Translations under genes and position numbers: made by a program
The notes under the pieces: model-generated
Seen by the model: only the letters and a program-made list of their open reading frames with translations
Database searches by the model: none
Told to the model about the DNA's origin: nothing
Shown: piece after piece, positions 1-64,000 of the stretch
How positions within the stretch are numbered: the first letter of the stretch is position 1
How the letters are laid out: every line of letters begins with the position of its first letter
Assembly: GCA_017511925.1 (NCBI GenBank)
Contig: JAFWHS010000014.1
Location: forward strand, 158,637 to 222,636
Length of the DNA stretch: 64,000 nt
Direction: 5' to 3'
Origin: Candidatus Saccharimonadota bacterium
GTDB taxonomy: Bacteria; Patescibacteriota; Saccharimonadia; Saccharimonadales; Saccharimonadaceae

Positions 1-522
1 TAGCCACATCAAGATAACCGAGCCAGTAGCCATCGCAGTCACCGACAATATCCAGTCTCCCGCTGTTGGAGTAAAATCAGAAGCAATATTAGCTGCGACA
101 GTAGACTGATACAAGATAAAGATATAAGCAACCGATTGCACTATAGCTAGTGGCACAGTCAACATTCTAGTCCACTGATTTATCTTGCGACGTCCTGTCT
201 CGCCATCATTTGAAAGCTCTTCCAAACTGGGGATCGCTTTTGTGAGTAACTGTATAATAATGGAGCCGGTAATGTACGGCGAAAGGCCAACCAAAATAAT
301 ACTAAACGACGCCAACCCACCACCAGAAATCAAATTCAAAAAGTTCGAAAAATCCGACTTCTCCATTAAATTGGATACGGCTTCTTTAAACGTCGAAGCA
401 TCGCCCATCGGTACCGGAATTTGCGCCAACAATCTATATGCTACCAAAATACCAAGTATAATGCCCACTCGCTTCAACATGTCTTTATTTTTTAGGGATT
501 TGAAAATAGTCTTGAAATGCAT
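1..522 (-). CDS. secY: Preprotein translocase subunit SecY (partial, N-terminal 174 residues)
   Basis: Central channel subunit of the Sec translocon in the cytoplasmic membrane; partner of SecA, which is encoded at 54.5-57.3 kb. Reading the minus strand from 522 gives a protein with the SecY N-terminal cytoplasmic helix, a first membrane segment (about residues 19-37) and the plug-side segment LNLISGGGLASFSIILVG. The loop with IPSLEEL and GETGRRKINQWTR is diagnostic of SecY. The gene runs off the left edge, so the remaining transmembrane helices are not visible. ATG 522 is chosen because AAGAGG lies about six bases upstream. It follows rpoC on the same strand after a strong terminator. SecY normally sits in the spc ribosomal operon after rplO; here that operon is some 34 kb away, so the gene has moved. 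Confidence 0.93.
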   Translation of the reverse strand, partial: MHFKTIFKSLKNKDMLKRVGIILGILVAYRLLAQIPVPMGDASTFKEAVSNLMEKSDFSNFLNLISGGGLASFSIILVGLSPYITGSIIIQLLTKAIPSLEELSNDGETGRRKINQWTRMLTVPLAIVQSVAYIFILYQSTVAANIASDFTPTAGDWILSVTAMATGSVILMWL

Positions 523-568
523 AATACCTCTTGATAACTACATATAATAATAGCATACTTTAATTTAT

Positions 569-594
569 AAAAAAAGCCCCCGAAGGGGCTTTTT

Positions 595-596
<2 letters not shown>
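569..596 (-). terminator. Intrinsic terminator after rpoC
   Basis: A perfect hairpin, AGCCCC / GGGGCT around a four-base loop (TTCG in minus sense, a hyperstable tetraloop), is flanked by A and T runs. It overlaps the rpoC stop codon and separates rpoC from secY. The symmetric A/T flanks could let it work on both strands. Confidence 0.9.
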
Positions 597-4428
<3,832 letters not shown>

Positions 4429-4429
4429 A

Positions 4430-7813
<3,384 letters not shown>

Positions 7814-7968
7814 TCTACCTCTTTTTTATTAGTGTTATTAATCTTTCTTGACAGCATCAGCAACTCCAGCCAACACTGTCTCAGCGCCGAAGATTACTGC
7901 CTTATCTCCCCCAGAGAGTCGCCAGCTCTCACAAGTTACAAAAATAAGGCACACTACTTCTTATTTCA
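7814..7968 (-). promoter_or_regulatory. rpoB mRNA 5' leader with hairpin potential
   Basis: About 155 untranslated bases separate the predicted start site from rpoB. A hairpin GAGAG / CTCTC with a 7-base loop lies at 7914-7930. A very short frame starting GTG, with GGGGGAG just inside it, is also present but cannot be shown to be translated. rpoBC leaders are regulated in many bacteria; whether this one is regulated is inference. Confidence 0.4.
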
Positions 7969-7997
7969 AGTATATCGCATTTTTTTCTTTTTCGCAA
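7969..7997 (-). promoter_or_regulatory. Predicted rpoBC promoter
   Basis: In minus sense, TTGCGA (7997-7992) is separated by exactly 17 bases from TATACT (7974-7969). It sits just downstream of the terminator of the small gene at 8034-8144, so rpoBC should be an independent transcription unit. Confidence 0.65.
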
Positions 7998-8002
7998 TAC
8001 TA

Positions 8003-8033
8003 AAAAAGAACCCTCGGGTCAAGACCTGAGGGT
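8003..8033 (-). terminator. Terminator after the 36-aa membrane peptide gene
   Basis: Ten-base-pair hairpin (CCCTCGGGTC / GACCTGAGGG with one G-T pair, two-base loop, 8011-8032). In minus sense it is followed by TTCTTTTTT. It directly abuts the stop codon of the small gene. Confidence 0.85.
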
Positions 8034-8144
8034 TTAGCCATTTGATATCATATTGCCCATAAATACATATCCGAAACGATACGCAATCGCAAATATAACT
8101 ACGGTGACAATCGATAAAATAATAAATCTGGCTATCCATTTCAT
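8034..8144 (-). CDS. Small single-pass membrane peptide, 36 aa
   Basis: A short frame, ATG 8144 to TAA 8034. The protein begins MKWIARFIILSIVTVVIFAI and continues AYRFGYVFMGNMISNG, so almost all of it is one hydrophobic helix with positive residues at the N-terminus. Evidence that it is a real gene: an AAGGGGG ribosome binding site 8-10 bases upstream, a near-consensus promoter (8202-8230) and its own terminator immediately after the stop. I recognise no family. The whole unit resembles the other small units at 9430-9573, 13279-13542 and 32919-33320. Function unknown. Confidence 0.7.
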   Translation of the reverse strand: MKWIARFIILSIVTVVIFAIAYRFGYVFMGNMISNG

Positions 8145-8201
8145 TTTAAATTCCCCCTTCTTATAAGTTCTAGGCAAATCTTGCGCTCACCTCATCTTCT
8201 A

Positions 8202-8230
8202 ATTATACCACACTTATGCCAAAAAGTCAA
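8202..8230 (-). promoter_or_regulatory. Strong promoter for the 36-aa peptide gene
   Basis: In minus sense, TTGACT (8230-8225), a 17-base spacer containing GCATAAGTGTG, then TATAAT (8207-8202). The same spacer motif recurs at other promoters in the window. Confidence 0.85.
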
Positions 8231-8250
8231 TATTCACCCCTATGCCAACC

Positions 8251-8347
8251 AAAAAATCGCCCAACGAAGCGATTTTTTAGACAAATATAAAACTCTCAAC
8301 TTTTGTTTATTGTGTTGTTATAAGCAAACTCGCAGTTAGTTAGCTTA
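8251..8347 (-). ncRNA. Candidate small RNA, about 97 nt
   Basis: Bounded by a near-consensus promoter (8354-8382) and a strong intrinsic terminator (10-bp stem AAAAAATCGC / GCGATTTTTT, 8-base loop, 8251-8278) with only about 70 bases between. No start codon with a ribosome binding site opens a frame inside, so a non-coding RNA is the simplest reading. It carries the palindrome AGCTTAAGCT near its 5' end. It matches no RNA family that I can name; it is too short for 6S, tmRNA or RNase P RNA and lacks the SRP core motif. Confidence 0.5.
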
Positions 8348-8353
8348 AGCTCT

Positions 8354-8382
8354 ATTATACACGCAAATTTTCACCACGTCAA
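8354..8382 (-). promoter_or_regulatory. Promoter of candidate small RNA
   Basis: In minus sense, TTGACG (8382-8377), a 17-base spacer, then TATAAT (8359-8354). Transcription would start near 8347 and end at the terminator at 8251. Confidence 0.75.
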
Positions 8383-8395
8383 CCCACTTTTTCAC

Positions 8396-8425
8396 AAAAA
8401 AATGCCACCCATTATATGGGCGGCA
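8396..8425 (-). terminator. Terminator after khpA
   Basis: Ten-base-pair hairpin (8403-8412 with 8416-8425, one G-T pair) followed in minus sense by a run of seven T. Confidence 0.85.
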
Positions 8426-8448
8426 CCGAACTCACACTTCCCGTGTTT

Positions 8449-8877
8449 TTATATATCCAGATCGTCCAAATCAGCCAGCTCTGCACGCGTTTTCTCGGCA
8501 AGCTCAGAAGATTCTTCTTCACCACCTTCGTCCTCTTCCTCGATCTCCTCTTCTTCTACCTCAGGCTCTTCTACGGTCTCAATTTTTTCTTCCATAACCT
8601 CCGCCGGCGCGTCCTGTTTTTCACCGTCTTCATCGGTATTTACAATCTTCAAATTGTAACGCGCATCTTGCTTAGTACCGAGTGCACGAAGTAACATCCT
8701 GATAGATTGCGCCGTCACACCACGCTTACCAATCACGCGACCCACGTCTTCAGGAGCCACCGTTAGAGACAAAAGTACGCCTTTTTCATCAATCTTGCGT
8801 TCCACCGAAACTTTATCGGGATTATTGACTAGGGTTTTTACGATATATTCTACAAATTGCTGGTCGATAGTAGCCAT
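8449..8877 (-). CDS. khpA: KH-domain RNA-binding protein (KhpA type) with acidic tail
   Basis: Small RNA-binding protein, 142 aa. The KH core spans about residues 5-80, with the GRVIGKRGVTAQSIRMLLRA segment carrying the G-x-x-G loop (GKRG) that contacts RNA. In other bacteria KhpA pairs with KhpB and influences cell division and elongation. Residues 85-142 form a highly acidic, low-complexity tail (runs of E and D) that the short family members lack. The neighbour upstream is rpsP; the rpsP-khpA pairing is widely conserved. Here a terminator lies between them and a TATAAT at 8911-8906 offers khpA its own promoter. GGAG precedes ATG 8877. Confidence 0.85.
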   Translation of the reverse strand: MATIDQQFVEYIVKTLVNNPDKVSVERKIDEKGVLLSLTVAPEDVGRVIGKRGVTAQSIRMLLRALGTKQDARYNLKIVNTDEDGEKQDAPAEVMEEKIETVEEPEVEEEEIEEEDEGGEEESSELAEKTRAELADLDDLDI

Positions 8878-8913
8878 ATTTTCTCCATATCATTTATTTT
8901 TAACCATTATAAC

Positions 8914-8946
8914 AAAAAAATGGCCCTTTACAAAGAGCCATTTTTT
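8914..8946 (-). terminator. Terminator between rpsP and khpA
   Basis: An inverted repeat AAAAATGGC...GCCATTTTT with an interior CTTT/AAAG stem and a three-base loop, followed by T residues on the minus strand. The T-run end overlaps the -10 element of khpA. Confidence 0.8.
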
Positions 8947-8952
8947 GCAATT

Positions 8953-9348
8953 TTAAGCTTCTGCAGGAGTTGCCTCTTCGGCTGCAGCTTCCTCTGCTGG
9001 AGCCTCAGCAACTTCTTCAGCCGGCGCTTCTTCCTTTGGCTGATTTTTCCTCAACTTGTCCGCGTGCTTAGCCTTAGCAGACTTCTTCGGAGCCACCTTT
9101 ACCCAATCAGGTAATTTCACCCCGTTTTTACTCAAGATGAAAGCCACCCGGCTCGAAGGTTGAGCACCATTTTTAAGATATTTTTCTACCAACTCTTTGT
9201 CGAGAGTAAGAGCTTTGGTAGCTGGGTTGTAATTGCCGACCTCAGCCACAACGCGCCCAGACAAAGGGTGGCGCTGCGCTTCTTGGACGACTATCCGGTA
9301 CGTAGGATAATGCGCCCGGCCGTTACGTTGCATGCGAATCGCTAGCAT
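8953..9348 (-). CDS. rpsP: 30S ribosomal protein S16
   Basis: Small-subunit protein, 131 aa. The N-terminus (MLAIRMQRNGRAHYPTYRIV) and the block KNGAQPSSRVAFILSKNGV match S16. After about residue 83 it carries a Lys-rich stretch and then an Ala/Glu-rich tail (repeats of APAEE and AAAEE types), which makes it longer than the usual 80-90 residues. AAGGAG precedes ATG 9348, with TATAAT at 9382-9377. Its usual operon partners rimM, trmD and rplS are not adjacent. Confidence 0.95.
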   Translation of the reverse strand: MLAIRMQRNGRAHYPTYRIVVQEAQRHPLSGRVVAEVGNYNPATKALTLDKELVEKYLKNGAQPSSRVAFILSKNGVKLPDWVKVAPKKSAKAKHADKLRKNQPKEEAPAEEVAEAPAEEAAAEEATPAEA

Positions 9349-9403
9349 TTTTTCTCCTTAAATTAATATTTCAACCATTATATCATAAAAGATCACAAAT
9401 GAA

Positions 9404-9425
9404 AAGGGTCTCCCATGAGACCCTT
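9404..9425 (-). terminator. Terminator after the 47-aa acidic protein gene
   Basis: Perfect 9-bp hairpin AAGGGTCTC / GAGACCCTT with a four-base loop. In minus sense it is followed by TTCATTT, so the T-tract is modest. It sits five bases past the stop codon. Confidence 0.75.
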
Positions 9426-9429
9426 CTAT

Positions 9430-9573
9430 CTAAAAGTGCTTTTCCTCGATGTCTTCGTCCCGAGATTCGGGACCTTCAAATTCTATCTCCTCTTCGTCAA
9501 CGTCTCTGCCCCAAGTTCTTGGATCATCTGCCTCCTCAAAGGAATATCCGCCATAGAATTTAATTTTAGACAT
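9430..9573 (-). CDS. Small acidic protein, 47 aa, unknown function
   Basis: Short frame from ATG 9573 to TAG 9430. The protein starts MSKIKFYGGYSFEEADDPRT and continues with a strongly acidic, repetitive second half rich in D and E, with no membrane segment. It is supported as a gene by a GGGGGCAGG ribosome-binding region upstream, a near-consensus promoter (9624-9652) and a terminator right after the stop. I recognise no family. It has the same free-standing architecture as the 36-aa peptide at 8034-8144, but a soluble product. Confidence 0.65.
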   Translation of the reverse strand: MSKIKFYGGYSFEEADDPRTWGRDVDEEEIEFEGPESRDEDIEEKHF

Positions 9574-9623
9574 CTTCCTGCCCCCTTTCTTACAGAAAAC
9601 TACTAGACTGCATCTCTACCCTA

Positions 9624-9652
9624 ATTATATCATACTTACGCTAAAAAGTCAA
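9624..9652 (-). promoter_or_regulatory. Strong promoter for the 47-aa protein gene
   Basis: In minus sense, TTGACT (9652-9647), 17 bases, TATAAT (9629-9624). The spacer contains AGCGTAAGTATGA, a close variant of the recurrent GCATAAGTGTG motif. Confidence 0.85.
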
Positions 9653-9661
9653 CATAAAACC

Positions 9662-9689
9662 TTGCCTTACCTCTATTTTATGTTATAAT
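9662..9689 (+). promoter_or_regulatory. Promoter for the 226-aa membrane-anchored protein
   Basis: TTGCCT (9662-9667), 16-base spacer, TATAAT (9684-9689). It is back-to-back with the minus-strand promoter at 9624-9652, so this short gap is a divergent control region. Confidence 0.7.
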
Positions 9690-9746
9690 TACCGCAGTAA
9701 TGTAACCCATTAAGCAATTTACATTTTTTACAAAGGAGGGCTGAAT

Positions 9747-10427
9747 ATGGGTCGTACTTTCACTATTATTGGTGGCATTTTGGGCGTCATCCTAGTGGTT
9801 ATCTTAATAATTTTATCCCCCAGGCAACACGAACTAACTATCATCGACAAACACTGGGAAAGACAGGTGATTGTAGAAGAATACCGTACCGTGCAAGAAG
9901 AAGGTTGGAGTATCCCTACTGGCGGCCGCAAAACCGGCCAGTATCAAGATATCTATACCTACCAGCAAGTTTTCGACCACTACGATTACACCACCGAAAG
10001 CCGCACAGTGCCAGACGGTGGCCACTACGAGGTCGTCGGTCATGACAGTGAAGGCAATCCGATTACTGAGTGGGTAACAGATTATCGAACTGAATATTAC
10101 ACCGAGTCGGAGCCAGTTTATCGCCAAGAACCCGTTTATCGCACCAAATATCAATACGATATCGAACGCTGGGTTTTTGACCATTACGAGACCACTAGCG
10201 GGCGCGTCGACGCACCATATTTTGCCACACCAAACCTTACCGACAATTTCCGTACCAACGGCACCAAAGAAAAGTATACCGTCACCGCTACAAAAAACCG
10301 TGACGATTCCAAAGTCGGAACCTATACTTTAAACTTTGAAGATTGGTCATCTGTAAAAATCGACCAGACCGTTCGTGTCAAAAAATACGTCGGTAACCAC
10401 ATCGAACTCATCAAAGACGATGAGTAA
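9747..10427 (+). CDS. Membrane-anchored protein with tyrosine-rich extracytoplasmic part, unknown function
   Basis: 226 aa. Residues 5-24 form one hydrophobic helix (FTIIGGILGVILVVILIILS) with little before it, so this is a signal anchor and the rest is probably outside the membrane. The body is rich in Tyr, Glu, Thr and Arg and has short internal repeats: VFDHYDYTTESR and later VFDHYETTSGR, and paired SEPVYR / QEPVYR. A C-terminal part (about 175-226) looks like a small beta domain. I do not recognise the family. AAGGAGGG lies ten bases before ATG, and the gene has its own promoter and terminator. It stands alone between divergent small genes and rnc. Confidence 0.8.
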   Translation: MGRTFTIIGGILGVILVVILIILSPRQHELTIIDKHWERQVIVEEYRTVQEEGWSIPTGGRKTGQYQDIYTYQQVFDHYDYTTESRTVPDGGHYEVVGHDSEGNPITEWVTDYRTEYYTESEPVYRQEPVYRTKYQYDIERWVFDHYETTSGRVDAPYFATPNLTDNFRTNGTKEKYTVTATKNRDDSKVGTYTLNFEDWSSVKIDQTVRVKKYVGNHIELIKDDE

Positions 10428-10430
10428 ACC

Positions 10431-10457
10431 AAATCTCCCAAATCTACTGGGAGATTT
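10431..10457. terminator. Bidirectional terminator between the 226-aa gene and rnc
   Basis: Ten-base-pair stem AAATCTCCCA / TGGGAGATTT with a 7-base loop between two convergent genes. It overlaps the 3' end of rnc. Confidence 0.8.
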
Positions 10458-11175
10458 TCTGTTGCAATGCCTTGTAAGCTTTCACCCCTTCACGCGCCGC
10501 TTCAGTCTGTGCTTCCTGCTTAGAATGCCCCGTACCGGTGCCCATAATCTTGTCGCCCACATAAATCCCTACCGTGAAAGTCTTATCATGATCTGGGCCC
10601 TCTTCTTTAAGAGTACTATACACCGGTGTACAACCATCGATTCTCTGCGCCAACTCCTGCACGTAAGACTTCGGGTCGCGCCAAGTCTCCTCCTCCAAAA
10701 TCGCATCTATTTTCACCAAAATATGTTTTGCAATAAAATCTCGCGCTGCATCATAGCCCTGATCTAAATAAATCGCCCCTATCACCGCCTCAAAACAATC
10801 CGCAAGTATCACATCGTGTGCCCTATCCGAACCATTTTGCTCTCCACGTGATAATCTCACCAAAGGCTCATAGCCCAACTCTTTCCCAGCATCGCCAATC
10901 GACTCAGTCCTCACCAAAGCCGCTCTTAGAGCCGTCATAATCCCCTCGGGTTTGTCGTAAGTCCTATACAAAAAATCTGAAGAGACTAATTCTAGTACCG
11001 CATCCCCCAAAAATTCCAGCCTTTCATTATGCTCATGTACTAATTTGTGCTCATTTACATAACTTCGATGTGTCAAAGCCGTCACTAAAAGGTTTATATC
11101 ATTAAACTCAAAACCTAACTTTTCTTTTGCAAACTCCTGATACGGAGTTACGTCCAACATTTTATTATCTTTCAA
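10444..11175 (-). CDS. rnc: Ribonuclease III
   Basis: Double-strand-specific endonuclease for rRNA and mRNA processing, 243 aa. The catalytic signature NERLEFLGDAVLELV sits at about residues 45-60 with the downstream acidic residues (DCFEAVIGAIYLD). A C-terminal dsRNA-binding domain follows (about 165-240: PKSYVQELAQ ... GTGTGHSKQEAQTEAARE). The start is read as TTG 11175 because AAGGAGG lies four bases before it. The next ATG, 15 bases on, would leave the ribosome binding site too far away. Last gene of an rpmF-nusB-nudix-rnc operon. Confidence 0.95.
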   Translation of the reverse strand: MKDNKMLDVTPYQEFAKEKLGFEFNDINLLVTALTHRSYVNEHKLVHEHNERLEFLGDAVLELVSSDFLYRTYDKPEGIMTALRAALVRTESIGDAGKELGYEPLVRLSRGEQNGSDRAHDVILADCFEAVIGAIYLDQGYDAARDFIAKHILVKIDAILEEETWRDPKSYVQELAQRIDGCTPVYSTLKEEGPDHDKTFTVGIYVGDKIMGTGTGHSKQEAQTEAAREGVKAYKALQQKISQ

Positions 11176-11190
11176 TTTGCCTCCTTATTT

Positions 11191-11799
11191 TTAATAATCA
11201 CCAGACCTAATTTTTTTCTTAGCAATCAACATCAATTTCTCAATATCTTCATATTCTATTAAATCAAGCGCCTTCGCAAACGGAAACCACTGTATACCCT
11301 TCATCCATTTTTCGGGCGTAGGCATCTCGTGTGCATCCAAAGCCTGCACTAGATAAATCTGAGTAGTCATGAGTACTAATTTATCCGCACGACGATATTT
11401 AAAATGAATCTTTCCAAGCCAAGTAAGCACCGAGAAATTCTTCAGACCAGTTTCTTCCTCTATCTCACGCCGCGCCGTCATTTTTGCCGTCTCGCCCGGC
11501 TCAATATGCCCTTTCGGGATCGTCCAACGCCCTTTAGAATCCTGAATCAAAAGCACTTCTATATCTTTTTGATCACTCGTCAATCGAAAAACAATCCCAC
11601 CAGAAGTCGGCTCACGCACGATAGATTGAATCGCTGTCTTTTTCCCAAAAACAGCCGAAGTGATTTTCTTAAAAGGAGATTCTTTAATCCGCTCCGTCGG
11701 CAACGCTTCCGGAACCTTCAGCGTCCTTCGCGCTACCGGCTCCTTCGGAGCCGTCACTCTCCCCACCGTCCTTCTCGACGGATTCATCTGTTGATTCAT
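11191..11799 (-). CDS. Nudix hydrolase
   Basis: About 202 aa from ATG 11799. The Nudix box is complete: [20 protein letters not shown] then TG, fitting G-x5-E-x7-REUXEE-x2-GU, so a metal-dependent pyrophosphohydrolase is expected. The fold before the box ([20 protein letters not shown]) is typical. Substrate cannot be told. The first ~65 residues are basic and low-complexity, and the region encoding about 38 of them overlaps the 3' end of nusB in another frame (116 bases). The start is uncertain: a TTG further in, after GGAAG, would largely avoid the overlap. Operon neighbours are nusB upstream and rnc downstream. Confidence 0.82.
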
Positions 11800-12244
11800 G
11801 ATTACTTTCTTTTGCAATATTGAGCTCTTTAAAGGCCGTACCAAGCACGCCGTTGATAAACTTCGACGAATTATCTGAGCCAAAGGCTTTTGCTAGCTCT
11901 ACAGCCTCATTGATAGCTACCTTCGGCGGAATAGTATCTCTACACTCCGAAAGCTCATAAAGTCCCATCCTTAAGACATTTCTATCAATCGCAGAAATCG
12001 AACTAATTGGCCACTCTGGCGCCATCGGCTGGAGGGCAGTATCCAAAGTCTCAAAATTCTCGGTAACTTTGTGTGCAAGATTATACACGAACTCAGTATC
12101 ACCGAGCGCTTTCTCGTATGGTTCGATATTTTTCGCGATAATAATGTCTAGATCGACTTCTGGGTCATTTGCGAGGGTCCTAAGCTCATACTCATACAAG
12201 CTCTGCAAGACAATAACTCTACCTAAATGTCGATTACTAGCCAT
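11684..12244 (-). CDS. nusB: Transcription antitermination factor NusB with acidic tail
   Basis: RNA-binding antitermination factor that acts with NusE/S10 in rRNA transcription. 186 aa, against roughly 140-150 for the family. The core covers residues 1-146, with [20 protein letters not shown] at the start and the diagnostic [16 protein letters not shown] and [16 protein letters not shown] motifs. Residues 147-186 are a Ser/Glu/Asp/Gly low-complexity tail read from DNA that also encodes the N-terminus of the next gene. The start is two bases after the rpmF stop. Confidence 0.92.
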
Positions 12245-12246
12245 CT

Positions 12247-12417
12247 TTAAGCTTCTTTTTTCTTAACAGTTTTTACTTTAAGATTCGGTGTCTTCTTCTT
12301 GGTTTCGAAAACTTTCACCGGAGATGTTTTGTTAACTCTACGAGCCAACGCTAAACGAAGATGGCTTCGACGAAGACCAGTCTTCCGCGGGCTACTCTGT
12401 TTTTTAGGTTCAGGCAT
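12247..12417 (-). CDS. rpmF: 50S ribosomal protein L32 (zinc-free form)
   Basis: 56 aa. Begins [20 protein letters not shown] and fits the L32 N-terminal pattern (MAVPKRKTS-KxRRxxRRSH). The usual C-terminal zinc ribbon with two CxxC pairs is entirely missing; the C-terminus is instead basic ([20 protein letters not shown]). AAGGAG precedes ATG 12417 and TAAAAT at 12454-12449 is a possible -10. It begins the operon with nusB, the Nudix gene and rnc. Confidence 0.85.
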
Positions 12418-12459
12418 TTTGCTCCTTAATTAATAGATAATTTTCTCCATTTTACCACG

Positions 12460-12663
12460 TTATGCCTGTTTTCGCAAGGCTCTTTTGATTGCTGGGCGAT
12501 CAAAACCTATTATCCGCTCTCCGTTGATCTCCGTCACCGGCACCGTATTGATCTCTGGATACTTGGTCGCATCCAGTTCTTCATATTCCACGCCCATTTC
12601 ATCCAACCAATCCATCAAAGCATGGCAATATATACAAGTTGAAGTCGTATAAATCTTTATCAT
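12460..12663 (-). CDS. Glutaredoxin-like (NrdH-type) thiol protein
   Basis: 67 aa, one small thioredoxin-fold domain. The redox motif CIYC is at residues 10-13 (TSTCIYCHALMDWL), followed by the TVPVTEINGERIIGFD block with the cis-proline. Length and layout fit NrdH/glutaredoxin-like proteins that reduce ribonucleotide reductase or serve as a general thiol carrier; no reductase gene is nearby to decide. Its ATG overlaps the stop of the upstream methyltransferase gene as ATGA, so the two are translationally coupled. Confidence 0.85.
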   Translation of the reverse strand: MIKIYTTSTCIYCHALMDWLDEMGVEYEELDATKYPEINTVPVTEINGERIIGFDRPAIKRALRKQA

Positions 12664-13166
12664 AAGTTCATTATACCATACATGGCAATTCCTGCCGCCA
12701 CCGATACATTAAAAGACTCTTTTTGACCCTTCATTGGTATTTCCACAAACAGATCTATCATATCATACAATGAATAATCTATGCCATCCACCTCCTCTCC
12801 AAGTATCAAAATAACCTTATCTCCAATTTTATCTTTGAGGCCCAAATCATTTAGTTTATACAGGGGTACATCTTCAATATTATTCTCCAAACCCACAACT
12901 TGCCACCCCTGTTTATGCAATTCTTTCACCTCAGTAAATATATCACCGCACGAATAAATATCTAGCATTTTTTCCGCACCTAGTGCGGTCTTATGAATTT
13001 CCTTATTTAGTTTTTCCCTCAAGTGTGGCAATAAATTCGCATCGTCAATCCTTGGAGTATACCCAGACAAAATTACCCGGCTCACTCCAAAACCTTCCGC
13101 CGTCCTAAAAATGGCGCCTACGTTATAACACGAACGAATGTTATGCATCACCAATATCATTTCCAT
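12660..13166 (-). CDS. SpoU/TrmH-family RNA 2'-O-methyltransferase
   Basis: 168 aa, the compact SPOUT fold without an N-terminal substrate-binding domain. The three SpoU motifs are visible: NIRSCYNVGAIFRTAEGFGV (motif 1), KVILILGEEVDGID (motif 2) and IPMKGQKESFNVSVAAGIAM (motif 3, including the SAM-binding knot). It probably methylates ribose in tRNA or rRNA; the exact target is unknown. A TATAAT ends seven bases before ATG 13166 and no ribosome binding site is seen, so the mRNA is probably leaderless. Confidence 0.9.
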   Translation of the reverse strand: MEMILVMHNIRSCYNVGAIFRTAEGFGVSRVILSGYTPRIDDANLLPHLREKLNKEIHKTALGAEKMLDIYSCGDIFTEVKELHKQGWQVVGLENNIEDVPLYKLNDLGLKDKIGDKVILILGEEVDGIDYSLYDMIDLFVEIPMKGQKESFNVSVAAGIAMYGIMNL

Positions 13167-13230
13167 ACAAAATATTATACAACTATTTTCAAAAAAAATC
13201 CAGCTACCTACCCAACTCCCCCCTGTTATT

Positions 13231-13258
13231 TTGACTTTTTCCTTTTCTATGTTATATT
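13231..13258 (+). promoter_or_regulatory. Promoter for the 87-aa membrane protein
   Basis: TTGACT (13231-13236), 16-base spacer, TATATT (13253-13258), followed by AAGGGGG before the ATG. Confidence 0.75.
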
Positions 13259-13278
13259 ATAAGTAAGGGGGTGTTAAT

Positions 13279-13542
13279 ATGGCAACATTAAGCCATTGGC
13301 TACAAAACGTCGAGCTAATCGAGGTACCATTAGCAATCGTAGCAGCAATCGTATTAACTTTCACCGTGAGGGCCATAGGCTGGTCCCCCTTAGAAAAAAT
13401 GCTCATAGCAGCTGCAGCGTTTTGCGCATGTTTCGCCGATCAGGCGATGCCTTATGACACGCTATTTGACGTTTTGGTCGTTCTGCTAGAAGCAGTGCTC
13501 ATTATTTTACCTATTCTCCGATATTTTTATTATCGGAGGTAG
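13279..13542 (+). CDS. Small membrane protein, 87 aa, unknown function
   Basis: Two or three hydrophobic segments (about residues 16-34, 40-52 and 62-80) separated by short polar turns; the C-terminus is basic (RYFYYRR). No motif I can assign. It belongs to the group of small genes here with a strong -35/-10 promoter, an AAGGGGG ribosome binding site and a private terminator. Codon use looks like that of its neighbours, so recent transfer is not evident. Confidence 0.75.
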   Translation: MATLSHWLQNVELIEVPLAIVAAIVLTFTVRAIGWSPLEKMLIAAAAFCACFADQAMPYDTLFDVLVVLLEAVLIILPILRYFYYRR

Positions 13543-13545
13543 CCG

Positions 13546-13568
13546 ATCCCCGCTTAGCGGGGATTTTT
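13546..13568 (+). terminator. Terminator after the 87-aa membrane protein
   Basis: Perfect 8-bp hairpin ATCCCCGC / GCGGGGAT with a three-base loop, then TTTT. Confidence 0.85.
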
Positions 13569-13579
13569 CCTGACTTTTA

Positions 13580-13588
13580 TGATATAAT
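13580..13588 (+). promoter_or_regulatory. Extended -10 promoter for the methyltransferase-TsaC gene
   Basis: TGATATAAT is an extended -10 element (TG-n-TATAAT); no good -35 hexamer is seen. The ATG lies 28 bases downstream without a clear ribosome binding site. Confidence 0.5.
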
Positions 13589-13615
13589 ATTGTTAAGAAA
13601 AATCAAATTTTAATT

Positions 13616-14677
13616 ATGCGAAATCACCTTTTATCTCAACATTTCTTACGTAACCCTCGTTTAGCTTTAATTTTGATCGGCCACTCAAACCTTAAAAAAC
13701 GCGATCTCGTAATCGAAATCGGCGCTGGCTCCGGCGTCATTACTAGCGCTTTGTCAAAACGCGTGCGCAAGGTCATCGCCATCGAACCAGACCATCAAAC
13801 TGCCTCAAAATTACGCGAAAATCTCACAAAACGCAATATTTCAAACGTAAAAATCGTAGAAGAAGATTTCTTAAAATACCAACTACCTTCCGAACCCTAC
13901 AAAATCTTTTCCAATCCACCTTTTCATCTTAGCTCAGCCATTATCCATCGTTTACTAGAAGCAAACAACCCACCCGAAGCTTTTTACCTCATCCTCCAAA
14001 AACAGTTTGCATTAAAACTCTTAAACACTGACCGCCATTATACTTCTCAACTTGGCCATACCTTAATCCAAAAATACCAAACCAAAATCCGTTTACCGCT
14101 CAAAAATACTGATTTCACTCCACCGCCAGCCGTTCCTACCGTATTTTTTGAAGCCAAAAAAATCCCCGATACGGCCACAGATGAGCAAATCATCAAAGCT
14201 CTAAAATCCAGCCAAATCGCCACCGTTCCAACTGAAACAGTAGAAGGCTATGCCGTGGCGCTAAATTCAAAAGACGGTATTCTTAATCTTATGAAGCTCA
14301 AAAACCGCGATTTTGATTCCGGTAAAATTTTTACTCTCGTCCCAGAAAATATTGATGCCATTTCAAAATACGTCATAATTCCAGACACCGCAAAAAGCCT
14401 GATCAAAGAACATCTTCCTGGTGAACTCACTCTCATTTTACCTAAAAACCCAGACTTCCATCATTTTTACTACGACCATTTTAATACCATTGGCATCCGC
14501 ATCCCAGCTCACCCATTATTCCCAAAAATCGCCAAAGAAGTTGGACCGATCCTCCTCACTTCAGCCAATCCTCGTGGCGGCACTCCGCGCACGCTAACCG
14601 GCCACTTGCCCTCCACTATTATTGATTTGTCTGGCAATAAGCCAAAAATCATCCGCCAAGGTAATCTCGTGGTATAA
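13616..14677 (+). CDS. Fusion of Erm/KsgA-type rRNA adenine dimethyltransferase and TsaC/Sua5 domain
   Basis: 353 aa, two domains. Residues 1-180 are a Rossmann methyltransferase of the Erm/KsgA type: QHFLRNPRLA at the start, SAM motif VIEIGAGSGVITSAL, and the catalytic NPPF (FSNPPFHLSSAIIHRLLE), which is the Erm form of the NLPY/NIPY motif. Residues 190-353 are a YrdC/TsaC/Sua5 domain: VPTETVEGYA, KNRDFDSGKIFTLV, IGIRIPAHPLF, ILLTSANPRGGTP and STIIDLSG. That domain makes threonylcarbamoyl-AMP for tRNA t6A. A separate rsmA is present at 58999-59736, so the first half is probably not the housekeeping 16S enzyme; 23S A2058 methylation is the family expectation. The two activities are not normally fused. 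No frameshift was seen. Confidence 0.88.
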   Translation: MRNHLLSQHFLRNPRLALILIGHSNLKKRDLVIEIGAGSGVITSALSKRVRKVIAIEPDHQTASKLRENLTKRNISNVKIVEEDFLKYQLPSEPYKIFSNPPFHLSSAIIHRLLEANNPPEAFYLILQKQFALKLLNTDRHYTSQLGHTLIQKYQTKIRLPLKNTDFTPPPAVPTVFFEAKKIPDTATDEQIIKALKSSQIATVPTETVEGYAVALNSKDGILNLMKLKNRDFDSGKIFTLVPENIDAISKYVIIPDTAKSLIKEHLPGELTLILPKNPDFHHFYYDHFNTIGIRIPAHPLFPKIAKEVGPILLTSANPRGGTPRTLTGHLPSTIIDLSGNKPKIIRQGNLVV

Positions 14678-14685
14678 TATATCTT

Positions 14686-16941
14686 ATGGAAAGATACGAA
14701 CCACTCAAAATTGAAGAAAAATGGCAAAAAATTTGGGAAGAAACTTCCGCTTTTAAAGCCGAAGAACTAAAAAATCGCCCAAAAATGATGCTCGCCGAAA
14801 TGTTCCCATATCCATCAGGCGCTGGTCTTCATGTTGGACACGTTCGTAATTTTACTATCGTAGATGTTCTTACTCGTTTTTATCATCAACAAGGTCTCAA
14901 TGTATTGCGCCCATTCGGATACGACACCTTTGGCCTTCCTGCCGAAAATTATGCCATCAAGACTGGTACCGCCCCCCAAGAAGTCACCAAAACCAACATC
15001 GCCAATTTCCGCAAACAAGCCAAACGTCTTGGCTATGCCATTGACTGGTCTCGCGAAATCAATACTTCCGACCCAGAATATTATCGTTGGACCCAGTGGT
15101 GCTTCCTCCAACTCTACAAAAAAGGCCTCGCTTACCAAAAAGAATCCTATCAATGGTGGTGTCCAGTAGACCAAACCGTCCTCGCCAATGAACAAGTCGA
15201 AAACGGCAAATGTTGGCGTTGTGGTCATGAAGTCGAAAAAAAGAAAATGAAACAATGGTTCTTCAAAATTACCGAATACGCAGATGAGCTCCTAGACGAA
15301 ATTGATAGTCTCGAATGGCCAGAAAAAATCAAAACCATGCAAAAAAATTGGATTGGCCGTTCCGTTGGTGCCGAAATCGACTTTATGATTACAAATAGTC
15401 GCAAAATCAAAGTCTTTACTACCCGCCCAGACACAATACTCGGCGCAACATTCTTAGTGGTCGCTCCAGAATATCCCGAACTCGAATCATTGGTAAATGA
15501 CGACACTCGCGAAGAAGTCTTAGCCTACAAAGCCGCTGCCCTCAAAAAATCCGAAATTGAACGCCAAGAAAACAAAGAAAAAACCGGCGTTTTCACCGGT
15601 TCATATGCCATAAACCCAGCTACCAAGGCAAAAATTCCTATCTACGTCGCGGATTACGTACTCGCCGGATACGGTACTGGTGCCATTATGGCCGTTCCCG
15701 CAATGGATGACCGCGACCGTGAATTCGCTGAAAAATTCAATTTACCAATCGTCGAAACCGAGCTTGTCGATCGCGATCTTTATGGCACTCCAAAAGTCAC
15801 CTATCGTATGCGCGACTGGCTTATTTCCCGTCAACGTTACTGGGGTTGTCCAATTCCAATCGCTTATGATAAAGAAGGTAATCCTCATCCTATCCCAGAA
15901 GATCAACTTCCAGTACTCATCCCAGAAGTAGATGATTATAAACCGGATAACTCTGGGCGCAGCGCTCTCGCCAAAGCTAAAGATTGGCTCAAAGTTACTA
16001 TAAATGGCGAAGAAATGACTCGCGAAACCGACACACTAGATGGCTACGCTTGCTCTTCTTGGTATCTCTGGCGCTATGCTTCACCACATGATAATAAAGC
16101 CGCCTGGGATCCCGAAGCTATCAAATATTGGGAACCCGTTGATTATTATTGTGGTGGCGACCATGCCGTTGCTCATCTGCTTTATGTTCGTTTTTGGTGT
16201 AAATTCTTCGCCGATGAAGGCTACTTGCCTTTCCGCGAACCAATCAAAAGATTACTTTACAATGGTTACATCAACGCTCCTGACGGCAAAAAGATGAGCA
16301 AAAGTAAAGGAAACGTTATCGACCCACTCGACGTCATCAATGACGGTTACGGCGCCGACACTCTTCGTACATACGAAATGTTCATTGGCCCATACGATCA
16401 AGATGCCGCTTGGGACACCCGCTCTGTTGGCGGTGTTTATCGCTTCTTGAATCGTTGCTGGAACTTAGTTTTCGCCAAACCGTCTCCTGAGGATAAAAAC
16501 ATCGTCATTAGAAACAAAACTATCAAAAAAGTCACTAGTGACATTCACCGTTACAACTTCAATACTGCCGTTGCCGCTCTAATGGAATACGTCAACGAAC
16601 TCTACAAAACCGGCGCCACAAACGAAGATCTCGTCATACTCGCTAAGCTCTTAAAACCTTTCGCCCCACACCTTGCCTCCGAAATGCTAGAACGCCTAAA
16701 TGCCACCGACGAATGGCCTACCTGGGACGATAAATACCTAATTGCGGATACTGTAGAAATTATCGTTCAAGTTAATGGTAAACTTCGCGCTAAAATTTCC
16801 GTTGTCCCAGAAGATTTAGAAGACGAATCAAAAATTCTCTCCCTGGCCCTCACCAACGACAAAATCACAAAATACACCGAAAATGGCATCAAAAAATCCA
16901 TTTTCGTGAAAAAAGCCAAACTATTAAACTTAGTTGTTTAA
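14686..16941 (+). CDS. leuS: Leucyl-tRNA synthetase
   Basis: Class I synthetase charging tRNA-Leu, 751 aa (E. coli about 860). Class signatures HVGH (GAGLHVGHVRNFTIVD) and KMSKSKGNVIDP are intact. The zinc-type module around WCPVDQTVLANEQV...CWRCG keeps its cysteines. The CP1 editing domain is present (TTRPDTILGATFLVVAPEYP; GTGAIMAVPAMDDRD, with M where H is common). The shorter length reflects compact insertions after the editing domain and a trimmed C-terminus. A TATAAT overlapping the 3' end of the upstream gene ends seven bases before ATG 14686, so it may be leaderless. Its 3' end overlaps the convergent glycosyltransferase gene by 12 bases. Confidence 0.96.
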   Translation: MERYEPLKIEEKWQKIWEETSAFKAEELKNRPKMMLAEMFPYPSGAGLHVGHVRNFTIVDVLTRFYHQQGLNVLRPFGYDTFGLPAENYAIKTGTAPQEVTKTNIANFRKQAKRLGYAIDWSREINTSDPEYYRWTQWCFLQLYKKGLAYQKESYQWWCPVDQTVLANEQVENGKCWRCGHEVEKKKMKQWFFKITEYADELLDEIDSLEWPEKIKTMQKNWIGRSVGAEIDFMITNSRKIKVFTTRPDTILGATFLVVAPEYPELESLVNDDTREEVLAYKAAALKKSEIERQENKEKTGVFTGSYAINPATKAKIPIYVADYVLAGYGTGAIMAVPAMDDRDREFAEKFNLPIVETELVDRDLYGTPKVTYRMRDWLISRQRYWGCPIPIAYDKEGNPHPIPEDQLPVLIPEVDDYKPDNSGRSALAKAKDWLKVTINGEEMTRETDTLDGYACSSWYLWRYASPHDNKAAWDPEAIKYWEPVDYYCGGDHAVAHLLYVRFWCKFFADEGYLPFREPIKRLLYNGYINAPDGKKMSKSKGNVIDPLDVINDGYGADTLRTYEMFIGPYDQDAAWDTRSVGGVYRFLNRCWNLVFAKPSPEDKNIVIRNKTIKKVTSDIHRYNFNTAVAALMEYVNELYKTGATNEDLVILAKLLKPFAPHLASEMLERLNATDEWPTWDDKYLIADTVEIIVQVNGKLRAKISVVPEDLEDESKILSLALTNDKITKYTENGIKKSIFVKKAKLLNLVV

Positions 16942-18171
16942 GACACGATTATATATATTAATAAACTTATCTAAAGTTTTTTCAAAATCATGCTCCGAAG
17001 CAATCTTTAGTGAGTTTTTGCTAAATTTTTCTCTCAATTTTGGATCCGATAAAATTTTTTCGATCGCCAAAGCAATACCGCTCACATCTCCAGGCCTACA
17101 TAAAAAGCCATTTTCATCGTTAACACAAACCTCAGACACTGCACCAGCATCCACCGCGATAAGCGGTAAACCAGAAGCCGCCGCCTCGATCAATACGATA
17201 CCTTGCGTTTCGATTTCGCTAGCCGTAACAAACACATTACCTATTTTATATATTTCATACAAATCCGGCGCCACCACTCTCCCCAAAAATCTTGCTGATT
17301 CCGTCAAGCCAAGCTTCACGGCTTTTTCTTCAAGACGGGCTTTATCTACACCGTCACCCACAATCACCAACATCGCCTCTGGCACCTTCTTAACCACCTC
17401 AGAAAAAGCCTCCACCACCATGCCCACATTCTTTTCCGGATCAACCCTCCCTACGTATAGCACGATCGGTCTATCTGTGGGAATGTTATATTTCTTATAA
17501 AAATCTACCTTCACTTTTCCAGGCTTAAAATTAGATAAATCTACCCCATTACTCACGGCCGCCACCGGCACAGTAAATTCTCTACCATCCAACAAATTAT
17601 AAATCGCCTTCTTTGTCGGCATCGTCACAAAGTCGCTCTTACTCTGCCGATTCACAAAATATGCATTCAAAAGAGCATTTACCGGCTTTTTTACTAAGCC
17701 TGGCATCTTTAAAGGTTCCGTCAACACTTCTGGCTGATTATGTTCAGTCGTCACTACGGGTATCTTGTGTTTTCTTGCATAAGATACTACCGACAAACCT
17801 ATTGGATCAGAAATTTGCACATGTACTACATCCGGCTTAAAATTATCCAAAATTTTCTTTATCTCATTAAACGGGAATACCGATACCCTAAACCCATGTT
17901 TATACCACAAGTGTGGCCACTTCATGCCAAGAAACTTCTTTTTTTCTGGAACTTCGTGAATCTGATCTGGATAAACCTTTGCTTCCACCGAACGAAGATA
18001 GTGTACCTCTACATCATCTTCTTTTCTTTTATAACTTTTTCCGGTTTGCGAAGGGCATAATACCAAAACATCATGACCCCGTTTAGCCAACCCCACTGCC
18101 AAATTATGCGAAAACATCGCCACGCCATTTATCATTGGATAATAAACAGCTGTGGCGATTATAATTTTCAT
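16930..18171 (-). CDS. GT4-family glycosyltransferase, diacylglycerol-glucosyltransferase-like
   Basis: 413 aa, GT-B fold. The N-terminal acceptor half starts MKIIIATAVYYPMINGVAMF and the C-terminal nucleotide-sugar half has VLYVGRVDPEKNV and the E-x7-E motif (SEIETQGIVLIEAAASG). The pattern GVxxFxxNLxxxLxxRGHxV and the TTEHNQPE segment resemble 1,2-diacylglycerol 3-glucosyltransferases of Gram-positive bacteria, so a glycolipid or wall-polymer substrate is likely but unproven. Its ATG shares a base with the stop of the upstream protease (TAATG), so the two are coupled, which links it to the envelope block. Confidence 0.85.
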   Translation of the reverse strand: MKIIIATAVYYPMINGVAMFSHNLAVGLAKRGHDVLVLCPSQTGKSYKRKEDDVEVHYLRSVEAKVYPDQIHEVPEKKKFLGMKWPHLWYKHGFRVSVFPFNEIKKILDNFKPDVVHVQISDPIGLSVVSYARKHKIPVVTTEHNQPEVLTEPLKMPGLVKKPVNALLNAYFVNRQSKSDFVTMPTKKAIYNLLDGREFTVPVAAVSNGVDLSNFKPGKVKVDFYKKYNIPTDRPIVLYVGRVDPEKNVGMVVEAFSEVVKKVPEAMLVIVGDGVDKARLEEKAVKLGLTESARFLGRVVAPDLYEIYKIGNVFVTASEIETQGIVLIEAAASGLPLIAVDAGAVSEVCVNDENGFLCRPGDVSGIALAIEKILSDPKLREKFSKNSLKIASEHDFEKTLDKFINIYNRVLNN

Positions 18172-19358
18172 TAAAGCTCCTTTGCTTTTTTAAGCTGCGG
18201 ATCCTTCATAGCATTAATATCTTCAAAAGTCCGTTCCACTTCTACATCCGGCTTAATTCCCTCGCCGCTAATAGATCTATCATTTGGTGTATACCATTCT
18301 GCCGTAGTCACTTTGAGCGTAGTACCACCAGACAAATTAAACAAATTTTGTACTACACCTTTTCCATATGTGCTTTCACCAACTATCGTAGCCTTTCCGT
18401 AATCCTGCAAAGCCCCTGCCACGATCTCCGAAGCTGAAGCTGTTGAACCATTTACTAACACTATAGTCTTCATATCTTTCAAAATAGCTTTGCCACTGGC
18501 CGTAGAAGTAGTAGAATCGCCATAATGCTTCGATTTTTGAATCAACATCTTCTGATTATCTAACCATAAACTAAGTAAATCTTGTGCTGCAGACACATAA
18601 CCACCGCCATTACCACGCAAATCCAAAATCACTTTATTTACGCCCTTTTTACTAAACTCTTGTGCCATCTGTTGCACTTTTGTACCAGTATCATTATCAA
18701 ATCGAGTCAACGTTATGATTGCCGTCTTACCATCATATTCTACATATGCCGACACATTATTAATCGTCTCACGCTTCATTGTAAAATCTAATTCTTCACC
18801 ATCTCTCACCACGGTCACCGTAACTTCAGAGCCTTCTTCACCGCGTATTTTTTGCGCAATTACTTCGGAAGATTCAGTCCATATTTCTTCGCCATTTACC
18901 TTATATAATATATCTCCAGCCAAAATACCTACTTTTCTCGCTGGGTTATCCGGTAAAGTTCTAAGCACTCTTACATAGCCATCACGAAGCCCCATCTCTA
19001 CACCAATGCCGCTTCCTACATTACCATGTAAATCATCGTAAAAATCAGAACTCTCATCGGCATCAAGATATACCGTATATTTATCACCAAGTGATTCCAC
19101 TAACCCCTTCTTAGCTCCTTCTATTGCATCATTCAAGGCAATCTCACCATTATAAGAATCATTTAGCTTATTATATACTTCATCCAAAGCTGACCAATCA
19201 TTGCCGCCAACAATCCCAAACTGAACCCCGCTACCACTAAACCACTTACTACAATTCGCACCAATAATTATGCCAACCACCAACACTGCGGCGCAAGCAA
19301 TAATAGCACTCCCCAAATTAAGTTTTATTCTTTTTTGTTTCCACTCCAATTTATTCAT
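18171..19358 (-). CDS. C-terminal processing peptidase, S41 family (CtpA-like)
   Basis: 395 aa. Signal-anchor helix at about residues 16-36, a helical N-domain, a PDZ domain (about 110-190: GSGIGVEMGLRDGYVRVL, ILAGDILYKVNGEE) and an S41 catalytic domain. The catalytic serine is in NGSTASASEIVAGAL and the lysine in GESTYGKGVVQ, giving the Ser-Lys dyad. It acts outside the membrane on C-termini of exported proteins, often wall hydrolases. A TATAAT ends six bases before ATG 19358, so a leaderless mRNA is predicted. It sits between the PcsB-like hydrolase and a glycosyltransferase. Confidence 0.93.
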   Translation of the reverse strand: MNKLEWKQKRIKLNLGSAIIACAAVLVVGIIIGANCSKWFSGSGVQFGIVGGNDWSALDEVYNKLNDSYNGEIALNDAIEGAKKGLVESLGDKYTVYLDADESSDFYDDLHGNVGSGIGVEMGLRDGYVRVLRTLPDNPARKVGILAGDILYKVNGEEIWTESSEVIAQKIRGEEGSEVTVTVVRDGEELDFTMKRETINNVSAYVEYDGKTAIITLTRFDNDTGTKVQQMAQEFSKKGVNKVILDLRGNGGGYVSAAQDLLSLWLDNQKMLIQKSKHYGDSTTSTASGKAILKDMKTIVLVNGSTASASEIVAGALQDYGKATIVGESTYGKGVVQNLFNLSGGTTLKVTTAEWYTPNDRSISGEGIKPDVEVERTFEDINAMKDPQLKKAKEL

Positions 19359-19386
19359 TACTTTATTATAGCATAAAAACTATATT

Positions 19387-20574
19387 TTAGCGTAAATGAA
19401 TATAATTATAGCCAGCTGCCTGAGCCGCCGATAAAGTTTGCGAGCCAAAGTCACCCATATGATACGATCCAGTCAATTGCCCAGTAGACCAATAATTGTT
19501 ATATTCTGTAATATTCACCGAACCATCAGCATTTACACTCTCTACCCAGAATACATGGCCATAAGTACCTCCCACCGCCTGCCCAATCGTGCCAGCCGCA
19601 GGATTATGATCCACGGTATATCCTCTCTTCTCGGCTGAACTCTTCCAAGACTTAGCATCGCCCCAGAAAGATATCACAATCCCATATCTTTCATAAGCCT
19701 TCCATCCTGCATAGCTAGTACATTCGCAAAGATAACCGCCAATCACACCTACACCAGGATATCTTGAAAGATCCCAGTCTTGATGATGCGGACATTCATC
19801 CTGCCAATAATAAGTATTGGCTCCAGAATACACCTTACCATTACCGTACAACTGTGGGTTAGCCCTCTGTTCGGCTTCTTCGGCAGCTATCTTTTCCGCC
19901 AAAGCTACCCTGGCCTGCTCTTCATAAGCCGAGGCGTCATTCTGATATTTAATTACTAGCTCTTCCTGCGCCGCCTTCGTAGATTCCAGACTAACTTTTG
20001 TCGTCCGTTGTTCGGCCAATAACTCTTCAACCTTCGCTCTATCAGCTTCCAATTCTTCCTTTGCCCGCTTTATATCGGCCGCCTTAATACTTATTTGCTG
20101 TTCTACCACTTCACTCCGTGCTTGTTTTTCCGCTAGATCAGAAATCGACTCCGCACCAGCCAACACCTTTATTGGCTCCGAATCATCCTCAAAATGCATA
20201 TTAACCAATAGTTCCGCTAAGGCCTCTTTCTCTGCTACCAACTTTTTCTCAGTCACTATAATCTTCGCATTCAAGTCATCCACTTCTGCAGCAGTCTCCG
20301 CAATTGCCATCTCCATACTAGCAATCTGCAAGCTAAGCTCCGTCACCTTAGCTTGGAATAAACTTGCTGAATTACTAGCCTCTGAAGCTTTTTTATTTGC
20401 CTCTTCTTCTCTCTGTGCGGCCTCTCTACATTCCTTGCTATTCTCACAAGCCTTAGAAAGTGCCCCCACCCTACCCGTCATTGCAAGATCAGTCAACACT
20501 GGAACAAAAGTCAAAATCACTGCACCAAAGACCACCAGAACATTTTTCATTTTTGTTTTCAAAAGCATTACCAT
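19387..20574 (-). CDS. PcsB-like peptidoglycan hydrolase: coiled coil plus CHAP domain
   Basis: 395 aa. N-terminal export signal (about residues 10-32), a long coiled coil (about 48-245), then a CHAP cysteine peptidase/amidase domain. In the CHAP domain the nucleophile is in GGYLCECTSYAGWKAYERYG and the histidine in TYGHVFWVESVN. This is the layout of streptococcal PcsB, whose coiled coil docks on FtsX; ftsX and ftsE are the next genes upstream on the same strand, which strongly supports that role. TATAAT ends six bases before ATG 20574 (predicted leaderless). Confidence 0.92.
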   Translation of the reverse strand: MVMLLKTKMKNVLVVFGAVILTFVPVLTDLAMTGRVGALSKACENSKECREAAQREEEANKKASEASNSASLFQAKVTELSLQIASMEMAIAETAAEVDDLNAKIIVTEKKLVAEKEALAELLVNMHFEDDSEPIKVLAGAESISDLAEKQARSEVVEQQISIKAADIKRAKEELEADRAKVEELLAEQRTTKVSLESTKAAQEELVIKYQNDASAYEEQARVALAEKIAAEEAEQRANPQLYGNGKVYSGANTYYWQDECPHHQDWDLSRYPGVGVIGGYLCECTSYAGWKAYERYGIVISFWGDAKSWKSSAEKRGYTVDHNPAAGTIGQAVGGTYGHVFWVESVNADGSVNITEYNNYWSTGQLTGSYHMGDFGSQTLSAAQAAGYNYIHLR

Positions 20575-20613
20575 AATTATATTATAGCATAAACGTCAAC
20601 TATCAAGCAAATT

Positions 20614-21657
20614 TTATGCCTTATTCAGATATTTCGATACCGCAAGTCTTGCTGATACCCTACCAATAACTATACCAATTGCCACAAATGCCAAATATAC
20701 TAAGATTAATTTATTTGACTCCAAAGTCGCCTTAATGGTTTCCACATTGATCCCATATCCAGCCAATTTCGGCGCCAAGAACATAAAACCAAAGTAACTA
20801 GCCGTAGCTGCCACTACTCCAGCAATAATCCCGCAAATCTCTGCCTCCACTAGAAACGGCCCACGAATAAAACGCTTATCTGCCCCAACCAATTTCATCA
20901 TATAAATCTCTTCCCGACGCGAGAAAATCGCCATTCTAATCGTACTAAATATAATGAGTACCGATATCACCAAAAATACCAACGCCAGTATCATACCACC
21001 AGTTCTTGCAATCCTCGCCCAAGAAGTAATCGTCGCAATCTCCACTTGATTCACATCATAAGTTGGAGACATCTCCTCGTCCACATATTTTTTAAACAAC
21101 TCATTCGTTGCCACTAATTCTTTTATGCTATCCAAATTATCCACATCATAAACCTTAATTCTCATCGTCGCCTGCATTTTAGCGATCATCAAATCTTTCA
21201 TTTCATCATCGAGTACGTTAAGAATATCTTCACTTTCTGCATTCTCTTCCAAAAACTTTGCATATTCTTCTTCCGAACTAGAAGTTACTACGCTCTTAAT
21301 ATTATTGTCACTAGAAATAATCTCTTCAAGTTTACCCAATACCTCTTTTGAAGTATTTGGCTTTAAATAAATTGTGATATCAATTTTGTCGCGCATCATT
21401 TCTGCAGTATTTGTCAAAATCACACTCGCTACAACCGTTACAAACAAAATAATCAAAGTAATAGACATTACCACAGTTGCAGCCGTAGAAAGCCATATAT
21501 TTCTCGCGAAACCTTTTGTACCATACTTTATAATACGCCCTTCTTTGCGCATCGGATGTTTTGCACGAGTTTTCTTCATAGCCTTAAGGCCACTCTTTGC
21601 CGCTTTTTTCAAGCTTCTGTCATTATTGTCTGGTAAACTATTCTTTCGCATCATCAT
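20614..21657 (-). CDS. ftsX: Cell division protein FtsX
   Basis: 347 aa. Cytoplasmic basic N-terminus, first membrane helix (about 58-80), an extracytoplasmic domain (about 90-225, with IDITIYLKPNTSKE), then three C-terminal helices with SRREEIYMMKLVGADKRFIRGPF, the conserved FtsX cytoplasmic loop. With FtsE it forms an ABC-type switch that activates a wall hydrolase rather than a transporter; the PcsB-like protein downstream is the expected target. The start overlaps the ftsE stop (ATGA-type); the second or third Met could also initiate. Confidence 0.95.
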   Translation of the reverse strand: MMMRKNSLPDNNDRSLKKAAKSGLKAMKKTRAKHPMRKEGRIIKYGTKGFARNIWLSTAATVVMSITLIILFVTVVASVILTNTAEMMRDKIDITIYLKPNTSKEVLGKLEEIISSDNNIKSVVTSSSEEEYAKFLEENAESEDILNVLDDEMKDLMIAKMQATMRIKVYDVDNLDSIKELVATNELFKKYVDEEMSPTYDVNQVEIATITSWARIARTGGMILALVFLVISVLIIFSTIRMAIFSRREEIYMMKLVGADKRFIRGPFLVEAEICGIIAGVVAATASYFGFMFLAPKLAGYGINVETIKATLESNKLILVYLAFVAIGIVIGRVSARLAVSKYLNKA

Positions 21658-22415
21658 AGAACTTTCCTTTTTATTGCATGCCCCGGAGTTTGAATCACAC
21701 GCTTCGGCTTAGGTGGTATTTTTTTCTCATCCAATTTATATATACCATTGTTCTTTTGATCATCCACTATTTTGCCGTCTTTCATAGTCACTACACGCTT
21801 TTGCAAAGTATTCACCACATTTTCATTATGTGTAGTTACTAATATCGTAGTACCAAAATCGTTAATCTTTTTAAGAAGACCCATGATTTCTTCCGTCGTC
21901 AGCTTATCCAAATTTGCCGTAGGCTCATCCGCAATTAAAATCTTCGGCTGACGCGCTACACTTCTTGCAATCGATACGCGCTGTTGTTGCCCACCAGAAA
22001 GCTGACTTGGAAATTTCTTTGCTTGATCTAATAAATCTACCAACTCTAGCACTTTTGGCACAGTCTTACGAATTTCCTTACCGCTCATTCCGGCAATCTC
22101 AAGCGCAAAAGCCACATTTTCATACACCGTACGTCTCGGCAATAACTTAAAATCTTGAAATACCACACCAAGCCTTCTACGATAGCCGGGTATGTGACGT
22201 TTTTTCACATAATCAAGATCAATGCCACCGATAATGATTTTCCCAGAATCCGGGTTTTCTTCCTTTGTGATCATTTTCATTAAGGTGGATTTACCAGCAC
22301 CAGACTTACCTACCAAAAATACAAATTCATTTGGCTCAATATGAAGTGATACTGAATCAAGCGCCGGCTCCTTGTCACCAGCGTAAGTTTTAGTCACGTT
22401 ATCGAGCAATATCAT
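21654..22415 (-). CDS. ftsE: Cell division ATP-binding protein FtsE
   Basis: 253 aa ABC ATPase. Walker A GKSGAGKST, Q-loop VVFQDFKLLP, signature LSGGQQQRVSIARS, Walker B ILIADEPTANLD and the switch histidine (TTHNE) are all present. FtsE energises FtsX to gate the septal PcsB-like hydrolase. A basic C-terminal tail (IPPKPKRVIQTPGHAIKRKVL without breaks is its end) extends past the ABC core. TAAAAT ends six bases before ATG 22415 and no ribosome binding site is present, so leaderless initiation is predicted. Confidence 0.96.
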   Translation of the reverse strand: MILLDNVTKTYAGDKEPALDSVSLHIEPNEFVFLVGKSGAGKSTLMKMITKEENPDSGKIIIGGIDLDYVKKRHIPGYRRRLGVVFQDFKLLPRRTVYENVAFALEIAGMSGKEIRKTVPKVLELVDLLDQAKKFPSQLSGGQQQRVSIARSVARQPKILIADEPTANLDKLTTEEIMGLLKKINDFGTTILVTTHNENVVNTLQKRVVTMKDGKIVDDQKNNGIYKLDEKKIPPKPKRVIQTPGHAIKRKVL

Positions 22416-22436
22416 AAGCTCATTTTAGCATAAACT

Positions 22437-24827
22437 TTATAACGCTTCAAGTTTTTGCATAATCTCACCGTCGATTCTTTGATCAAATTCCAAATGTAAA
22501 GAAATCCGTTTCTTTTCACCATCAGGCTGATAAATTGAAATCGGCGAAATCTCCGCACGTAAATTATTTTCCGCCAAAACATCATGAATACGCTTCAATA
22601 ACTCACCGTAACTAATATTAGTCTCTACCGTTAAATCACGTTTTTCTTTTTCGGCCACAATATCTACTGTTTTCTTATCTTGTTTCAAGTCCAAAACTGC
22701 ATCAAGATTAATTTCAAAACCTGCCAAATACTCTGCTAGCTTAAAATTCCTTCTCACTGAATTTTTAAATTCACCCACCACGCCAATTTTCTGTTCAGCA
22801 CTCCAAATCTCCGCCGCACGTTTATTCTCGAACGGCAAACTATCTGCGTCTTTATTTTTAAGCGGCAAAAATTCCACCGTAATATTCATCTTCTTAAATA
22901 ATTCTTCAGCGTATTTTTTTGCTTTATAATATGCAGTTTCAGTATTCTTCCGCTCTGCCACCACGAAACCCATTTGCATTTTTTCTACTGGCACGCCCTC
23001 ATCATTCATCCCCCATGCTTTCTGATAAACTTTGTTAATTTCAAAAATCGCAAACTTATCTACTGGCAATTTTTGATTCATATAAGCTTTATCAAGTAAA
23101 CTTGGCACAATAGATTGCCTTACATATTGTAATTCTGGTGAAATTGAATTAACAATTTTATACGAATTATTAGCATCCTGCCCAGCCTTTTTAATCAATT
23201 TCTCACTCACAAAACTATAAGTCAAAAGTTCATTTGCACCAAAATTACTCATCGTACTACGAACAAAATTCTTCAATTCCAACATTTGATTTTTATTTGC
23301 TGTGCGATGTTGTGGCAGAGTAGGAGTAATATTATCATATCCAAGCAATCTCCCTACTTCTTCAATAACATCTTCTTTAATATGAATATCCGTCCGCCAT
23401 AACGGTGCGGTGACAAGCATTTCATTGCCTTCAAGCCTTATTCCAAACCCAACATTTTCCAAAGTTTTTACAATTAACTCTTTCTCATAAGTCGTACCAA
23501 GTAAATCATTTATTTCATCTATCTTCACTTTCACTACACTAGCGCTCTGCCAACCAGGAAAATAATCATCCAAGGCTAGTGGTTTGGCCCCAATTTCTTT
23601 CACCGCTTCGGCTAAGACATTAAACGTACCACCGGCCGGAACGCCTTTTGTAAATCTCGTAATTGCCTCACTAAAAATTCCATGCGACATCTGCGTCTTG
23701 CGCAAATTATACAAACTAAATGAAGCCGATTCCAAAATTACATTCTTTGTATCCTCATCAATCATAGTAGACTTACCGCCCATCGCTCCCGCCAAAGCCA
23801 CCGGCACGTCATTAGAACAAATCACAATATCATTTTCGTTCAACTCTATTTCTTTATCATCAAGCAAAATAATTTTCTCACCCGCGTTAGCCAATCTCAC
23901 ATTTATCATCGGGAAATCAGTCCCACCCACCATCAAAAACTTATCACCATCAAAAGCATGTAAAGGTTGCCCAGTTAAAAGCATTAAATAGTTCGTAATA
24001 TCCACAATTTTTGACCTTGTCATCATGCCAGATTTAGCAAGCTCAATTTGCATTTCCGATAAATATTTTTCCTCCGCCGTAGCCTCCACCACTTTCACCA
24101 AAGCACCAGTATAACGCGGGCAAATCTTGGAATCAGAAATCTTAACCTCAATCTCACCGTCCTTACTTTTTACTCCATCCTTTGTTTCTACCAAAAATCC
24201 TTCCGGAAATACTGTTTCCTTAAACAAAAACTCCGGCTCGATAAATTTCTGTCCCAAAATCCCTGCCACTTCTCTCGCAAAACCAATAATTCCAAAACAA
24301 TCCGGTCTATGCGTAAGTGACTTATTCTCAATTTCAAGAATCAAATCATTCAGATCGAATACATCAGCAAGAGAATCACCAGCCTTAGCCATTGCCGGAT
24401 CAATTTCTACGATTTTTTCATGTTTATCATCAAAATCCAACTCATCCGCACCGGCAAGCATACCGTTGGATTCATAACCTTGCATCTTGCGCTTACCAAT
24501 CACAAAAGGCGCATCTTCATGTATTGAAGCTGGCACTACAGCACCCGGTGCAATCCACACGGCAAACATTCCCTCGCGCACATTTGGTGCACCACACACT
24601 ACCTGGATTAACTCCGACCCACCATTATTAATTTGACACAGAGTCAAATGTGTATCCGGAATCTTTTCTGCAGATTCTACTTTTACTATATATATATTGT
24701 CGTATTTATGTGTCTCATCAATTATGCCTTCGACTTCTACAAGCCTTGCACCAATCAAACGAATCAAATCTTCATTCGACACCGTTATATTTACAAACTT
24801 TTTTAGCCAATTTAATGATATACGCAT
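22437..24827 (-). CDS. pheT: Phenylalanyl-tRNA synthetase beta subunit
   Basis: 796 aa. N-terminal EMAP/OB-type tRNA-binding domain (about 40-150: LTLCQINNGGSELIQVVCGAPN), B3/B4 editing module, B5 domain (KVKIDEINDLLGTTYEKE), the catalytic-like core (EEVGRLLGYDNI, LTYSFVSEKLI) and a C-terminal FDX-ACB anticodon-binding domain. Forms the alpha2-beta2 enzyme with PheS. The gene follows pheS after one base. A tRNA-Phe gene lies at the right edge of the window but is unlinked to this operon. Confidence 0.96.
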   Translation of the reverse strand: MRISLNWLKKFVNITVSNEDLIRLIGARLVEVEGIIDETHKYDNIYIVKVESAEKIPDTHLTLCQINNGGSELIQVVCGAPNVREGMFAVWIAPGAVVPASIHEDAPFVIGKRKMQGYESNGMLAGADELDFDDKHEKIVEIDPAMAKAGDSLADVFDLNDLILEIENKSLTHRPDCFGIIGFAREVAGILGQKFIEPEFLFKETVFPEGFLVETKDGVKSKDGEIEVKISDSKICPRYTGALVKVVEATAEEKYLSEMQIELAKSGMMTRSKIVDITNYLMLLTGQPLHAFDGDKFLMVGGTDFPMINVRLANAGEKIILLDDKEIELNENDIVICSNDVPVALAGAMGGKSTMIDEDTKNVILESASFSLYNLRKTQMSHGIFSEAITRFTKGVPAGGTFNVLAEAVKEIGAKPLALDDYFPGWQSASVVKVKIDEINDLLGTTYEKELIVKTLENVGFGIRLEGNEMLVTAPLWRTDIHIKEDVIEEVGRLLGYDNITPTLPQHRTANKNQMLELKNFVRSTMSNFGANELLTYSFVSEKLIKKAGQDANNSYKIVNSISPELQYVRQSIVPSLLDKAYMNQKLPVDKFAIFEINKVYQKAWGMNDEGVPVEKMQMGFVVAERKNTETAYYKAKKYAEELFKKMNITVEFLPLKNKDADSLPFENKRAAEIWSAEQKIGVVGEFKNSVRRNFKLAEYLAGFEINLDAVLDLKQDKKTVDIVAEKEKRDLTVETNISYGELLKRIHDVLAENNLRAEISPISIYQPDGEKKRISLHLEFDQRIDGEIMQKLEAL

Positions 24828-24828
24828 T

Positions 24829-25785
24829 TTAAAACTCCCTCAAAAAGTTAAGATTTCCCGATTCAAAATATCTCACATCCTTAAGACCATAACGCAACAT
24901 CACCAGGCGATCTATTCCTCCGCCCCAAGCAAAACCGTGATATTTCTCCGGGTCAATCCCTGCCATTTTCAATACATTTGGATGAATCATCCCGCAACCA
25001 AGCATCTCCAGAAAATCACCCTTCTTGCCACCAAGTGCCTGCGGTTTTTCAATCATAAATTCCAAACTTGGTTCCGTAAACGGGAAATACCCAGGCTGAG
25101 TTCTAATATTCAATTTTTGCTCATAATACTTTTCAAAAAACTCCCGCAAAATCCCAAGCATATCGCCCATTGTACATTTTTCCGACACATACACACCCTC
25201 ACATTGATAAAATGTATGTTCGTGTGTAGCATCCACATCCTCATTACGATATACTCTGCCCGGCACTACTACCGCAATCTCTTCACCACGTTTTAGATTA
25301 TCACGATACATTTTTAAAACTCTATTCTGCATTGTTGAAGTATGTGCTGGCGGTATCAATCCTTCTTCGGTCCGAAAAGTATCATAACCATCGCGCGCTG
25401 GATGTTCTTTTGGGAAATTTAAAGAATCGAACATATGATACTCATCATCAAGCTGCCTTGATTCCACCACATCAAAACCCATCATTTGATAAATTTCCAC
25501 CACCCGTTTCAATTCTGCTGTCAAAGGATGTCTCGATCCATCAAGTACCGAATACAATTCTGGCAAAGGTTCATTTGGCGCACATGGTGCAGTAATATCA
25601 ATCGGCTCCACTTCGGTATCCAACGCCGCCTCTTCCACCGCACGAATTTGCTCCAGAATATCCATCTTCTCAGCATTTAATTTACGCCCAAACTCCGCCC
25701 GTTGCTCTACCGGTACATCCTTAATACCTGCGTACTTCGCATTCAAATTTTTTAGTTCAGATTTTAGTTTCTCCAACTCTTCCAT
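24829..25785 (-). CDS. pheS: Phenylalanyl-tRNA synthetase alpha subunit
   Basis: 318 aa, catalytic subunit. The N-terminal coiled coil is short; class II motif 2 (RVYRNEDVDATHEHTFYQCE) and motif 3 (GFAWGGGIDRLVMLRYGL) are clear, as is FPFTEPSLEF, which lines the Phe pocket. First gene of pheST. A TATAAT at 25800-25795 ends nine bases before ATG 25785, so the leader would be at most a few bases. No ribosome binding site is seen. Confidence 0.97.
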   Translation of the reverse strand: MEELEKLKSELKNLNAKYAGIKDVPVEQRAEFGRKLNAEKMDILEQIRAVEEAALDTEVEPIDITAPCAPNEPLPELYSVLDGSRHPLTAELKRVVEIYQMMGFDVVESRQLDDEYHMFDSLNFPKEHPARDGYDTFRTEEGLIPPAHTSTMQNRVLKMYRDNLKRGEEIAVVVPGRVYRNEDVDATHEHTFYQCEGVYVSEKCTMGDMLGILREFFEKYYEQKLNIRTQPGYFPFTEPSLEFMIEKPQALGGKKGDFLEMLGCGMIHPNVLKMAGIDPEKYHGFAWGGGIDRLVMLRYGLKDVRYFESGNLNFLREF

Positions 25786-25800
25786 ATAATATATATTATA

Positions 25801-25962
25801 TCACAGCTTTATCTTTTTAAATAAATCCTCTATGTACGCCGAATCTTCTACAAAATCAGGATCATCCCGCGAGCTAGTTTGCAATTTTGCCCTAAGATCC
25901 GCATTGATTCTTCGCGTTAATTCTTCATTTTTATCTTCTTCTCGATTCATCATTATTGCCAT
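25801..25962 (-). CDS. Small charged protein, 53 aa, unknown function
   Basis: Frame from ATG 25962 to TGA 25801. Starts MAIMMNREEDKNEELTRRIN and ends EDLFKKIKL; very rich in Asp, Glu, Lys and Arg, probably helical, with no membrane segment. It has TATAAT (25974-25969) ending six bases before the ATG, the same leaderless arrangement as many genes here, which is the main reason to call it. Its stop abuts the pheS promoter. No family recognised. Confidence 0.55.
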   Translation of the reverse strand: MAIMMNREEDKNEELTRRINADLRAKLQTSSRDDPDFVEDSAYIEDLFKKIKL

Positions 25963-25968
25963 TTTTTC

Positions 25969-25997
25969 ATTATACCATAATCAAAGTGTGCTATAAT
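25969..25997. promoter_or_regulatory. Back-to-back -10 elements, divergent promoter
   Basis: A minus-strand TATAAT (25974-25969) serves the 53-aa gene, and a plus-strand TATAAT (25992-25997), preceded by AAAGTGTGC, serves the aquaporin-like gene. Only 17 bases lie between them, so the two polymerases cannot bind at once. Confidence 0.6.
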
Positions 25998-26024
25998 TGT
26001 ATCAATATTATTTAAGGAGGAATC

Positions 26025-26942
26025 ATGGCAACAAAAAAGCCAAAGTCGTCCGCAAAGTCTACTAAGACAAAAGCGACGAAATCTCAAACTGCCGCGAAGA
26101 CTGTCGAAACACCAGTATCCGAGGCTCCTAAAAAAACTACAGCTGAAAAATCCAGCAAAAAATCTTGCTTGAGCGGTTTCTTTGCTAAAAAATACGAAGA
26201 AAAAGAAAGCATCCTCACAGTATTCAAGAGCCATAAATTCTATGGCGCTCTACTCGGAGAAGTGATCGGCACAGCACTTATCACGCTATTGCTGTTCGCC
26301 CTTTCACTCATGGGTATTGCTTCAATCGCTACTTACTCATTCGCAGTATTAGCTATTTTCATCGCAGTATATGCTTTTTCTAGCGCCTGCCTTAACCCTA
26401 TCGTTGCTGCCGGCATGATGGCTTCTCGCCGCATGTCTGTCATCCGCGGTGTTATGTATATCATTGCTGAAATCGTCGGTGCATGGCTCGGTTGGCTTAT
26501 CTTCAACGCTTTCCACCTCGCCGGTGGTGACACCGCTATGGTAGATGTGCCAGTCATGGCAGAGATTGCCGAAGGTAATTTCTGGGTTACTGCAATGGTA
26601 GAATTGCTCGGCGCAGTTATCATTGCGTTCTTCTATGCTCGTGCCCTCAAATACAAGCGCAGTGTATTTACATTCGGCGCAACCATCGCCGGTGGTCTAG
26701 CACTTGCTATCGTACTCGGCTACGTAGTTTCTGCAGCCTTCGTTGGCTTAAATAGTAACTTTATCTTCAACCCAGCTTCAGCTTTGATGCTTCAAATTTT
26801 CCCAACCGCTGGTGAAAACTTTGGTGAAATCATGGGCGGCGTTTGCCAAGCTCTCTCGGTTTACGCACTCATCCCAATGATCGGCGGCGTCTGCGGTTTC
26901 TACTTGTCAGACTTCATGGGCAAACTAAGCTCCGAAGAGTAA
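26025..26942 (+). CDS. Aquaporin / MIP-family channel with Lys-rich N-terminal extension
   Basis: 305 aa. Residues 1-60 are a low-complexity, Lys/Ala/Thr-rich cytoplasmic extension. The channel core (about 72-300) has six membrane helices and the two half-helix motifs: NPI in SACLNPIVAAGMM (variant of NPA) and NPA in FIFNPASALMLQIFP. A water or small neutral solute channel is expected; glycerol versus water specificity cannot be settled by eye. AAGGAGG precedes the ATG at a good distance, unlike the leaderless neighbours. Confidence 0.88.
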   Translation: MATKKPKSSAKSTKTKATKSQTAAKTVETPVSEAPKKTTAEKSSKKSCLSGFFAKKYEEKESILTVFKSHKFYGALLGEVIGTALITLLLFALSLMGIASIATYSFAVLAIFIAVYAFSSACLNPIVAAGMMASRRMSVIRGVMYIIAEIVGAWLGWLIFNAFHLAGGDTAMVDVPVMAEIAEGNFWVTAMVELLGAVIIAFFYARALKYKRSVFTFGATIAGGLALAIVLGYVVSAAFVGLNSNFIFNPASALMLQIFPTAGENFGEIMGGVCQALSVYALIPMIGGVCGFYLSDFMGKLSSEE

Positions 26943-26957
26943 AGTACTTTAAATAAA

Positions 26958-26988
26958 AAAATAACTCTCTTACGAGAGTTATTTTTTT
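26958..26988. terminator. Bidirectional terminator between aquaporin gene and metG
   Basis: Ten-base-pair hairpin AATAACTCTC / GAGAGTTATT with a four-base loop, flanked by A and T runs, between convergent genes. Confidence 0.9.
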
Positions 26989-26989
26989 A

Positions 26990-28405
26990 TTATTGCTTAG
27001 GGAACAATGGCACTTCTGGTGGCATAATTGGATCAGCAAAAACTTTCTCAATTTTTTTACATGTATCTGGAATAAACGGCTTCAGCATATTATTTGCATT
27101 CAAAAGTTCATCAATTAGCCCAATCATACAAGTATTCAACTTCTCGATCTCACCATTTTTTGCCAGACTCCAAGGTTTTTCTTCATCAATCTTACGATTG
27201 ATATCCTGCACTTTTGCCCACACATAATCAAACGCTTTACTGTATTCAAAATTATCCATTAATTCAGTATACTCGTGCGGCAACTCAAATTTCAACTCAT
27301 CATTAATCGTAATGTTATTCTTTTTTGCTAAAGTTGCCAGCCTCTGTACCAAATTACCAAGATCATTTGCAAGTTCGTTATTATAAGCGTTGTCAAACTT
27401 TTCCCATGTAAAATCCGAATCCGCAAAAGTATCTATATGCCTTAAGAAATAATAACGAAACGCATCTAAACCATGTTTTTCTATAGCTTCCATAGGATCC
27501 ACTACATTGCCAATCGATTTAGACATCTTTTGCCCATTAGCTAATACCATCCCATGCGAAACTAAATTCTTTGGCAAAGGAAGCCCTAGCCCCATCAGCA
27601 TCGCTGGCCAAATAATTGCATGGAATCTCAAAATATCCTTACCAACAAACTGCGCTTCCGCTGGCCACCAATCCAAAATATCTTTTTCTGGATATCCAAG
27701 TACCGTAATATAATTTGCCAATGCATCAATCCATACATACATTACTTGTGTATCATCATCGGGTACCGACACTCCCCATGTCAATTGTTCCTTCGGACGC
27801 GAAATCGACACATCGGGCGAATCTGCCAACAGTTTCAAAATCTCTTTCTTGCGGAATTCCGGCAAAATCACCATCTCTCCAGATTCTATAGCCTGGTTAA
27901 TCCTATCCTTAAAATCCGCAATCCTAAGATAATAATTTTCCTCTTCTAGTCTCTCGTACGGTTTCTGATGATCCGGGCACACCCCATTATTCTCTTCATA
28001 TTCCTTCTCAGTTATAAACCTCTCACAACCAGTACAATACCAACCCTCATATTTGGCCTTATATATATGGTTTTCCAATTTCTTCCAAATTTCCTGACAG
28101 CCTTTTTCGTGCATAGCATCAGTGGTCCGAACAAAATCTGTATAATGCACCCCCAATTTATATATGAAATCTTTGAACTTCTGTGTATTTTCCGCTACAT
28201 ATTCTTCTACGGGTATACCCAGATCCGCTGCTTTCTGAAAAATTTTTCCACCATGCTCATCTACTCCAGCTTGCATTCTTACTTCATCGCCTATCATAGC
28301 ATGATACCTTGCACACACATCAGCCAAACAATAATCCATCGCATGACCTATATGCGGTGTGCCGTTTACATATGGTATAGCAGTGGTAATATAAGTCTTT
28401 TTCAT
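26990..28405 (-). CDS. metG: Methionyl-tRNA synthetase
   Basis: 471 aa class I synthetase. HIGH motif as PHIGHA, KMSKS as QKMSKSIGNVVDP. The knuckle is of the one-zinc type and retains its ligands (WYCTGCERF ... CPDHQKPY). The anticodon-binding helical domain is present (DNLGN-like ANDLGNLVQRL; KPW). There is no C-terminal OB-fold (MetRS-beta) extension. TAAAAT ends six bases before ATG 28405, so leaderless translation is predicted. Confidence 0.96.
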   Translation of the reverse strand: MKKTYITTAIPYVNGTPHIGHAMDYCLADVCARYHAMIGDEVRMQAGVDEHGGKIFQKAADLGIPVEEYVAENTQKFKDFIYKLGVHYTDFVRTTDAMHEKGCQEIWKKLENHIYKAKYEGWYCTGCERFITEKEYEENNGVCPDHQKPYERLEEENYYLRIADFKDRINQAIESGEMVILPEFRKKEILKLLADSPDVSISRPKEQLTWGVSVPDDDTQVMYVWIDALANYITVLGYPEKDILDWWPAEAQFVGKDILRFHAIIWPAMLMGLGLPLPKNLVSHGMVLANGQKMSKSIGNVVDPMEAIEKHGLDAFRYYFLRHIDTFADSDFTWEKFDNAYNNELANDLGNLVQRLATLAKKNNITINDELKFELPHEYTELMDNFEYSKAFDYVWAKVQDINRKIDEEKPWSLAKNGEIEKLNTCMIGLIDELLNANNMLKPFIPDTCKKIEKVFADPIMPPEVPLFPKQ

Positions 28406-28436
28406 AAATATATTTTACAATACTTTCACCAAACAA

Positions 28437-28466
28437 ACAAGGGTCAGCTCTATTGCCAACCCTTGT
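28437..28466 (-). terminator. Probable terminator after the Pro/Ala-rich protein gene
   Basis: Eight-base stem ACAAGGGT / ACCCTTGT with a 14-base loop. The T-tract in minus sense is interrupted, so this is a weaker call. Confidence 0.45.
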
Positions 28467-28487
28467 CTAAAATAACTTTATTTTGCA

Positions 28488-29156
28488 CTAACCCATCATG
28501 GATACTAATAATACTATTAGCGCCACCACCACTACTGCTGCAATCGCAATCAAAATATATAAAGTTTTCTTATCCATTTTCTTCTTCGCCGGAGCCGCCG
28601 CCATATTATTAACGGGCGCCTCTGCAGCCGGGTCATTAAATGCCACACTCGGCGTACGTTCGCTTGGATTATTTGCGAAAGTATTCACCATAGGATCAGT
28701 CTGAGTCTGGTTATTTTCCGCCGGCACCGAAATCGCGCTACCGATAGACCCCGGCACTGGAGCAGAAGCCTTAAGCGGAGCCTTGAGCTCTTCTTCTTCT
28801 GGATCTGGCGTCTTTGGTGGAGCTGGCATAGTAATTGGATCGGTCGCCCCCAACATCTCATCACTACCGGGCTGATAAATATTAGCATTAGCAGCTGGAT
28901 TAATCACTGGATTCACTGCCGCTGGCGCCTCTGGAGTAGCCACCGGTACATCAACTGGTGCCGCCGCTACATCCGGCATCGCTGGAGCTACTACCCCGCT
29001 AGGCTCAATTACCGGTGCTACCGGCGCTGGTTGCACTACTGGTGCCTCTGGAGCTACTGGAGCAGCTACAGGAGTCTCCACTGGCGCTGCCGGCGATGGA
29101 GCTACTGGCGCAGGAGCAGGATTTGGTGTTGGTATCGGATTATTTGTTTGATCCAT
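28488..29156 (-). CDS. Pro/Ala/Val-rich protein with C-terminal membrane anchor
   Basis: 222 aa. Residues 1-190 are low complexity, rich in Pro, Ala and Val (many APV / PVA steps), with no folded domain visible. A Lys cluster (KKKMDKKT) precedes one C-terminal hydrophobic helix (about 198-220) that ends the protein. With no signal peptide, the tail-anchored layout predicts the Pro-rich part in the cytoplasm, though a flipped topology is possible. Strong promoter at 29194-29222. Function unknown. Confidence 0.75.
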   Translation of the reverse strand: MDQTNNPIPTPNPAPAPVAPSPAAPVETPVAAPVAPEAPVVQPAPVAPVIEPSGVVAPAMPDVAAAPVDVPVATPEAPAAVNPVINPAANANIYQPGSDEMLGATDPITMPAPPKTPDPEEEELKAPLKASAPVPGSIGSAISVPAENNQTQTDPMVNTFANNPSERTPSVAFNDPAAEAPVNNMAAAPAKKKMDKKTLYILIAIAAVVVVALIVLLVSMMG

Positions 29157-29193
29157 CTCAAAAATTCCTTATTAAGTCTTATTCTTTTATCTA

Positions 29194-29222
29194 ATTTTAA
29201 CACTTATGCTTAAAACTATCAA
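29194..29222 (-). promoter_or_regulatory. Promoter for the Pro/Ala-rich protein
   Basis: In minus sense, TTGATA (29222-29217), 17 bases including AGCATAAGTGT, then TAAAAT (29199-29194). Confidence 0.75.
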
Positions 29223-29227
29223 GCAAA

Positions 29228-30142
29228 CTATATCTTTATTTTAGAGATTGCACCCCTAAGTACATTCACAGATTTCTGCAATTCTACCCCCTCACGCTCA
29301 GAAATCTTTACATCAAGTCTCCGGATCACTCCAGCCCTCCCCACTACCGACGGCCAACCAAAACACGTTCCCGAAAAACTATCATAAGATGATACTGGCA
29401 AAACCCGCATTTCGTCATTTAAAATACAATTCAATATTTGTACCACACAAGTCGCGATGCCATAATAAGTTGCGCCCTTCTTTTCAATGATTTGATAAGC
29501 CTCGCCTCGCACATAGTCAGAAATACCAGTCAACACTTCCCTTGGTAGCATTTCGGTCACCTTTTGTCCACCTACATCCGCAAGCGACCATGCTGTAAAT
29601 TCTGAATCACCATGCTCGCCAATCTGATAAGCATGCACTGATTTCGGATTTACATTCAAATAACTAGCAATGCGATGTTTCAATCTCGCTGAATCAAGTA
29701 CTGTACCAGAACCAATCACCCTCTCATATGGTAAACCAGAAAACTTCCAAGTGAAATAAGTCAAAACATCCATTGGGTTCGTCACCACTAAGAAAATCCC
29801 ATTAAACCCGCTCGCCATGATTTGGTCAATCATGCCCTTCAAAATATTCACATTCTTTTTGAGTAACTGCATCCTAGTCTCACCAGGCTTCTGTGCCGCA
29901 CCAGCCGTAATCACTACCACATCACAATCCTTAGCATCTTTATAAGTACCGCTTTTCACTTTCACATAACTCGGCGCTACCGCCAAAGCGTCCGCAAGAT
30001 CCATCGCCTCGCCTTCGGCGTCTTTCGCAATAATATCAGTCAAAACTAGCTCGTTTACCGCCGTGCGCTGATTTACCAAAGCAAAAGCGATGCTCGCTCC
30101 AACATTGCCAGTGCCCACAATCATGACTTTGTTGTTATCCAT
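29228..30142 (-). CDS. ldh: L-lactate dehydrogenase
   Basis: 304 aa NAD-dependent enzyme reducing pyruvate to lactate. Rossmann motif GTGNVGASIAFAL, aspartate for NAD at TDIIAKDAEGEAMDL, the loop QKPGETR whose Gln favours pyruvate (lactate rather than malate dehydrogenase), and the catalytic histidine in IGEHGDSEF. It implies a fermentative metabolism that regenerates NAD. ATG 30142 is chosen because TATAAT (30154-30149) ends six bases before it; the longer open frame lies inside the upstream gene. This is another predicted leaderless mRNA. Confidence 0.94.
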   Translation of the reverse strand: MDNNKVMIVGTGNVGASIAFALVNQRTAVNELVLTDIIAKDAEGEAMDLADALAVAPSYVKVKSGTYKDAKDCDVVVITAGAAQKPGETRMQLLKKNVNILKGMIDQIMASGFNGIFLVVTNPMDVLTYFTWKFSGLPYERVIGSGTVLDSARLKHRIASYLNVNPKSVHAYQIGEHGDSEFTAWSLADVGGQKVTEMLPREVLTGISDYVRGEAYQIIEKKGATYYGIATCVVQILNCILNDEMRVLPVSSYDSFSGTCFGWPSVVGRAGVIRRLDVKISEREGVELQKSVNVLRGAISKIKI

Positions 30143-30149
30143 GCGTCTA

Positions 30150-31574
30150 TTATACCATAAGCGATTCAAAATACAATTTTAATTCTTCGCTAATAAATTT
30201 ATCTTTCTCGTAAACTGCTTTCAACTCTTCCAAAAATCTCGGCGCCTGTCGCGCCAATCTTTCCTGACGGTACGTCTCCCATTTTTCATACTCGCTCTCA
30301 GACAAACTTTGCGGAAAATTTCGCCCCTTATAATGCAGCAACAATTCCGGCAGCCTCACATCATCAAAATCAGGATGAAAATCCGCCAATTTATTCTCGT
30401 CAGCATTTCTGACTGCTGCCACCTTAATTTTATCACGCTCGTTCAAAAACCCATCGTAAAGCGCTACTTCCGGCTCCAAAGTTGGCGGAAACTCTGGACG
30501 ATTTTCATACTGACTTCGCATTTGTTCCGCAAACTCTGGATGCTTCAAAAGTATTTGCAAATTTTCTTCTACCTTTTCACGAGTCAATCCAATCTTTTTC
30601 CAACCGTCAGCCTTTTCTAGTACACCAAGCGGGGCCACCGCCGGACATTTGTTATAGCATAATTCTTTCACGACCGGGAAAAATTTCACTTTAGCGGGTC
30701 CTGCCGACTTTTCCTCCCCCAAAATTTTGCTATCGCAAACATTTTGGGGGTCCCCCTCCAAAGTCGTCACCCGCTCAAGCAACTCTTTTAAATTGTACCT
30801 AAGATCATATACTAATAAATTCCCATTTCTTCCTGGCGCCAATGGAAACACCACTGTAGTCTTCTCGTATTCAGTCGCATATCTCCCGCTCGCATAGACA
30901 AAAGGTTGCTTATTATCCAAATTCGCCAACTTCTTCACTTCTTTCTTATCGCGCATTTTAAAAAGGTAGCCAAACAATTCCGGCTGTTTCTGTTTTATCA
31001 GATTCGCCACCGCGATCGTCGCATACACATCCGAAAGCGCATCATGCGCATGCGCATGTTCCAATCCATTTAGTTTCGTAATAAGCTCCAGCCGATTCGT
31101 CGCCTTACCATCTTCTCTTACCGGCCAATTTATCCCCTCCGGCCGAAGCGCCCTCGTCAACCTCACTACATCCAACATATCCCAACGCGATCTGCCATCC
31201 CTCCATTCCCATTCATACGGGTCATAAAAATTTCGCCACAAAATCGCCCGCATAAATTCATCGTCAAACCGCACCGTATTGTACCCCACTGCCACCGTAC
31301 CGGGCGTAAATACCTCTTCAGTCACATATCGCACGAATTCCGCTTCACTCATCCCATCAGCAAGCGTTTGTTGCGGTGTGATACCCGTCACCATGATCGC
31401 CCCCGGATTTGGCAAAGCATCATCGGTCATTTTTACTAGCAAATTTACCGGCTCACCAATCGGATTTAGATCCATGTCAGTCCGCTGCCCAGCAAACTGC
31501 ATAATCCTATCCTCCCGCGGATTCAGCCCCGATGTCTCAAGATCATAAAAGAAAAAACTATTCCCTCTCTCCAT
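30150..31574 (-). CDS. sbcB: Exodeoxyribonuclease I
   Basis: 474 aa single-strand 3'-5' DNA exonuclease of the DEDDh group. Exo I motif FFYDLETSGLNPREDRIMQF, exo II in VGYNTVRFDDEFMRAILWRN, exo III with HAHDALSDVYATIAVANLI. The SH3-like and C-terminal helical regions follow, so this is a full-length SbcB rather than a DnaQ fragment. It acts in recombination and mismatch repair. ATG 31574 is seven bases after a TATAAT. The gene ends seven bases before ldh. Confidence 0.92.
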   Translation of the reverse strand: MERGNSFFFYDLETSGLNPREDRIMQFAGQRTDMDLNPIGEPVNLLVKMTDDALPNPGAIMVTGITPQQTLADGMSEAEFVRYVTEEVFTPGTVAVGYNTVRFDDEFMRAILWRNFYDPYEWEWRDGRSRWDMLDVVRLTRALRPEGINWPVREDGKATNRLELITKLNGLEHAHAHDALSDVYATIAVANLIKQKQPELFGYLFKMRDKKEVKKLANLDNKQPFVYASGRYATEYEKTTVVFPLAPGRNGNLLVYDLRYNLKELLERVTTLEGDPQNVCDSKILGEEKSAGPAKVKFFPVVKELCYNKCPAVAPLGVLEKADGWKKIGLTREKVEENLQILLKHPEFAEQMRSQYENRPEFPPTLEPEVALYDGFLNERDKIKVAAVRNADENKLADFHPDFDDVRLPELLLHYKGRNFPQSLSESEYEKWETYRQERLARQAPRFLEELKAVYEKDKFISEELKLYFESLMV

Positions 31575-31599
31575 ACACCAAATTATAACACACAAAAAT

Positions 31600-32835
31600 C
31601 TATAAATTAAACATGCAGCTTATCGAATATCCACTCGCTTTACTACCAGAAATAACGCTAGCAGTATCACTATCAAAACTCATAAAGTAAGCATCGTTAC
31701 CATCTTCAGCATCAGAAGACCAATAGTAACCATTAGTACCACCATTACTTAATGCGGAATCCATATATGCACCGGCATATATCATACTCACTATCGCACT
31801 GGCATTACCAGAGTAACCATCAACCGCCGTTATAAATTCAGTAAGCTCCGTGCTAGTTGGAAGCCTCCAACCCTTTGGACAAATATCATAGCTACTGCTT
31901 CCAGTTGACGGATTTTCACCAGCCGTCGCCGCCGCAAAAGTATAATATGAATAACAAGCACTAGTATCAGAGCAAGTCGTACTTCCGCTTTTATATACAT
32001 TCTCCGCGGTATCGTCCGAGAACCCCGTCGCAGAAGATTGTGGCAAAGTATAGCCAGAAGCAGACACATTAGAATCAGCCGCCGTCAAAGTCATAGTGCC
32101 AGTAGTACTCCCAAGATTTAAGTTAGAAGCCATCCAATAATTTCCATCTGGAAATTTGGCAACCATATATTGTTGGCCATCTCTCACATCCTTTAGCATC
32201 GCCGCATCACCAATTTCCGGCATCAAGAGCTCCAAATCACCCTCTGCCACATCCTGCATATTGCCAGATGTCGGCACATAATTCGTCACTACCTTAAAAT
32301 TAATCTTATTAGTATAATTACCAGCCACCTGATCACCGGCTGCTTTCGCCCCAATCTGGAACAAAGTCGAAGTATCCCCAGACGTAATAGTTTTCTTCAA
32401 CTGCGTCCAACCCTCACTTTCGTAATCTGCCAAGCCCGAATAGTTTGCACCAGAATCTATCACATAGCCCCAAGTACTATCCTCAAAATCCGCCAATGCA
32501 ACGCTGCTTCCTACGGCCAAGCTCGTAAAAGCGTGGTTACTATCAAATGTCAAATCACTTGTCGTATTGGTTGAGCTACCCACCTGTGCGCTCAAAGTAT
32601 ATCCCGTCACATTATTAGAATTTACCGTCACAGTAACTCCATTACTTGTACCAGTAGAACCAGGAGCTAAATCGTCTATTTTCAAAACTTGAGCAGAAAG
32701 CCCAATACTAAGCGTCGGTTCAAAAGTAAATTCCACATCCACATTATCTTGATAATCCAAACCATTTGCACTACCCACAAATACCAAACCACTAGCCACT
32801 AACCCCAAGCTGCATAAAACATGTTTTGCCTTCAT
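31600..32835 (-). CDS. Secreted FISUMP-domain surface protein, paralogue of the DGR target
   Basis: 411 aa. N-terminal signal peptide (about 1-26), then beta-rich domains (about 28-190), then a Fib_succ_major (FISUMP) domain: VRDGQQYMVAKFPDGNYWMASNLNL, CPKGWRLPTSTELTEF and YYWSSDAEDGNDAYFMSF, ending with a Cys four residues before the C-terminus. Its layout is the same as that of the DGR target at 47914-49392, including the C-type-lectin-like end, but its C-terminal DNA does not match the TR and no TR lies nearby. It is therefore an invariant paralogue, or a target of a TR elsewhere. TATGAT ends six bases before ATG 32835. Confidence 0.85.
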   Translation of the reverse strand: MKAKHVLCSLGLVASGLVFVGSANGLDYQDNVDVEFTFEPTLSIGLSAQVLKIDDLAPGSTGTSNGVTVTVNSNNVTGYTLSAQVGSSTNTTSDLTFDSNHAFTSLAVGSSVALADFEDSTWGYVIDSGANYSGLADYESEGWTQLKKTITSGDTSTLFQIGAKAAGDQVAGNYTNKINFKVVTNYVPTSGNMQDVAEGDLELLMPEIGDAAMLKDVRDGQQYMVAKFPDGNYWMASNLNLGSTTGTMTLTAADSNVSASGYTLPQSSATGFSDDTAENVYKSGSTTCSDTSACYSYYTFAAATAGENPSTGSSSYDICPKGWRLPTSTELTEFITAVDGYSGNASAIVSMIYAGAYMDSALSNGGTNGYYWSSDAEDGNDAYFMSFDSDTASVISGSKASGYSISCMFNL

Positions 32836-32886
32836 GCTCATATCATAGCACAACCTTTTTCAAAAAACAAGATTTATAAAACGTGA

Positions 32887-32916
32887 AAAATCCCGAGACC
32901 TAAGTCTCGGGATTAC
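32887..32916 (-). terminator. Terminator after the 133-aa membrane protein
   Basis: Eleven-base hairpin AATCCCGAGAC / GTCTCGGGATT with a four-base loop, followed in minus sense by TTTTTC. Confidence 0.9.
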
Positions 32917-32918
32917 AA

Positions 32919-33320
32919 TTACCGCCACCGTTTCAGCTCATACTCTATTCTTCTTTTCTTTTTAAGCGCTACGCGCCTACCAACATGGTCCAACAAACTC
33001 CAATAAATCCCCGCAAGAAACATCAAGGCCACAGGAGCAAAAATCATGGTCCAAGCCGGACTATCGTTATAAGCTAGACCATTATCCAAAAATTGGATTA
33101 GGCCACGCCATGACTCTTTGACGACCATTACCATCAGTATCGCTGTAAAGACAAACGAGATGAAACCAATGAATCGCCTGTTGTAACGCTTAAACATGCA
33201 CCCGCTATGAACGTAATACATATTATAGCCCACAACAGCAATAAGAATCACACCTAAAACGGCAACTATGTACCAGGCATTAAAACCTGGTATAAATGAA
33301 TGATAATACGGATTATTCAT
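32919..33320 (-). CDS. Membrane protein with three helices, 133 aa, unknown function
   Basis: Hydrophobic segments at about 15-35, 48-66 and 89-108, with a short Tyr-rich N-terminus and a basic C-terminal tail (KKKRRIEYELKRWR). No motif recognised. Same expression layout as the other small genes in the window: consensus promoter (33414-33442), TAAGGGGG ribosome binding site ahead of ATG 33320, and a private terminator. It is the largest of that set. Confidence 0.75.
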   Translation of the reverse strand: MNNPYYHSFIPGFNAWYIVAVLGVILIAVVGYNMYYVHSGCMFKRYNRRFIGFISFVFTAILMVMVVKESWRGLIQFLDNGLAYNDSPAWTMIFAPVALMFLAGIYWSLLDHVGRRVALKKKRRIEYELKRWR

Positions 33321-33413
33321 CTCAAAACCCCCTTAAATATATTTTTTAATTGAACTCAAATCCGCTACTAGGTTCTCTGTATTGCCTACTGGCAAACTCA
33401 AACCTATGCCCTA

Positions 33414-33442
33414 ATTATAGCACATATGCTTAAAAAAGTCAA
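33414..33442 (-). promoter_or_regulatory. Strong promoter for the 133-aa membrane protein
   Basis: In minus sense, TTGACT (33442-33437), 17 bases containing AGCATATGTGC, TATAAT (33419-33414). Confidence 0.85.
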
Positions 33443-33475
33443 TATCAACACAACCTTTTTGACTAATTACCTCTA

Positions 33476-34201
33476 TTATTGCGCTATCATTGCGCCATAG
33501 TCAATACCGTAATAAACTCCGTATTGCCACTTGATATACGCCAGCTGCAACTCTGCCGCCATGGTCTTTAATGACTCTTCACTCTCCACTGGCATTATCA
33601 AAAATCTCAGTGGCTGATTATATTCATCACAAATTTCCCTCTGATCGCTATAAGCCAAATCACTCGGAATAGTGATCCTGCGTACCCCACCAAGTTTCAT
33701 GCCTACTACTCCAGTATTCCAACCCTCAATTACTCCACCAGATACATCTATAGCATTAGTAAACGCGGTGGCATTAGAAGCATTGTCCAGTGACGAATCA
33801 AACACCTCGCCGTTTGAACACCAACCCACATAATATGCCAGATAATCTGTGTCGCCCTCAGTGAGTTCGCGCCCATCACCCACCAACAAATCTTTAGTTT
33901 TTACGCCACCTTCTTCAGCCGCCGCTTTGTCATATTCACCCACGGCATTCAAATATTTCGAAAATTTACTAAAATCATCCGCCGTTGCTGCCTGAAAAGC
34001 TACCAATTTATCGGTGTATTCTGTCTCGTACTGTGCCAACTTTTCATCACTAATCTGCCCAGTCGCAGAAGATGTACTGCTTTGGCTACCGTTAATTATA
34101 ATCGCTACATAACTCGCCAGCATCGACCCGAGCATCAACACTGCAATCAAAATAATAAAAAACCTCTGCTTCGGGCTAGTCTTCAACTCCTTTTCATCCA
34201 T
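33476..34201 (-). CDS. Membrane-anchored FKBP-type peptidyl-prolyl isomerase
   Basis: 241 aa. A signal-anchor helix (about 14-36) is followed by a Ser/Thr linker, a helical segment (50-95), and an FKBP domain (about 100-225) with YYVGWCSNGEVFDSS, VIEGWNTGVVGMKLGGVRRITIP split around the conserved GxxGMKxGGxR core, and LAYSD. It probably helps exported proteins fold. ATG 34201 is preferred to the GTG at 34216 because the GGAG lies properly before the ATG. TATAAT at 34236-34231 directly follows the terminator of the ribosomal operon. Confidence 0.88.
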   Translation of the reverse strand: MDEKELKTSPKQRFFIILIAVLMLGSMLASYVAIIINGSQSSTSSATGQISDEKLAQYETEYTDKLVAFQAATADDFSKFSKYLNAVGEYDKAAAEEGGVKTKDLLVGDGRELTEGDTDYLAYYVGWCSNGEVFDSSLDNASNATAFTNAIDVSGGVIEGWNTGVVGMKLGGVRRITIPSDLAYSDQREICDEYNQPLRFLIMPVESEESLKTMAAELQLAYIKWQYGVYYGIDYGAMIAQ

Positions 34202-34240
34202 TTTAGAAAACTCCACTTAATAATAGATATATTATAGCAC

Positions 34241-34268
34241 AAAAATAACCCCTTTCGGGGTTATTTTT
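34241..34268 (-). terminator. Terminator of the rplF-rplO ribosomal operon
   Basis: Twelve-base-pair hairpin AAAAATAACCCC / GGGGTTATTTTT with a four-base loop, immediately after rplO. It leads directly into the -10 element of the FKBP gene. Confidence 0.92.
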
Positions 34269-34271
34269 GTC

Positions 34272-34733
34272 TTAAGCTTCCTTAGCTGGCTTTTGCAAGA
34301 TAGCAACTTTCTTAAACGAGCCGCCAGCTTTTTTGATCGCTTCAATTGCGCTCTTCGAAGCAAACTGCGTCTCGAGCTCAATCTTAGCAGTCAAATCACC
34401 ACGAGTGATTACTTTCACTTTCACAAATGGCGATGAAATCAAGCTAGCTTCAGCGAGTGCAAAATTATCTACCTTACCAGAAAGATCATTCAATCTATCC
34501 GTGTAAACCACTTCAGCCTTTGCGTGAAAACTCTTAAAACCTTTAAGCTTTGGTACAGCCTGCATAATTGCACGCTGACCACCCATGAATCCAGCCGGCA
34601 TCTTGCGATGACCAGTACGAGATTTTTGACCTTTAGTACCACGACCAGCAGTTTTACCTTGACCGGCCGAAATACCACGGCCCTTACGTGATGGGCGAGT
34701 ATTCTTCTCTACAATCAAATCATTGTACTTCAT
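34272..34733 (-). CDS. rplO: 50S ribosomal protein L15
   Basis: 153 aa. N-terminal RPSRKGRGISAGQGKTAGRG and GQKSRTGHRKMPAGFMGGQ blocks and the C-terminal KVKVITRGDLTAKIELE identify L15. It is the last gene of the downstream half of the split spc cluster. rpmD (L30), which normally lies between rpsE and rplO, is absent: rpsE ends on the base where rplO begins. secY, which usually follows L15, is not here. Confidence 0.96.
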   Translation of the reverse strand: MKYNDLIVEKNTRPSRKGRGISAGQGKTAGRGTKGQKSRTGHRKMPAGFMGGQRAIMQAVPKLKGFKSFHAKAEVVYTDRLNDLSGKVDNFALAEASLISSPFVKVKVITRGDLTAKIELETQFASKSAIEAIKKAGGSFKKVAILQKPAKEA

Positions 34734-35440
34734 TACTTGTTCTCCTTTGCGGCCTTCTTAGCAGCTGGCTTTTTCGCAGCTGTCTTTTTTACAGCTGGTT
34801 TCTCAGCCTTTTTCTCAGCAACTTTTTTCTCTGCTTTACCAGTCCACTCACTGCGTGGTACCTGAGCGCGCAAACCTTCGATCACTGCATAAGCGATATT
34901 TACCTTATTGGTGCTACCAAGTGATTTTGAAATCAAATTCTTTACACCGGTAAGACCCATTATCGAACGCACCGTGCCACCAGCGATAATACCTGTACCA
35001 GGAGCAGCTGGTTTCATCAATACATCAGCACCTGTCACCTTAGTGCGAGCTTCATGACAAATAGTCTCACCATCCATGCTAAATGTGATCATGGATTTCT
35101 TTGCCTTAGAAGTAGCTTTAGCGACAGCTGTGGTCACATCGTTACCCTTAGCTACACCAATGCCTACTTTGTTTTTGTGATTGCCAATTGCAACCAATGC
35201 TTTAAAACGCATTCTACGACCACCAGCCACTGTGCGCGACACACGGTCTACCGCAATGGTAATTTCATCAAATTCTTTTGGCGCTACATCGCCACCACGC
35301 ACGCGGTCGCGACGATTCTTGCGTTCCATCTTACGACCTGCGATATCGCGAACCTGCTTGGTCTCCGCCACCTTATCATCCATTTTAAGGGTACCGGATT
35401 TGTTAATTACTCGAGGAGCTTTCTTTTCTGTCTCTGGCAT
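34733..35440 (-). CDS. rpsE: 30S ribosomal protein S5 with Lys/Ala-rich tail
   Basis: 235 aa. S5 double-stranded RNA-binding domain (FDEITIAVDRVSRTVAGGRR) and the C-terminal domain (KPAAPGTGIIAGGTVRSIM) are clear. A roughly 45-residue Lys/Ala/Pro-rich tail extends the C-terminus, a feature shared by several ribosomal proteins here. ATG 35440 is chosen over an upstream Met because GGAG precedes it and it starts just after the rplR stop. Confidence 0.95.
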   Translation of the reverse strand: MPETEKKAPRVINKSGTLKMDDKVAETKQVRDIAGRKMERKNRRDRVRGGDVAPKEFDEITIAVDRVSRTVAGGRRMRFKALVAIGNHKNKVGIGVAKGNDVTTAVAKATSKAKKSMITFSMDGETICHEARTKVTGADVLMKPAAPGTGIIAGGTVRSIMGLTGVKNLISKSLGSTNKVNIAYAVIEGLRAQVPRSEWTGKAEKKVAEKKAEKPAVKKTAAKKPAAKKAAKENK

Positions 35441-35441
35441 A

Positions 35442-35771
35442 TTAGAACTCCAATCCTTCCTTGCGAGCTGCATCAGCGAGTGCACTCATGCGACCTGCAT
35501 ATAATTTAGAACCACGGTCAAATACTACCTTCGAAATCTTCTTGGCTTTAGCCTTTTTGGCAATTTCTTCACCAATTTTTGCAGCTTTCTCAGTCTTAGT
35601 ACCAGTCATCTTGCCACCTACGGTAGTAGCGTAAGCAAGTGTGGTTTTCTTATCATCATCTACAATTTGTGCCACAATGTGGAGGTTCGAAAAATGAACC
35701 GTAAGACGTGGCCTCTCTGCTGTACCGTGAATTTTAGCACGGGTACGCTTTGCTCTAAATACCTTATTCAT
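35442..35771 (-). CDS. rplR: 50S ribosomal protein L18
   Basis: 109 aa. Basic N-terminus RAKRTRAKIHGTAERPRLTV and the 5S-rRNA-binding end FDRGSKLYAGRMSALADAAR identify L18. It overlaps rplF by one base (TAATG) and is followed one base later by rpsE, so the four genes rplF-rplR-rpsE-rplO form a coupled block. Confidence 0.95.
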   Translation of the reverse strand: MNKVFRAKRTRAKIHGTAERPRLTVHFSNLHIVAQIVDDDKKTTLAYATTVGGKMTGTKTEKAAKIGEEIAKKAKAKKISKVVFDRGSKLYAGRMSALADAARKEGLEF

Positions 35772-36307
35772 TATTTCTTCCCTGCCTTTCCAGCCTTGCG
35801 GAGAATTACTTCATCCACATATTTAATACCTTTACCCTTGTAAGGCTCTGGCTTCTTAAGGCTACGGATTTCAGCAGCTACCTGACCGACTTTTTGCTTG
35901 TCGATACCGCTTACTGTGATTTCCATTTTATTCGTGGTAAGCTGAACGCCTTCTGGAGCTTTGTACTTCACTGGATGTGAAAAACCAAGCGCCATTTCGA
36001 TCTCCTGTCCACCACCTGATAGACGGAAACCTACACCGTTGATTTCTAGTTTTTTCTCAAAACCTTTAGTCACGCCCTGGACGGCATTATTTAAAAGTGC
36101 CCTCTGGAGACCGTGCCAAGCCCGAGATTTTGGCTCGTCATTCTCACGAGTGACGGTAGCCACAGTGCCCTCAACCGTTACCTTGGTCTTCGGCTGCACC
36201 GGGACGATGAGCTGACCTTTCGGCCCTGCAACAGTAATCTCGCTGTCGCCGACCGTAATTGTCACTCCCGCCGGAATATCGATGGGTTGTTTTCCGATAC
36301 GACTCAT
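35771..36307 (-). CDS. rplF: 50S ribosomal protein L6
   Basis: 178 aa. MSRIGKQPIDIPAGVTITV at the start and the second-domain signature PEPYKGKGIKYVDEVILRKAGKAG with the start of the conserved P-x-x-Y-K-G-K-G block at the end. It is here the first gene of its own transcript, because the surface-protein gene and its terminator separate it from rpsH. Confidence 0.96.
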   Translation of the reverse strand: MSRIGKQPIDIPAGVTITVGDSEITVAGPKGQLIVPVQPKTKVTVEGTVATVTRENDEPKSRAWHGLQRALLNNAVQGVTKGFEKKLEINGVGFRLSGGGQEIEMALGFSHPVKYKAPEGVQLTTNKMEITVSGIDKQKVGQVAAEIRSLKKPEPYKGKGIKYVDEVILRKAGKAGKK

Positions 36308-36337
36308 ATCTTTCCTTTTGTTAATAATATCCTCTCA

Positions 36338-36366
36338 ATTATACCACACTTTCCCCTAATACGCAA
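36338..36366 (-). promoter_or_regulatory. Promoter restarting transcription at rplF
   Basis: In minus sense, TTGCGT (36366-36361), 17 bases ending AAGTGTGG, TATAAT (36343-36338). It replaces read-through lost by the inserted surface-protein gene. Confidence 0.75.
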
Positions 36367-36397
36367 CAAAAAGAGCTCCTTTTTGAATACGGAGCTC
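36367..36397 (-). terminator. Terminator after the beta-helix surface protein
   Basis: Seven-base stem GAGCTCC / GGAGCTC (36391-36397 with 36373-36379), 11-base loop, then TTTTT in minus sense. It lies back-to-back with the rplF -35 element. Confidence 0.75.
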
Positions 36398-36415
36398 TCT
36401 TATTTTGTAGGTTTA

Positions 36416-38257
36416 TTACTGCTTCCTTCGAGCAAGATATACGAAGCTTACAACAGAAGTCAAAACCCCAATCACCGCAGCCATCACCACTGAAGAAGTC
36501 ATTGTCGCCGACGCCCCTGTCGTGGTAGACATACCAGTCTCTGGCGCACTGGCAGCTACTTCATTCACACCAACCACCGCATAGGTTGAAAGGTGGGTAG
36601 TCTCAAACCAGAAATAGTAATTCCCAGCTTCACCCTCTAACGTGATTTTATATCTCTCAACCTCTTTGCCATCTTCAAAGTAGACTGCATAAAGATCATC
36701 ATATTCTGCAAGCTTTGCATATGTCTCGTCGTCAATATCAAAGTAAATCTTAAGCGCATTATCTTTTACTTCAATCTTTTGACCATCACGATCAAGCATG
36801 TCTATCTCAACAGCCCCGATCAAATCACCACCTTTGGTGTCGTCAATCGTTAAATCATCAACGCTCTTCTCGACTACCGAAAGTGTAGCTTTTCTATCTG
36901 CAATTAGTTCTTTGCCAAACTCAATCGCAGCGGACACATGGCCTTCTCCTTCGCCACCATCTTCAATATATCCATCACCGTAGTCAACCTTTTTCGGAGC
37001 AATATAGCTCACATCGTTTCCATCTTCATCCTTTACTGTCTCAATTTCATCAGCAGGATCAAGCTCCGCTGGACTGATAGCCTCAAAACCTTTCTCTACG
37101 CTCACTAAACTGTAACCTTCTTTGAGATACTTTCCGTCAAAAGTCTTTGAGAAAGTACCACCAGCGACAAACCCAGTCACGTCCTCGCTAGTCACAATCG
37201 GATCACCATTGGTAGCATTGAAAGTTCCACCGGTAATAGATAAGCTAACCTTAGCAATATCTTCCCCGGGATTATGTTGAGGATTAGCCTCCGCAAATGC
37301 TACTGGTGCCGTAAATACACCACCGGTCACATTTACGTCGATGGATTGCAATGTAGTATGCTGAGCAACCGCAATTGCTGCACCAGTCGTAGTTGAGCCA
37401 TTACCATTTGCCGAAATCGAATACTCAGTATCGGCCGGCACATTTATAACACCACCTATTATATCCAAAGCGCCTGCCCTAATCTCCACTCCAGCCAAAG
37501 CGTTTATCACGCCACCATTGATCGTAGTTACACCTTGCTTCTGAGGAGCATAAATACCTAACTCGCCCGAAGTAATCGTACCGCCATTGATAGTAACATG
37601 AGCACCGGTAGTATTTCCGTTGCCAGAAACACCGATACTCCCCTCACCAGTAGCTCTTACTTCGCCACCGTCCATTACGAAATTTGAATTCTCCCAAACT
37701 GTAACACCCCAGGTCTTCGAAGTGACAACACCACCTTTTAATGTTAATGATCCGTTTTCGTCTACGATTACACCAGCTTCCGGCTCATATTCGCCAACCA
37801 AATTTTGACCGCCGCTAATCGTGCCACCATTGATGGTCACGCTTGAGCCGCCCCTGACATATAATGGTGAATAATATGCAGCGGAGTTATCAATTCCGCC
37901 GCCTTCGCCACCGTAAATATTTACAGTGCTATCATAAAACAAAAACGAACAATCGTTCGCGGTAATGGTGTGCTCTCCCAGGTACAACGAAAGATTAACA
38001 CTGTCTATGTAATAATCTTGCGACAAAGTAAAATCACCACCAATAATCATGGTGGATACACCTTCTCTTGTCACGAACTTGCCTTCACCGGCCGCAAAAA
38101 AGTTCGTCAACTCTTCTGCACTAGTTACGACCTCACAGTTTTCAATGCCCTCGCATGTTGTCGGCATCACTTCTGCCCACGCCATCGGCGTAAAAGCAAA
38201 AGTACCTACTGTTAATGCTGTTGCCAAAAAAGCACAAGCAGACCTATTTTTTACCAT
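36416..38257 (-). CDS. Wall-anchored beta-helix surface protein
   Basis: 613 aa. Signal peptide (about 1-28). Residues about 60-360 form a right-handed beta-helix built of short repeats of the type TINGGTI: VTINGGTISGG, VTINGGTITSG, TTINGGVINA, ITGGTFNAT. A mixed beta domain follows (about 430-570). The C-terminus has APETG, a hydrophobic helix and ARRKQ, which is an LPxTG-like sorting signal with Ala for Leu. A host- or surface-binding role is inference. It sits inside the spc ribosomal cluster between rpsH and rplF with its own promoter, 5' hairpin and terminator, and splits an otherwise conserved operon. GGAGG precedes the ATG. Confidence 0.85.
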   Translation of the reverse strand: MVKNRSACAFLATALTVGTFAFTPMAWAEVMPTTCEGIENCEVVTSAEELTNFFAAGEGKFVTREGVSTMIIGGDFTLSQDYYIDSVNLSLYLGEHTITANDCSFLFYDSTVNIYGGEGGGIDNSAAYYSPLYVRGGSSVTINGGTISGGQNLVGEYEPEAGVIVDENGSLTLKGGVVTSKTWGVTVWENSNFVMDGGEVRATGEGSIGVSGNGNTTGAHVTINGGTITSGELGIYAPQKQGVTTINGGVINALAGVEIRAGALDIIGGVINVPADTEYSISANGNGSTTTGAAIAVAQHTTLQSIDVNVTGGVFTAPVAFAEANPQHNPGEDIAKVSLSITGGTFNATNGDPIVTSEDVTGFVAGGTFSKTFDGKYLKEGYSLVSVEKGFEAISPAELDPADEIETVKDEDGNDVSYIAPKKVDYGDGYIEDGGEGEGHVSAAIEFGKELIADRKATLSVVEKSVDDLTIDDTKGGDLIGAVEIDMLDRDGQKIEVKDNALKIYFDIDDETYAKLAEYDDLYAVYFEDGKEVERYKITLEGEAGNYYFWFETTHLSTYAVVGVNEVAASAPETGMSTTTGASATMTSSVVMAAVIGVLTSVVSFVYLARRKQ

Positions 38258-38343
38258 TTTTCCTCCACTTTACTAATTCAAGTATAACGTTTATATTTCA
38301 AAAAACAAGTACTTTTTGAGATTTAAAATATATTTCACAAACA

Positions 38344-38367
38344 AAATCTCCCGTTTCCGGGAGATTT
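38344..38367 (-). promoter_or_regulatory. Hairpin at the 5' end of the surface-protein mRNA
   Basis: AAATCTCCCG / CGGGAGATTT, a perfect 10-bp stem with a four-base loop (GAAA in minus sense), lies about ten bases after the predicted start site. It may protect the 5' end or act as an attenuator; the following T-tract is interrupted. Confidence 0.6.
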
Positions 38368-38383
38368 ACTACGCTATAACTAA

Positions 38384-38412
38384 ATTATAGCACACTTTTT
38401 TATTTTTGTCAA
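38384..38412 (-). promoter_or_regulatory. Consensus promoter of the beta-helix surface protein
   Basis: In minus sense, TTGACA (38412-38407), 17 bases ending AAGTGTGC, TATAAT (38389-38384). This is a full match to both consensus hexamers. Confidence 0.88.
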
Positions 38413-38423
38413 TTATACCTCTA

Positions 38424-38627
38424 TTATTTGCGCTTTGCAAAGATCGCCGCACCGGCTAGGATGGTCGCCACAGACATAGTAGCAACAGCCATCAACGCAC
38501 TATCATTCGCCGAGCCACCATCACGCATATTTACACCGGTAATACTAGCATCCTCTACTACACTTGGCGCAATCGTGTCATCCTTACCGACTCTGATCGT
38601 AGTATCATCAGCATCTATAGTCTTCAA
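38424..38627 (-). pseudogene. Remnant of a surface-protein C-terminus
   Basis: A 67-codon frame whose last part, DSALMAVATMSVATILAGAA followed by IFAKRK, is a hydrophobic helix plus basic tail like the end of a wall-anchored protein. There is no signal peptide. The first codon would be TTG without a ribosome binding site, and an in-frame TGA lies just upstream, right behind the rpsH terminator. It therefore looks like the tail of a decayed surface gene rather than a working one. It lies next to the intact surface protein, so the locus may have held more than one. A short real gene cannot be excluded. Confidence 0.5.
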
Positions 38628-38645
38628 AACCGGTATAAATCAATA

Positions 38646-38676
38646 CAAAAAAAATAGCCCCTAGGGGCTATTTTTT
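38646..38676 (-). terminator. Terminator after rpsH
   Basis: Perfect palindrome AATAGCCCCT / AGGGGCTATT extended by A and T runs, ten bases past the rpsH stop. It ends the upstream half of the S10/spc cluster. Confidence 0.9.
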
Positions 38677-38686
38677 AAATAGATTG

Positions 38687-39088
38687 TTACCAAACCTTCA
38701 CTAAGATTTCACCGCCAAGGCGATTCTTCTTAGCTTCACCGCCAGTCATCAAGCCCTTTGAGGTAGACACAATGATCATACCACGACCAGACTTAATCAC
38801 AGGCAATTCATCGGCACCAGCATACACGCGACGGCCTGGTTTTGATACCTTGGTAATTTCATTTACCTTAGCTATAGTACCAGGTTCGTTTATTACAACA
38901 TGTAGCATTCCGCGTGGCTTACCATCAATCACGTCAAAGCTAGCAAGGTAGCCATTTTTTGCCAAAATTTCTACCACATTAACTTTTAGCTTAGAAGTAG
39001 GCACGAGGATTTCAGTCTTTCCTACCATCACAGCATTACGGATGCGGGTGATGAGGTCAGCAATTTGATCTGTAGATTGTAATGACAT
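38687..39088 (-). CDS. rpsH: 30S ribosomal protein S8
   Basis: 133 aa. DLITRIRNAVMVGKTEI at the start and the C-terminal KSGRGMIIVSTSKGLMTGGE block identify S8. It is the last gene of the upstream ribosomal transcript because a terminator follows. AGGAG precedes ATG 39088. Confidence 0.96.
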   Translation of the reverse strand: MSLQSTDQIADLITRIRNAVMVGKTEILVPTSKLKVNVVEILAKNGYLASFDVIDGKPRGMLHVVINEPGTIAKVNEITKVSKPGRRVYAGADELPVIKSGRGMIIVSTSKGLMTGGEAKKNRLGGEILVKVW

Positions 39089-39102
39089 ATTTCTCCTTTC
39101 TC

Positions 39103-39372
39103 CTACCAGCTACTCTTAGTTACACCAGGAATTTCGCCCTTTGAAGCTTTTTCCCGGAAATTAATACGTGAAAGACCAAACCTGCGCATATAACCACGTG
39201 GACGACCGTCCAACATATCGCGGTTTTTAAGCCTAGTTGGAGAAGCGTTGCGAGGAAGCTTTTGCAAGCCCTCGAGATCGCCCGCCGCCTTTAGCTCTGC
39301 GCGCTTAGCTTGATATTTTTCATACATCTTACGCCGCTTTTCATCACGGAGAACAGCAGATTTCTTAGCCAT
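39103..39372 (-). CDS. rpsN: 30S ribosomal protein S14 (zinc-independent form)
   Basis: 89 aa from ATG 39372, the long C-minus type. [20 protein letters not shown] replaces the CxxC-containing ribbon of zinc-type S14, and [20 protein letters not shown] gives the conserved core. The start is set by AGGAGA upstream; the longer open frame begins inside rplE. Confidence 0.95.
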
Positions 39373-39373
39373 A

Positions 39374-39976
39374 CTACTTATCTCCTTTCTCAAACGGCAT
39401 TCCAAAGAGTTCTAGCAACTTGTAGCTTCCTTCCTTTGAACCATTTTTGATAATAAACGTAATCTCAAGGCCGTGCAAAGCCGCTGCATCTTCGAAAGTA
39501 ATTTCTGGGAATACAGTTTGTTCTTTGAGACCTAAATTATAATTACCTTGTGCATCAAATGCTTTTCTCGACACACCGTGAAAATCACGTACGTGCGGCA
39601 ACGCAATATTGATCAAACGATCTACGAATTCATACATCTTATCATTGCGAAGCGTTACAAGATAACCAACTGGTGCGCCCATACCTTTACGAATCTTAAA
39701 GGTAGCGATTGACTTCTTTGCAAGTCTCGACGTTGGTGCTTGACCAGTAATTTTTGCAAGCGTGAGCTCTACCGTCTCGGTAAATCTCTTGTCTTCACGC
39801 TTTTTACCCACGCCAGAAGACACAATTACCTTCTTTAGCTCTGGCACCTGGCTAATATTTTTTAGCTCTAACTCTTTTGCAAGTTTCGCCTTTAGCTCGT
39901 TGTTGTAGAGAGCTTTGAGACGTGGTTGTGCTTTAGCTACTTTTGTAACCTTGGCAGCCGTTTTCTTTTCCGCCAT
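39374..39976 (-). CDS. rplE: 50S ribosomal protein L5
   Basis: 200 aa. [20 protein letters not shown], the KMGAPVG-like [20 protein letters not shown] and PEITFEDA blocks identify L5, which binds 5S rRNA. A Lys/Ala-rich N-terminal extension of about 20 residues precedes the core. Its ATG shares a base with the rplX stop (TAATG). Confidence 0.96.
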
Positions 39977-40254
39977 TATTTAGCTCCTTTCTTAACTGCT
40001 TTTTTAGCAACTTTCTTTTCTTCCTTGGCAGCCTCTACCAATTTCAAATTAGAAAGATCAATTCCTACATGAATGGTCTTCTTACCACCAGCTGGGTTGA
40101 GATATGATTTCTTCATATGGCGCTCAACCACACCAATTCCTTCAAGGCAAGCTTTGCCAGCCTTACGGTCAATCTTCACGATCTTGGCTTCAGTACCTTT
40201 GTGAGCTCCAGCAATCACGCGAACTTTGTCGTTTGCTTTCAAATTCTGTGCCAT
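39976..40254 (-). CDS. rplX: 50S ribosomal protein L24
   Basis: 92 aa from ATG 40254. KOW motif KVRVIAGAHKGTEAKIVKID and the KSYLNPAGGKK region identify L24. GGAGGT precedes the ATG, which begins one base after the rplN stop; the longer open frame reads into rplN and is rejected. A basic tail (KKVAKKAVKKGAK) extends the C-terminus. Confidence 0.95.
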   Translation of the reverse strand: MAQNLKANDKVRVIAGAHKGTEAKIVKIDRKAGKACLEGIGVVERHMKKSYLNPAGGKKTIHVGIDLSNLKLVEAAKEEKKVAKKAVKKGAK

Positions 40255-40255
40255 A

Positions 40256-40624
40256 TTATAGTACCTCCGGTGCAAGACTGATAATCTTCGAGAAACCAAG
40301 GTCACGAAGCTCACGAGGGATCGGGCCAAACACGCGCGTACCCTTTGGAGTCTTATCGTCATTTACGAGCACTGCAGCATTTTCATCAAAACGGATAGTT
40401 GAACCATCTGGACGACGAATCGGAGCTACCGTTCTTACGATCACTGCACGCACTACTGCTTTTTTCTTAATGTTGCCAGTTGGCGAGGCTTCCTTCACTG
40501 AACAAGTTACGATATCGCCTACTCTAGCATAGCGAGCGCGAGTACCACCAAGCACGCGGATTACTCCGAGCTCTTTAGCGCCACTGTTGTCGGCAACTTT
40601 TAGTCTAGTTTCCTGCTGGATCAT
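40256..40624 (-). CDS. rplN: 50S ribosomal protein L14
   Basis: 122 aa. [20 protein letters not shown] and [20 protein letters not shown] are typical L14 blocks, and the length is the family norm. Its first 20 bases overlap the 3' end of rpsQ in another frame. Confidence 0.97.
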
Positions 40625-40892
40625 TGATATCCTCCTTTAATTCTACCGTGCCACGCGCTTTCTCTACGATCTTAGCCAAAGTATAAGCTTTGGTACGAGA
40701 AAGTGGACGGCAGGCTACGATTTCTACACGGTCACCAACCTTTGCCTCATTCTTTTCATCATGTGCAGTATATTTACGAGTCTTCGTGTACTGCTTGCGA
40801 TAAAGTGGATGAGTTTCACGCGAAACAATCGCAACGGTAATGGTCTTATCACGCTTGTCGGAGGTAACTGTGCCTACGAGTGTATGTGCCAT
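40605..40892 (-). CDS. rpsQ: 30S ribosomal protein S17
   Basis: 95 aa. [18 protein letters not shown] and [20 protein letters not shown] identify S17. rpmC (L29), which almost always separates rplP from rpsQ, is missing: only one base lies between the two genes. Confidence 0.95.
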
Positions 40893-40893
40893 C

Positions 40894-41313
40894 TTAAAAC
40901 TCCTCTTTCTTTATAATTTTACATTTCACTGGCAACTTGTGTGAAGCAAGACGAAGAGCTTCTTTAGCCTTGTCTTCCGCCACGTCAGCGATTTCAAACA
41001 TCACTGTACCAGCTTTCACCTTAGCTACATAAAATTGTGGCTCACCCTTACCAGAACCCATTTTTACATCAAGTGGTTTCTTGGTAACTGGCGTATGTGG
41101 GAAAATCCGAATCCAAATTTTACCACCACGCTTAATATAACGTGTAATTGCCTGACGTGCTGCCTCGATTTGGCGCGAATTAATGCGCTCATTATCAAGT
41201 GACATCAAACCAAATTCACCAAATGCTACAGTATTACAGCGTGTAGCTACGCCTTCGTTTTTACCTTTGCGCACTTTGCGGTGTGCAGTTTTTCTTGGAA
41301 GTAAAATAGCCAT
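40894..41313 (-). CDS. rplP: 50S ribosomal protein L16
   Basis: 139 aa. Begins [20 protein letters not shown] and has [20 protein letters not shown], the loop near the peptidyl transferase centre. It follows rpsC after one base in the standard order. Confidence 0.97.
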
Positions 41314-41314
41314 C

Positions 41315-41941
41315 TTATTTCTCCCCCTTGTAAATCCAAACTTTCACGCCGACGATACCAGCAATAGTTGGTGCGTGATGACAATAAAAATCAATATCTG
41401 CGCGAAGTGTATGTAGAGGCACCGAACCTTCAATAAATTTCTCACGGCGGCTCATTTCAGCGCCATTAAGACGACCTGCTACCTCGATACGCACACCCTT
41501 AGCACCCGCATTCATAGTAGATTGTAAAGCCATTTTTACAGCCCGGCGGAAATTCATACGCTTGCCAAGTTGAAAACCGATGTTTTCAGCTACGAGCTTA
41601 GCATTTAATTCCGGTTTCTTTACTTCTTCTACGTTGATACGAATCGGACCTTCAACGATTTTTTCAATTTGCTTTTTTAGCTCGTTGATACCTGCACCTT
41701 GCTTACCAATCACGGCGCCAGCTTTTGCTGTCAAAATCGTAATCGTAGTAAGGTTCGCCGAACGTTCAATGTTTACCCGCGCAATTGTTGGACGAGCTTT
41801 AAATCTCTCTTCAACCATCTTGCGAATCTTGTCGTCTTCCACTAGCCAGCGACGAAAATCTGCCTTCTTTGTAAACCACTTCGAAGACCAATCTTTGCTG
41901 ATCTGGAGACGGTAAGAGATGGGATTAACCTTCTGACCCAT
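41315..41941 (-). CDS. rpsC: 30S ribosomal protein S3
   Basis: 208 aa. MGQKVNPISYRLQISKDWSS, the KH domain (AGAVIGKQGAGINELKKQI) and the C-terminal domain (GRLNGAEMSRREKFIEGSVP) identify S3. It lacks a long C-terminal tail. It is followed by rplP. Confidence 0.97.
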   Translation of the reverse strand: MGQKVNPISYRLQISKDWSSKWFTKKADFRRWLVEDDKIRKMVEERFKARPTIARVNIERSANLTTITILTAKAGAVIGKQGAGINELKKQIEKIVEGPIRINVEEVKKPELNAKLVAENIGFQLGKRMNFRRAVKMALQSTMNAGAKGVRIEVAGRLNGAEMSRREKFIEGSVPLHTLRADIDFYCHHAPTIAGIVGVKVWIYKGEK

Positions 41942-41942
41942 A

Positions 41943-42359
41943 TTACTTTTTCTCCTTTTCTGCCTTTGCGTCAGCCTTAGCTTCTGCTGGAGCAGCTTTC
42001 TTTACTTTCTCTTCGCCGGTGACCTCGACGAATATATTACTACTAATCTTCTCAAATGGAAGCGCACGACCACGTGAAGCTGGCACGTAACGGCGCATTC
42101 TAGTACCGCTAGTTACAAAAATTCTTGCAATTCTCACGGTCTTTGGATCAATCGACACCTTAGAATTATTCAAAAGGTTAGCATTTGCCGATTCTACAGC
42201 CTTAAGTACTGCACGAGCAGCACGCCTAGGTGTATTTTCCAAAATCACTACCGCATCAGATACGTAGCGATCACGTACGAGCGATGCCACAATACTAGTC
42301 TTGCGTGGTTGGGAGTCGATGCCCTTTTCATATGCATGTGCAAAATGAGTTTCAGCCAT
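41943..42359 (-). CDS. rplV: 50S ribosomal protein L22
   Basis: 138 aa. SLVRDRYVSDAVVILENTPR, AARAVLKAVESANANLLNN and the exit-tunnel hairpin GTRMRRYVPASRGRALPFEK identify L22. An Ala/Lys/Glu-rich tail of about 25 residues ends the protein. Confidence 0.96.
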   Translation of the reverse strand: MAETHFAHAYEKGIDSQPRKTSIVASLVRDRYVSDAVVILENTPRRAARAVLKAVESANANLLNNSKVSIDPKTVRIARIFVTSGTRMRRYVPASRGRALPFEKISSNIFVEVTGEEKVKKAAPAEAKADAKAEKEKK

Positions 42360-42362
42360 ATT

Positions 42363-42656
42363 CTAACCCTTTCCTTTCGCAGCCGCAGCTTCTGCAGCTT
42401 TCTTACCGCCATGGCGCTTAAATTTACGTGTTGGTGCAAACTCGCCAAGCTTATGGCCGACCATATTTTCTGAAACAAACACCGGCACATGAACTTTACC
42501 ATTATGTACAGCAATCGTCCGACCCACCATCTCTGGCGAAATCGTAGAGTGCCTGGCCCAAGTTTTAATCACAGTGCGATCAGAACTGTCGAGAGCGGCA
42601 ATTTTCTTCGCGAGCTTGTAGTCCACAAATGGACCTTTCTTTAGACTCCGAGACAT
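42363..42656 (-). CDS. rpsS: 30S ribosomal protein S19
   Basis: 97 aa. [40 protein letters not shown] and [20 protein letters not shown] are classic S19. Its ATG shares a base with the rplB stop. Confidence 0.97.
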
Positions 42657-43492
42657 TATTTCCTCTTTCCTTCGTGACGACTACGCACGATATATTTATT
42701 AGTTTTCTTATTACGACGAGTACGATAACCAAGTGTAAGTTGACCCCAAGGCGTACGAGGAGCCTTACCAGAACCGTGACGACCACCGTCACCACCACCG
42801 TGTGGGTGATCCGTAGCATTCATTACTACACCACGTACCGTTGGGCGAATACCCTTACGACGACGACGTCCTGCTGCACCAATCTTTACGTTTTGATGCT
42901 GAACATTCGAAACCGTACCGATCGAAGCCTCACAGCCTACCAATACTTTACGCACTTCGCCAGATGGCATCTTAAGAGTGGCATAGCCATTCTCTTTTGC
43001 CATAAGCTGTGCTGAAGCACCCGCTGCACGTACCATCTGTGCGCCTCTACCCGGTGTAAGCTCAATAGCATAAACAAACGTACCTACTGGGATTTTCTCT
43101 AGTGGCAAACGATTAGAATCTTCCACCTCAATTTCATCACCAGTCTTAAAAGTCGTACCTTTTGTCATTTTGGTATCAGCAAGCACATAATAATATGTAC
43201 CATTTTGATCTTTCACACGAGCAATTCGTGCTGAACGGTTTGGATCGTATTCGATCTCTTCTACCGTCAAGACCAAACCTTTTGGTAGATTATAAGTCAT
43301 GATACGATAGTGTCTCTTCACACCACCACCACGATGACGCACCGTAATTCGCCCCTGGTTGTTTTTACCAGCTTGCTGTTTTTTGCTAGCTAGCAAAGAC
43401 TTCAAAGGCTTCTTGGTTGTAATTTGATCGTAATCCTCAGTCGTCTTCTGGCGTTGTGCCGGAGTGACTGGACGATAAGCCTTAATTGCCAT
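42656..43492 (-). CDS. rplB: 50S ribosomal protein L2
   Basis: 278 aa. The RNA-binding core, the [20 protein letters not shown] segment and the C-terminal peptidyl-transferase loop [20 protein letters not shown] (with the essential His) are intact. Start overlaps the rplW stop. Confidence 0.97.
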
Positions 43493-43896
43493 TATTTATT
43501 CTCCTTCCCTGCATTCTTGTCAGCCTTTTTAGCTTTCTCAGCTTTTGGGGCTTCCTTTGCGCTGGTTTTATTTTCTTCTGGCTCTTCAAATACCTTGATT
43601 GAATTACCTTCTGCCAAAGTCACGTATGCATACTTCTTATCCTGGCGATGTGTAATACCTGGGTAAGCGTGCTTACCTTTGCTGTATTTCGTCTTTTTGC
43701 CATTACGGATGAGCGTACGTACATCTGTCACTTTCACACTAAATTCTTTTTCTACAAGAGCTGCGATTTCTTGCTTAGAAGCAGTACGCTTTACTGGAAA
43801 TACATAAGTACGCTTAGTCTGCTCTAAATAAGTCTTTTCAGTAGCTCTTGGCTCCAAGAGGTGTAATTCTACTTTTGCAGTTTTCTTTTCCGCCAT
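43492..43896 (-). CDS. rplW: 50S ribosomal protein L23 with Lys/Ala-rich tail
   Basis: 134 aa. EPRATEKTYLEQTKRTYVFP and KVTDVRTLIRNGKKTKYSKG identify L23, the exit-site protein contacted by trigger factor and SRP. A tail of about 35 residues rich in Glu, Ala and Lys makes it longer than the usual 95-100. Confidence 0.94.
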   Translation of the reverse strand: MAEKKTAKVELHLLEPRATEKTYLEQTKRTYVFPVKRTASKQEIAALVEKEFSVKVTDVRTLIRNGKKTKYSKGKHAYPGITHRQDKKYAYVTLAEGNSIKVFEEPEENKTSAKEAPKAEKAKKADKNAGKENK

Positions 43897-43897
43897 C

Positions 43898-44494
43898 TTA
43901 CTTCTCCTCCTTTAGCCAATCAGTTGTAGCCTTAAGTGCAGCTTCGCTAAATACAATCGCATCTGCGTTCATAATGTCAAATACATTAAGATAAGTTGCG
44001 CGTACCAATTTTACATTTGGCAAATTATTGGTCGAACGAAGCACTTCTGGTGTTTTCTCTGCTGCTACTGCAAGCACATTTTTGCCTTCAAGCTTCATGT
44101 CTTTCAAAACTTTTGCTGCATCTTTAGTCTTACCGGTCAACTTTACATCAACTGGCAAAATCAATACTGCTTTTTCCGCATTCTTCATCGACAAAGCTTG
44201 GCGTACTGCCAATTTCTTAGAAGAACGTGCGATTTTCTTGGTAAAGTTCTCTTCACCGGTGCGGCCAAATGCTACACCACCATGGCGCCAAATTGGATTA
44301 CGAGTCGAACCAAAACGAGCTCTACCAGTACCTTTTTGCTTCCATGGCTTCTTACCACCACCACGCACCTCACCACGCTTCAAAGTTTTTGCGTGTGAAG
44401 AACGTGAATTTGCAAGATATGCATCATAAGCCAATTTAACAAGTTCATGATTTTCGACGGAAAGGCCGAACACTTCTTTATCTAAAGTTGCCAT
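43898..44494 (-). CDS. rplD: 50S ribosomal protein L4
   Basis: 198 aa. The tunnel loop KTLKRGEVRGGGKKPWKQKG then TGRARFGSTRNPIWRHGGVA is diagnostic. In E. coli L4 represses its own operon through the S10 leader; whether that holds here is unknown. Confidence 0.97.
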   Translation of the reverse strand: MATLDKEVFGLSVENHELVKLAYDAYLANSRSSHAKTLKRGEVRGGGKKPWKQKGTGRARFGSTRNPIWRHGGVAFGRTGEENFTKKIARSSKKLAVRQALSMKNAEKAVLILPVDVKLTGKTKDAAKVLKDMKLEGKNVLAVAAEKTPEVLRSTNNLPNVKLVRATYLNVFDIMNADAIVFSEAALKATTDWLKEEK

Positions 44495-44495
44495 A

Positions 44496-45116
44496 TTACT
44501 CCTTTCCCTCCACTGTTACAATACCTTTTTTCGGTCCAGGCACTGCGCCCTTAAGGCCGATTAGGTTATTTTCTACATCTACATAGGCCACTACGAGATT
44601 CTTTACTGTTACAGTATCGTGTCCCATACGACCTGGCATTTTCTTACCCTTCCAAACTTTTTGCGGATACATAGAGCCGATAGAACCAACTCTACGAATA
44701 TTCCCCTTAAAGCCGTGGGTATTGCGAGATTCTTGGAAATTGTGACGCTTTACTGTACCAGCAAAACCTTTACCTTTGCTTGTACCAGTCACCGTTACCT
44801 TATCTCCCAATTTAAATCCTTCTACGGTGATAGCATCACCGAGTTTGAGTCCTTCTGGGATCTCTTCTACACGAAATTCCTTGAGAACCTTAGGATTTAT
44901 ATTTTCACCAGCCTTTTTTACGTGGCCAGTTACCGACTTGCTCAGATTCCGACCCACACCATATCCCATTTGCACAGCGTTATAACCATCGCTCTCGATA
45001 GTTTTAATCTGAGTCACTGCGCATGGGCCAGCTTGCAGAATCGTTACCGGAGTAACTTCGCCTGTCTCGCTGATGATCTGAGTCATACCAATTTTGGTGC
45101 CGAGAATGACTTGCAT
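44496..45116 (-). CDS. rplC: 50S ribosomal protein L3
   Basis: 206 aa. MQVILGTKIGMTQIISETGE, GTSKGKGFAGTVKRHNFQES and the GQKVWKGKKMPGRMGHD-like YPQKVWKGKKMPGRMGHDTV identify L3. It is the first gene of the cluster: rpsJ (S10), which normally begins this operon, does not precede it. Confidence 0.97.
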   Translation of the reverse strand: MQVILGTKIGMTQIISETGEVTPVTILQAGPCAVTQIKTIESDGYNAVQMGYGVGRNLSKSVTGHVKKAGENINPKVLKEFRVEEIPEGLKLGDAITVEGFKLGDKVTVTGTSKGKGFAGTVKRHNFQESRNTHGFKGNIRRVGSIGSMYPQKVWKGKKMPGRMGHDTVTVKNLVVAYVDVENNLIGLKGAVPGPKKGIVTVEGKE

Positions 45117-45280
45117 TGCTTACCTTTCCTTTATGTCTACTAATAATTTCACCCCTGTACACCAGGCAAAATCACTCTGTAGAACTTTTAATATTTTTTA
45201 CATCATTAAAACTAGACTTTTAAGCCGGTTTCTGAGGTATAAAAACCACAGACCTCGCCTTCTATCTAGCTAACGTTCCC
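45117..45280 (-). promoter_or_regulatory. Leader of the S10-type operon
   Basis: About 160 untranslated bases between the predicted start and rplC. Visible inverted repeats include GAGGT / ACCTC and GGTTT / AAACC (overlapping, so alternative) and CCTG / CAGG. This is consistent with an autoregulatory leader, but no known leader fold could be matched by eye. No rpsJ frame is present. Confidence 0.4.
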
Positions 45281-45309
45281 ATTTTACCACACTTTTTCCC
45301 TTTTGACAA
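45281..45309 (-). promoter_or_regulatory. Promoter of the S10-type operon
   Basis: In minus sense, TTGTCA (45309-45304), 17 bases ending AAGTGTGG, TAAAAT (45286-45281). It overlaps the plus-strand control region of the DGR genes: TTGACA at 45303-45308 and TATAAT at 45321-45326, whose 12-base spacing is poor. Confidence 0.65.
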
Positions 45310-45356
45310 GAGTAAATTATTATAATGAGTATGTAAAACTTAATCAGGAGACCCCT

Positions 45357-46208
45357 ATGGACATGCGCCAATCTATTGCAGAAATTGAACAACAACTGAA
45401 ATCCCTCAAAAAGCAAGGCCTTAAGAATAAAATTGCTAAAGCTGAATATTCTCAAATCAAGAGCGCCTTAAATAAACTTTACTCAGAAAACAAACACACT
45501 GTTATGCAATTTGAAAAAACTAACTACGAACACCTAGTACTAGTACGTTCCACAAACAATTTTTATAAACTCTTTGGGCACTCTGCCTTATTTTACGCTC
45601 ACAGTATCGCCCCAAAACTCAATCTAAAAGCCAACCTCCAAACCGACGGCGATTTCGCCACCAAATCAGATGTTGGTTTTATCTCTATTCGCGAACCCGA
45701 GAAACTCACTGAAGCTCTTACCACCATCGGTATCAAAAAAGTAAAGACCAAAGATCAAACCGGCAACTTCCTACTCTATAAACTTCCTTGGACTTTCACC
45801 GAAAACGAAGTCGCCGAATTTATCGAAGATAATCATTTCAAAATGCGTAGTTTTAATCATGTAGTGCTAGTAGACAATATCATCCCCGTCCTCTTCATCC
45901 AGCTTGAGGAACTTTTAAAAGCTGTTTATGAAAACGTTCGCGGCATGGGTGGCCCAGTCGAACGCGAAACTTTTGGCTATGACGCTATTCGCATCGCCAA
46001 CGAAATGGTCCATTCATACTTAGATCTCGCCAACGGCAAAACCGATAAACTCACCTGCCTTAAGAAACTTAAAATCAAATTAAGTTTTCTTAAATATCAG
46101 ACCAAAATCATCACCGATCTCAAAATTTGGCAGCCCAAAGTTTGCGCCCGTATCGGTGATATCATTATCAAAGTCCAGGAAATCATAGACCGTGAAAGCC
46201 ACAACTAG
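45357..46208 (+). CDS. DGR accessory protein: MutS-like domain fused to Avd-like four-helix bundle
   Basis: 283 aa from ATG 45357, chosen because AGGAG lies seven bases before it; an upstream ATG at 45303 has no such site. Residues 1-45 are a charged coiled-coil-like segment. Residues about 50-150 resemble the MutS mismatch-recognition domain (EHLVLVRSTNNFYKLFGHSA, then GFISIREPEKLTEAL and TTIGIKKVKTKDQTGNF). Residues about 170-283 look like an Avd / S23-type four-helix bundle with many Arg and Lys (IQLEELLKAVYENVRGMGGP ... LKYQTKIITDLKIWQPKVCA). Avd binds the RT and TR RNA, and MutS-like proteins are known as separate DGR accessory genes; a single chain with both is unusual. It ends nine bases before the RT gene. 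Confidence 0.75.
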   Translation: MDMRQSIAEIEQQLKSLKKQGLKNKIAKAEYSQIKSALNKLYSENKHTVMQFEKTNYEHLVLVRSTNNFYKLFGHSALFYAHSIAPKLNLKANLQTDGDFATKSDVGFISIREPEKLTEALTTIGIKKVKTKDQTGNFLLYKLPWTFTENEVAEFIEDNHFKMRSFNHVVLVDNIIPVLFIQLEELLKAVYENVRGMGGPVERETFGYDAIRIANEMVHSYLDLANGKTDKLTCLKKLKIKLSFLKYQTKIITDLKIWQPKVCARIGDIIIKVQEIIDRESHN

Positions 46209-46217
46209 GAAGAACTT

Positions 46218-47333
46218 ATGAATTTTCATGATTTTTTACTAAAAGAACTTTTCGAAGCTTATCATAAAGCTCGCGTTGGCGGCAAACGCAAAACCGAAGA
46301 CGAACACCGCTTTGAGGCCAACGATATCGAAAATATTCATCATCTTTGCGACACTATTATGGCTCGTCGCTACAAACCAAGCCGTGGTGTAGCTTTCATA
46401 ATTCATGATCCAGTCACGCGTGAAGTTTTCGCTGCGCCCTTCATCGATCGCGTCATTCATCATTTCCTCTTCAAATTTGCCATCGCCTGGTGGGAGCCAC
46501 GTCTTTCGCCAGCTTCTTATTCTTGTCGCAAACAAAAAGGCACTCTCTACGGCATCAAAGATTTACAGCGCAAAATGCGCCGCGTCTCGCAAGATGGACA
46601 CATTCCTGCATACGTTGTGAAGCGTGATCTGCGCGGCTATTTTATGAGTCTTGAACATAAACGCCTCTATGATCGAGTCGTTTGGGGATTAAATCGCCAG
46701 TTTCCAAACGGTGGCGAACTTTATCGCACTCTCAAATATCTCTGGCGTGAAATAATCTTTGATACCCCTACCGAAAATATAAAAATCCGCGGACGTAGAA
46801 GCGACTGGAACGATCTCCCACCAGACAAAAGCCTATTCAGCCAGCCCAAAGGTCGCGGTGTAGTCATCGGCAACCTAACCTCTCAACATCTCTCAAATGT
46901 TTATTTGGACCAACTGGATCGCTACATTACTATCACCCTGGGCTATAAAAACTACGGTCGCTACGTAGATGATTTTTATATCGTAGTCACCGAAGAAGAA
47001 CTGCCAATTCTTATGCAGGATATGTACAAAATCGAAAGATATATCGAACATCTCGGCCTAGTCTTGCACCCTAAAAAACAATATGAAATCCCAGTCAAAG
47101 ACGGCGTAGAATTCCTCGGCGCCAAAGTTTTCATTGACCATATCTTACCCGGCGAACGCATCAGCAAAAATTTCGCCAACTCTGTCTACAAATTAGCCAC
47201 TACTGGAGCCGGCAAATTAGATGGCATCAGCTCATATGATGGTCATCTAGCTCATTATAATAGTCATAAACTTAGCAAAAAAATCTACGACGGAGTAGGT
47301 TGGGACTACCCCTATCCAAAACTAAAAAAATAA
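46218..47333 (+). CDS. DGR reverse transcriptase
   Basis: 371 aa. The palm has YVDD in YGRYVDDFYIVVTEEEL (domain 5) and the DGR-diagnostic domain 4 motif GVVIGNLTSQHLSNVYLDQL, where DGR RTs have IGNLTSQ instead of the QGxPxSP of group II intron and retroviral types. Domain 1-3 blocks SYSCRKQKGTLYGIKDLQ and VVKRDLRGYFMSLEH carry the first catalytic Asp. The length fits the compact RTs of this class, with no endonuclease or maturase domain. It is expected to make error-prone cDNA at template adenines. It is preceded by the accessory gene and followed 50 bases later by the TR. Confidence 0.96.
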   Translation: MNFHDFLLKELFEAYHKARVGGKRKTEDEHRFEANDIENIHHLCDTIMARRYKPSRGVAFIIHDPVTREVFAAPFIDRVIHHFLFKFAIAWWEPRLSPASYSCRKQKGTLYGIKDLQRKMRRVSQDGHIPAYVVKRDLRGYFMSLEHKRLYDRVVWGLNRQFPNGGELYRTLKYLWREIIFDTPTENIKIRGRRSDWNDLPPDKSLFSQPKGRGVVIGNLTSQHLSNVYLDQLDRYITITLGYKNYGRYVDDFYIVVTEEELPILMQDMYKIERYIEHLGLVLHPKKQYEIPVKDGVEFLGAKVFIDHILPGERISKNFANSVYKLATTGAGKLDGISSYDGHLAHYNSHKLSKKIYDGVGWDYPYPKLKK

Positions 47334-47341
47334 TCTCCTTG

Positions 47342-47382
47342 GAACTTGTAGACCGCAAGTTCGCTCTAACTTATCAAGAGCG
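47342..47382. promoter_or_regulatory. Twin hairpins between RT gene and TR
   Basis: GAACTTG / CAAGTTC (47342-47362, 7-bp stem, 7-base loop) abuts CGCTCT / AGAGCG (47362-47382, 6-bp stem, 9-base loop), ending one base before the TR. Read in TR sense they lie just 3' of the template, where characterised DGRs have a structured spacer needed for priming of cDNA. Assigning that role here is inference. They could also terminate the RT transcript. Confidence 0.6.
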
Positions 47383-47383
47383 T

Positions 47384-47613
47384 GGAAAGTCGGGAGGAAA
47401 GAAAACGCGGAACAGTAAACGCCCTACTACCTAGCTACGCAGCGCACGGAGTTGCCGTTGTTGCGATTGTTGTTGTTCTGGGGGTTCAAGTTCCCATTCA
47501 CATTGAAGTTGAGGTTGTACGAGTTGTTCTCATTGTTGACTACAGACGACCAGTAGTTGCCGTTGCTGCCTACATTCCAGGACTCGCCTTCCCAGTTCCC
47601 GCCATAAGTAAAG
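47384..47613 (-). repeat. DGR template repeat (TR), 230 bp
   Basis: Aligns without gaps to 47871-48100 with 29 differences. Read on the minus strand it would encode the C-terminus of the target, but with Asn codons (AAC or AAT) at nearly every variable site. This is the typical DGR template design, since AAY can become many residues but never a stop. It lacks a start codon and is non-coding. The first 67 bases in plus orientation (the 3' end in target sense) are almost identical to the VR and would include the homing-initiation region. Confidence 0.96.
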
Positions 47614-47870
47614 TCGCAAAGACAGTAATTAAAAAGAATATTTTATCCTCTGCATACCCCTTGAGATATGCGACGGCACAGCATGAAACCTAGTTTAGTC
47701 ACCAGGCATATTCTTTGCCTTTCCAGATTATAGTACCAACACCGGAGTGAGCACCACCTCGGATCCTGCATTAGACTACGCGGTCTACCGCATTACCATT
47801 TTAGCATGTTTCCCTGTCTTTTTTGCTACATTTGTAGCTTTTTGGTTTCAAAATGAATTTCTTGGATTTC
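47614..47870 (-). ncRNA. Region upstream of TR: probable 5' part of the TR transcript
   Basis: No gene is visible in these 257 bases. In minus sense there are two candidate -10 elements, TAAAAT (47803-47798, preceded by ATGC) and TATAAT (47732-47727), either of which could start the TR RNA. Several short hairpins are visible, for instance TAGAC / GTCTA and GCATA / TATGC. A structured non-coding RNA reading into the TR fits; it matches no RNA family I know. Confidence 0.45.
47825..47838. promoter_or_regulatory. Hairpin just 3' of the VR
   Basis: GCTACA / TGTAGC (6 bp, 2-base loop, or 5 bp with a 4-base loop), 32 bases beyond the VR in target sense and bounded by T runs. In Bordetella phage a small hairpin or cruciform just after the VR promotes mutagenic homing. 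Alternatively it is a weak plus-strand terminator. Confidence 0.5.
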
Positions 47871-48100
47871 GGAAAGGCGGGAGGAAGGAAAACGCGGAAC
47901 AGTAAACGCCCTACTACCTAGCTACGCAGCGCACGGAGCTGCCGCCGAAGCGATAGTAGCCGCTCTGGGGGTTCAAGGCCCCATCCACATCGAAGCCGAG
48001 GTAGTACGAGTAGTCCTCATTGGAGACTACAGACGACCAGTAGTCGCCGCCGCCGCCTACATTCCAGGACTCGCCTCCCCAGTACCCGCCATAAGTAAAG
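47871..48100 (-). repeat. DGR variable repeat (VR), 230 bp
   Basis: Covers the last 61 codons of the target, its stop codon and 43 bases beyond. Compared with the TR, 27 changes fall in the coding part, all at TR adenines in coding sense, altering 20 residues. Examples are Asn to Tyr, Gly, Asp, Ser, Ala and Phe. Two further changes lie past the stop at 47877 and 47887; the one at 47887 is not at an adenine and may mark the IMH/IMH* difference that makes homing one-way. Confidence 0.96.
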
Positions 48101-49392
48101 AATACTGGCGTATTTTGAATATTGCCACTTGTACCAGAAGTTAAGCTAAGCTGATTCTTGAGATACAAGAACGAACCAGAACCAGTTTGTGTAGTACCAC
48201 TTTTTGGTAGCATCCAGCCTGCTGGACAGATAGACTGATTTACATCTTGATTCTGTGTAGTATAACTACTAGAATCATTCATAGCCACCGCAGCTGTCCA
48301 GTTATAATAATTACCGATACTATAGTTCATATTACTGCCGTCTATGCAAGCCGTAGTACCATTGTCTAGTGTAGTTTCCCAGTTTTCATCCAAAACACCA
48401 TTCCAACACAAATTACCTGGATCATACGACTCTGGCGAAGTAGTAGAATAATTCCACGTCGTAACGCCCTTCGCATAAGTAGAAGTGCTTGGTGTCCAGT
48501 TTGCAGGAATATCAGTGTTGGATGGAGTATATGTCGTACTAGAGTTTAGGTCTAAGTCTAAGTTTTGCGTCATCCATATATTGCCATCAGCCAGCTTTGC
48601 AATATAATAAGCCTTTTGATCGCGACTATCCTTCAAGGAATATTGTGTATTTTGCACCATACTAGATAACACACTTGTTTTCTCTGCAGAACTGAGTGTT
48701 GCAAATTGTTGCATATACTCTAACTGATTAATAGACGTAATCGTACCAGGGTTATTTACTACTGCTGCAAACACTATCGTAGTACCATACACACCGGCCG
48801 GAGTATTATTATCAATTTTTGCACCAAAAGTCAAAGTGGTAGTATTTGCATTGCCATTGGTGCTAGTAGTCGCTATATCCGTAGATGTGGTTGGTACTGG
48901 AAGATAATTGGTGGAAGCATCTACGCCATTTTTTACACAAGTAGTACACTTATAGCCCCACATATTGGTAAGAGCACTACTAGCCTCAATCTCGGCCTGC
49001 GTATAGCCACCCGATGTAGACGTGATAGCTGCAATCGTAGGGGTATTACCATTATTAAGAGCCTCTGTACGTTTCAAAGCACCGTTTAAGGTAGGATCAG
49101 TCACCATTTTAAGCGAATAGCCATATTGGCTACTCGTACCTACGGTAATATTAAAATCTTCCGAACCAAATCTGCCGCTACTAGATGGTGTAAGGTCTAA
49201 CACTATCGAGCTACTATCTATCTCCATCTCTAGAGTTTCACTAGACGCGTCAAGCTGAAACTGCACCGTCGCTGCAGAAGCATAATCAGCCTGCGAAGCA
49301 GCCCACACAGTCGCAGCCACACCAAAAACTGCGCATACACTGCCAATTTTACCCCACGCTTTACCATTAAGTGTATGTATTTTCCTTTTCAT
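47914..49392 (-). CDS. DGR target: secreted FISUMP / C-type-lectin-like variable protein
   Basis: 492 aa. Signal peptide (about 1-40, ending near YASA-ATV), beta-rich N-terminal domains with Ser/Thr-rich sequence (about 42-225), then a Fib_succ_major domain: LKDSRDQKAYYIAKLADGNI, IWMTQNLDLDL and CPAGWMLP. The C-terminal 61 residues are the VR and end VRCVAR, a fold expected to present the 20 variable residues on one face, as in other lectin-type DGR targets. The variable sites are rich in Tyr, Gly, Asp and Ser, the usual binding-face composition. Export implies a surface role in recognising host cells or phage. TAATAT ends six bases before the ATG. It is paralogous to 31600-32835. Confidence 0.95.
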   Translation of the reverse strand: MKRKIHTLNGKAWGKIGSVCAVFGVAATVWAASQADYASAATVQFQLDASSETLEMEIDSSSIVLDLTPSSSGRFGSEDFNITVGTSSQYGYSLKMVTDPTLNGALKRTEALNNGNTPTIAAITSTSGGYTQAEIEASSALTNMWGYKCTTCVKNGVDASTNYLPVPTTSTDIATTSTNGNANTTTLTFGAKIDNNTPAGVYGTTIVFAAVVNNPGTITSINQLEYMQQFATLSSAEKTSVLSSMVQNTQYSLKDSRDQKAYYIAKLADGNIWMTQNLDLDLNSSTTYTPSNTDIPANWTPSTSTYAKGVTTWNYSTTSPESYDPGNLCWNGVLDENWETTLDNGTTACIDGSNMNYSIGNYYNWTAAVAMNDSSSYTTQNQDVNQSICPAGWMLPKSGTTQTGSGSFLYLKNQLSLTSGTSGNIQNTPVFFTYGGYWGGESWNVGGGGDYWSSVVSNEDYSYYLGFDVDGALNPQSGYYRFGGSSVRCVAR

Positions 49393-49445
49393 ACAACCAT
49401 ATTAACATAGCCTTTTTCAAAAATCTAGTGGTTTTTTATTGTATT

Positions 49446-50519
49446 TCACGCATTTTCCAAATACGCTTCAATCAAGCCGTCTAATTTACCGTCTAGTACC
49501 GCATCCGGATCAGTTTCCTCATATCCAGTACGGGTATCTTTTACCAACTTATAGGGTTGCAAAACATAATTTCTAATCTGCTGCCCCCAACCTGCCGATT
49601 CGCCAGCCCTTAACTCGCCTATCGTAGCTGCATGCTGTTCTAGTTGCATTTGCACCAATTTGCCCCTCAAGATTTCCATCGCTTTTTCTTTATTTTGTAA
49701 TTGCGAACGCTCATTCTGAATTGCCACCACTGTATTTGTAGGAATATGCGTAATACGCACCGCCGAATTTGTGGTATTTACAGACTGCCCGCCATGGCCA
49801 CCGGAATGATATACGTCTATACGTAAATCTTTCTCATCAATCATTACTTCAGTGTTCGCCTTAATTACCGGCAATATTTCCACCAACGCGAAAGACGTCT
49901 GTCGCAAATTATTTGCGTTAAAGGGCGACAACCTCACCAATCTATGCACACCATGTTCAGATTTGAGTAGCCCATAAACATTCACTCCACTCACCTCATA
50001 AACTGCCGTCTTGATACCAGCTTCTTCACCAGCTACCCGCTCTAGTAGAGTCACCTTAAAACCTTTATTCTCAAAATACCTCAGATACATCCGTTCAAGC
50101 ATGCTCGCCCAGTCCATTGCCTCTGTACCACCCGCACCTGAAGTAATACGCACAATAGCATCTTTGTCATCATATGGCCCAGTAAATCTTAACGATTTCT
50201 TTAGCTCGTCAAAACTACCCTTCATTGCATCAATCTGTCCAGTAATTTCATTTCTCAAACTATCGTCGGAGATTTCAATCAATTCCCGAATATCCTCGAG
50301 CTGCGTTCTCAAAAGAACCCAAGGTTGAGTTTCGTCATTTAGTTTTGCTAGTTCTTGATTTTTTGCGGTGGCTTTTTCCACGTCTCGCCAAACTTCAGGC
50401 TCCGCCACTTCTTTTTCAAGTTGCTCCAACCTAGATATTTTTTCTTCTATTTCAAGCTTTGCGTACGCTTTTTCAAAATCTTCCGCAAGAATATCAAGCT
50501 TCTTCTGTAACTCCTGCAT
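49446..50519 (-). CDS. prfB: Peptide chain release factor 2
   Basis: 357 aa. The catalytic GGQ is in YHSGGHGGQSVNTTNSAV and the stop-codon-reading tripeptide SPF in RLSPFNANNLRQTSF, the RF2 form that reads UAA and UGA. The reading frame is continuous, so the programmed frameshift that controls prfB in many bacteria is absent. TATAAT ends six bases before ATG 50519, predicting a leaderless mRNA. Its presence agrees with TGA being a true stop in this genome. Confidence 0.95.
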   Translation of the reverse strand: MQELQKKLDILAEDFEKAYAKLEIEEKISRLEQLEKEVAEPEVWRDVEKATAKNQELAKLNDETQPWVLLRTQLEDIRELIEISDDSLRNEITGQIDAMKGSFDELKKSLRFTGPYDDKDAIVRITSGAGGTEAMDWASMLERMYLRYFENKGFKVTLLERVAGEEAGIKTAVYEVSGVNVYGLLKSEHGVHRLVRLSPFNANNLRQTSFALVEILPVIKANTEVMIDEKDLRIDVYHSGGHGGQSVNTTNSAVRITHIPTNTVVAIQNERSQLQNKEKAMEILRGKLVQMQLEQHAATIGELRAGESAGWGQQIRNYVLQPYKLVKDTRTGYEETDPDAVLDGKLDGLIEAYLENA

Positions 50520-50547
50520 ATAGTCATTATATCATATCAATTTCATA

Positions 50548-50577
50548 TAAGAATCGCCCCTTTCGGGGCGACTCTTA
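50548..50577 (-). terminator. Terminator after the 84-aa gene
   Basis: Ten-base stem GAATCGCCCC / GGGGCGACTC with one mismatch and a TTTC loop (GAAA in minus sense), then TTATAT. It lies directly before the prfB -10. Confidence 0.8.
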
Positions 50578-50829
50578 TTGTGTGAGATACCAGGACAAAT
50601 CACTAGAATTGAATTCCAGTCGCATTTGCTCCCGGCCAACCAGAACGTCGAAAATGTGAAGCGTTACTTGCCCCGCGAAGTGAATTTGGGTGCGGAGAAG
50701 TTCTGTCACTTCGGTTTCTTTCTGACCGCGTCGCCTAAAAGTTAGTGGCTGACATGGTGTCATTTCGTAACCGAAGAGCGCCATCACTTCGACTCGTTCC
50801 GTTTTATTTTTGTTGTTAAAGTTTTTCAT
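50575..50829 (-). CDS. Small soluble protein, 84 aa, unknown function
   Basis: Basic and Asn-rich N-terminus (MKNFNNKNKTERVEVMALFG), then a mixed beta-looking body (QIHFAGQVTLHIFDVLVGRE). No membrane segment, no cysteine pair, no family recognised. It has a clear AAGGAG six bases before the ATG, its own extended -10 promoter, an unusually long structured leader (about 135 bases) and its own terminator, so expression appears to be controlled. Confidence 0.7.
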   Translation of the reverse strand: MKNFNNKNKTERVEVMALFGYEMTPCQPLTFRRRGQKETEVTELLRTQIHFAGQVTLHIFDVLVGREQMRLEFNSSDLSWYLTQ

Positions 50830-50965
50830 AAAAGACTCCTTATTAAATTAATTTAGAGTCATTTATGTGAGCCTGATTTATTGGCTCCTGGTCGCAAATG
50901 CAAATGACAAACATTCACGACTTTGAAACTTTTCTCTATGCCAGGGACCGAAGTATGGCTAGAGT
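50830..50965 (-). promoter_or_regulatory. Structured 5' leader, candidate cis-regulatory RNA
   Basis: In minus sense the RNA begins with a hairpin CTCTA-GCCA / TGGC-A-TAGAG (50964-50934). Further on is GAGCC / GGCTC (50887-50869). Last comes GACTC / GAGTC (50860-50834), whose 3' arm covers part of the AAGGAG ribosome binding site. CCTGG in the first hairpin can also pair with CCAGG near 50890, offering a switch between folds. It does not match a riboswitch class I can recall. Confidence 0.5.
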
Positions 50966-50969
50966 AATT

Positions 50970-50980
50970 CCATTATATCA
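50970..50980 (-). promoter_or_regulatory. Extended -10 promoter of the 84-aa gene
   Basis: In minus sense, TGATATAAT (TATAAT at 50977-50972). The -35 candidate TTGAAT is 19 bases away, so the extended -10 probably dominates. Confidence 0.6.
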
Positions 50981-50998
50981 TAACGGTTGTTTTTATAT

Positions 50999-51967
50999 TC
51001 AAGCAAAATTCGCCAAGATTTCACGCGCCTCTTTGACCGAATGAGTCTCCATTAATTTAGCACGCAAGTCTGAAGCTCCTGGAAAATTATTGATGTAAAT
51101 TTTATAAAAATGCTTTAAAGGTTCGTATGCGAAATATTTATCCGGGTGTGCTTTTTGATATTTTTCGGCTTGTTTTTCGTATAAATCTAAATGCAAATAT
51201 AATAATTGCATTAATTCTTCTTGACTCGCTATATGGTCAGTAAAGCAATATGGATTTTTGAATACGCCTCTTCCGATCATAAAACCATTTACTTCTGGGT
51301 ATTTACTGTAAAGTTCTTCCGCTTGCGCTCGATTCATAATGTCGCCGTTAATAATCAATTTTGTCTCGGGGCTTATAGAGTCGCGTAATTTTATAATTTC
51401 GGGTATTAATTCATAATGTGCAGGTACCTTGCTCATTTCTTTTTTCGTGCGAAGATGCACAGTAAGTGCAGCTGGATGTTGATTCAGGAGCGTCGCAAGC
51501 CAATCTTGATATTCTTCTACTTTTGACCAGCCTAGACGGGTTTTGATAGATACGGGTAGATCGGTGGATTTTTTGGCATTTTGATAACATTCCACCGCTA
51601 AATCCGGCGTCCTAATCATAGCGGCACCGCCACCAGCCTTGTTGACATGTTTGTCTGGACAGCCAAAATTAAGATCTATGCCACTAAATCCTAACGAACC
51701 AAGCGCCTGACAAATTTCCGCAAAATGCGCCGGGTTTTTACCCCAAATTTGGGCAATTATAGGCTTATCTGTGCTGTTAATTTCTAATCTCTCAAGTGCA
51801 TTTTCGCGTCCTTTTTCTGATGCATAGCTGGATACGTTAGTGAATTCCGTAAAAAACAAATCTGGTCTTCCAGCGGCCGCAATCACAGCACGAAAAACTA
51901 CATCTGTTACGCCTTCCATTGGCGCTAAGATTAGAAATGGTTTCGGTAGATTATTCCAAATATTCAT
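50999..51967 (-). CDS. dus: tRNA-dihydrouridine synthase
   Basis: 322 aa FMN-dependent TIM barrel. APMEGVTDVVFRAV at the start, GIDLNFGCPDKHV with the catalytic Cys region, SIKTRLGW, TVHLRTKKEMSKVPAHYELI, and NGDI / GFMIGRGVFKNP phosphate-binding motifs. It reduces uridines in tRNA D-loops; which positions cannot be told. ATG 51967 is chosen because AGGAAAG precedes it; the longer open frame runs through the promoter region. Confidence 0.94.
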   Translation of the reverse strand: MNIWNNLPKPFLILAPMEGVTDVVFRAVIAAAGRPDLFFTEFTNVSSYASEKGRENALERLEINSTDKPIIAQIWGKNPAHFAEICQALGSLGFSGIDLNFGCPDKHVNKAGGGAAMIRTPDLAVECYQNAKKSTDLPVSIKTRLGWSKVEEYQDWLATLLNQHPAALTVHLRTKKEMSKVPAHYELIPEIIKLRDSISPETKLIINGDIMNRAQAEELYSKYPEVNGFMIGRGVFKNPYCFTDHIASQEELMQLLYLHLDLYEKQAEKYQKAHPDKYFAYEPLKHFYKIYINNFPGASDLRAKLMETHSVKEAREILANFA

Positions 51968-52056
51968 GTCTTTCCTAAAGTTAATCCCACCTAGGTAACA
52001 TAGCATACGAGCAACAATAAAACAAGGGGGGGGACTACTTGTGATATAATAATTAC

Positions 52057-53283
52057 ATGAAAATTGCATTACTTGGATACGGCAAAGAAGGTCAAGCTGC
52101 CGAAAAATATTTCAAAAACAAATACGACGCTGCCTTTGACGCTTTCGAAAATCTCGCTCCGACAGAATTTGCCAACTTAGATTATTCACCTTACGACTTA
52201 GTATTAAGAAGTCCGTCTATTCCACCTTTTTCACAAGATTCTAAATTCACTTCTGTCACGCGTTACTTTTTTGACCACTGTCCGTGTAATATCATTGGCG
52301 TCACCGCTACTAAAGGTAAAGGCACTACCTGTTCATTTATTAAATCTCTTCTCGATGCTAGCGGATACGACGCTTATCTAGTAGGCAATATTGGTACTCC
52401 AGCCATTGAGATTTTAGACCAACTCACGCCAAATTCCGTAGTGGTTTATGAAATGTCCAGTTTCCAGCTTTGGGATTTAGAAAAATCTCCGCACATTGCA
52501 GTAATTGGTCATCTAGAGCCCGATCATCTCAATGTTCATCACGGCTTTGAAGATTATCTCAATGCAAAATCTCACATTTGCGCCTACCAAACTAACGACG
52601 ATTATCTAATTTATTATTCCAAGAATCCAGACTCCGCCCGCCTTGCCGAAAGATCTCCCGCCCACAAAATTCCATATCCATTTGACGTGCCAAACGACAT
52701 CCTAGATTCTATTACTTTACCCGGCGCACACAATCGCGAAAATGCCATTGCTGCTATCGCTGCCGTAGCCAGTCTTAGAAATTTATCACCCAACGAATAT
52801 CTAAATAGCTGCACAGACGAAATCAAATCCGGCCTCGCCAATTTTCATGGTTTACCACACCGCCTCGAATTTATCCGCAAGATCAACGATATTCGTTATT
52901 ACGACGACAATTTCTCAACCAATCCAGCTTCCACTCGCGTAGCAATCAACGCTTTTCCAAATGATAACGTCATAGCCATCATAGGCGGACGTGACAAAAC
53001 TGATTATGCAGATTTACCAGAAATTTATGAAATTATTTCTTCGCCAAACGTTAAAAAAGTTATTTTAATGGGTGAATCCGGTCACGAAATAGCCAAAAAA
53101 TATCCAAACGAAAACTTTATTCTCGCTGATTCCCTAGAATCAGCAGTGCAATCTGCCAGCCAAGCCGCTGCAAATTATAATTCGGCTATTGTATTAATGT
53201 CACCCTCAGCCGCCTCATTTGACATGTTCAAAAATGTCTACGATCGGGGCGAACAATATCAAAAAATAGTTAATAAGTTATAG
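52057..53283 (+). CDS. murD: UDP-N-acetylmuramoylalanine-D-glutamate ligase
   Basis: 408 aa Mur ligase that adds D-Glu to the peptidoglycan stem. ATP loop GVTATKGKGTTCSFIKSLL, YEMSSFQLWDLEKSPHIAV (MurD-type SSFQL), HLEPDHLNVHHGFEDYLNAK with the Mur HxxxH region, and the C-terminal GGRDKTDYADL. It shows the cell keeps peptidoglycan synthesis. TATAAT ends six bases before ATG 52057, so it is predicted leaderless. Its stop abuts the convergent M16 gene with no gap. Confidence 0.92.
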   Translation: MKIALLGYGKEGQAAEKYFKNKYDAAFDAFENLAPTEFANLDYSPYDLVLRSPSIPPFSQDSKFTSVTRYFFDHCPCNIIGVTATKGKGTTCSFIKSLLDASGYDAYLVGNIGTPAIEILDQLTPNSVVVYEMSSFQLWDLEKSPHIAVIGHLEPDHLNVHHGFEDYLNAKSHICAYQTNDDYLIYYSKNPDSARLAERSPAHKIPYPFDVPNDILDSITLPGAHNRENAIAAIAAVASLRNLSPNEYLNSCTDEIKSGLANFHGLPHRLEFIRKINDIRYYDDNFSTNPASTRVAINAFPNDNVIAIIGGRDKTDYADLPEIYEIISSPNVKKVILMGESGHEIAKKYPNENFILADSLESAVQSASQAAANYNSAIVLMSPSAASFDMFKNVYDRGEQYQKIVNKL

Positions 53284-54555
53284 CTAAAAATTCAAATGCG
53301 CCTCTAAGCCAGAAATCACAGCCTTTTCCACCGATGACACCGTTGCAAAACCTTTTATGCCCGAGCCGGCAAACTCTCTCGCTAGCTCTATCATTCTATT
53401 CTTGTCAATTCCTTGAATAATATTCGGCATATTATCATATTTTTCTACAGTTTCATTCGTGAAATAATTTTCTGCATAGTAATCTGCCACTTGCCCCACC
53501 GTCTGCGCTCCCATCTGAAATCTCCCAAGTGCATAAGATTTTGCTGCTTCAAAATCGGCATCCGATATTTCGCCATTCAAAGTCTTCATCATTTCTTTTT
53601 GGATCAAATCAAACAAATCTTCCGCGTTCTCTACATTCACTTCGCCGTCAAAATCCCAATAAGTATTATTAGCATTACTTGCTACCGAGCTACCCATACC
53701 ATACACTAGCCCCCGCTTCCTCGCCGTACCAAATATTTTTGAATTTGTCGTACCATTCAAAATATGATTCAAACAATTCATCGTAAACACTTCGTTCGGC
53801 TCCAAATGTCTCGGAGTCACTAATGAAAATCCGAAAGTAATGTTACTGGCATCCTTACGCCGAATCGATACCGCCTCCGAAGAATGTAAATCCGTCTTAG
53901 GAATTTCAAAACTCTCACCCTCTTTAAGCGGCCAGCTCTCAAGTTCGTGAATTATCTTATGCTTCCTACCTTTTATCTTGCCAGCTATAATAAATAGCAT
54001 ATTTTTTGCTGTATGGGTGCGCCGGTAATGCTCACGGATATCTCTTAATTCAATATTCGAAATCGTCTTGAGCCGCTCCGATAAATCCAAAATATCTTCC
54101 CCCACTGCCTGCTGCACTCTTGGCCACAACAAACGATAATAATCATTCATATAGCCAGTAAGCTCGCTCCTTACATTCGCTTTTTCGCTCTTCAATTCTT
54201 CCTCATTAAATTTTGGCTCACAAATAGACACTTTTTGTAAGTCCATAATTCTATCCCATTCAAAATCTGCACATTCTGTTTCATAACACACCGAAATATC
54301 ACTTGTCCAGGCGTTATGATAGGCTCCGTTTTTTGTAAATTCGGCCTCAAACGCCTGTTCATCCTTAAACTTTGCATTCGCCCCAAAAGCCAAATGCTCT
54401 ACTACATGCGGTATCTCATAAACTTTATGATTTTTGGCATACATCATGCCGGCACGAAATTGTATACGCGTCGCCATTACGCTAGCCCCAGGGAGATCTA
54501 TCAAGAGCCCCCTTGCACCATTTTTCAACCGAACTTCTTCAACTGAATGTTTCAT
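53284..54555 (-). CDS. M16-family zinc peptidase
   Basis: 423 aa. The inverted zinc motif HxxEH is intact (IPHVVEHLAFGANAKFKDE) with the distal Glu in EELKSEKANVRSEL. The second, non-catalytic M16 half follows (RKRGLVYGMGSSVASNANNT). This resembles the pitrilysin-like processing peptidases of Gram-positive bacteria. Substrate unknown. Its ATG overlaps the secA stop as ATGA, so it is translated with secA, hinting at a role with exported proteins or signal peptides. Confidence 0.9.
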   Translation of the reverse strand: MKHSVEEVRLKNGARGLLIDLPGASVMATRIQFRAGMMYAKNHKVYEIPHVVEHLAFGANAKFKDEQAFEAEFTKNGAYHNAWTSDISVCYETECADFEWDRIMDLQKVSICEPKFNEEELKSEKANVRSELTGYMNDYYRLLWPRVQQAVGEDILDLSERLKTISNIELRDIREHYRRTHTAKNMLFIIAGKIKGRKHKIIHELESWPLKEGESFEIPKTDLHSSEAVSIRRKDASNITFGFSLVTPRHLEPNEVFTMNCLNHILNGTTNSKIFGTARKRGLVYGMGSSVASNANNTYWDFDGEVNVENAEDLFDLIQKEMMKTLNGEISDADFEAAKSYALGRFQMGAQTVGQVADYYAENYFTNETVEKYDNMPNIIQGIDKNRMIELAREFAGSGIKGFATVSSVEKAVISGLEAHLNF

Positions 54556-57326
54556 TTCCGCTTCGATTTGGATTTTTTACGTTTACTTTTAGACTTCGTT
54601 GTCTTTTTTGCGGCGGCTGGTTTCTTAGCACCTTTCTTCGTAGTCTTTTTAAACTCATTATCAAGATTTTTTTCGCCCTTACTGATTTCATTCACGCCAC
54701 GCTCAGTTTGAGATTCAGCCATCTTGGTGAGTTCACTCTCATATTCTTCACCATCCGTTACGTTGTCAGCTCTCGCTTCTGCCGGGGTAATTGATAGCAA
54801 AATCTTCAATACTTCCTCGCGCAAATTTCTCTGCAAACCATCAAACAATTTCTGCGATTCACTTCTATATTCTACTAGCGGATCTCTCTGCCCAACACTG
54901 CGCCAATGAATGCCTTCACGCAAATGCTGCATATTCTCAAGATGCTGCATCCAAAGTGTATCTAAGACTTTCAAATACACTTCACGCTCCACCTTGCGCA
55001 TCGTCTCTGCGCCAAATTCAGCTTCTTTCTTTTTGTAAGCTTCCTCTACCGCCTCAAGCGCCAACTTTTCACGCTCTTTTTCTTTGCGTTTTATGCCGAT
55101 ACCATGAATCAAATCGTCATCAAAATCAAATACAGCCTTAAATTCCTTATCGAAATTCTTGTTAACTTTGCTCGAAAACTCCGTCAGCATCTTTACTTCA
55201 TCACGCATCAAACGCTTAATCTCTGGATAAATATCATCACCCATCAAAATCTTCCGACGCATCATATAAACCACGCGACGATGACGATTAATCACGTTAT
55301 CATACTGCACCACATTCTTGCGAGAATCAAAGTTAAATCCCTCAATACGCTTTTGTGCAGCTTCCAAAGTCCTCGAAATAGCCTTCGTCTGAATCGGCGT
55401 TGTTTCATCTACGCCCAACCGAGTCATCAACATCTTCACTCTATCACCCTGGAAAATTCGCATCAAATCATCTTCACAACTCACAAAGAACTGCGTTGTA
55501 CCAGGATCGCCTTGACGACCACCACGACCACGTAGCTGATTGTCTACGCGTCTAGAATCGTGTCTTTCTGAACCTATCACTACTAAACCACCAAGTTCTT
55601 TCACGCCCTCGCCAAGCTTAATATCGGTACCACGACCCGCCATATTGGTAGCCAAGGTAATCGCACCCTTTTCGCCAGCCTTAGCGATAATTGCCGCTTC
55701 ACGCTCATTATTTTTTGCATTCAAAATTTCATATGGCAAACCAAACCCATCCAAATATCTTGCAATCTCTTCATTATTGGCGATTGAGCCAGAACCCACT
55801 AGTACTGGCTGGCCTTTCTCATGATATTTCTTTACTTCCTCAGCAATCGCCTTCAGCTTACCAGCTTTAGTCTTATAAATCAAATCGTCTTTATCCACAC
55901 GTGCAATAGGCTTATTGGGTGGAATCTGAATTACGTCAAGCGCATAAATCTGCTGAAATTCTTCAGCTTCAGTAAACGCCGTACCAGTCATACCAGACAA
56001 TTTCTTATATAATCTAAAGAAATTCTGGAACGAAATCGTAGCCAAGGTCATTGATTCTTGCTTTACTACCACACCTTCTTTAGCTTCAATCGCTTGGTGC
56101 AAGCCTTCATTATACCTACGCCCCTGCATCAAACGGCCAGTATGTTCATCTACAATTACTACTTCACCAGAATTCGTCACTACATAATCTTTATCACGCT
56201 TAAATATTACTTCAGCCCTAAGCGCTTGCTCCAGATGGTACACTAATGGAGTATTTTTTGTAGAATAAAGATTGTCTACACCTAAAATTTTCTGAATTTT
56301 ATCAATACCAGTATCAGTCAAAGTCACACTGCGACGTTTCTCATCCAAAATATAATCTTCTGGAGTCAGCCTATCTGCAACCTTTGCAAACTGGTAATAA
56401 GATTCTGGGTTATCACCAGCCGGCGCCGAAATAATAAGTGGCGTCCTTGCCTCATCAATCAAAATCGAATCCACCTCATCTACAATCGCAAAATTCAGCT
56501 CTCTCTGGCGCAAATATTGTACTTCGCTAGTCATATTGTCACGCAAATAATCAAAGCCAAATTCATTATTAGTGCCATAAGTAATATCTGCTGCATAAGC
56601 CTCTTTACGTGTAGCCGGGCGAAGATGACGAAATCTCTCATCTGCATGGTCCTCATTTTCATATTCAGTATCATAAATAAATGAAGCTTCATTAATAATC
56701 ACGCCTACACTCATACCAAGAAAATCATAAACTGGACCATTCCAGCCGGCATCACGTTGCGCAAGATAATCATTCACCGTCACTACATGTACGCCACGCC
56801 CAGTCAAACCATTAAGATACGCCGGAAGCATTGCTACAAGAGTTTTACCTTCACCAGTCTTCATCTCTGCCACTGCGCCTTCGTGTAGCACCATACCGCC
56901 GATCAATTGTACATCGTATGGCCTAAGTCCCAAAATACGTTTGGATGCTTCTCTAGCTACCGCAAACACCTCCGGCAACAAATCATTTAATATTTTGGTG
57001 TCGTCTACCGGCTGACGTTTTTTTGCGCTCTTCTTACCTGTATTTTTTTCAGTATTTGCGACCTTTAGAGCCTTCGCTATTCTTTCCTTGAATACCTCAG
57101 TCTGTTTTGCGAGCTCCTCATCACTCATTGCCTCGTACTTAGGCTCTAACTTTCCTATTTCTTGAGCCTTTTTCCACATTCTCTTTAGAATTTTTTTCTG
57201 AGCATCACCAAATACCCCCTGCAAAAATTTAGTTAGAGCAGTCTTGTCGGCTAGCTTATCGGTCGGTTTTTTTTCTTTAACTTTTTTCACAGCAGGCTTC
57301 TTGCCGGCATCGGTTTTCTTCACCAT
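54552..57326 (-). CDS. secA: Preprotein translocase ATPase SecA (no C-terminal zinc domain)
   Basis: 924 aa. Walker A MKTGEGKTLVAMLPAYLNGL, DEAD-type box VDEVDSILIDEARTPLIIS, the preprotein cross-linking domain, NMAGRGTDIKLGEGV and GRGGRQGDPGTTQFFVS are all clear. The C-terminus is a long Lys/Ser-rich tail (KKTTKSKSKRKKSKSKRK) in place of the usual zinc-binding CxCxSGxxxxxCH segment. A basic N-terminal extension of about 28 residues is also present. GGAG precedes the ATG. It is co-transcribed with the M16 peptidase and probably hpf. Confidence 0.96.
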   Translation of the reverse strand: MVKKTDAGKKPAVKKVKEKKPTDKLADKTALTKFLQGVFGDAQKKILKRMWKKAQEIGKLEPKYEAMSDEELAKQTEVFKERIAKALKVANTEKNTGKKSAKKRQPVDDTKILNDLLPEVFAVAREASKRILGLRPYDVQLIGGMVLHEGAVAEMKTGEGKTLVAMLPAYLNGLTGRGVHVVTVNDYLAQRDAGWNGPVYDFLGMSVGVIINEASFIYDTEYENEDHADERFRHLRPATRKEAYAADITYGTNNEFGFDYLRDNMTSEVQYLRQRELNFAIVDEVDSILIDEARTPLIISAPAGDNPESYYQFAKVADRLTPEDYILDEKRRSVTLTDTGIDKIQKILGVDNLYSTKNTPLVYHLEQALRAEVIFKRDKDYVVTNSGEVVIVDEHTGRLMQGRRYNEGLHQAIEAKEGVVVKQESMTLATISFQNFFRLYKKLSGMTGTAFTEAEEFQQIYALDVIQIPPNKPIARVDKDDLIYKTKAGKLKAIAEEVKKYHEKGQPVLVGSGSIANNEEIARYLDGFGLPYEILNAKNNEREAAIIAKAGEKGAITLATNMAGRGTDIKLGEGVKELGGLVVIGSERHDSRRVDNQLRGRGGRQGDPGTTQFFVSCEDDLMRIFQGDRVKMLMTRLGVDETTPIQTKAISRTLEAAQKRIEGFNFDSRKNVVQYDNVINRHRRVVYMMRRKILMGDDIYPEIKRLMRDEVKMLTEFSSKVNKNFDKEFKAVFDFDDDLIHGIGIKRKEKEREKLALEAVEEAYKKKEAEFGAETMRKVEREVYLKVLDTLWMQHLENMQHLREGIHWRSVGQRDPLVEYRSESQKLFDGLQRNLREEVLKILLSITPAEARADNVTDGEEYESELTKMAESQTERGVNEISKGEKNLDNEFKKTTKKGAKKPAAAKKTTKSKSKRKKSKSKRK

Positions 57327-57360
57327 ATATTAACTCCAATCTACCCCCAATTCTATCACA

Positions 57361-57723
57361 CTATCTTCTCTTTATAAAGAGGTCTTTTAGGCTTCTTTTT
57401 TGACGATGCGGCTGCACTTCCAACTTATAGCGTCGGATTTGGCCAGTCAATTTTGCCTCAACAAGATCCACGCCAGCAAACACATTTGAGCACTCATCAC
57501 GTGCCGCCAAAACCTTACCGCCCGGAATCTCCATTGCTGCCGAAATCTCATATTTATCGCCCTTATTCTTGCCAATCTCTGAAACAATTACCTTTGCCAC
57601 AACATCTTTTTTTGATCCTTTTGGCAAATAACGGTCCAGCTTTCCGATCCGCTTCTCGGTATACTTACGAAAACCTTCTTCCACCCTGAAATCATTACCA
57701 GTAATTTCGATTTTTTCTATCAT
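57361..57723 (-). CDS. hpf: Ribosome hibernation promoting factor / RaiA
   Basis: 120 aa, short form. MIEKIEITGNDFRVEEGFRK, YTEKRIGKLDRYLPKGSKKD and DMYAAIDLVEAKL-like NVFAGVDLVEAKLTGQIRRY fit the HPF/RaiA N-terminal domain that binds the 30S decoding centre in stationary phase. The long-form dimerisation domain is missing. AAGGAGG precedes ATG 57723. Placement directly before secA is common in Gram-positive bacteria. Confidence 0.93.
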   Translation of the reverse strand: MIEKIEITGNDFRVEEGFRKYTEKRIGKLDRYLPKGSKKDVVAKVIVSEIGKNKGDKYEISAAMEIPGGKVLAARDECSNVFAGVDLVEAKLTGQIRRYKLEVQPHRQKRSLKDLFIKRR

Positions 57724-57735
57724 TTTATCCTCCTT

Positions 57736-58980
57736 TTATAATTCTTCTTTTCCACCTAAATATGGACGCAAAACCTCTGGAACTTTAAGCTTACCGCCTT
57801 CGGTAGCATAATTTTCCAAAAGCACTACCAATGCTCTCGCTAGTGGTATTGCTGTACCATTCAAAGTGTGCACAAATTCCACCGTACCATCCTTACGACG
57901 TACTCTTACATTTACTGCTCTCGCTTGAAAATCAGTACAGTTCGAACAACTCGTAATTTCCTGATACTTCTGATTTACCGGCGACCAATATTCCATATCA
58001 TACTTTTTTGCCGCTGGAGCACCAAGATCACCCGCCGCAATATTTATTACGTGATATGGAATACCTAAGCCTTGCCAAATTTCTTCTTCTATCGCTAATA
58101 TCTTTTCGTGCATCTCTTTACTCTGTTCTGGTAAACAAAATACATACATTTCTAGCTTATTGAACTGGTGCACTCTGAAAAGTCCGCGAGTATATTTGCC
58201 ATAAGTCCCCGCCTCCTTTCTAAAACATGCTGAATAGCCAGCATAAAAGAGCGGCAACTTATCCTCATCAATAATTTCATCCATATGATAGCCAGTAAGC
58301 GGCATCTCCGCCGTAGCAATCATCGCTAAATCTTCACCTTCGATAAAATATTCATCAGACTGCTCAGAGCTTCTCGGATTAAATCCACATCCCTCAAGCA
58401 CCCGACTCGACACCATATCCGGCACCGTCATGTATGTAAATCCGTGTTCCAATACTTTCGAAAGCCCATATTGCAAGAGCGCATTCTCAAGCAACGCCAT
58501 CTCGCCTTTGAGGTAATAAAACTTCGCTCCAGCCACTTTGGCTCCCCGCTCAAAATCCACCCAATCTCGGCTCACTGCATAGTCCAAATGATCTACACCT
58601 GTTTTGTGATTCTCACCCCACTTCTTTACCTCAACCGAACATTCTTCGCCGCCCAACGGCACATCATCAAAAATCACGTTTGGTACAGCTTTAAGCAAAC
58701 TATCCAGTTGCCCCTCTAGCTCAGACAACTTACTCTCCATTCCAGAAAGCTCTGCCTTCACAGCTTTACCTTCTTCTATAAGCTCTGGCGCCGGCTTACC
58801 ACCTTTCATCTTACCAGCAATTTCATTACGTTTTTGTCTTAGTTTTTCTGCCTCAGCTAATACTTTCTTACGTTCATCATCCACCTTCAAAACTTCTTCG
58901 ACATCAATCTTGTAACCTTTTTCTCTAGTAGATTTTTTTACCAAATCTAAGTTTTCTCTAATAAACTTCACATCTAACAT
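57736..58980 (-). CDS. serS: Seryl-tRNA synthetase
   Basis: 414 aa class II synthetase. N-terminal coiled-coil arm (about 25-105), motif 2 FRKEAGTYGKYTRGLFRVHQ with the NKLEM that follows, ETSCSNC-like EITSCSNCTDFQARAVNVR, and motif 3 TLNGTAIPLARALVVLLENY. TATAAT (58995-58990) ends nine bases before ATG 58980; there is no ribosome binding site. Confidence 0.96.
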   Translation of the reverse strand: MLDVKFIRENLDLVKKSTREKGYKIDVEEVLKVDDERKKVLAEAEKLRQKRNEIAGKMKGGKPAPELIEEGKAVKAELSGMESKLSELEGQLDSLLKAVPNVIFDDVPLGGEECSVEVKKWGENHKTGVDHLDYAVSRDWVDFERGAKVAGAKFYYLKGEMALLENALLQYGLSKVLEHGFTYMTVPDMVSSRVLEGCGFNPRSSEQSDEYFIEGEDLAMIATAEMPLTGYHMDEIIDEDKLPLFYAGYSACFRKEAGTYGKYTRGLFRVHQFNKLEMYVFCLPEQSKEMHEKILAIEEEIWQGLGIPYHVINIAAGDLGAPAAKKYDMEYWSPVNQKYQEITSCSNCTDFQARAVNVRVRRKDGTVEFVHTLNGTAIPLARALVVLLENYATEGGKLKVPEVLRPYLGGKEEL

Positions 58981-58998
58981 AATAACTGTATTATATCA

Positions 58999-59736
58999 TT
59001 ATTTCAGTTCATTAAACAAATTTTGCCAATCCTCCAGATTAAGATCTGCCGGTCGCGCATCTGCGTTTATTCCTACCTTTTCAAAAATCTCCAAAATTTC
59101 ACTCTTAGACTTCAATGTAGCTATATTATGAGCTACTTTTTTCCTAGGCGATGAAAAACCCATTTTAATCAACTTAAATACGTCATCACCCACCTCTGGC
59201 GCCTTTGGCTCCATAATTAGTACTTGGCTATCCACCTTTGGCGGTGGCGTAAATTCATCTCTTAGCACCACAGGGCCTAATTCAACCTCAGCTCTATTTT
59301 TCACCATCAATGACAACACCGATTCTTTTTCACTTACGATTCGCTCCGCCACTTCTTTTTGCATCAACAAAACCACCCTCTTAGGCAGATTCTTTGTCTT
59401 CAAAATCTTCTCAATTATAGGACTCGTAATGTAATAAGGTATATTTCCAGCTATCACATATGGCGCTTCTATACTATCCAAATCATATTTTAGAAAATCT
59501 ACATTTACAACTTCTAAATTTTTGCCAGGAAACGACTTCGGCAAATTTTCTGCTAACTTCGCATCAAATTCTATTGCTAGCACCTTATCAAATCGTCTTA
59601 AAAGGCTCGCTGTCAAAGTACCAAGCCCCGGACCAATCTCCACACACAACCCACCTTCGCCAGAAAGCTCAGCAATCTCATCCAATATAGCCCGGTTTTT
59701 CAGCCAATGCTGCCCCAAAGATTTATTATTTTTCAT
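58999..59736 (-). CDS. rsmA: 16S rRNA (adenine1518-N6/adenine1519-N6)-dimethyltransferase
   Basis: 245 aa. KSLGQHWLKNRAILDEIAEL, SAM motif CVEIGPGLGTLTASLL, the catalytic NIPY (VIAGNIPYYITSPIIEKIL) and FTPPPKVDSQVLIMEP identify KsgA/RsmA. Its ATG follows the stop of the upstream lytic-enzyme gene directly. The yabE-rnmV-ksgA order of Firmicutes is echoed here without rnmV. It is distinct from the Erm-like fusion at 13616. Confidence 0.94.
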   Translation of the reverse strand: MKNNKSLGQHWLKNRAILDEIAELSGEGGLCVEIGPGLGTLTASLLRRFDKVLAIEFDAKLAENLPKSFPGKNLEVVNVDFLKYDLDSIEAPYVIAGNIPYYITSPIIEKILKTKNLPKRVVLLMQKEVAERIVSEKESVLSLMVKNRAEVELGPVVLRDEFTPPPKVDSQVLIMEPKAPEVGDDVFKLIKMGFSSPRKKVAHNIATLKSKSEILEIFEKVGINADARPADLNLEDWQNLFNELK

Positions 59737-60768
59737 TTAATACCACCCGTGCGAATACCAAAAATCAAGCGCTTGTTGCCATCCACCATACCTACCATTC
59801 ACATAGCCTATCATCCATTTTATCTGTGTTACAGGGTTCGTTTCCCAATCCGCCCCCGCTGAAGCCATTTTGTTACCAGGTAATGCCTGTGGGATCCCGT
59901 ATGCCCCCGACGCGTTTCGCGCATCTACCCTACAGCCACTCTCATGATAAATCAAATCTATCGCCGCAGACAAATCCGTTTCCGACACACCAGCTTGCTT
60001 AGCCCACTCTGCACAAGTTGCCGCCTCTGGCGGTACTGATTTTTTAGCGCCCACCGCCACTATACGGGCCACCGGCTCGCGCACTACTTCCTCACGCTCC
60101 ACTTCGCGCGAAACTTCCACGTTGTTTACGTATTGTACATTATAGTAAACACGCTTCATACCCACCTCGCCAATCTGCCGCACTTCGCTCATTCCGGATT
60201 GCAAATTATAGTCTCTCACGGTCTCTTCAGAAAAAGCAATTTCCTCTTCCACCGTCAAAGTTCTGCCACCATTTCGCATAATTTCATACACGCTCATCGC
60301 TCCAGCTTCCAAAAATGATTTGTTTGGCACTGATTTTATTTCATCCCCATCATAAATCGTCATCCCAGCCTCTCTGGCAATTGCCTTCGGGTCACGATTT
60401 GCCGTCATCAAGTATTTTTCCACCGTGCCATCTTTGATCATTACCGGTGCAGATCTGTATATGTTTATAAAGAAATTGTTGTTATTTATCTCGGACTCAA
60501 GCCCTGGTTCCACTATATCGGAATCATCAAGCAATATCCCAGCCCTTTTAATTGCCTCACCCACCGTCTTTGCGTCAGTTTTTACCGTCAACTTCGTGCC
60601 GTCATCATAAAAAGTCACAAAATAATCTTCAAATTGCACAAAAGTCGTATCTTCGCCCTCCGCAAAAGTAGCTTCACTATGATGTTTTGCCGAAGCAACA
60701 AAAACAAACGACAAAATAAATATCGTTACAGCAATCAAAACCTTATCGATATTCCGAGAAAGTTTCAT
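59737..60768 (-). CDS. YabE/Rpf-like secreted muralytic enzyme (DUF348-G5-lysozyme-like)
   Basis: 343 aa. Signal anchor (about 8-28); two DUF348 repeats (about 45-150, KLTVKTDAKTVGEAIKRAGI and LMTANRDPKAIAREAG); a G5 domain (about 165-235, VEEEIAFSEETVRDYNLQSG); and a C-terminal lysozyme-like domain with the catalytic Glu in IDLIYHESGCRVDARNASGA then YGIPQALPGNKM. This is the architecture of resuscitation-promoting-factor-type proteins that remodel peptidoglycan. TATAAT ends six bases before ATG 60768 (leaderless). It is coupled to rsmA. Confidence 0.92.
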   Translation of the reverse strand: MKLSRNIDKVLIAVTIFILSFVFVASAKHHSEATFAEGEDTTFVQFEDYFVTFYDDGTKLTVKTDAKTVGEAIKRAGILLDDSDIVEPGLESEINNNNFFINIYRSAPVMIKDGTVEKYLMTANRDPKAIAREAGMTIYDGDEIKSVPNKSFLEAGAMSVYEIMRNGGRTLTVEEEIAFSEETVRDYNLQSGMSEVRQIGEVGMKRVYYNVQYVNNVEVSREVEREEVVREPVARIVAVGAKKSVPPEAATCAEWAKQAGVSETDLSAAIDLIYHESGCRVDARNASGAYGIPQALPGNKMASAGADWETNPVTQIKWMIGYVNGRYGGWQQALDFWYSHGWY

Positions 60769-60844
60769 ATCCCCATTATATCACATTCATGCTTAAAATA
60801 AAAGCTACCCACCTCAAATCACCCCCAAATTATCAGATAAAAAG

Positions 60845-60973
60845 AAAAACCCACTGCGAGATGGGTTTTTATTTAATTTCTAGGTGAAGAACTAAGACGC
60901 ACCTCCAAAACAACTCTACACCCTACTACCTCCGACGGCTCTGATCTCTCTCAACGTTGATTGATCCGAACCT
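60845..60973 (-). ncRNA. Candidate structured small RNA, about 130 nt
   Basis: Bounded by promoter TTGACA-16-TAAAAT (61007-60980) and a 9-bp terminator (60845-60870, then TTTTTCTTTTT in minus sense). Inside are a hairpin GGTTCGGATC / GATCAGAGCC (9 of 10 pairs) at 60937-60972 and AGGTG / CACCT at 60882-60904. There is no ATG frame; a 12-codon TTG frame exists but lacks a ribosome binding site. It contains AGGTAGTAGGG, shared with the 3' end of the DGR repeats. It matches none of 6S, SRP, tmRNA or RNase P RNA. Confidence 0.6.
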
Positions 60974-60979
60974 ACTCTT

Positions 60980-61007
60980 ATTTTAGCATAGCCAATATTC
61001 ATGTCAA
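60980..61007 (-). promoter_or_regulatory. Promoter of the 130-nt candidate RNA
   Basis: In minus sense, TTGACA (61007-61002), 16 bases ending CTATGC, TAAAAT (60985-60980). Confidence 0.75.
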
Positions 61008-61096
61008 CATTGATTTTTGTATTTTTTATATTGTAATATAATCATTGTTTTATTTGCAATAACAGAGGTAAATTCCAAAAACCGAACACCACAACA

Positions 61097-61125
61097 TTGA
61101 CTTTTTAGCATAAGTGTGATATAAT
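61097..61125 (+). promoter_or_regulatory. Consensus plus-strand promoter facing the DsbA-like gene end
   Basis: TTGACT (61097-61102), 17 bases with AGCATAAGTGTG, TATAAT (61120-61125). It has the same layout as the small-gene promoters, yet the next gene on the plus strand is far away. It would transcribe antisense into the 3' end of 61137-61829. Confidence 0.75.
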
Positions 61126-61136
61126 AAAAGCATAAG

Positions 61137-61829
61137 TTATTTCGAACCCAAACCAGATTCAAAATACATCAATACATAATCCCAACCCCAAGATAAATCA
61201 AATCCAGATGATGTATAACTATTGAACTTAAAATACGGCATCCCAGAAGCTCGCTCAGATGTCTTTTTTGCATTTGCAATCACCTCATCAAGAGTATCAT
61301 CATTCCTTACACAACTTTCGAAACTTTCACCCAAACCTACACTTTTACCAATCTCCACCCAGTAATCTTTACCCAATCTATTAAATTCCGAAAATGCCGA
61401 CTTGCCAGACGCCTCAAAATACTCTTCCCACACCTTAGAAATCGCCAAATTATAATAATCCCAGAACTTCCCCTCATTTTTTGCGCAATAAGTCGCTACA
61501 GCGCCATATCTAGACTCTATCGGGCGAGATTCACCATACTCATACAAAAAATCAGATAATCTCACCTCTAGTAAAATATCGTTCTGCTTTATGTAGTTCA
61601 AAAACTCTTCTTCATTTTCTACAATTGCATTCTCAAAAGCCACACAGTACGGACACGCAATATCAGAGTATATGACAAAATAATTACTCGCGTCCATATT
61701 TCCCACCGTGGTTGCTTCATCCCAAACCTTTTCCGAATTTGGCACTTTTTGATTCATACTCGCAATAATCGCCGCAAAAATCACGACTACCACCGCCACC
61801 ACGCCGATCACTCTAAGCGCTTTTTTCAC
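61137..61829 (-). CDS. DsbA-like membrane-anchored thiol oxidoreductase
   Basis: 230 aa. Signal anchor (about 5-25), then a DsbA/thioredoxin_4-type domain. The active site is CPYC (VIYSDIACPYCVAFENAI), followed by a helical insertion (about 90-180) and the cis-Pro loop ERASGMPYFKFN. Two further cysteines (ATYCAKN, FESCVRN) may form a structural pair. It acts outside the membrane in disulfide formation or isomerisation. It overlaps the upstream membrane protein gene by 17 bases, so the two are one operon. Confidence 0.87.
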   Translation of the reverse strand: MKKALRVIGVVAVVVVIFAAIIASMNQKVPNSEKVWDEATTVGNMDASNYFVIYSDIACPYCVAFENAIVENEEEFLNYIKQNDILLEVRLSDFLYEYGESRPIESRYGAVATYCAKNEGKFWDYYNLAISKVWEEYFEASGKSAFSEFNRLGKDYWVEIGKSVGLGESFESCVRNDDTLDEVIANAKKTSERASGMPYFKFNSYTSSGFDLSWGWDYVLMYFESGLGSK

Positions 61830-62436
61830 ACTCCTCCTTTTTCTTCAAATATTTTTCGTTTACTATTATAACATAGGTCTCCTCACCTATCCGCTTCAAA
61901 GAAAGAACCGCAATGATGATTGCCAACCACGTCACAATGCTGGAAATTACCCCAGTTACTGCCAACCCGCCAGTCGAAAAAACCGCACCAAGAAGCGGCG
62001 TCAAAAGTGTAGTCCCGCAAGTCGGACAACCCGCTCCAAGGGCAATCAGCCCAGTAACTATCCCAGCTTTTTCTACGTTAGCCGAATTCGACGTGTCGCC
62101 ACCACTAGAAACCCGTTTTTTATGCCAAATCAATACAATTAAACCTATCAGTGCCCCCTGCAAAAGTGAAATCAAAAACACAAAAATCCAATCAGTCACC
62201 ACCATGTTTATACCAAACACCCCAATAAATGCATCACCAATAATCTTCATACTTCCACCAAACCCACTCGCCGCCATCAATTCAAATTTAGAAAATCCCC
62301 CTGCAAGCAAATTCATCAAAGTCCCAAAAAACAAAAACGCTATGCTAAAGCCCGCCCAAAATCTCTTTTCACGCGTCGCCAACAAAATTCCCTTGCCAGC
62401 AAGCGCAAAACCATCACACCACTTCCTCCAATTCAT
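61813..62436 (-). CDS. Polytopic membrane protein with GCPTCG motif, partner of the DsbA-like protein
   Basis: 207 aa. About five hydrophobic segments (30-46, 57-70, 75-104 broken, 125-160, 162-180). A cysteine pair in GLIALGAGCPTCGTTLLTPL lies at the start of a membrane segment, positioned to shuttle electrons. It does not look like VKOR, DsbB or a full CcdA, but a membrane redox partner for the CPYC protein is the obvious hypothesis. TAAAAT (62448-62443) ends six bases before ATG 62436, predicting a leaderless mRNA. Confidence 0.75.
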   Translation of the reverse strand: MNWRKWCDGFALAGKGILLATREKRFWAGFSIAFLFFGTLMNLLAGGFSKFELMAASGFGGSMKIIGDAFIGVFGINMVVTDWIFVFLISLLQGALIGLIVLIWHKKRVSSGGDTSNSANVEKAGIVTGLIALGAGCPTCGTTLLTPLLGAVFSTGGLAVTGVISSIVTWLAIIIAVLSLKRIGEETYVIIVNEKYLKKKEECEKSA

Positions 62437-62466
62437 AAATCAATTTTAGCACAAAAGCTATCGAAT

Positions 62467-63738
62467 TTAACGAAATTCTTTCACTCTATAAGAGCAAGAT
62501 TCTACTTCATTTTCTCCTATTACTATGCATTTTTTCGCTACTTTAGCCGCATAAGCCATCTTGTCGCCTAATTTCTTATCTAAAGCCACCACCATAGCAG
62601 ACTCACCACCTTTTCTCACTTCATTTGCCACTTCGGTAGCATATGCCAACTCATTTTCCGTAATCGGCACCACTGCTACATCTACCGGTTGCGCATTCTG
62701 ATTTTTTACCAAACCATATTCATTAAGCACATAAAACAATCTCGTTAACCCTATCGAGCCGCCAACTCCTGGCAAAGTTTGATCCGTAAAATATCCCGCT
62801 AGATTTTCATAACGCCCGCCTCCACATACTGAGCCAACCTGGCTATATTCTGGTAAATTAAATTCAAACACTGTACCGGTATAATAATCTAGCCCTCTCA
62901 CTATTTTCATATCAGCGACAATCGCATTGCTATACCCTTCCGCCTCCAAAATACCCATTACAGTATCAATCTCTCTAATACCAGCCAAAAACATCTCATT
63001 TTGTACGCCCATTGAAGATAGTTTGCCAACAACCTCTTCACGCCCGCCACGAACCTCCATAAAATCAAGCATCATCGTGACGCGCTCGCTCCCTAGACCA
63101 ATCTCTTCAAATCCGCTCTTGGTCTTTTCTAGCGGCACCTTTTCGGCGTGGTCAATAATACTATAAATATCCTCAGACTTATTTTCCAAATTAAACTCCG
63201 CGATCAGGCCTGACAAAATCTTACGATTACTAATTCTAGCCAACACCGGAGTGTTTAACTCAAACCTAGAAAACGCATCTAAAAGCGTTGCAATCACATC
63301 TGCATCATAATAAATCGGCAAATTCCCACGCCCAATTACGTCCACATCGCACTGATAAAATTCACGAAATCGTCCCTTTTGAGCTCTTTCGCCTCGGAAA
63401 TTACGCCCAATCTGCGATACCTTGAAAGGAAAAGTTAAATCATTTTCATGTTGCACTACATAGCGCGCCAAAGGCACCGTGTGATCAAAACGAAGCGCCT
63501 GGTCAGCTTCATCTGCAGTCTCCGCCGTTTTAAACACCTTATAAATCTGCTTCTCCGTATCGCCACCGGCCTTTGCCAACAAAATATCACAACGGTCGAT
63601 AATCGGCGTCTCAATATTTAGATATCCATGTCGATGATATACTTCGCCAATTTTGTTTTTAAGTTTGTTAAAAGTAGCCTGAGCCTCTGGTAAAAGCTCC
63701 TGCATACCAGAAATTGGGTTAGTATTCATCTTTTTCAT
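62467..63738 (-). CDS. hisS: Histidyl-tRNA synthetase
   Basis: 423 aa from ATG 63738. Class II motifs: motif 2 FRGERAQKGRFREFYQCDVD, HisA-type RGLDYYTGTVFEF, motif 3 GGSIGLTRLFYVL. The C-terminal anticodon domain follows (VDVAVVPITENELAYATEVA). The start is set by TATAAT (63751-63746), which ends seven bases before the ATG; the longer open frame runs through the promoter. It is divergent from tRNA-Phe, with overlapping promoters. Confidence 0.96.
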   Translation of the reverse strand: MKKMNTNPISGMQELLPEAQATFNKLKNKIGEVYHRHGYLNIETPIIDRCDILLAKAGGDTEKQIYKVFKTAETADEADQALRFDHTVPLARYVVQHENDLTFPFKVSQIGRNFRGERAQKGRFREFYQCDVDVIGRGNLPIYYDADVIATLLDAFSRFELNTPVLARISNRKILSGLIAEFNLENKSEDIYSIIDHAEKVPLEKTKSGFEEIGLGSERVTMMLDFMEVRGGREEVVGKLSSMGVQNEMFLAGIREIDTVMGILEAEGYSNAIVADMKIVRGLDYYTGTVFEFNLPEYSQVGSVCGGGRYENLAGYFTDQTLPGVGGSIGLTRLFYVLNEYGLVKNQNAQPVDVAVVPITENELAYATEVANEVRKGGESAMVVALDKKLGDKMAYAAKVAKKCIVIGENEVESCSYRVKEFR

Positions 63739-63761
63739 ACTTTTAATTATAGCACATATGT

Positions 63762-63769
63762 GATACAAT
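63762..63769 (+). promoter_or_regulatory. Extended -10 of tRNA-Phe
   Basis: TGATACAAT (TACAAT 63764-63769, TG-n extension), 11 bases before the mature tRNA. It lies within 13 bases of the hisS -10 on the other strand. Confidence 0.6.
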
Positions 63770-63780
63770 ACTAAGAAGTT

Positions 63781-63856
63781 GGCTCTGTAGCTCAGTTGGT
63801 AGAGCAGAGGCCTGAAGAGCCTTGTGTCACTGGTTCAAGTCCAGTCGGAGCCACCA
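63781..63856 (+). tRNA. tRNA-Phe (GAA)
   Basis: 76 bases folding into a full cloverleaf: acceptor GGCTCTG / CGGAGCC, D-arm GCTC / GAGC, anticodon arm GAGGC / GCCTT with loop CTGAAGA (anticodon GAA), T-arm ACTGG / CCAGT with loop TTCAAGT, and an encoded 3' CCA. It is the substrate of PheST, encoded at 22.4-25.8 kb. Its 3' part is overlapped in antisense by a recombinase C-terminus. Confidence 0.97.
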
Positions 63857-64000
63857 AGCTAGACTTTTGAGTCAGAATACCCGCAAGGGTGTTCTTTTTT
63901 AATCTGAAAATGAGTGGCATTTGGGCGGTTCCAAATTTTTCGCCGTCATAGGTCAACCCGACTGGAAAAAGCCATTTCTGGAACCGGAAGCGAATCTCCG
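63792..64000 (-). CDS. Serine recombinase, C-terminal end (partial), overlapping tRNA-Phe
   Basis: An open minus-strand frame enters from the right edge and stops at TGA 63792-63794 inside tRNA-Phe. It reads EIRFRFQKWLFPVGLTYDGE, then KFGTAQMPLIFRLKK and on through the antisense of the tRNA. The FPxGLxYDGexFgT-x-(8)-IF pattern is typical of the extreme C-terminus of large serine recombinases of integrated elements. Ending within a tRNA 3' half is the usual outcome of tRNA-site integration. Only about 69 codons are visible, so the catalytic domain and the far end of the element lie outside. Confidence 0.65.
   Translation of the reverse strand, partial: EIRFRFQKWLFPVGLTYDGEKFGTAQMPLIFRLKKNTLAGILTQKSSLVAPTGLEPVTQGSSGLCSTN
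63875..63902 (+). terminator. Terminator after tRNA-Phe
   Basis: Eight-base stem GAATACCC / GGGTGTTC with a GCAA tetraloop, then seven T. It lies inside the antisense recombinase frame. Confidence 0.88.

Follow-up and report, generated by a model that had tools for sequence, protein, structure and literature searches.

The window analysed here is a stretch of DNA of 64,000 nucleotides, and it contains a diversity-generating retroelement (DGR) in which an accessory gene, a reverse transcriptase (RT) gene, a template repeat (TR), a variable repeat (VR) and a target gene lie side by side (Table 1). The open reading frames of the accessory, the RT and the target are all intact in the window's list of frames. 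A ribosomal-protein operon directly adjoins the element (window 39976-45116); its genes are presumably those for L24, L14, S17, L16, S3, L22, S19, L2, L23, L4 and L3.

Table 1. Features of the DGR locus, in window positions
Feature	Position	Strand	Remarks
Accessory gene	45357..46208	+	283 aa; alternative TTG start at 45303 also open
MutS-domain-I-like part of accessory	45420..45800	+	about residues 22-148; inferred, homology moderate
Avd part of accessory	45870..46205	+	residues 172-283; four-helix bundle
DGR reverse transcriptase	46218..47333	+	371 aa; IGNLTSQ and YVDD
7-bp hairpin directly 3' of TR (TR sense)	47342..47362	-	T-run about 10 nt beyond
Template repeat (TR)	47384..47613	-	sense opposite to RT gene
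Extended -10 element TGCTAAAAT of a separate TR transcript	47798..47806	-	prediction only
Terminator-like hairpin facing RT-side transcript	47825..47838	+	prediction only
Variable repeat (VR)	47871..48100	-	last 61 codons of target, stop and 43 nt beyond stop
43-nt tail past stop, common to VR and TR	47871..47913	-	3 adenines in TR; candidate IMH-like homing end
Target gene	47914..49392	-	492 aa; signal-like hydrophobic stretch at the N-terminus (by eye); VR within a C-terminal FISUMP domain

A preliminary description had placed both repeats exactly where Table 1 has them, as gap-free 230-bp copies with 29 mismatches, all but one at TR adenines, and pairwise realignment returned the same coordinates, lengths and counts. 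In target (minus) sense the changes from TR to VR are 17 A>G, 8 A>T, 3 A>C and 1 T>C, so that the adenines, 60 of the 230 TR positions, carry 28 of the 29 mismatches (hypergeometric P=3e-18). The pair is also the longest direct repeat found in a repeat search. Twenty target residues had been said to differ from a template that uses Asn codons at nearly all of those sites; indeed, the template codon is Asn (AAC or AAT) in 18 of the 20, Glu in one and Ser in one. The adenine-poor tail past the stop codon, our candidate for the homing end, holds the single non-adenine mismatch and one A>C, and pyrimidine-rich tails are seen by eye in many relatives. No further remote VR was found in the own genome, where the TR query matched itself, its VR and one 74% stretch that lies within the TR of the genome's second DGR.

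The RT matches PF00078 (Pfam, 1.4e-8) and phrog_1423 (7e-66). Its best match of solved structure is the DGR RT of Bordetella phage BPP-1 (8ub7, 6e-24), followed by a group II maturase (0.0014). Both motifs previously read in this frame are present, with IGNLTSQ standing for the IGSLTSQ of BPP-1, and the accessory gene is adjacent, as described. A phylogeny had been proposed as a check of the RT's affiliation: in our tree, which was midpoint-rooted with no clean non-DGR outgroup because five of the eight rows labelled group-II-like are [IL]GNLTSQ DGR-type RTs, the window RT falls beside Bacteroides-phage DGR RTs. Fused-type RTs of the genus, meaning those whose neighbouring accessory has the window's two-part make-up, form one group (100/100; 15 of 34 included) with locus L062 as its deepest branch, and this group is joined to the same-genus L066 and two phage RTs (99/98). 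A close pattern scan of viral contigs found no RT relative.

The target contains a FISUMP domain (TIGR02145, 2.5e-12, above cut-off in an NCBIfam profile search), which is also present in 5/5 other genus targets scanned. Its start resembles a signal or membrane segment by eye, and the protein is predicted to be secreted. A protein search with the target returned a natural copy, P0070, of 492 aa and 92% identity. The 40 differences between the two are unevenly spread: residues 1-124 hold 2 and residues 125-243 hold 20, the stretch 244-431 is identical, and the 61 VR codons account for 18. All 18 VR differences fall at the 34 adenine-containing TR codons and none at the other 27 (Fisher, 1.9e-6). 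The VR excess is significant against the identical 188-residue flank, whose boundary at 244 was set by the data (Fisher, 1.2e-12), and still so against all 431 residues before the VR, with their 22 differences (6e-8). P0070 departs from the window TR at 20 residues, and because 19 of these (all but Glu478) are reachable through adenine changes only, each of the two natural copies seems to have been rewritten on its own from a single template; the comparison covers the window target and this one other copy, with the window's TR as template. Residues 125-243 (window 48664-49020), outside the VR and adjoining the 188 identical residues, are perhaps a recombination patch.

The preliminary description had held that the VR was rewritten after it last matched the TR, in a system that is or recently was active, and had named an invariant VR as a refuting sign. 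The VR varies, P0070 differing from the window's copy, and together with the adenine mismatches and the DGR-type RT this upholds the DGR reading. Judged by these natural copies of its target, the DGR is recently working. It might instead be a recent relic, its VR rewritten in the past and its present differences standing variation shuffled by recombination; ongoing homing is, after all, inferred from two target copies only, and the 20 further differences in residues 125-243 show that divergence patches exist elsewhere in the target. We consider this improbable, given the intact frames, a 188-residue flank that stayed identical while 18/61 VR codons differ, every one of them an adenine codon, and the presence of this cassette type with a TR/VR pair in many sister species.

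RT relatives were found in 23/36 genomes of the genus (own included) versus 0/24 other genomes of the order (1e-20), and a larger, overlapping draw gave 56/99 genus genomes. With the window and 35 RT neighbourhoods from genus genomes (among them the second DGR of the own genome), we obtained 36 loci; in 32 of these, the window included, there is a TR/VR pair in which adenines account for 70% or more of the mismatches. Pooled over these loci, which had already passed that threshold, 647/695 mismatches lie at TR adenines (291 A>T, 271 A>G and 85 A>C). BPP-1, used as a control, passes the same adenine test with 18/22 mismatches. No TR/VR pair was found at L035, L038, L064 and L024; L024 and L064 are whole short contigs, and the RT of L035 lies about 1.3 kb from a contig end. 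In 25 cassettes, the template has AAC or AAT at 365/413 varying codons; this set of cassettes leaves out L066, L067 and L052, three loci without a target ORF (L043, L045, L065) and L040, whose repeats are of unequal length. L052 has 6 mismatches only, all A>T, and its TR and VR are swappable; the TR is opposite to the RT either way, and the swapped assignment gives the common layout.

Several of these genomes deserve mention in their own right. G470, with a genome of about 700 kb, has four full-length DGR-type RTs that are 45-66% identical to the window's. The second DGR of the own genome (L034, G000:C24 about 123158-127213) has an RT 51% identical to the window's, an accessory of the same family at only about 20% identity, a FISUMP target of 573 aa, and an inverted TR and VR. 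A Candidatus Saccharibacteria contig from goat ileum (L068) carries an RT of 66% identity, and the bacterium of the window, whose genome is small, is itself likely a Saccharibacterium. L043, L053 and L062 are fused-type cassettes with the TR placed elsewhere, either upstream of the accessory or on the RT strand. Two further same-genus DGRs, L066 (7297-9146) and L067 (2921-4458), are of another RT type, with a free-standing Avd and the TR on the RT strand; the RT of L066 groups with phage RTs, and its VR is at the end of a 1997-aa ORF.

The accessory had been called a fused protein, which proves right in substance. Its C-terminal half is Avd-like by fold and profile, the NCBIfam Avd model scoring 17/80 bits, far below cut-off, and the N-terminal domain is probably MutS domain I. 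Three methods indicate this same domain over the same colinear stretch, and the position aligned with MutS Phe36 is aromatic (F, W or Y) in 29/30 accessories. The alignment (A2) comprises 30/34 members; the four left out (L024, L043, L054, L063) all match both half-profiles. PF01624 is, moreover, an accessory family linked to DGRs in a passage of PMC10053308. The N-terminal part could also be an unrelated alpha/beta nucleic-acid-binding domain special to the genus, a reading we regard as doubtful although several observations favour it. The Pfam match to PF01624 is below cut-off and was seen in 1/30 members. A fold search put MutS domain I rows first, though at a middling Z that other folds (GFRP) approached to within 1, and Foldseek ranked other folds first. 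At the position of MutS Glu38, Lys is found in 21/30 accessories and Glu in 3/30, and the invariant residues K46, E53, N56, S76 and D97 are, to our knowledge, no MutS signature.

A full MutS mismatch-repair protein was rejected: the accessory has only 283 aa, its N half gives no match to MutS II-V profiles (p>=0.2 with the A2 alignment), and the remainder is Avd. A nucleotidyltransferase domain (G-N-S-A-L ... D-x-D) was likewise dropped once MutS domain I rows had come out on top in the fold search; no nucleotidyltransferase was among the best 50 rows shown, which in itself excludes nothing. With the single protein as query, the PDB gave no sequence relative of the accessory, and profile queries gave matches at chance level (best E 0.11 and 0.034).

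The accessory profile matches 6/379 genomes of the phylum: three in the genus, with both halves, and three outside it, with the C-terminal half only, the latter matches being ORFs of Avd size next to an RT ORF. Free-standing Avds of 127-133 aa are found in the nearest phage DGRs (L160, L161) and in the same-genus L066. The simplest reading of these sequences would be one fusion event at the base of the fused RT group. The hosts were searched for MutS by way of its domain I, and absence is meant in that sense: MutS_I is above cut-off in 0/60 relatives (36 genus genomes including the own and 24 of the order) and in 11/14 control genomes. Across the phylum it is above cut-off in 60/286 genomes, every listed match lying outside the order. 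Two relatives from the order, L093 and L096, have frames of 676 and 642 aa with weak MutS_I matches. Since no MutS_I was found in the genus and order genomes searched, a role of the N-terminal domain as a shield against host MutS is unlikely. In E. coli, according to the part of PMC12875486 consulted, DGR repair of a reporter with an 18-nt insertion was unaffected by deletion of mutS; an insertion of 18 nt is not a MutS substrate, and mismatch binding at adenine sites therefore keeps a possible role.

The inverted TR noted earlier is real and almost universal among the fused-type cassettes seen: template and RT occupy opposite strands in 30/31 (L068 counted; exception L053), and in 27/31 the TR lies past the RT 3' end, with gaps of -42 to 283 nt. 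Of 12 DGRs with a free-standing Avd (six phages, L066, L067, L079-L081 and L098), 11 carry TR and RT on the same strand, L098 being the exception. The difference, 30/31 versus 1/12 with the TR opposite, gives a Fisher P of 2.4e-8, to be read with the fused loci being one clade and not independent. The Avds of Vibrio phage VP58.5 and Pseudomonas phage Cruim01, named gp19 and hypothetical in their records, were assigned by position and size. Inverted-RT cassettes appear in print as minor patterns, in the portion of PMC6642488 seen.

How the TR would be transcribed was considered over 26 of the 32 TR/VR loci, a set that omits L066 and L067 (other RT type) and L043, L052, L053 and L062 (TR elsewhere or ambiguous). 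In the window, target, VR and TR succeed one another on the same strand, as in 9/26 genus cassettes with the TR beyond the RT, and the TR RNA could there be 3' read-through of the target mRNA and not a separate transcript. In 17/26, however, the VR is upstream of the accessory on the RT strand, and therefore the target mRNA cannot include the TR sense there. Furthermore, -10-like hexamers cluster 170-250 nt before the TR in TR sense, an interval chosen after viewing the data: 24 in 17/26 loci, compared to 6.5 +/- 2.5 in local shuffles (0/300 as high). Extended -10 elements are present in 9/26 loci versus 0.7 expected by shuffles, counts in the flanking regions are those expected by chance, and 11 hexamers in 7 loci occur on the other strand. 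A stock promoter scan of the window gave no excess. Taken together, read-through is an unlikely source of the TR RNA, and the TR is probably transcribed from its own promoter. A conserved structured leader RNA before the TR was not supported in the 26 loci, and an intrinsic terminator follows the TR in just 4/26. The window hairpin at 47342..47362 fails terminator criteria and is a possible 3' end of the TR RNA. In the window and eight other loci no known RNA family except tRNAs reached gathering scores, other matches being far below them.

We conclude that the locus is a DGR and that it is likely still rewriting the C-terminal FISUMP domain of a predicted secreted target, by the following proposed mechanism. 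A dedicated promoter about 190 nt upstream would yield the TR as an RNA of its own, with the accessory and RT genes on the other strand. The RT and the accessory, bound via its Avd part, would copy this RNA into cDNA with random bases opposite adenines, and the cDNA would take the place of the VR by way of the tail that both repeats have after the stop codon. In the least certain step, the MutS-domain-I-like part may grip a mismatched duplex (cDNA/old VR or cDNA/TR RNA) and so aid homing. The likely use of the element is changing a binding tip on the epibiont surface.

The entry of mutated DGR cDNA into its target is an open step of the DGR mechanism. The accessory offers a candidate mismatch-binding module in hosts in which MutS was not found, and a role in heteroduplex recognition is testable by a one-domain deletion. 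A movable template with an apparent promoter of its own suggests how a DGR could be aimed at new targets, and several different hypervariable surface-type proteins in a sub-megabase genome could plausibly drive variation in host range or phage escape in an epibiont. More tentatively, we raise the idea of a genus-wide DGR lineage in which a MutS mismatch-recognition domain was captured onto Avd, the template moved out of the avd-RT operon as a free-standing RNA gene, and the accessory might read the mismatched cDNA/target duplex in MutS-lacking bacteria, replacing functions that other DGRs take from an RNA spacer or the host.

The element is thus of a known kind, and its fused accessory and inverted, probably self-transcribed template mark a variant at the level of the genus. 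An Avd-MutS fusion or DGRs of this genus did not appear in the titles and abstract starts listed, the likeliest papers being outside the literature searched. HRDC and MSL accessories of DGRs reportedly go back to Wu et al. 2018. HRDC and MSL (PF01624) are named beside Avd as known DGR accessories in the section of PMC10053308 consulted, by which the MSL (MutS-like) proteins would resemble the window's accessory, itself a candidate PF01624-type protein, in domain type and in being DGR-linked. DGRs had been stated to be known from CPR bacteria, and they are in print for CPR/Patescibacteria in the parts of PMC8144416 and PMC10221324 seen; those of clade 2 (Roux et al. 2021, PMC8144416) share with the window the host group and being cell-encoded. 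The nearest non-genus RTs in the tree, also the best matches in a phage collection (36-39% identity), are those of Bacteroides phage F2 and the faecal phage scaffold MT836212, which have a free-standing Avd of 127-129 aa, in which no N-terminal domain was found, and the TR on the RT strand. Bordetella phage BPP-1 (avd-TR-brt, mtd) has, like the window, an RT, an Avd, an adenine-biased TR/VR pair and a VR at the target C-terminus. Its Avd is free-standing, with avd, TR and brt on one strand, whereas the window has a fused Avd and a TR on the opposite strand, past the RT.
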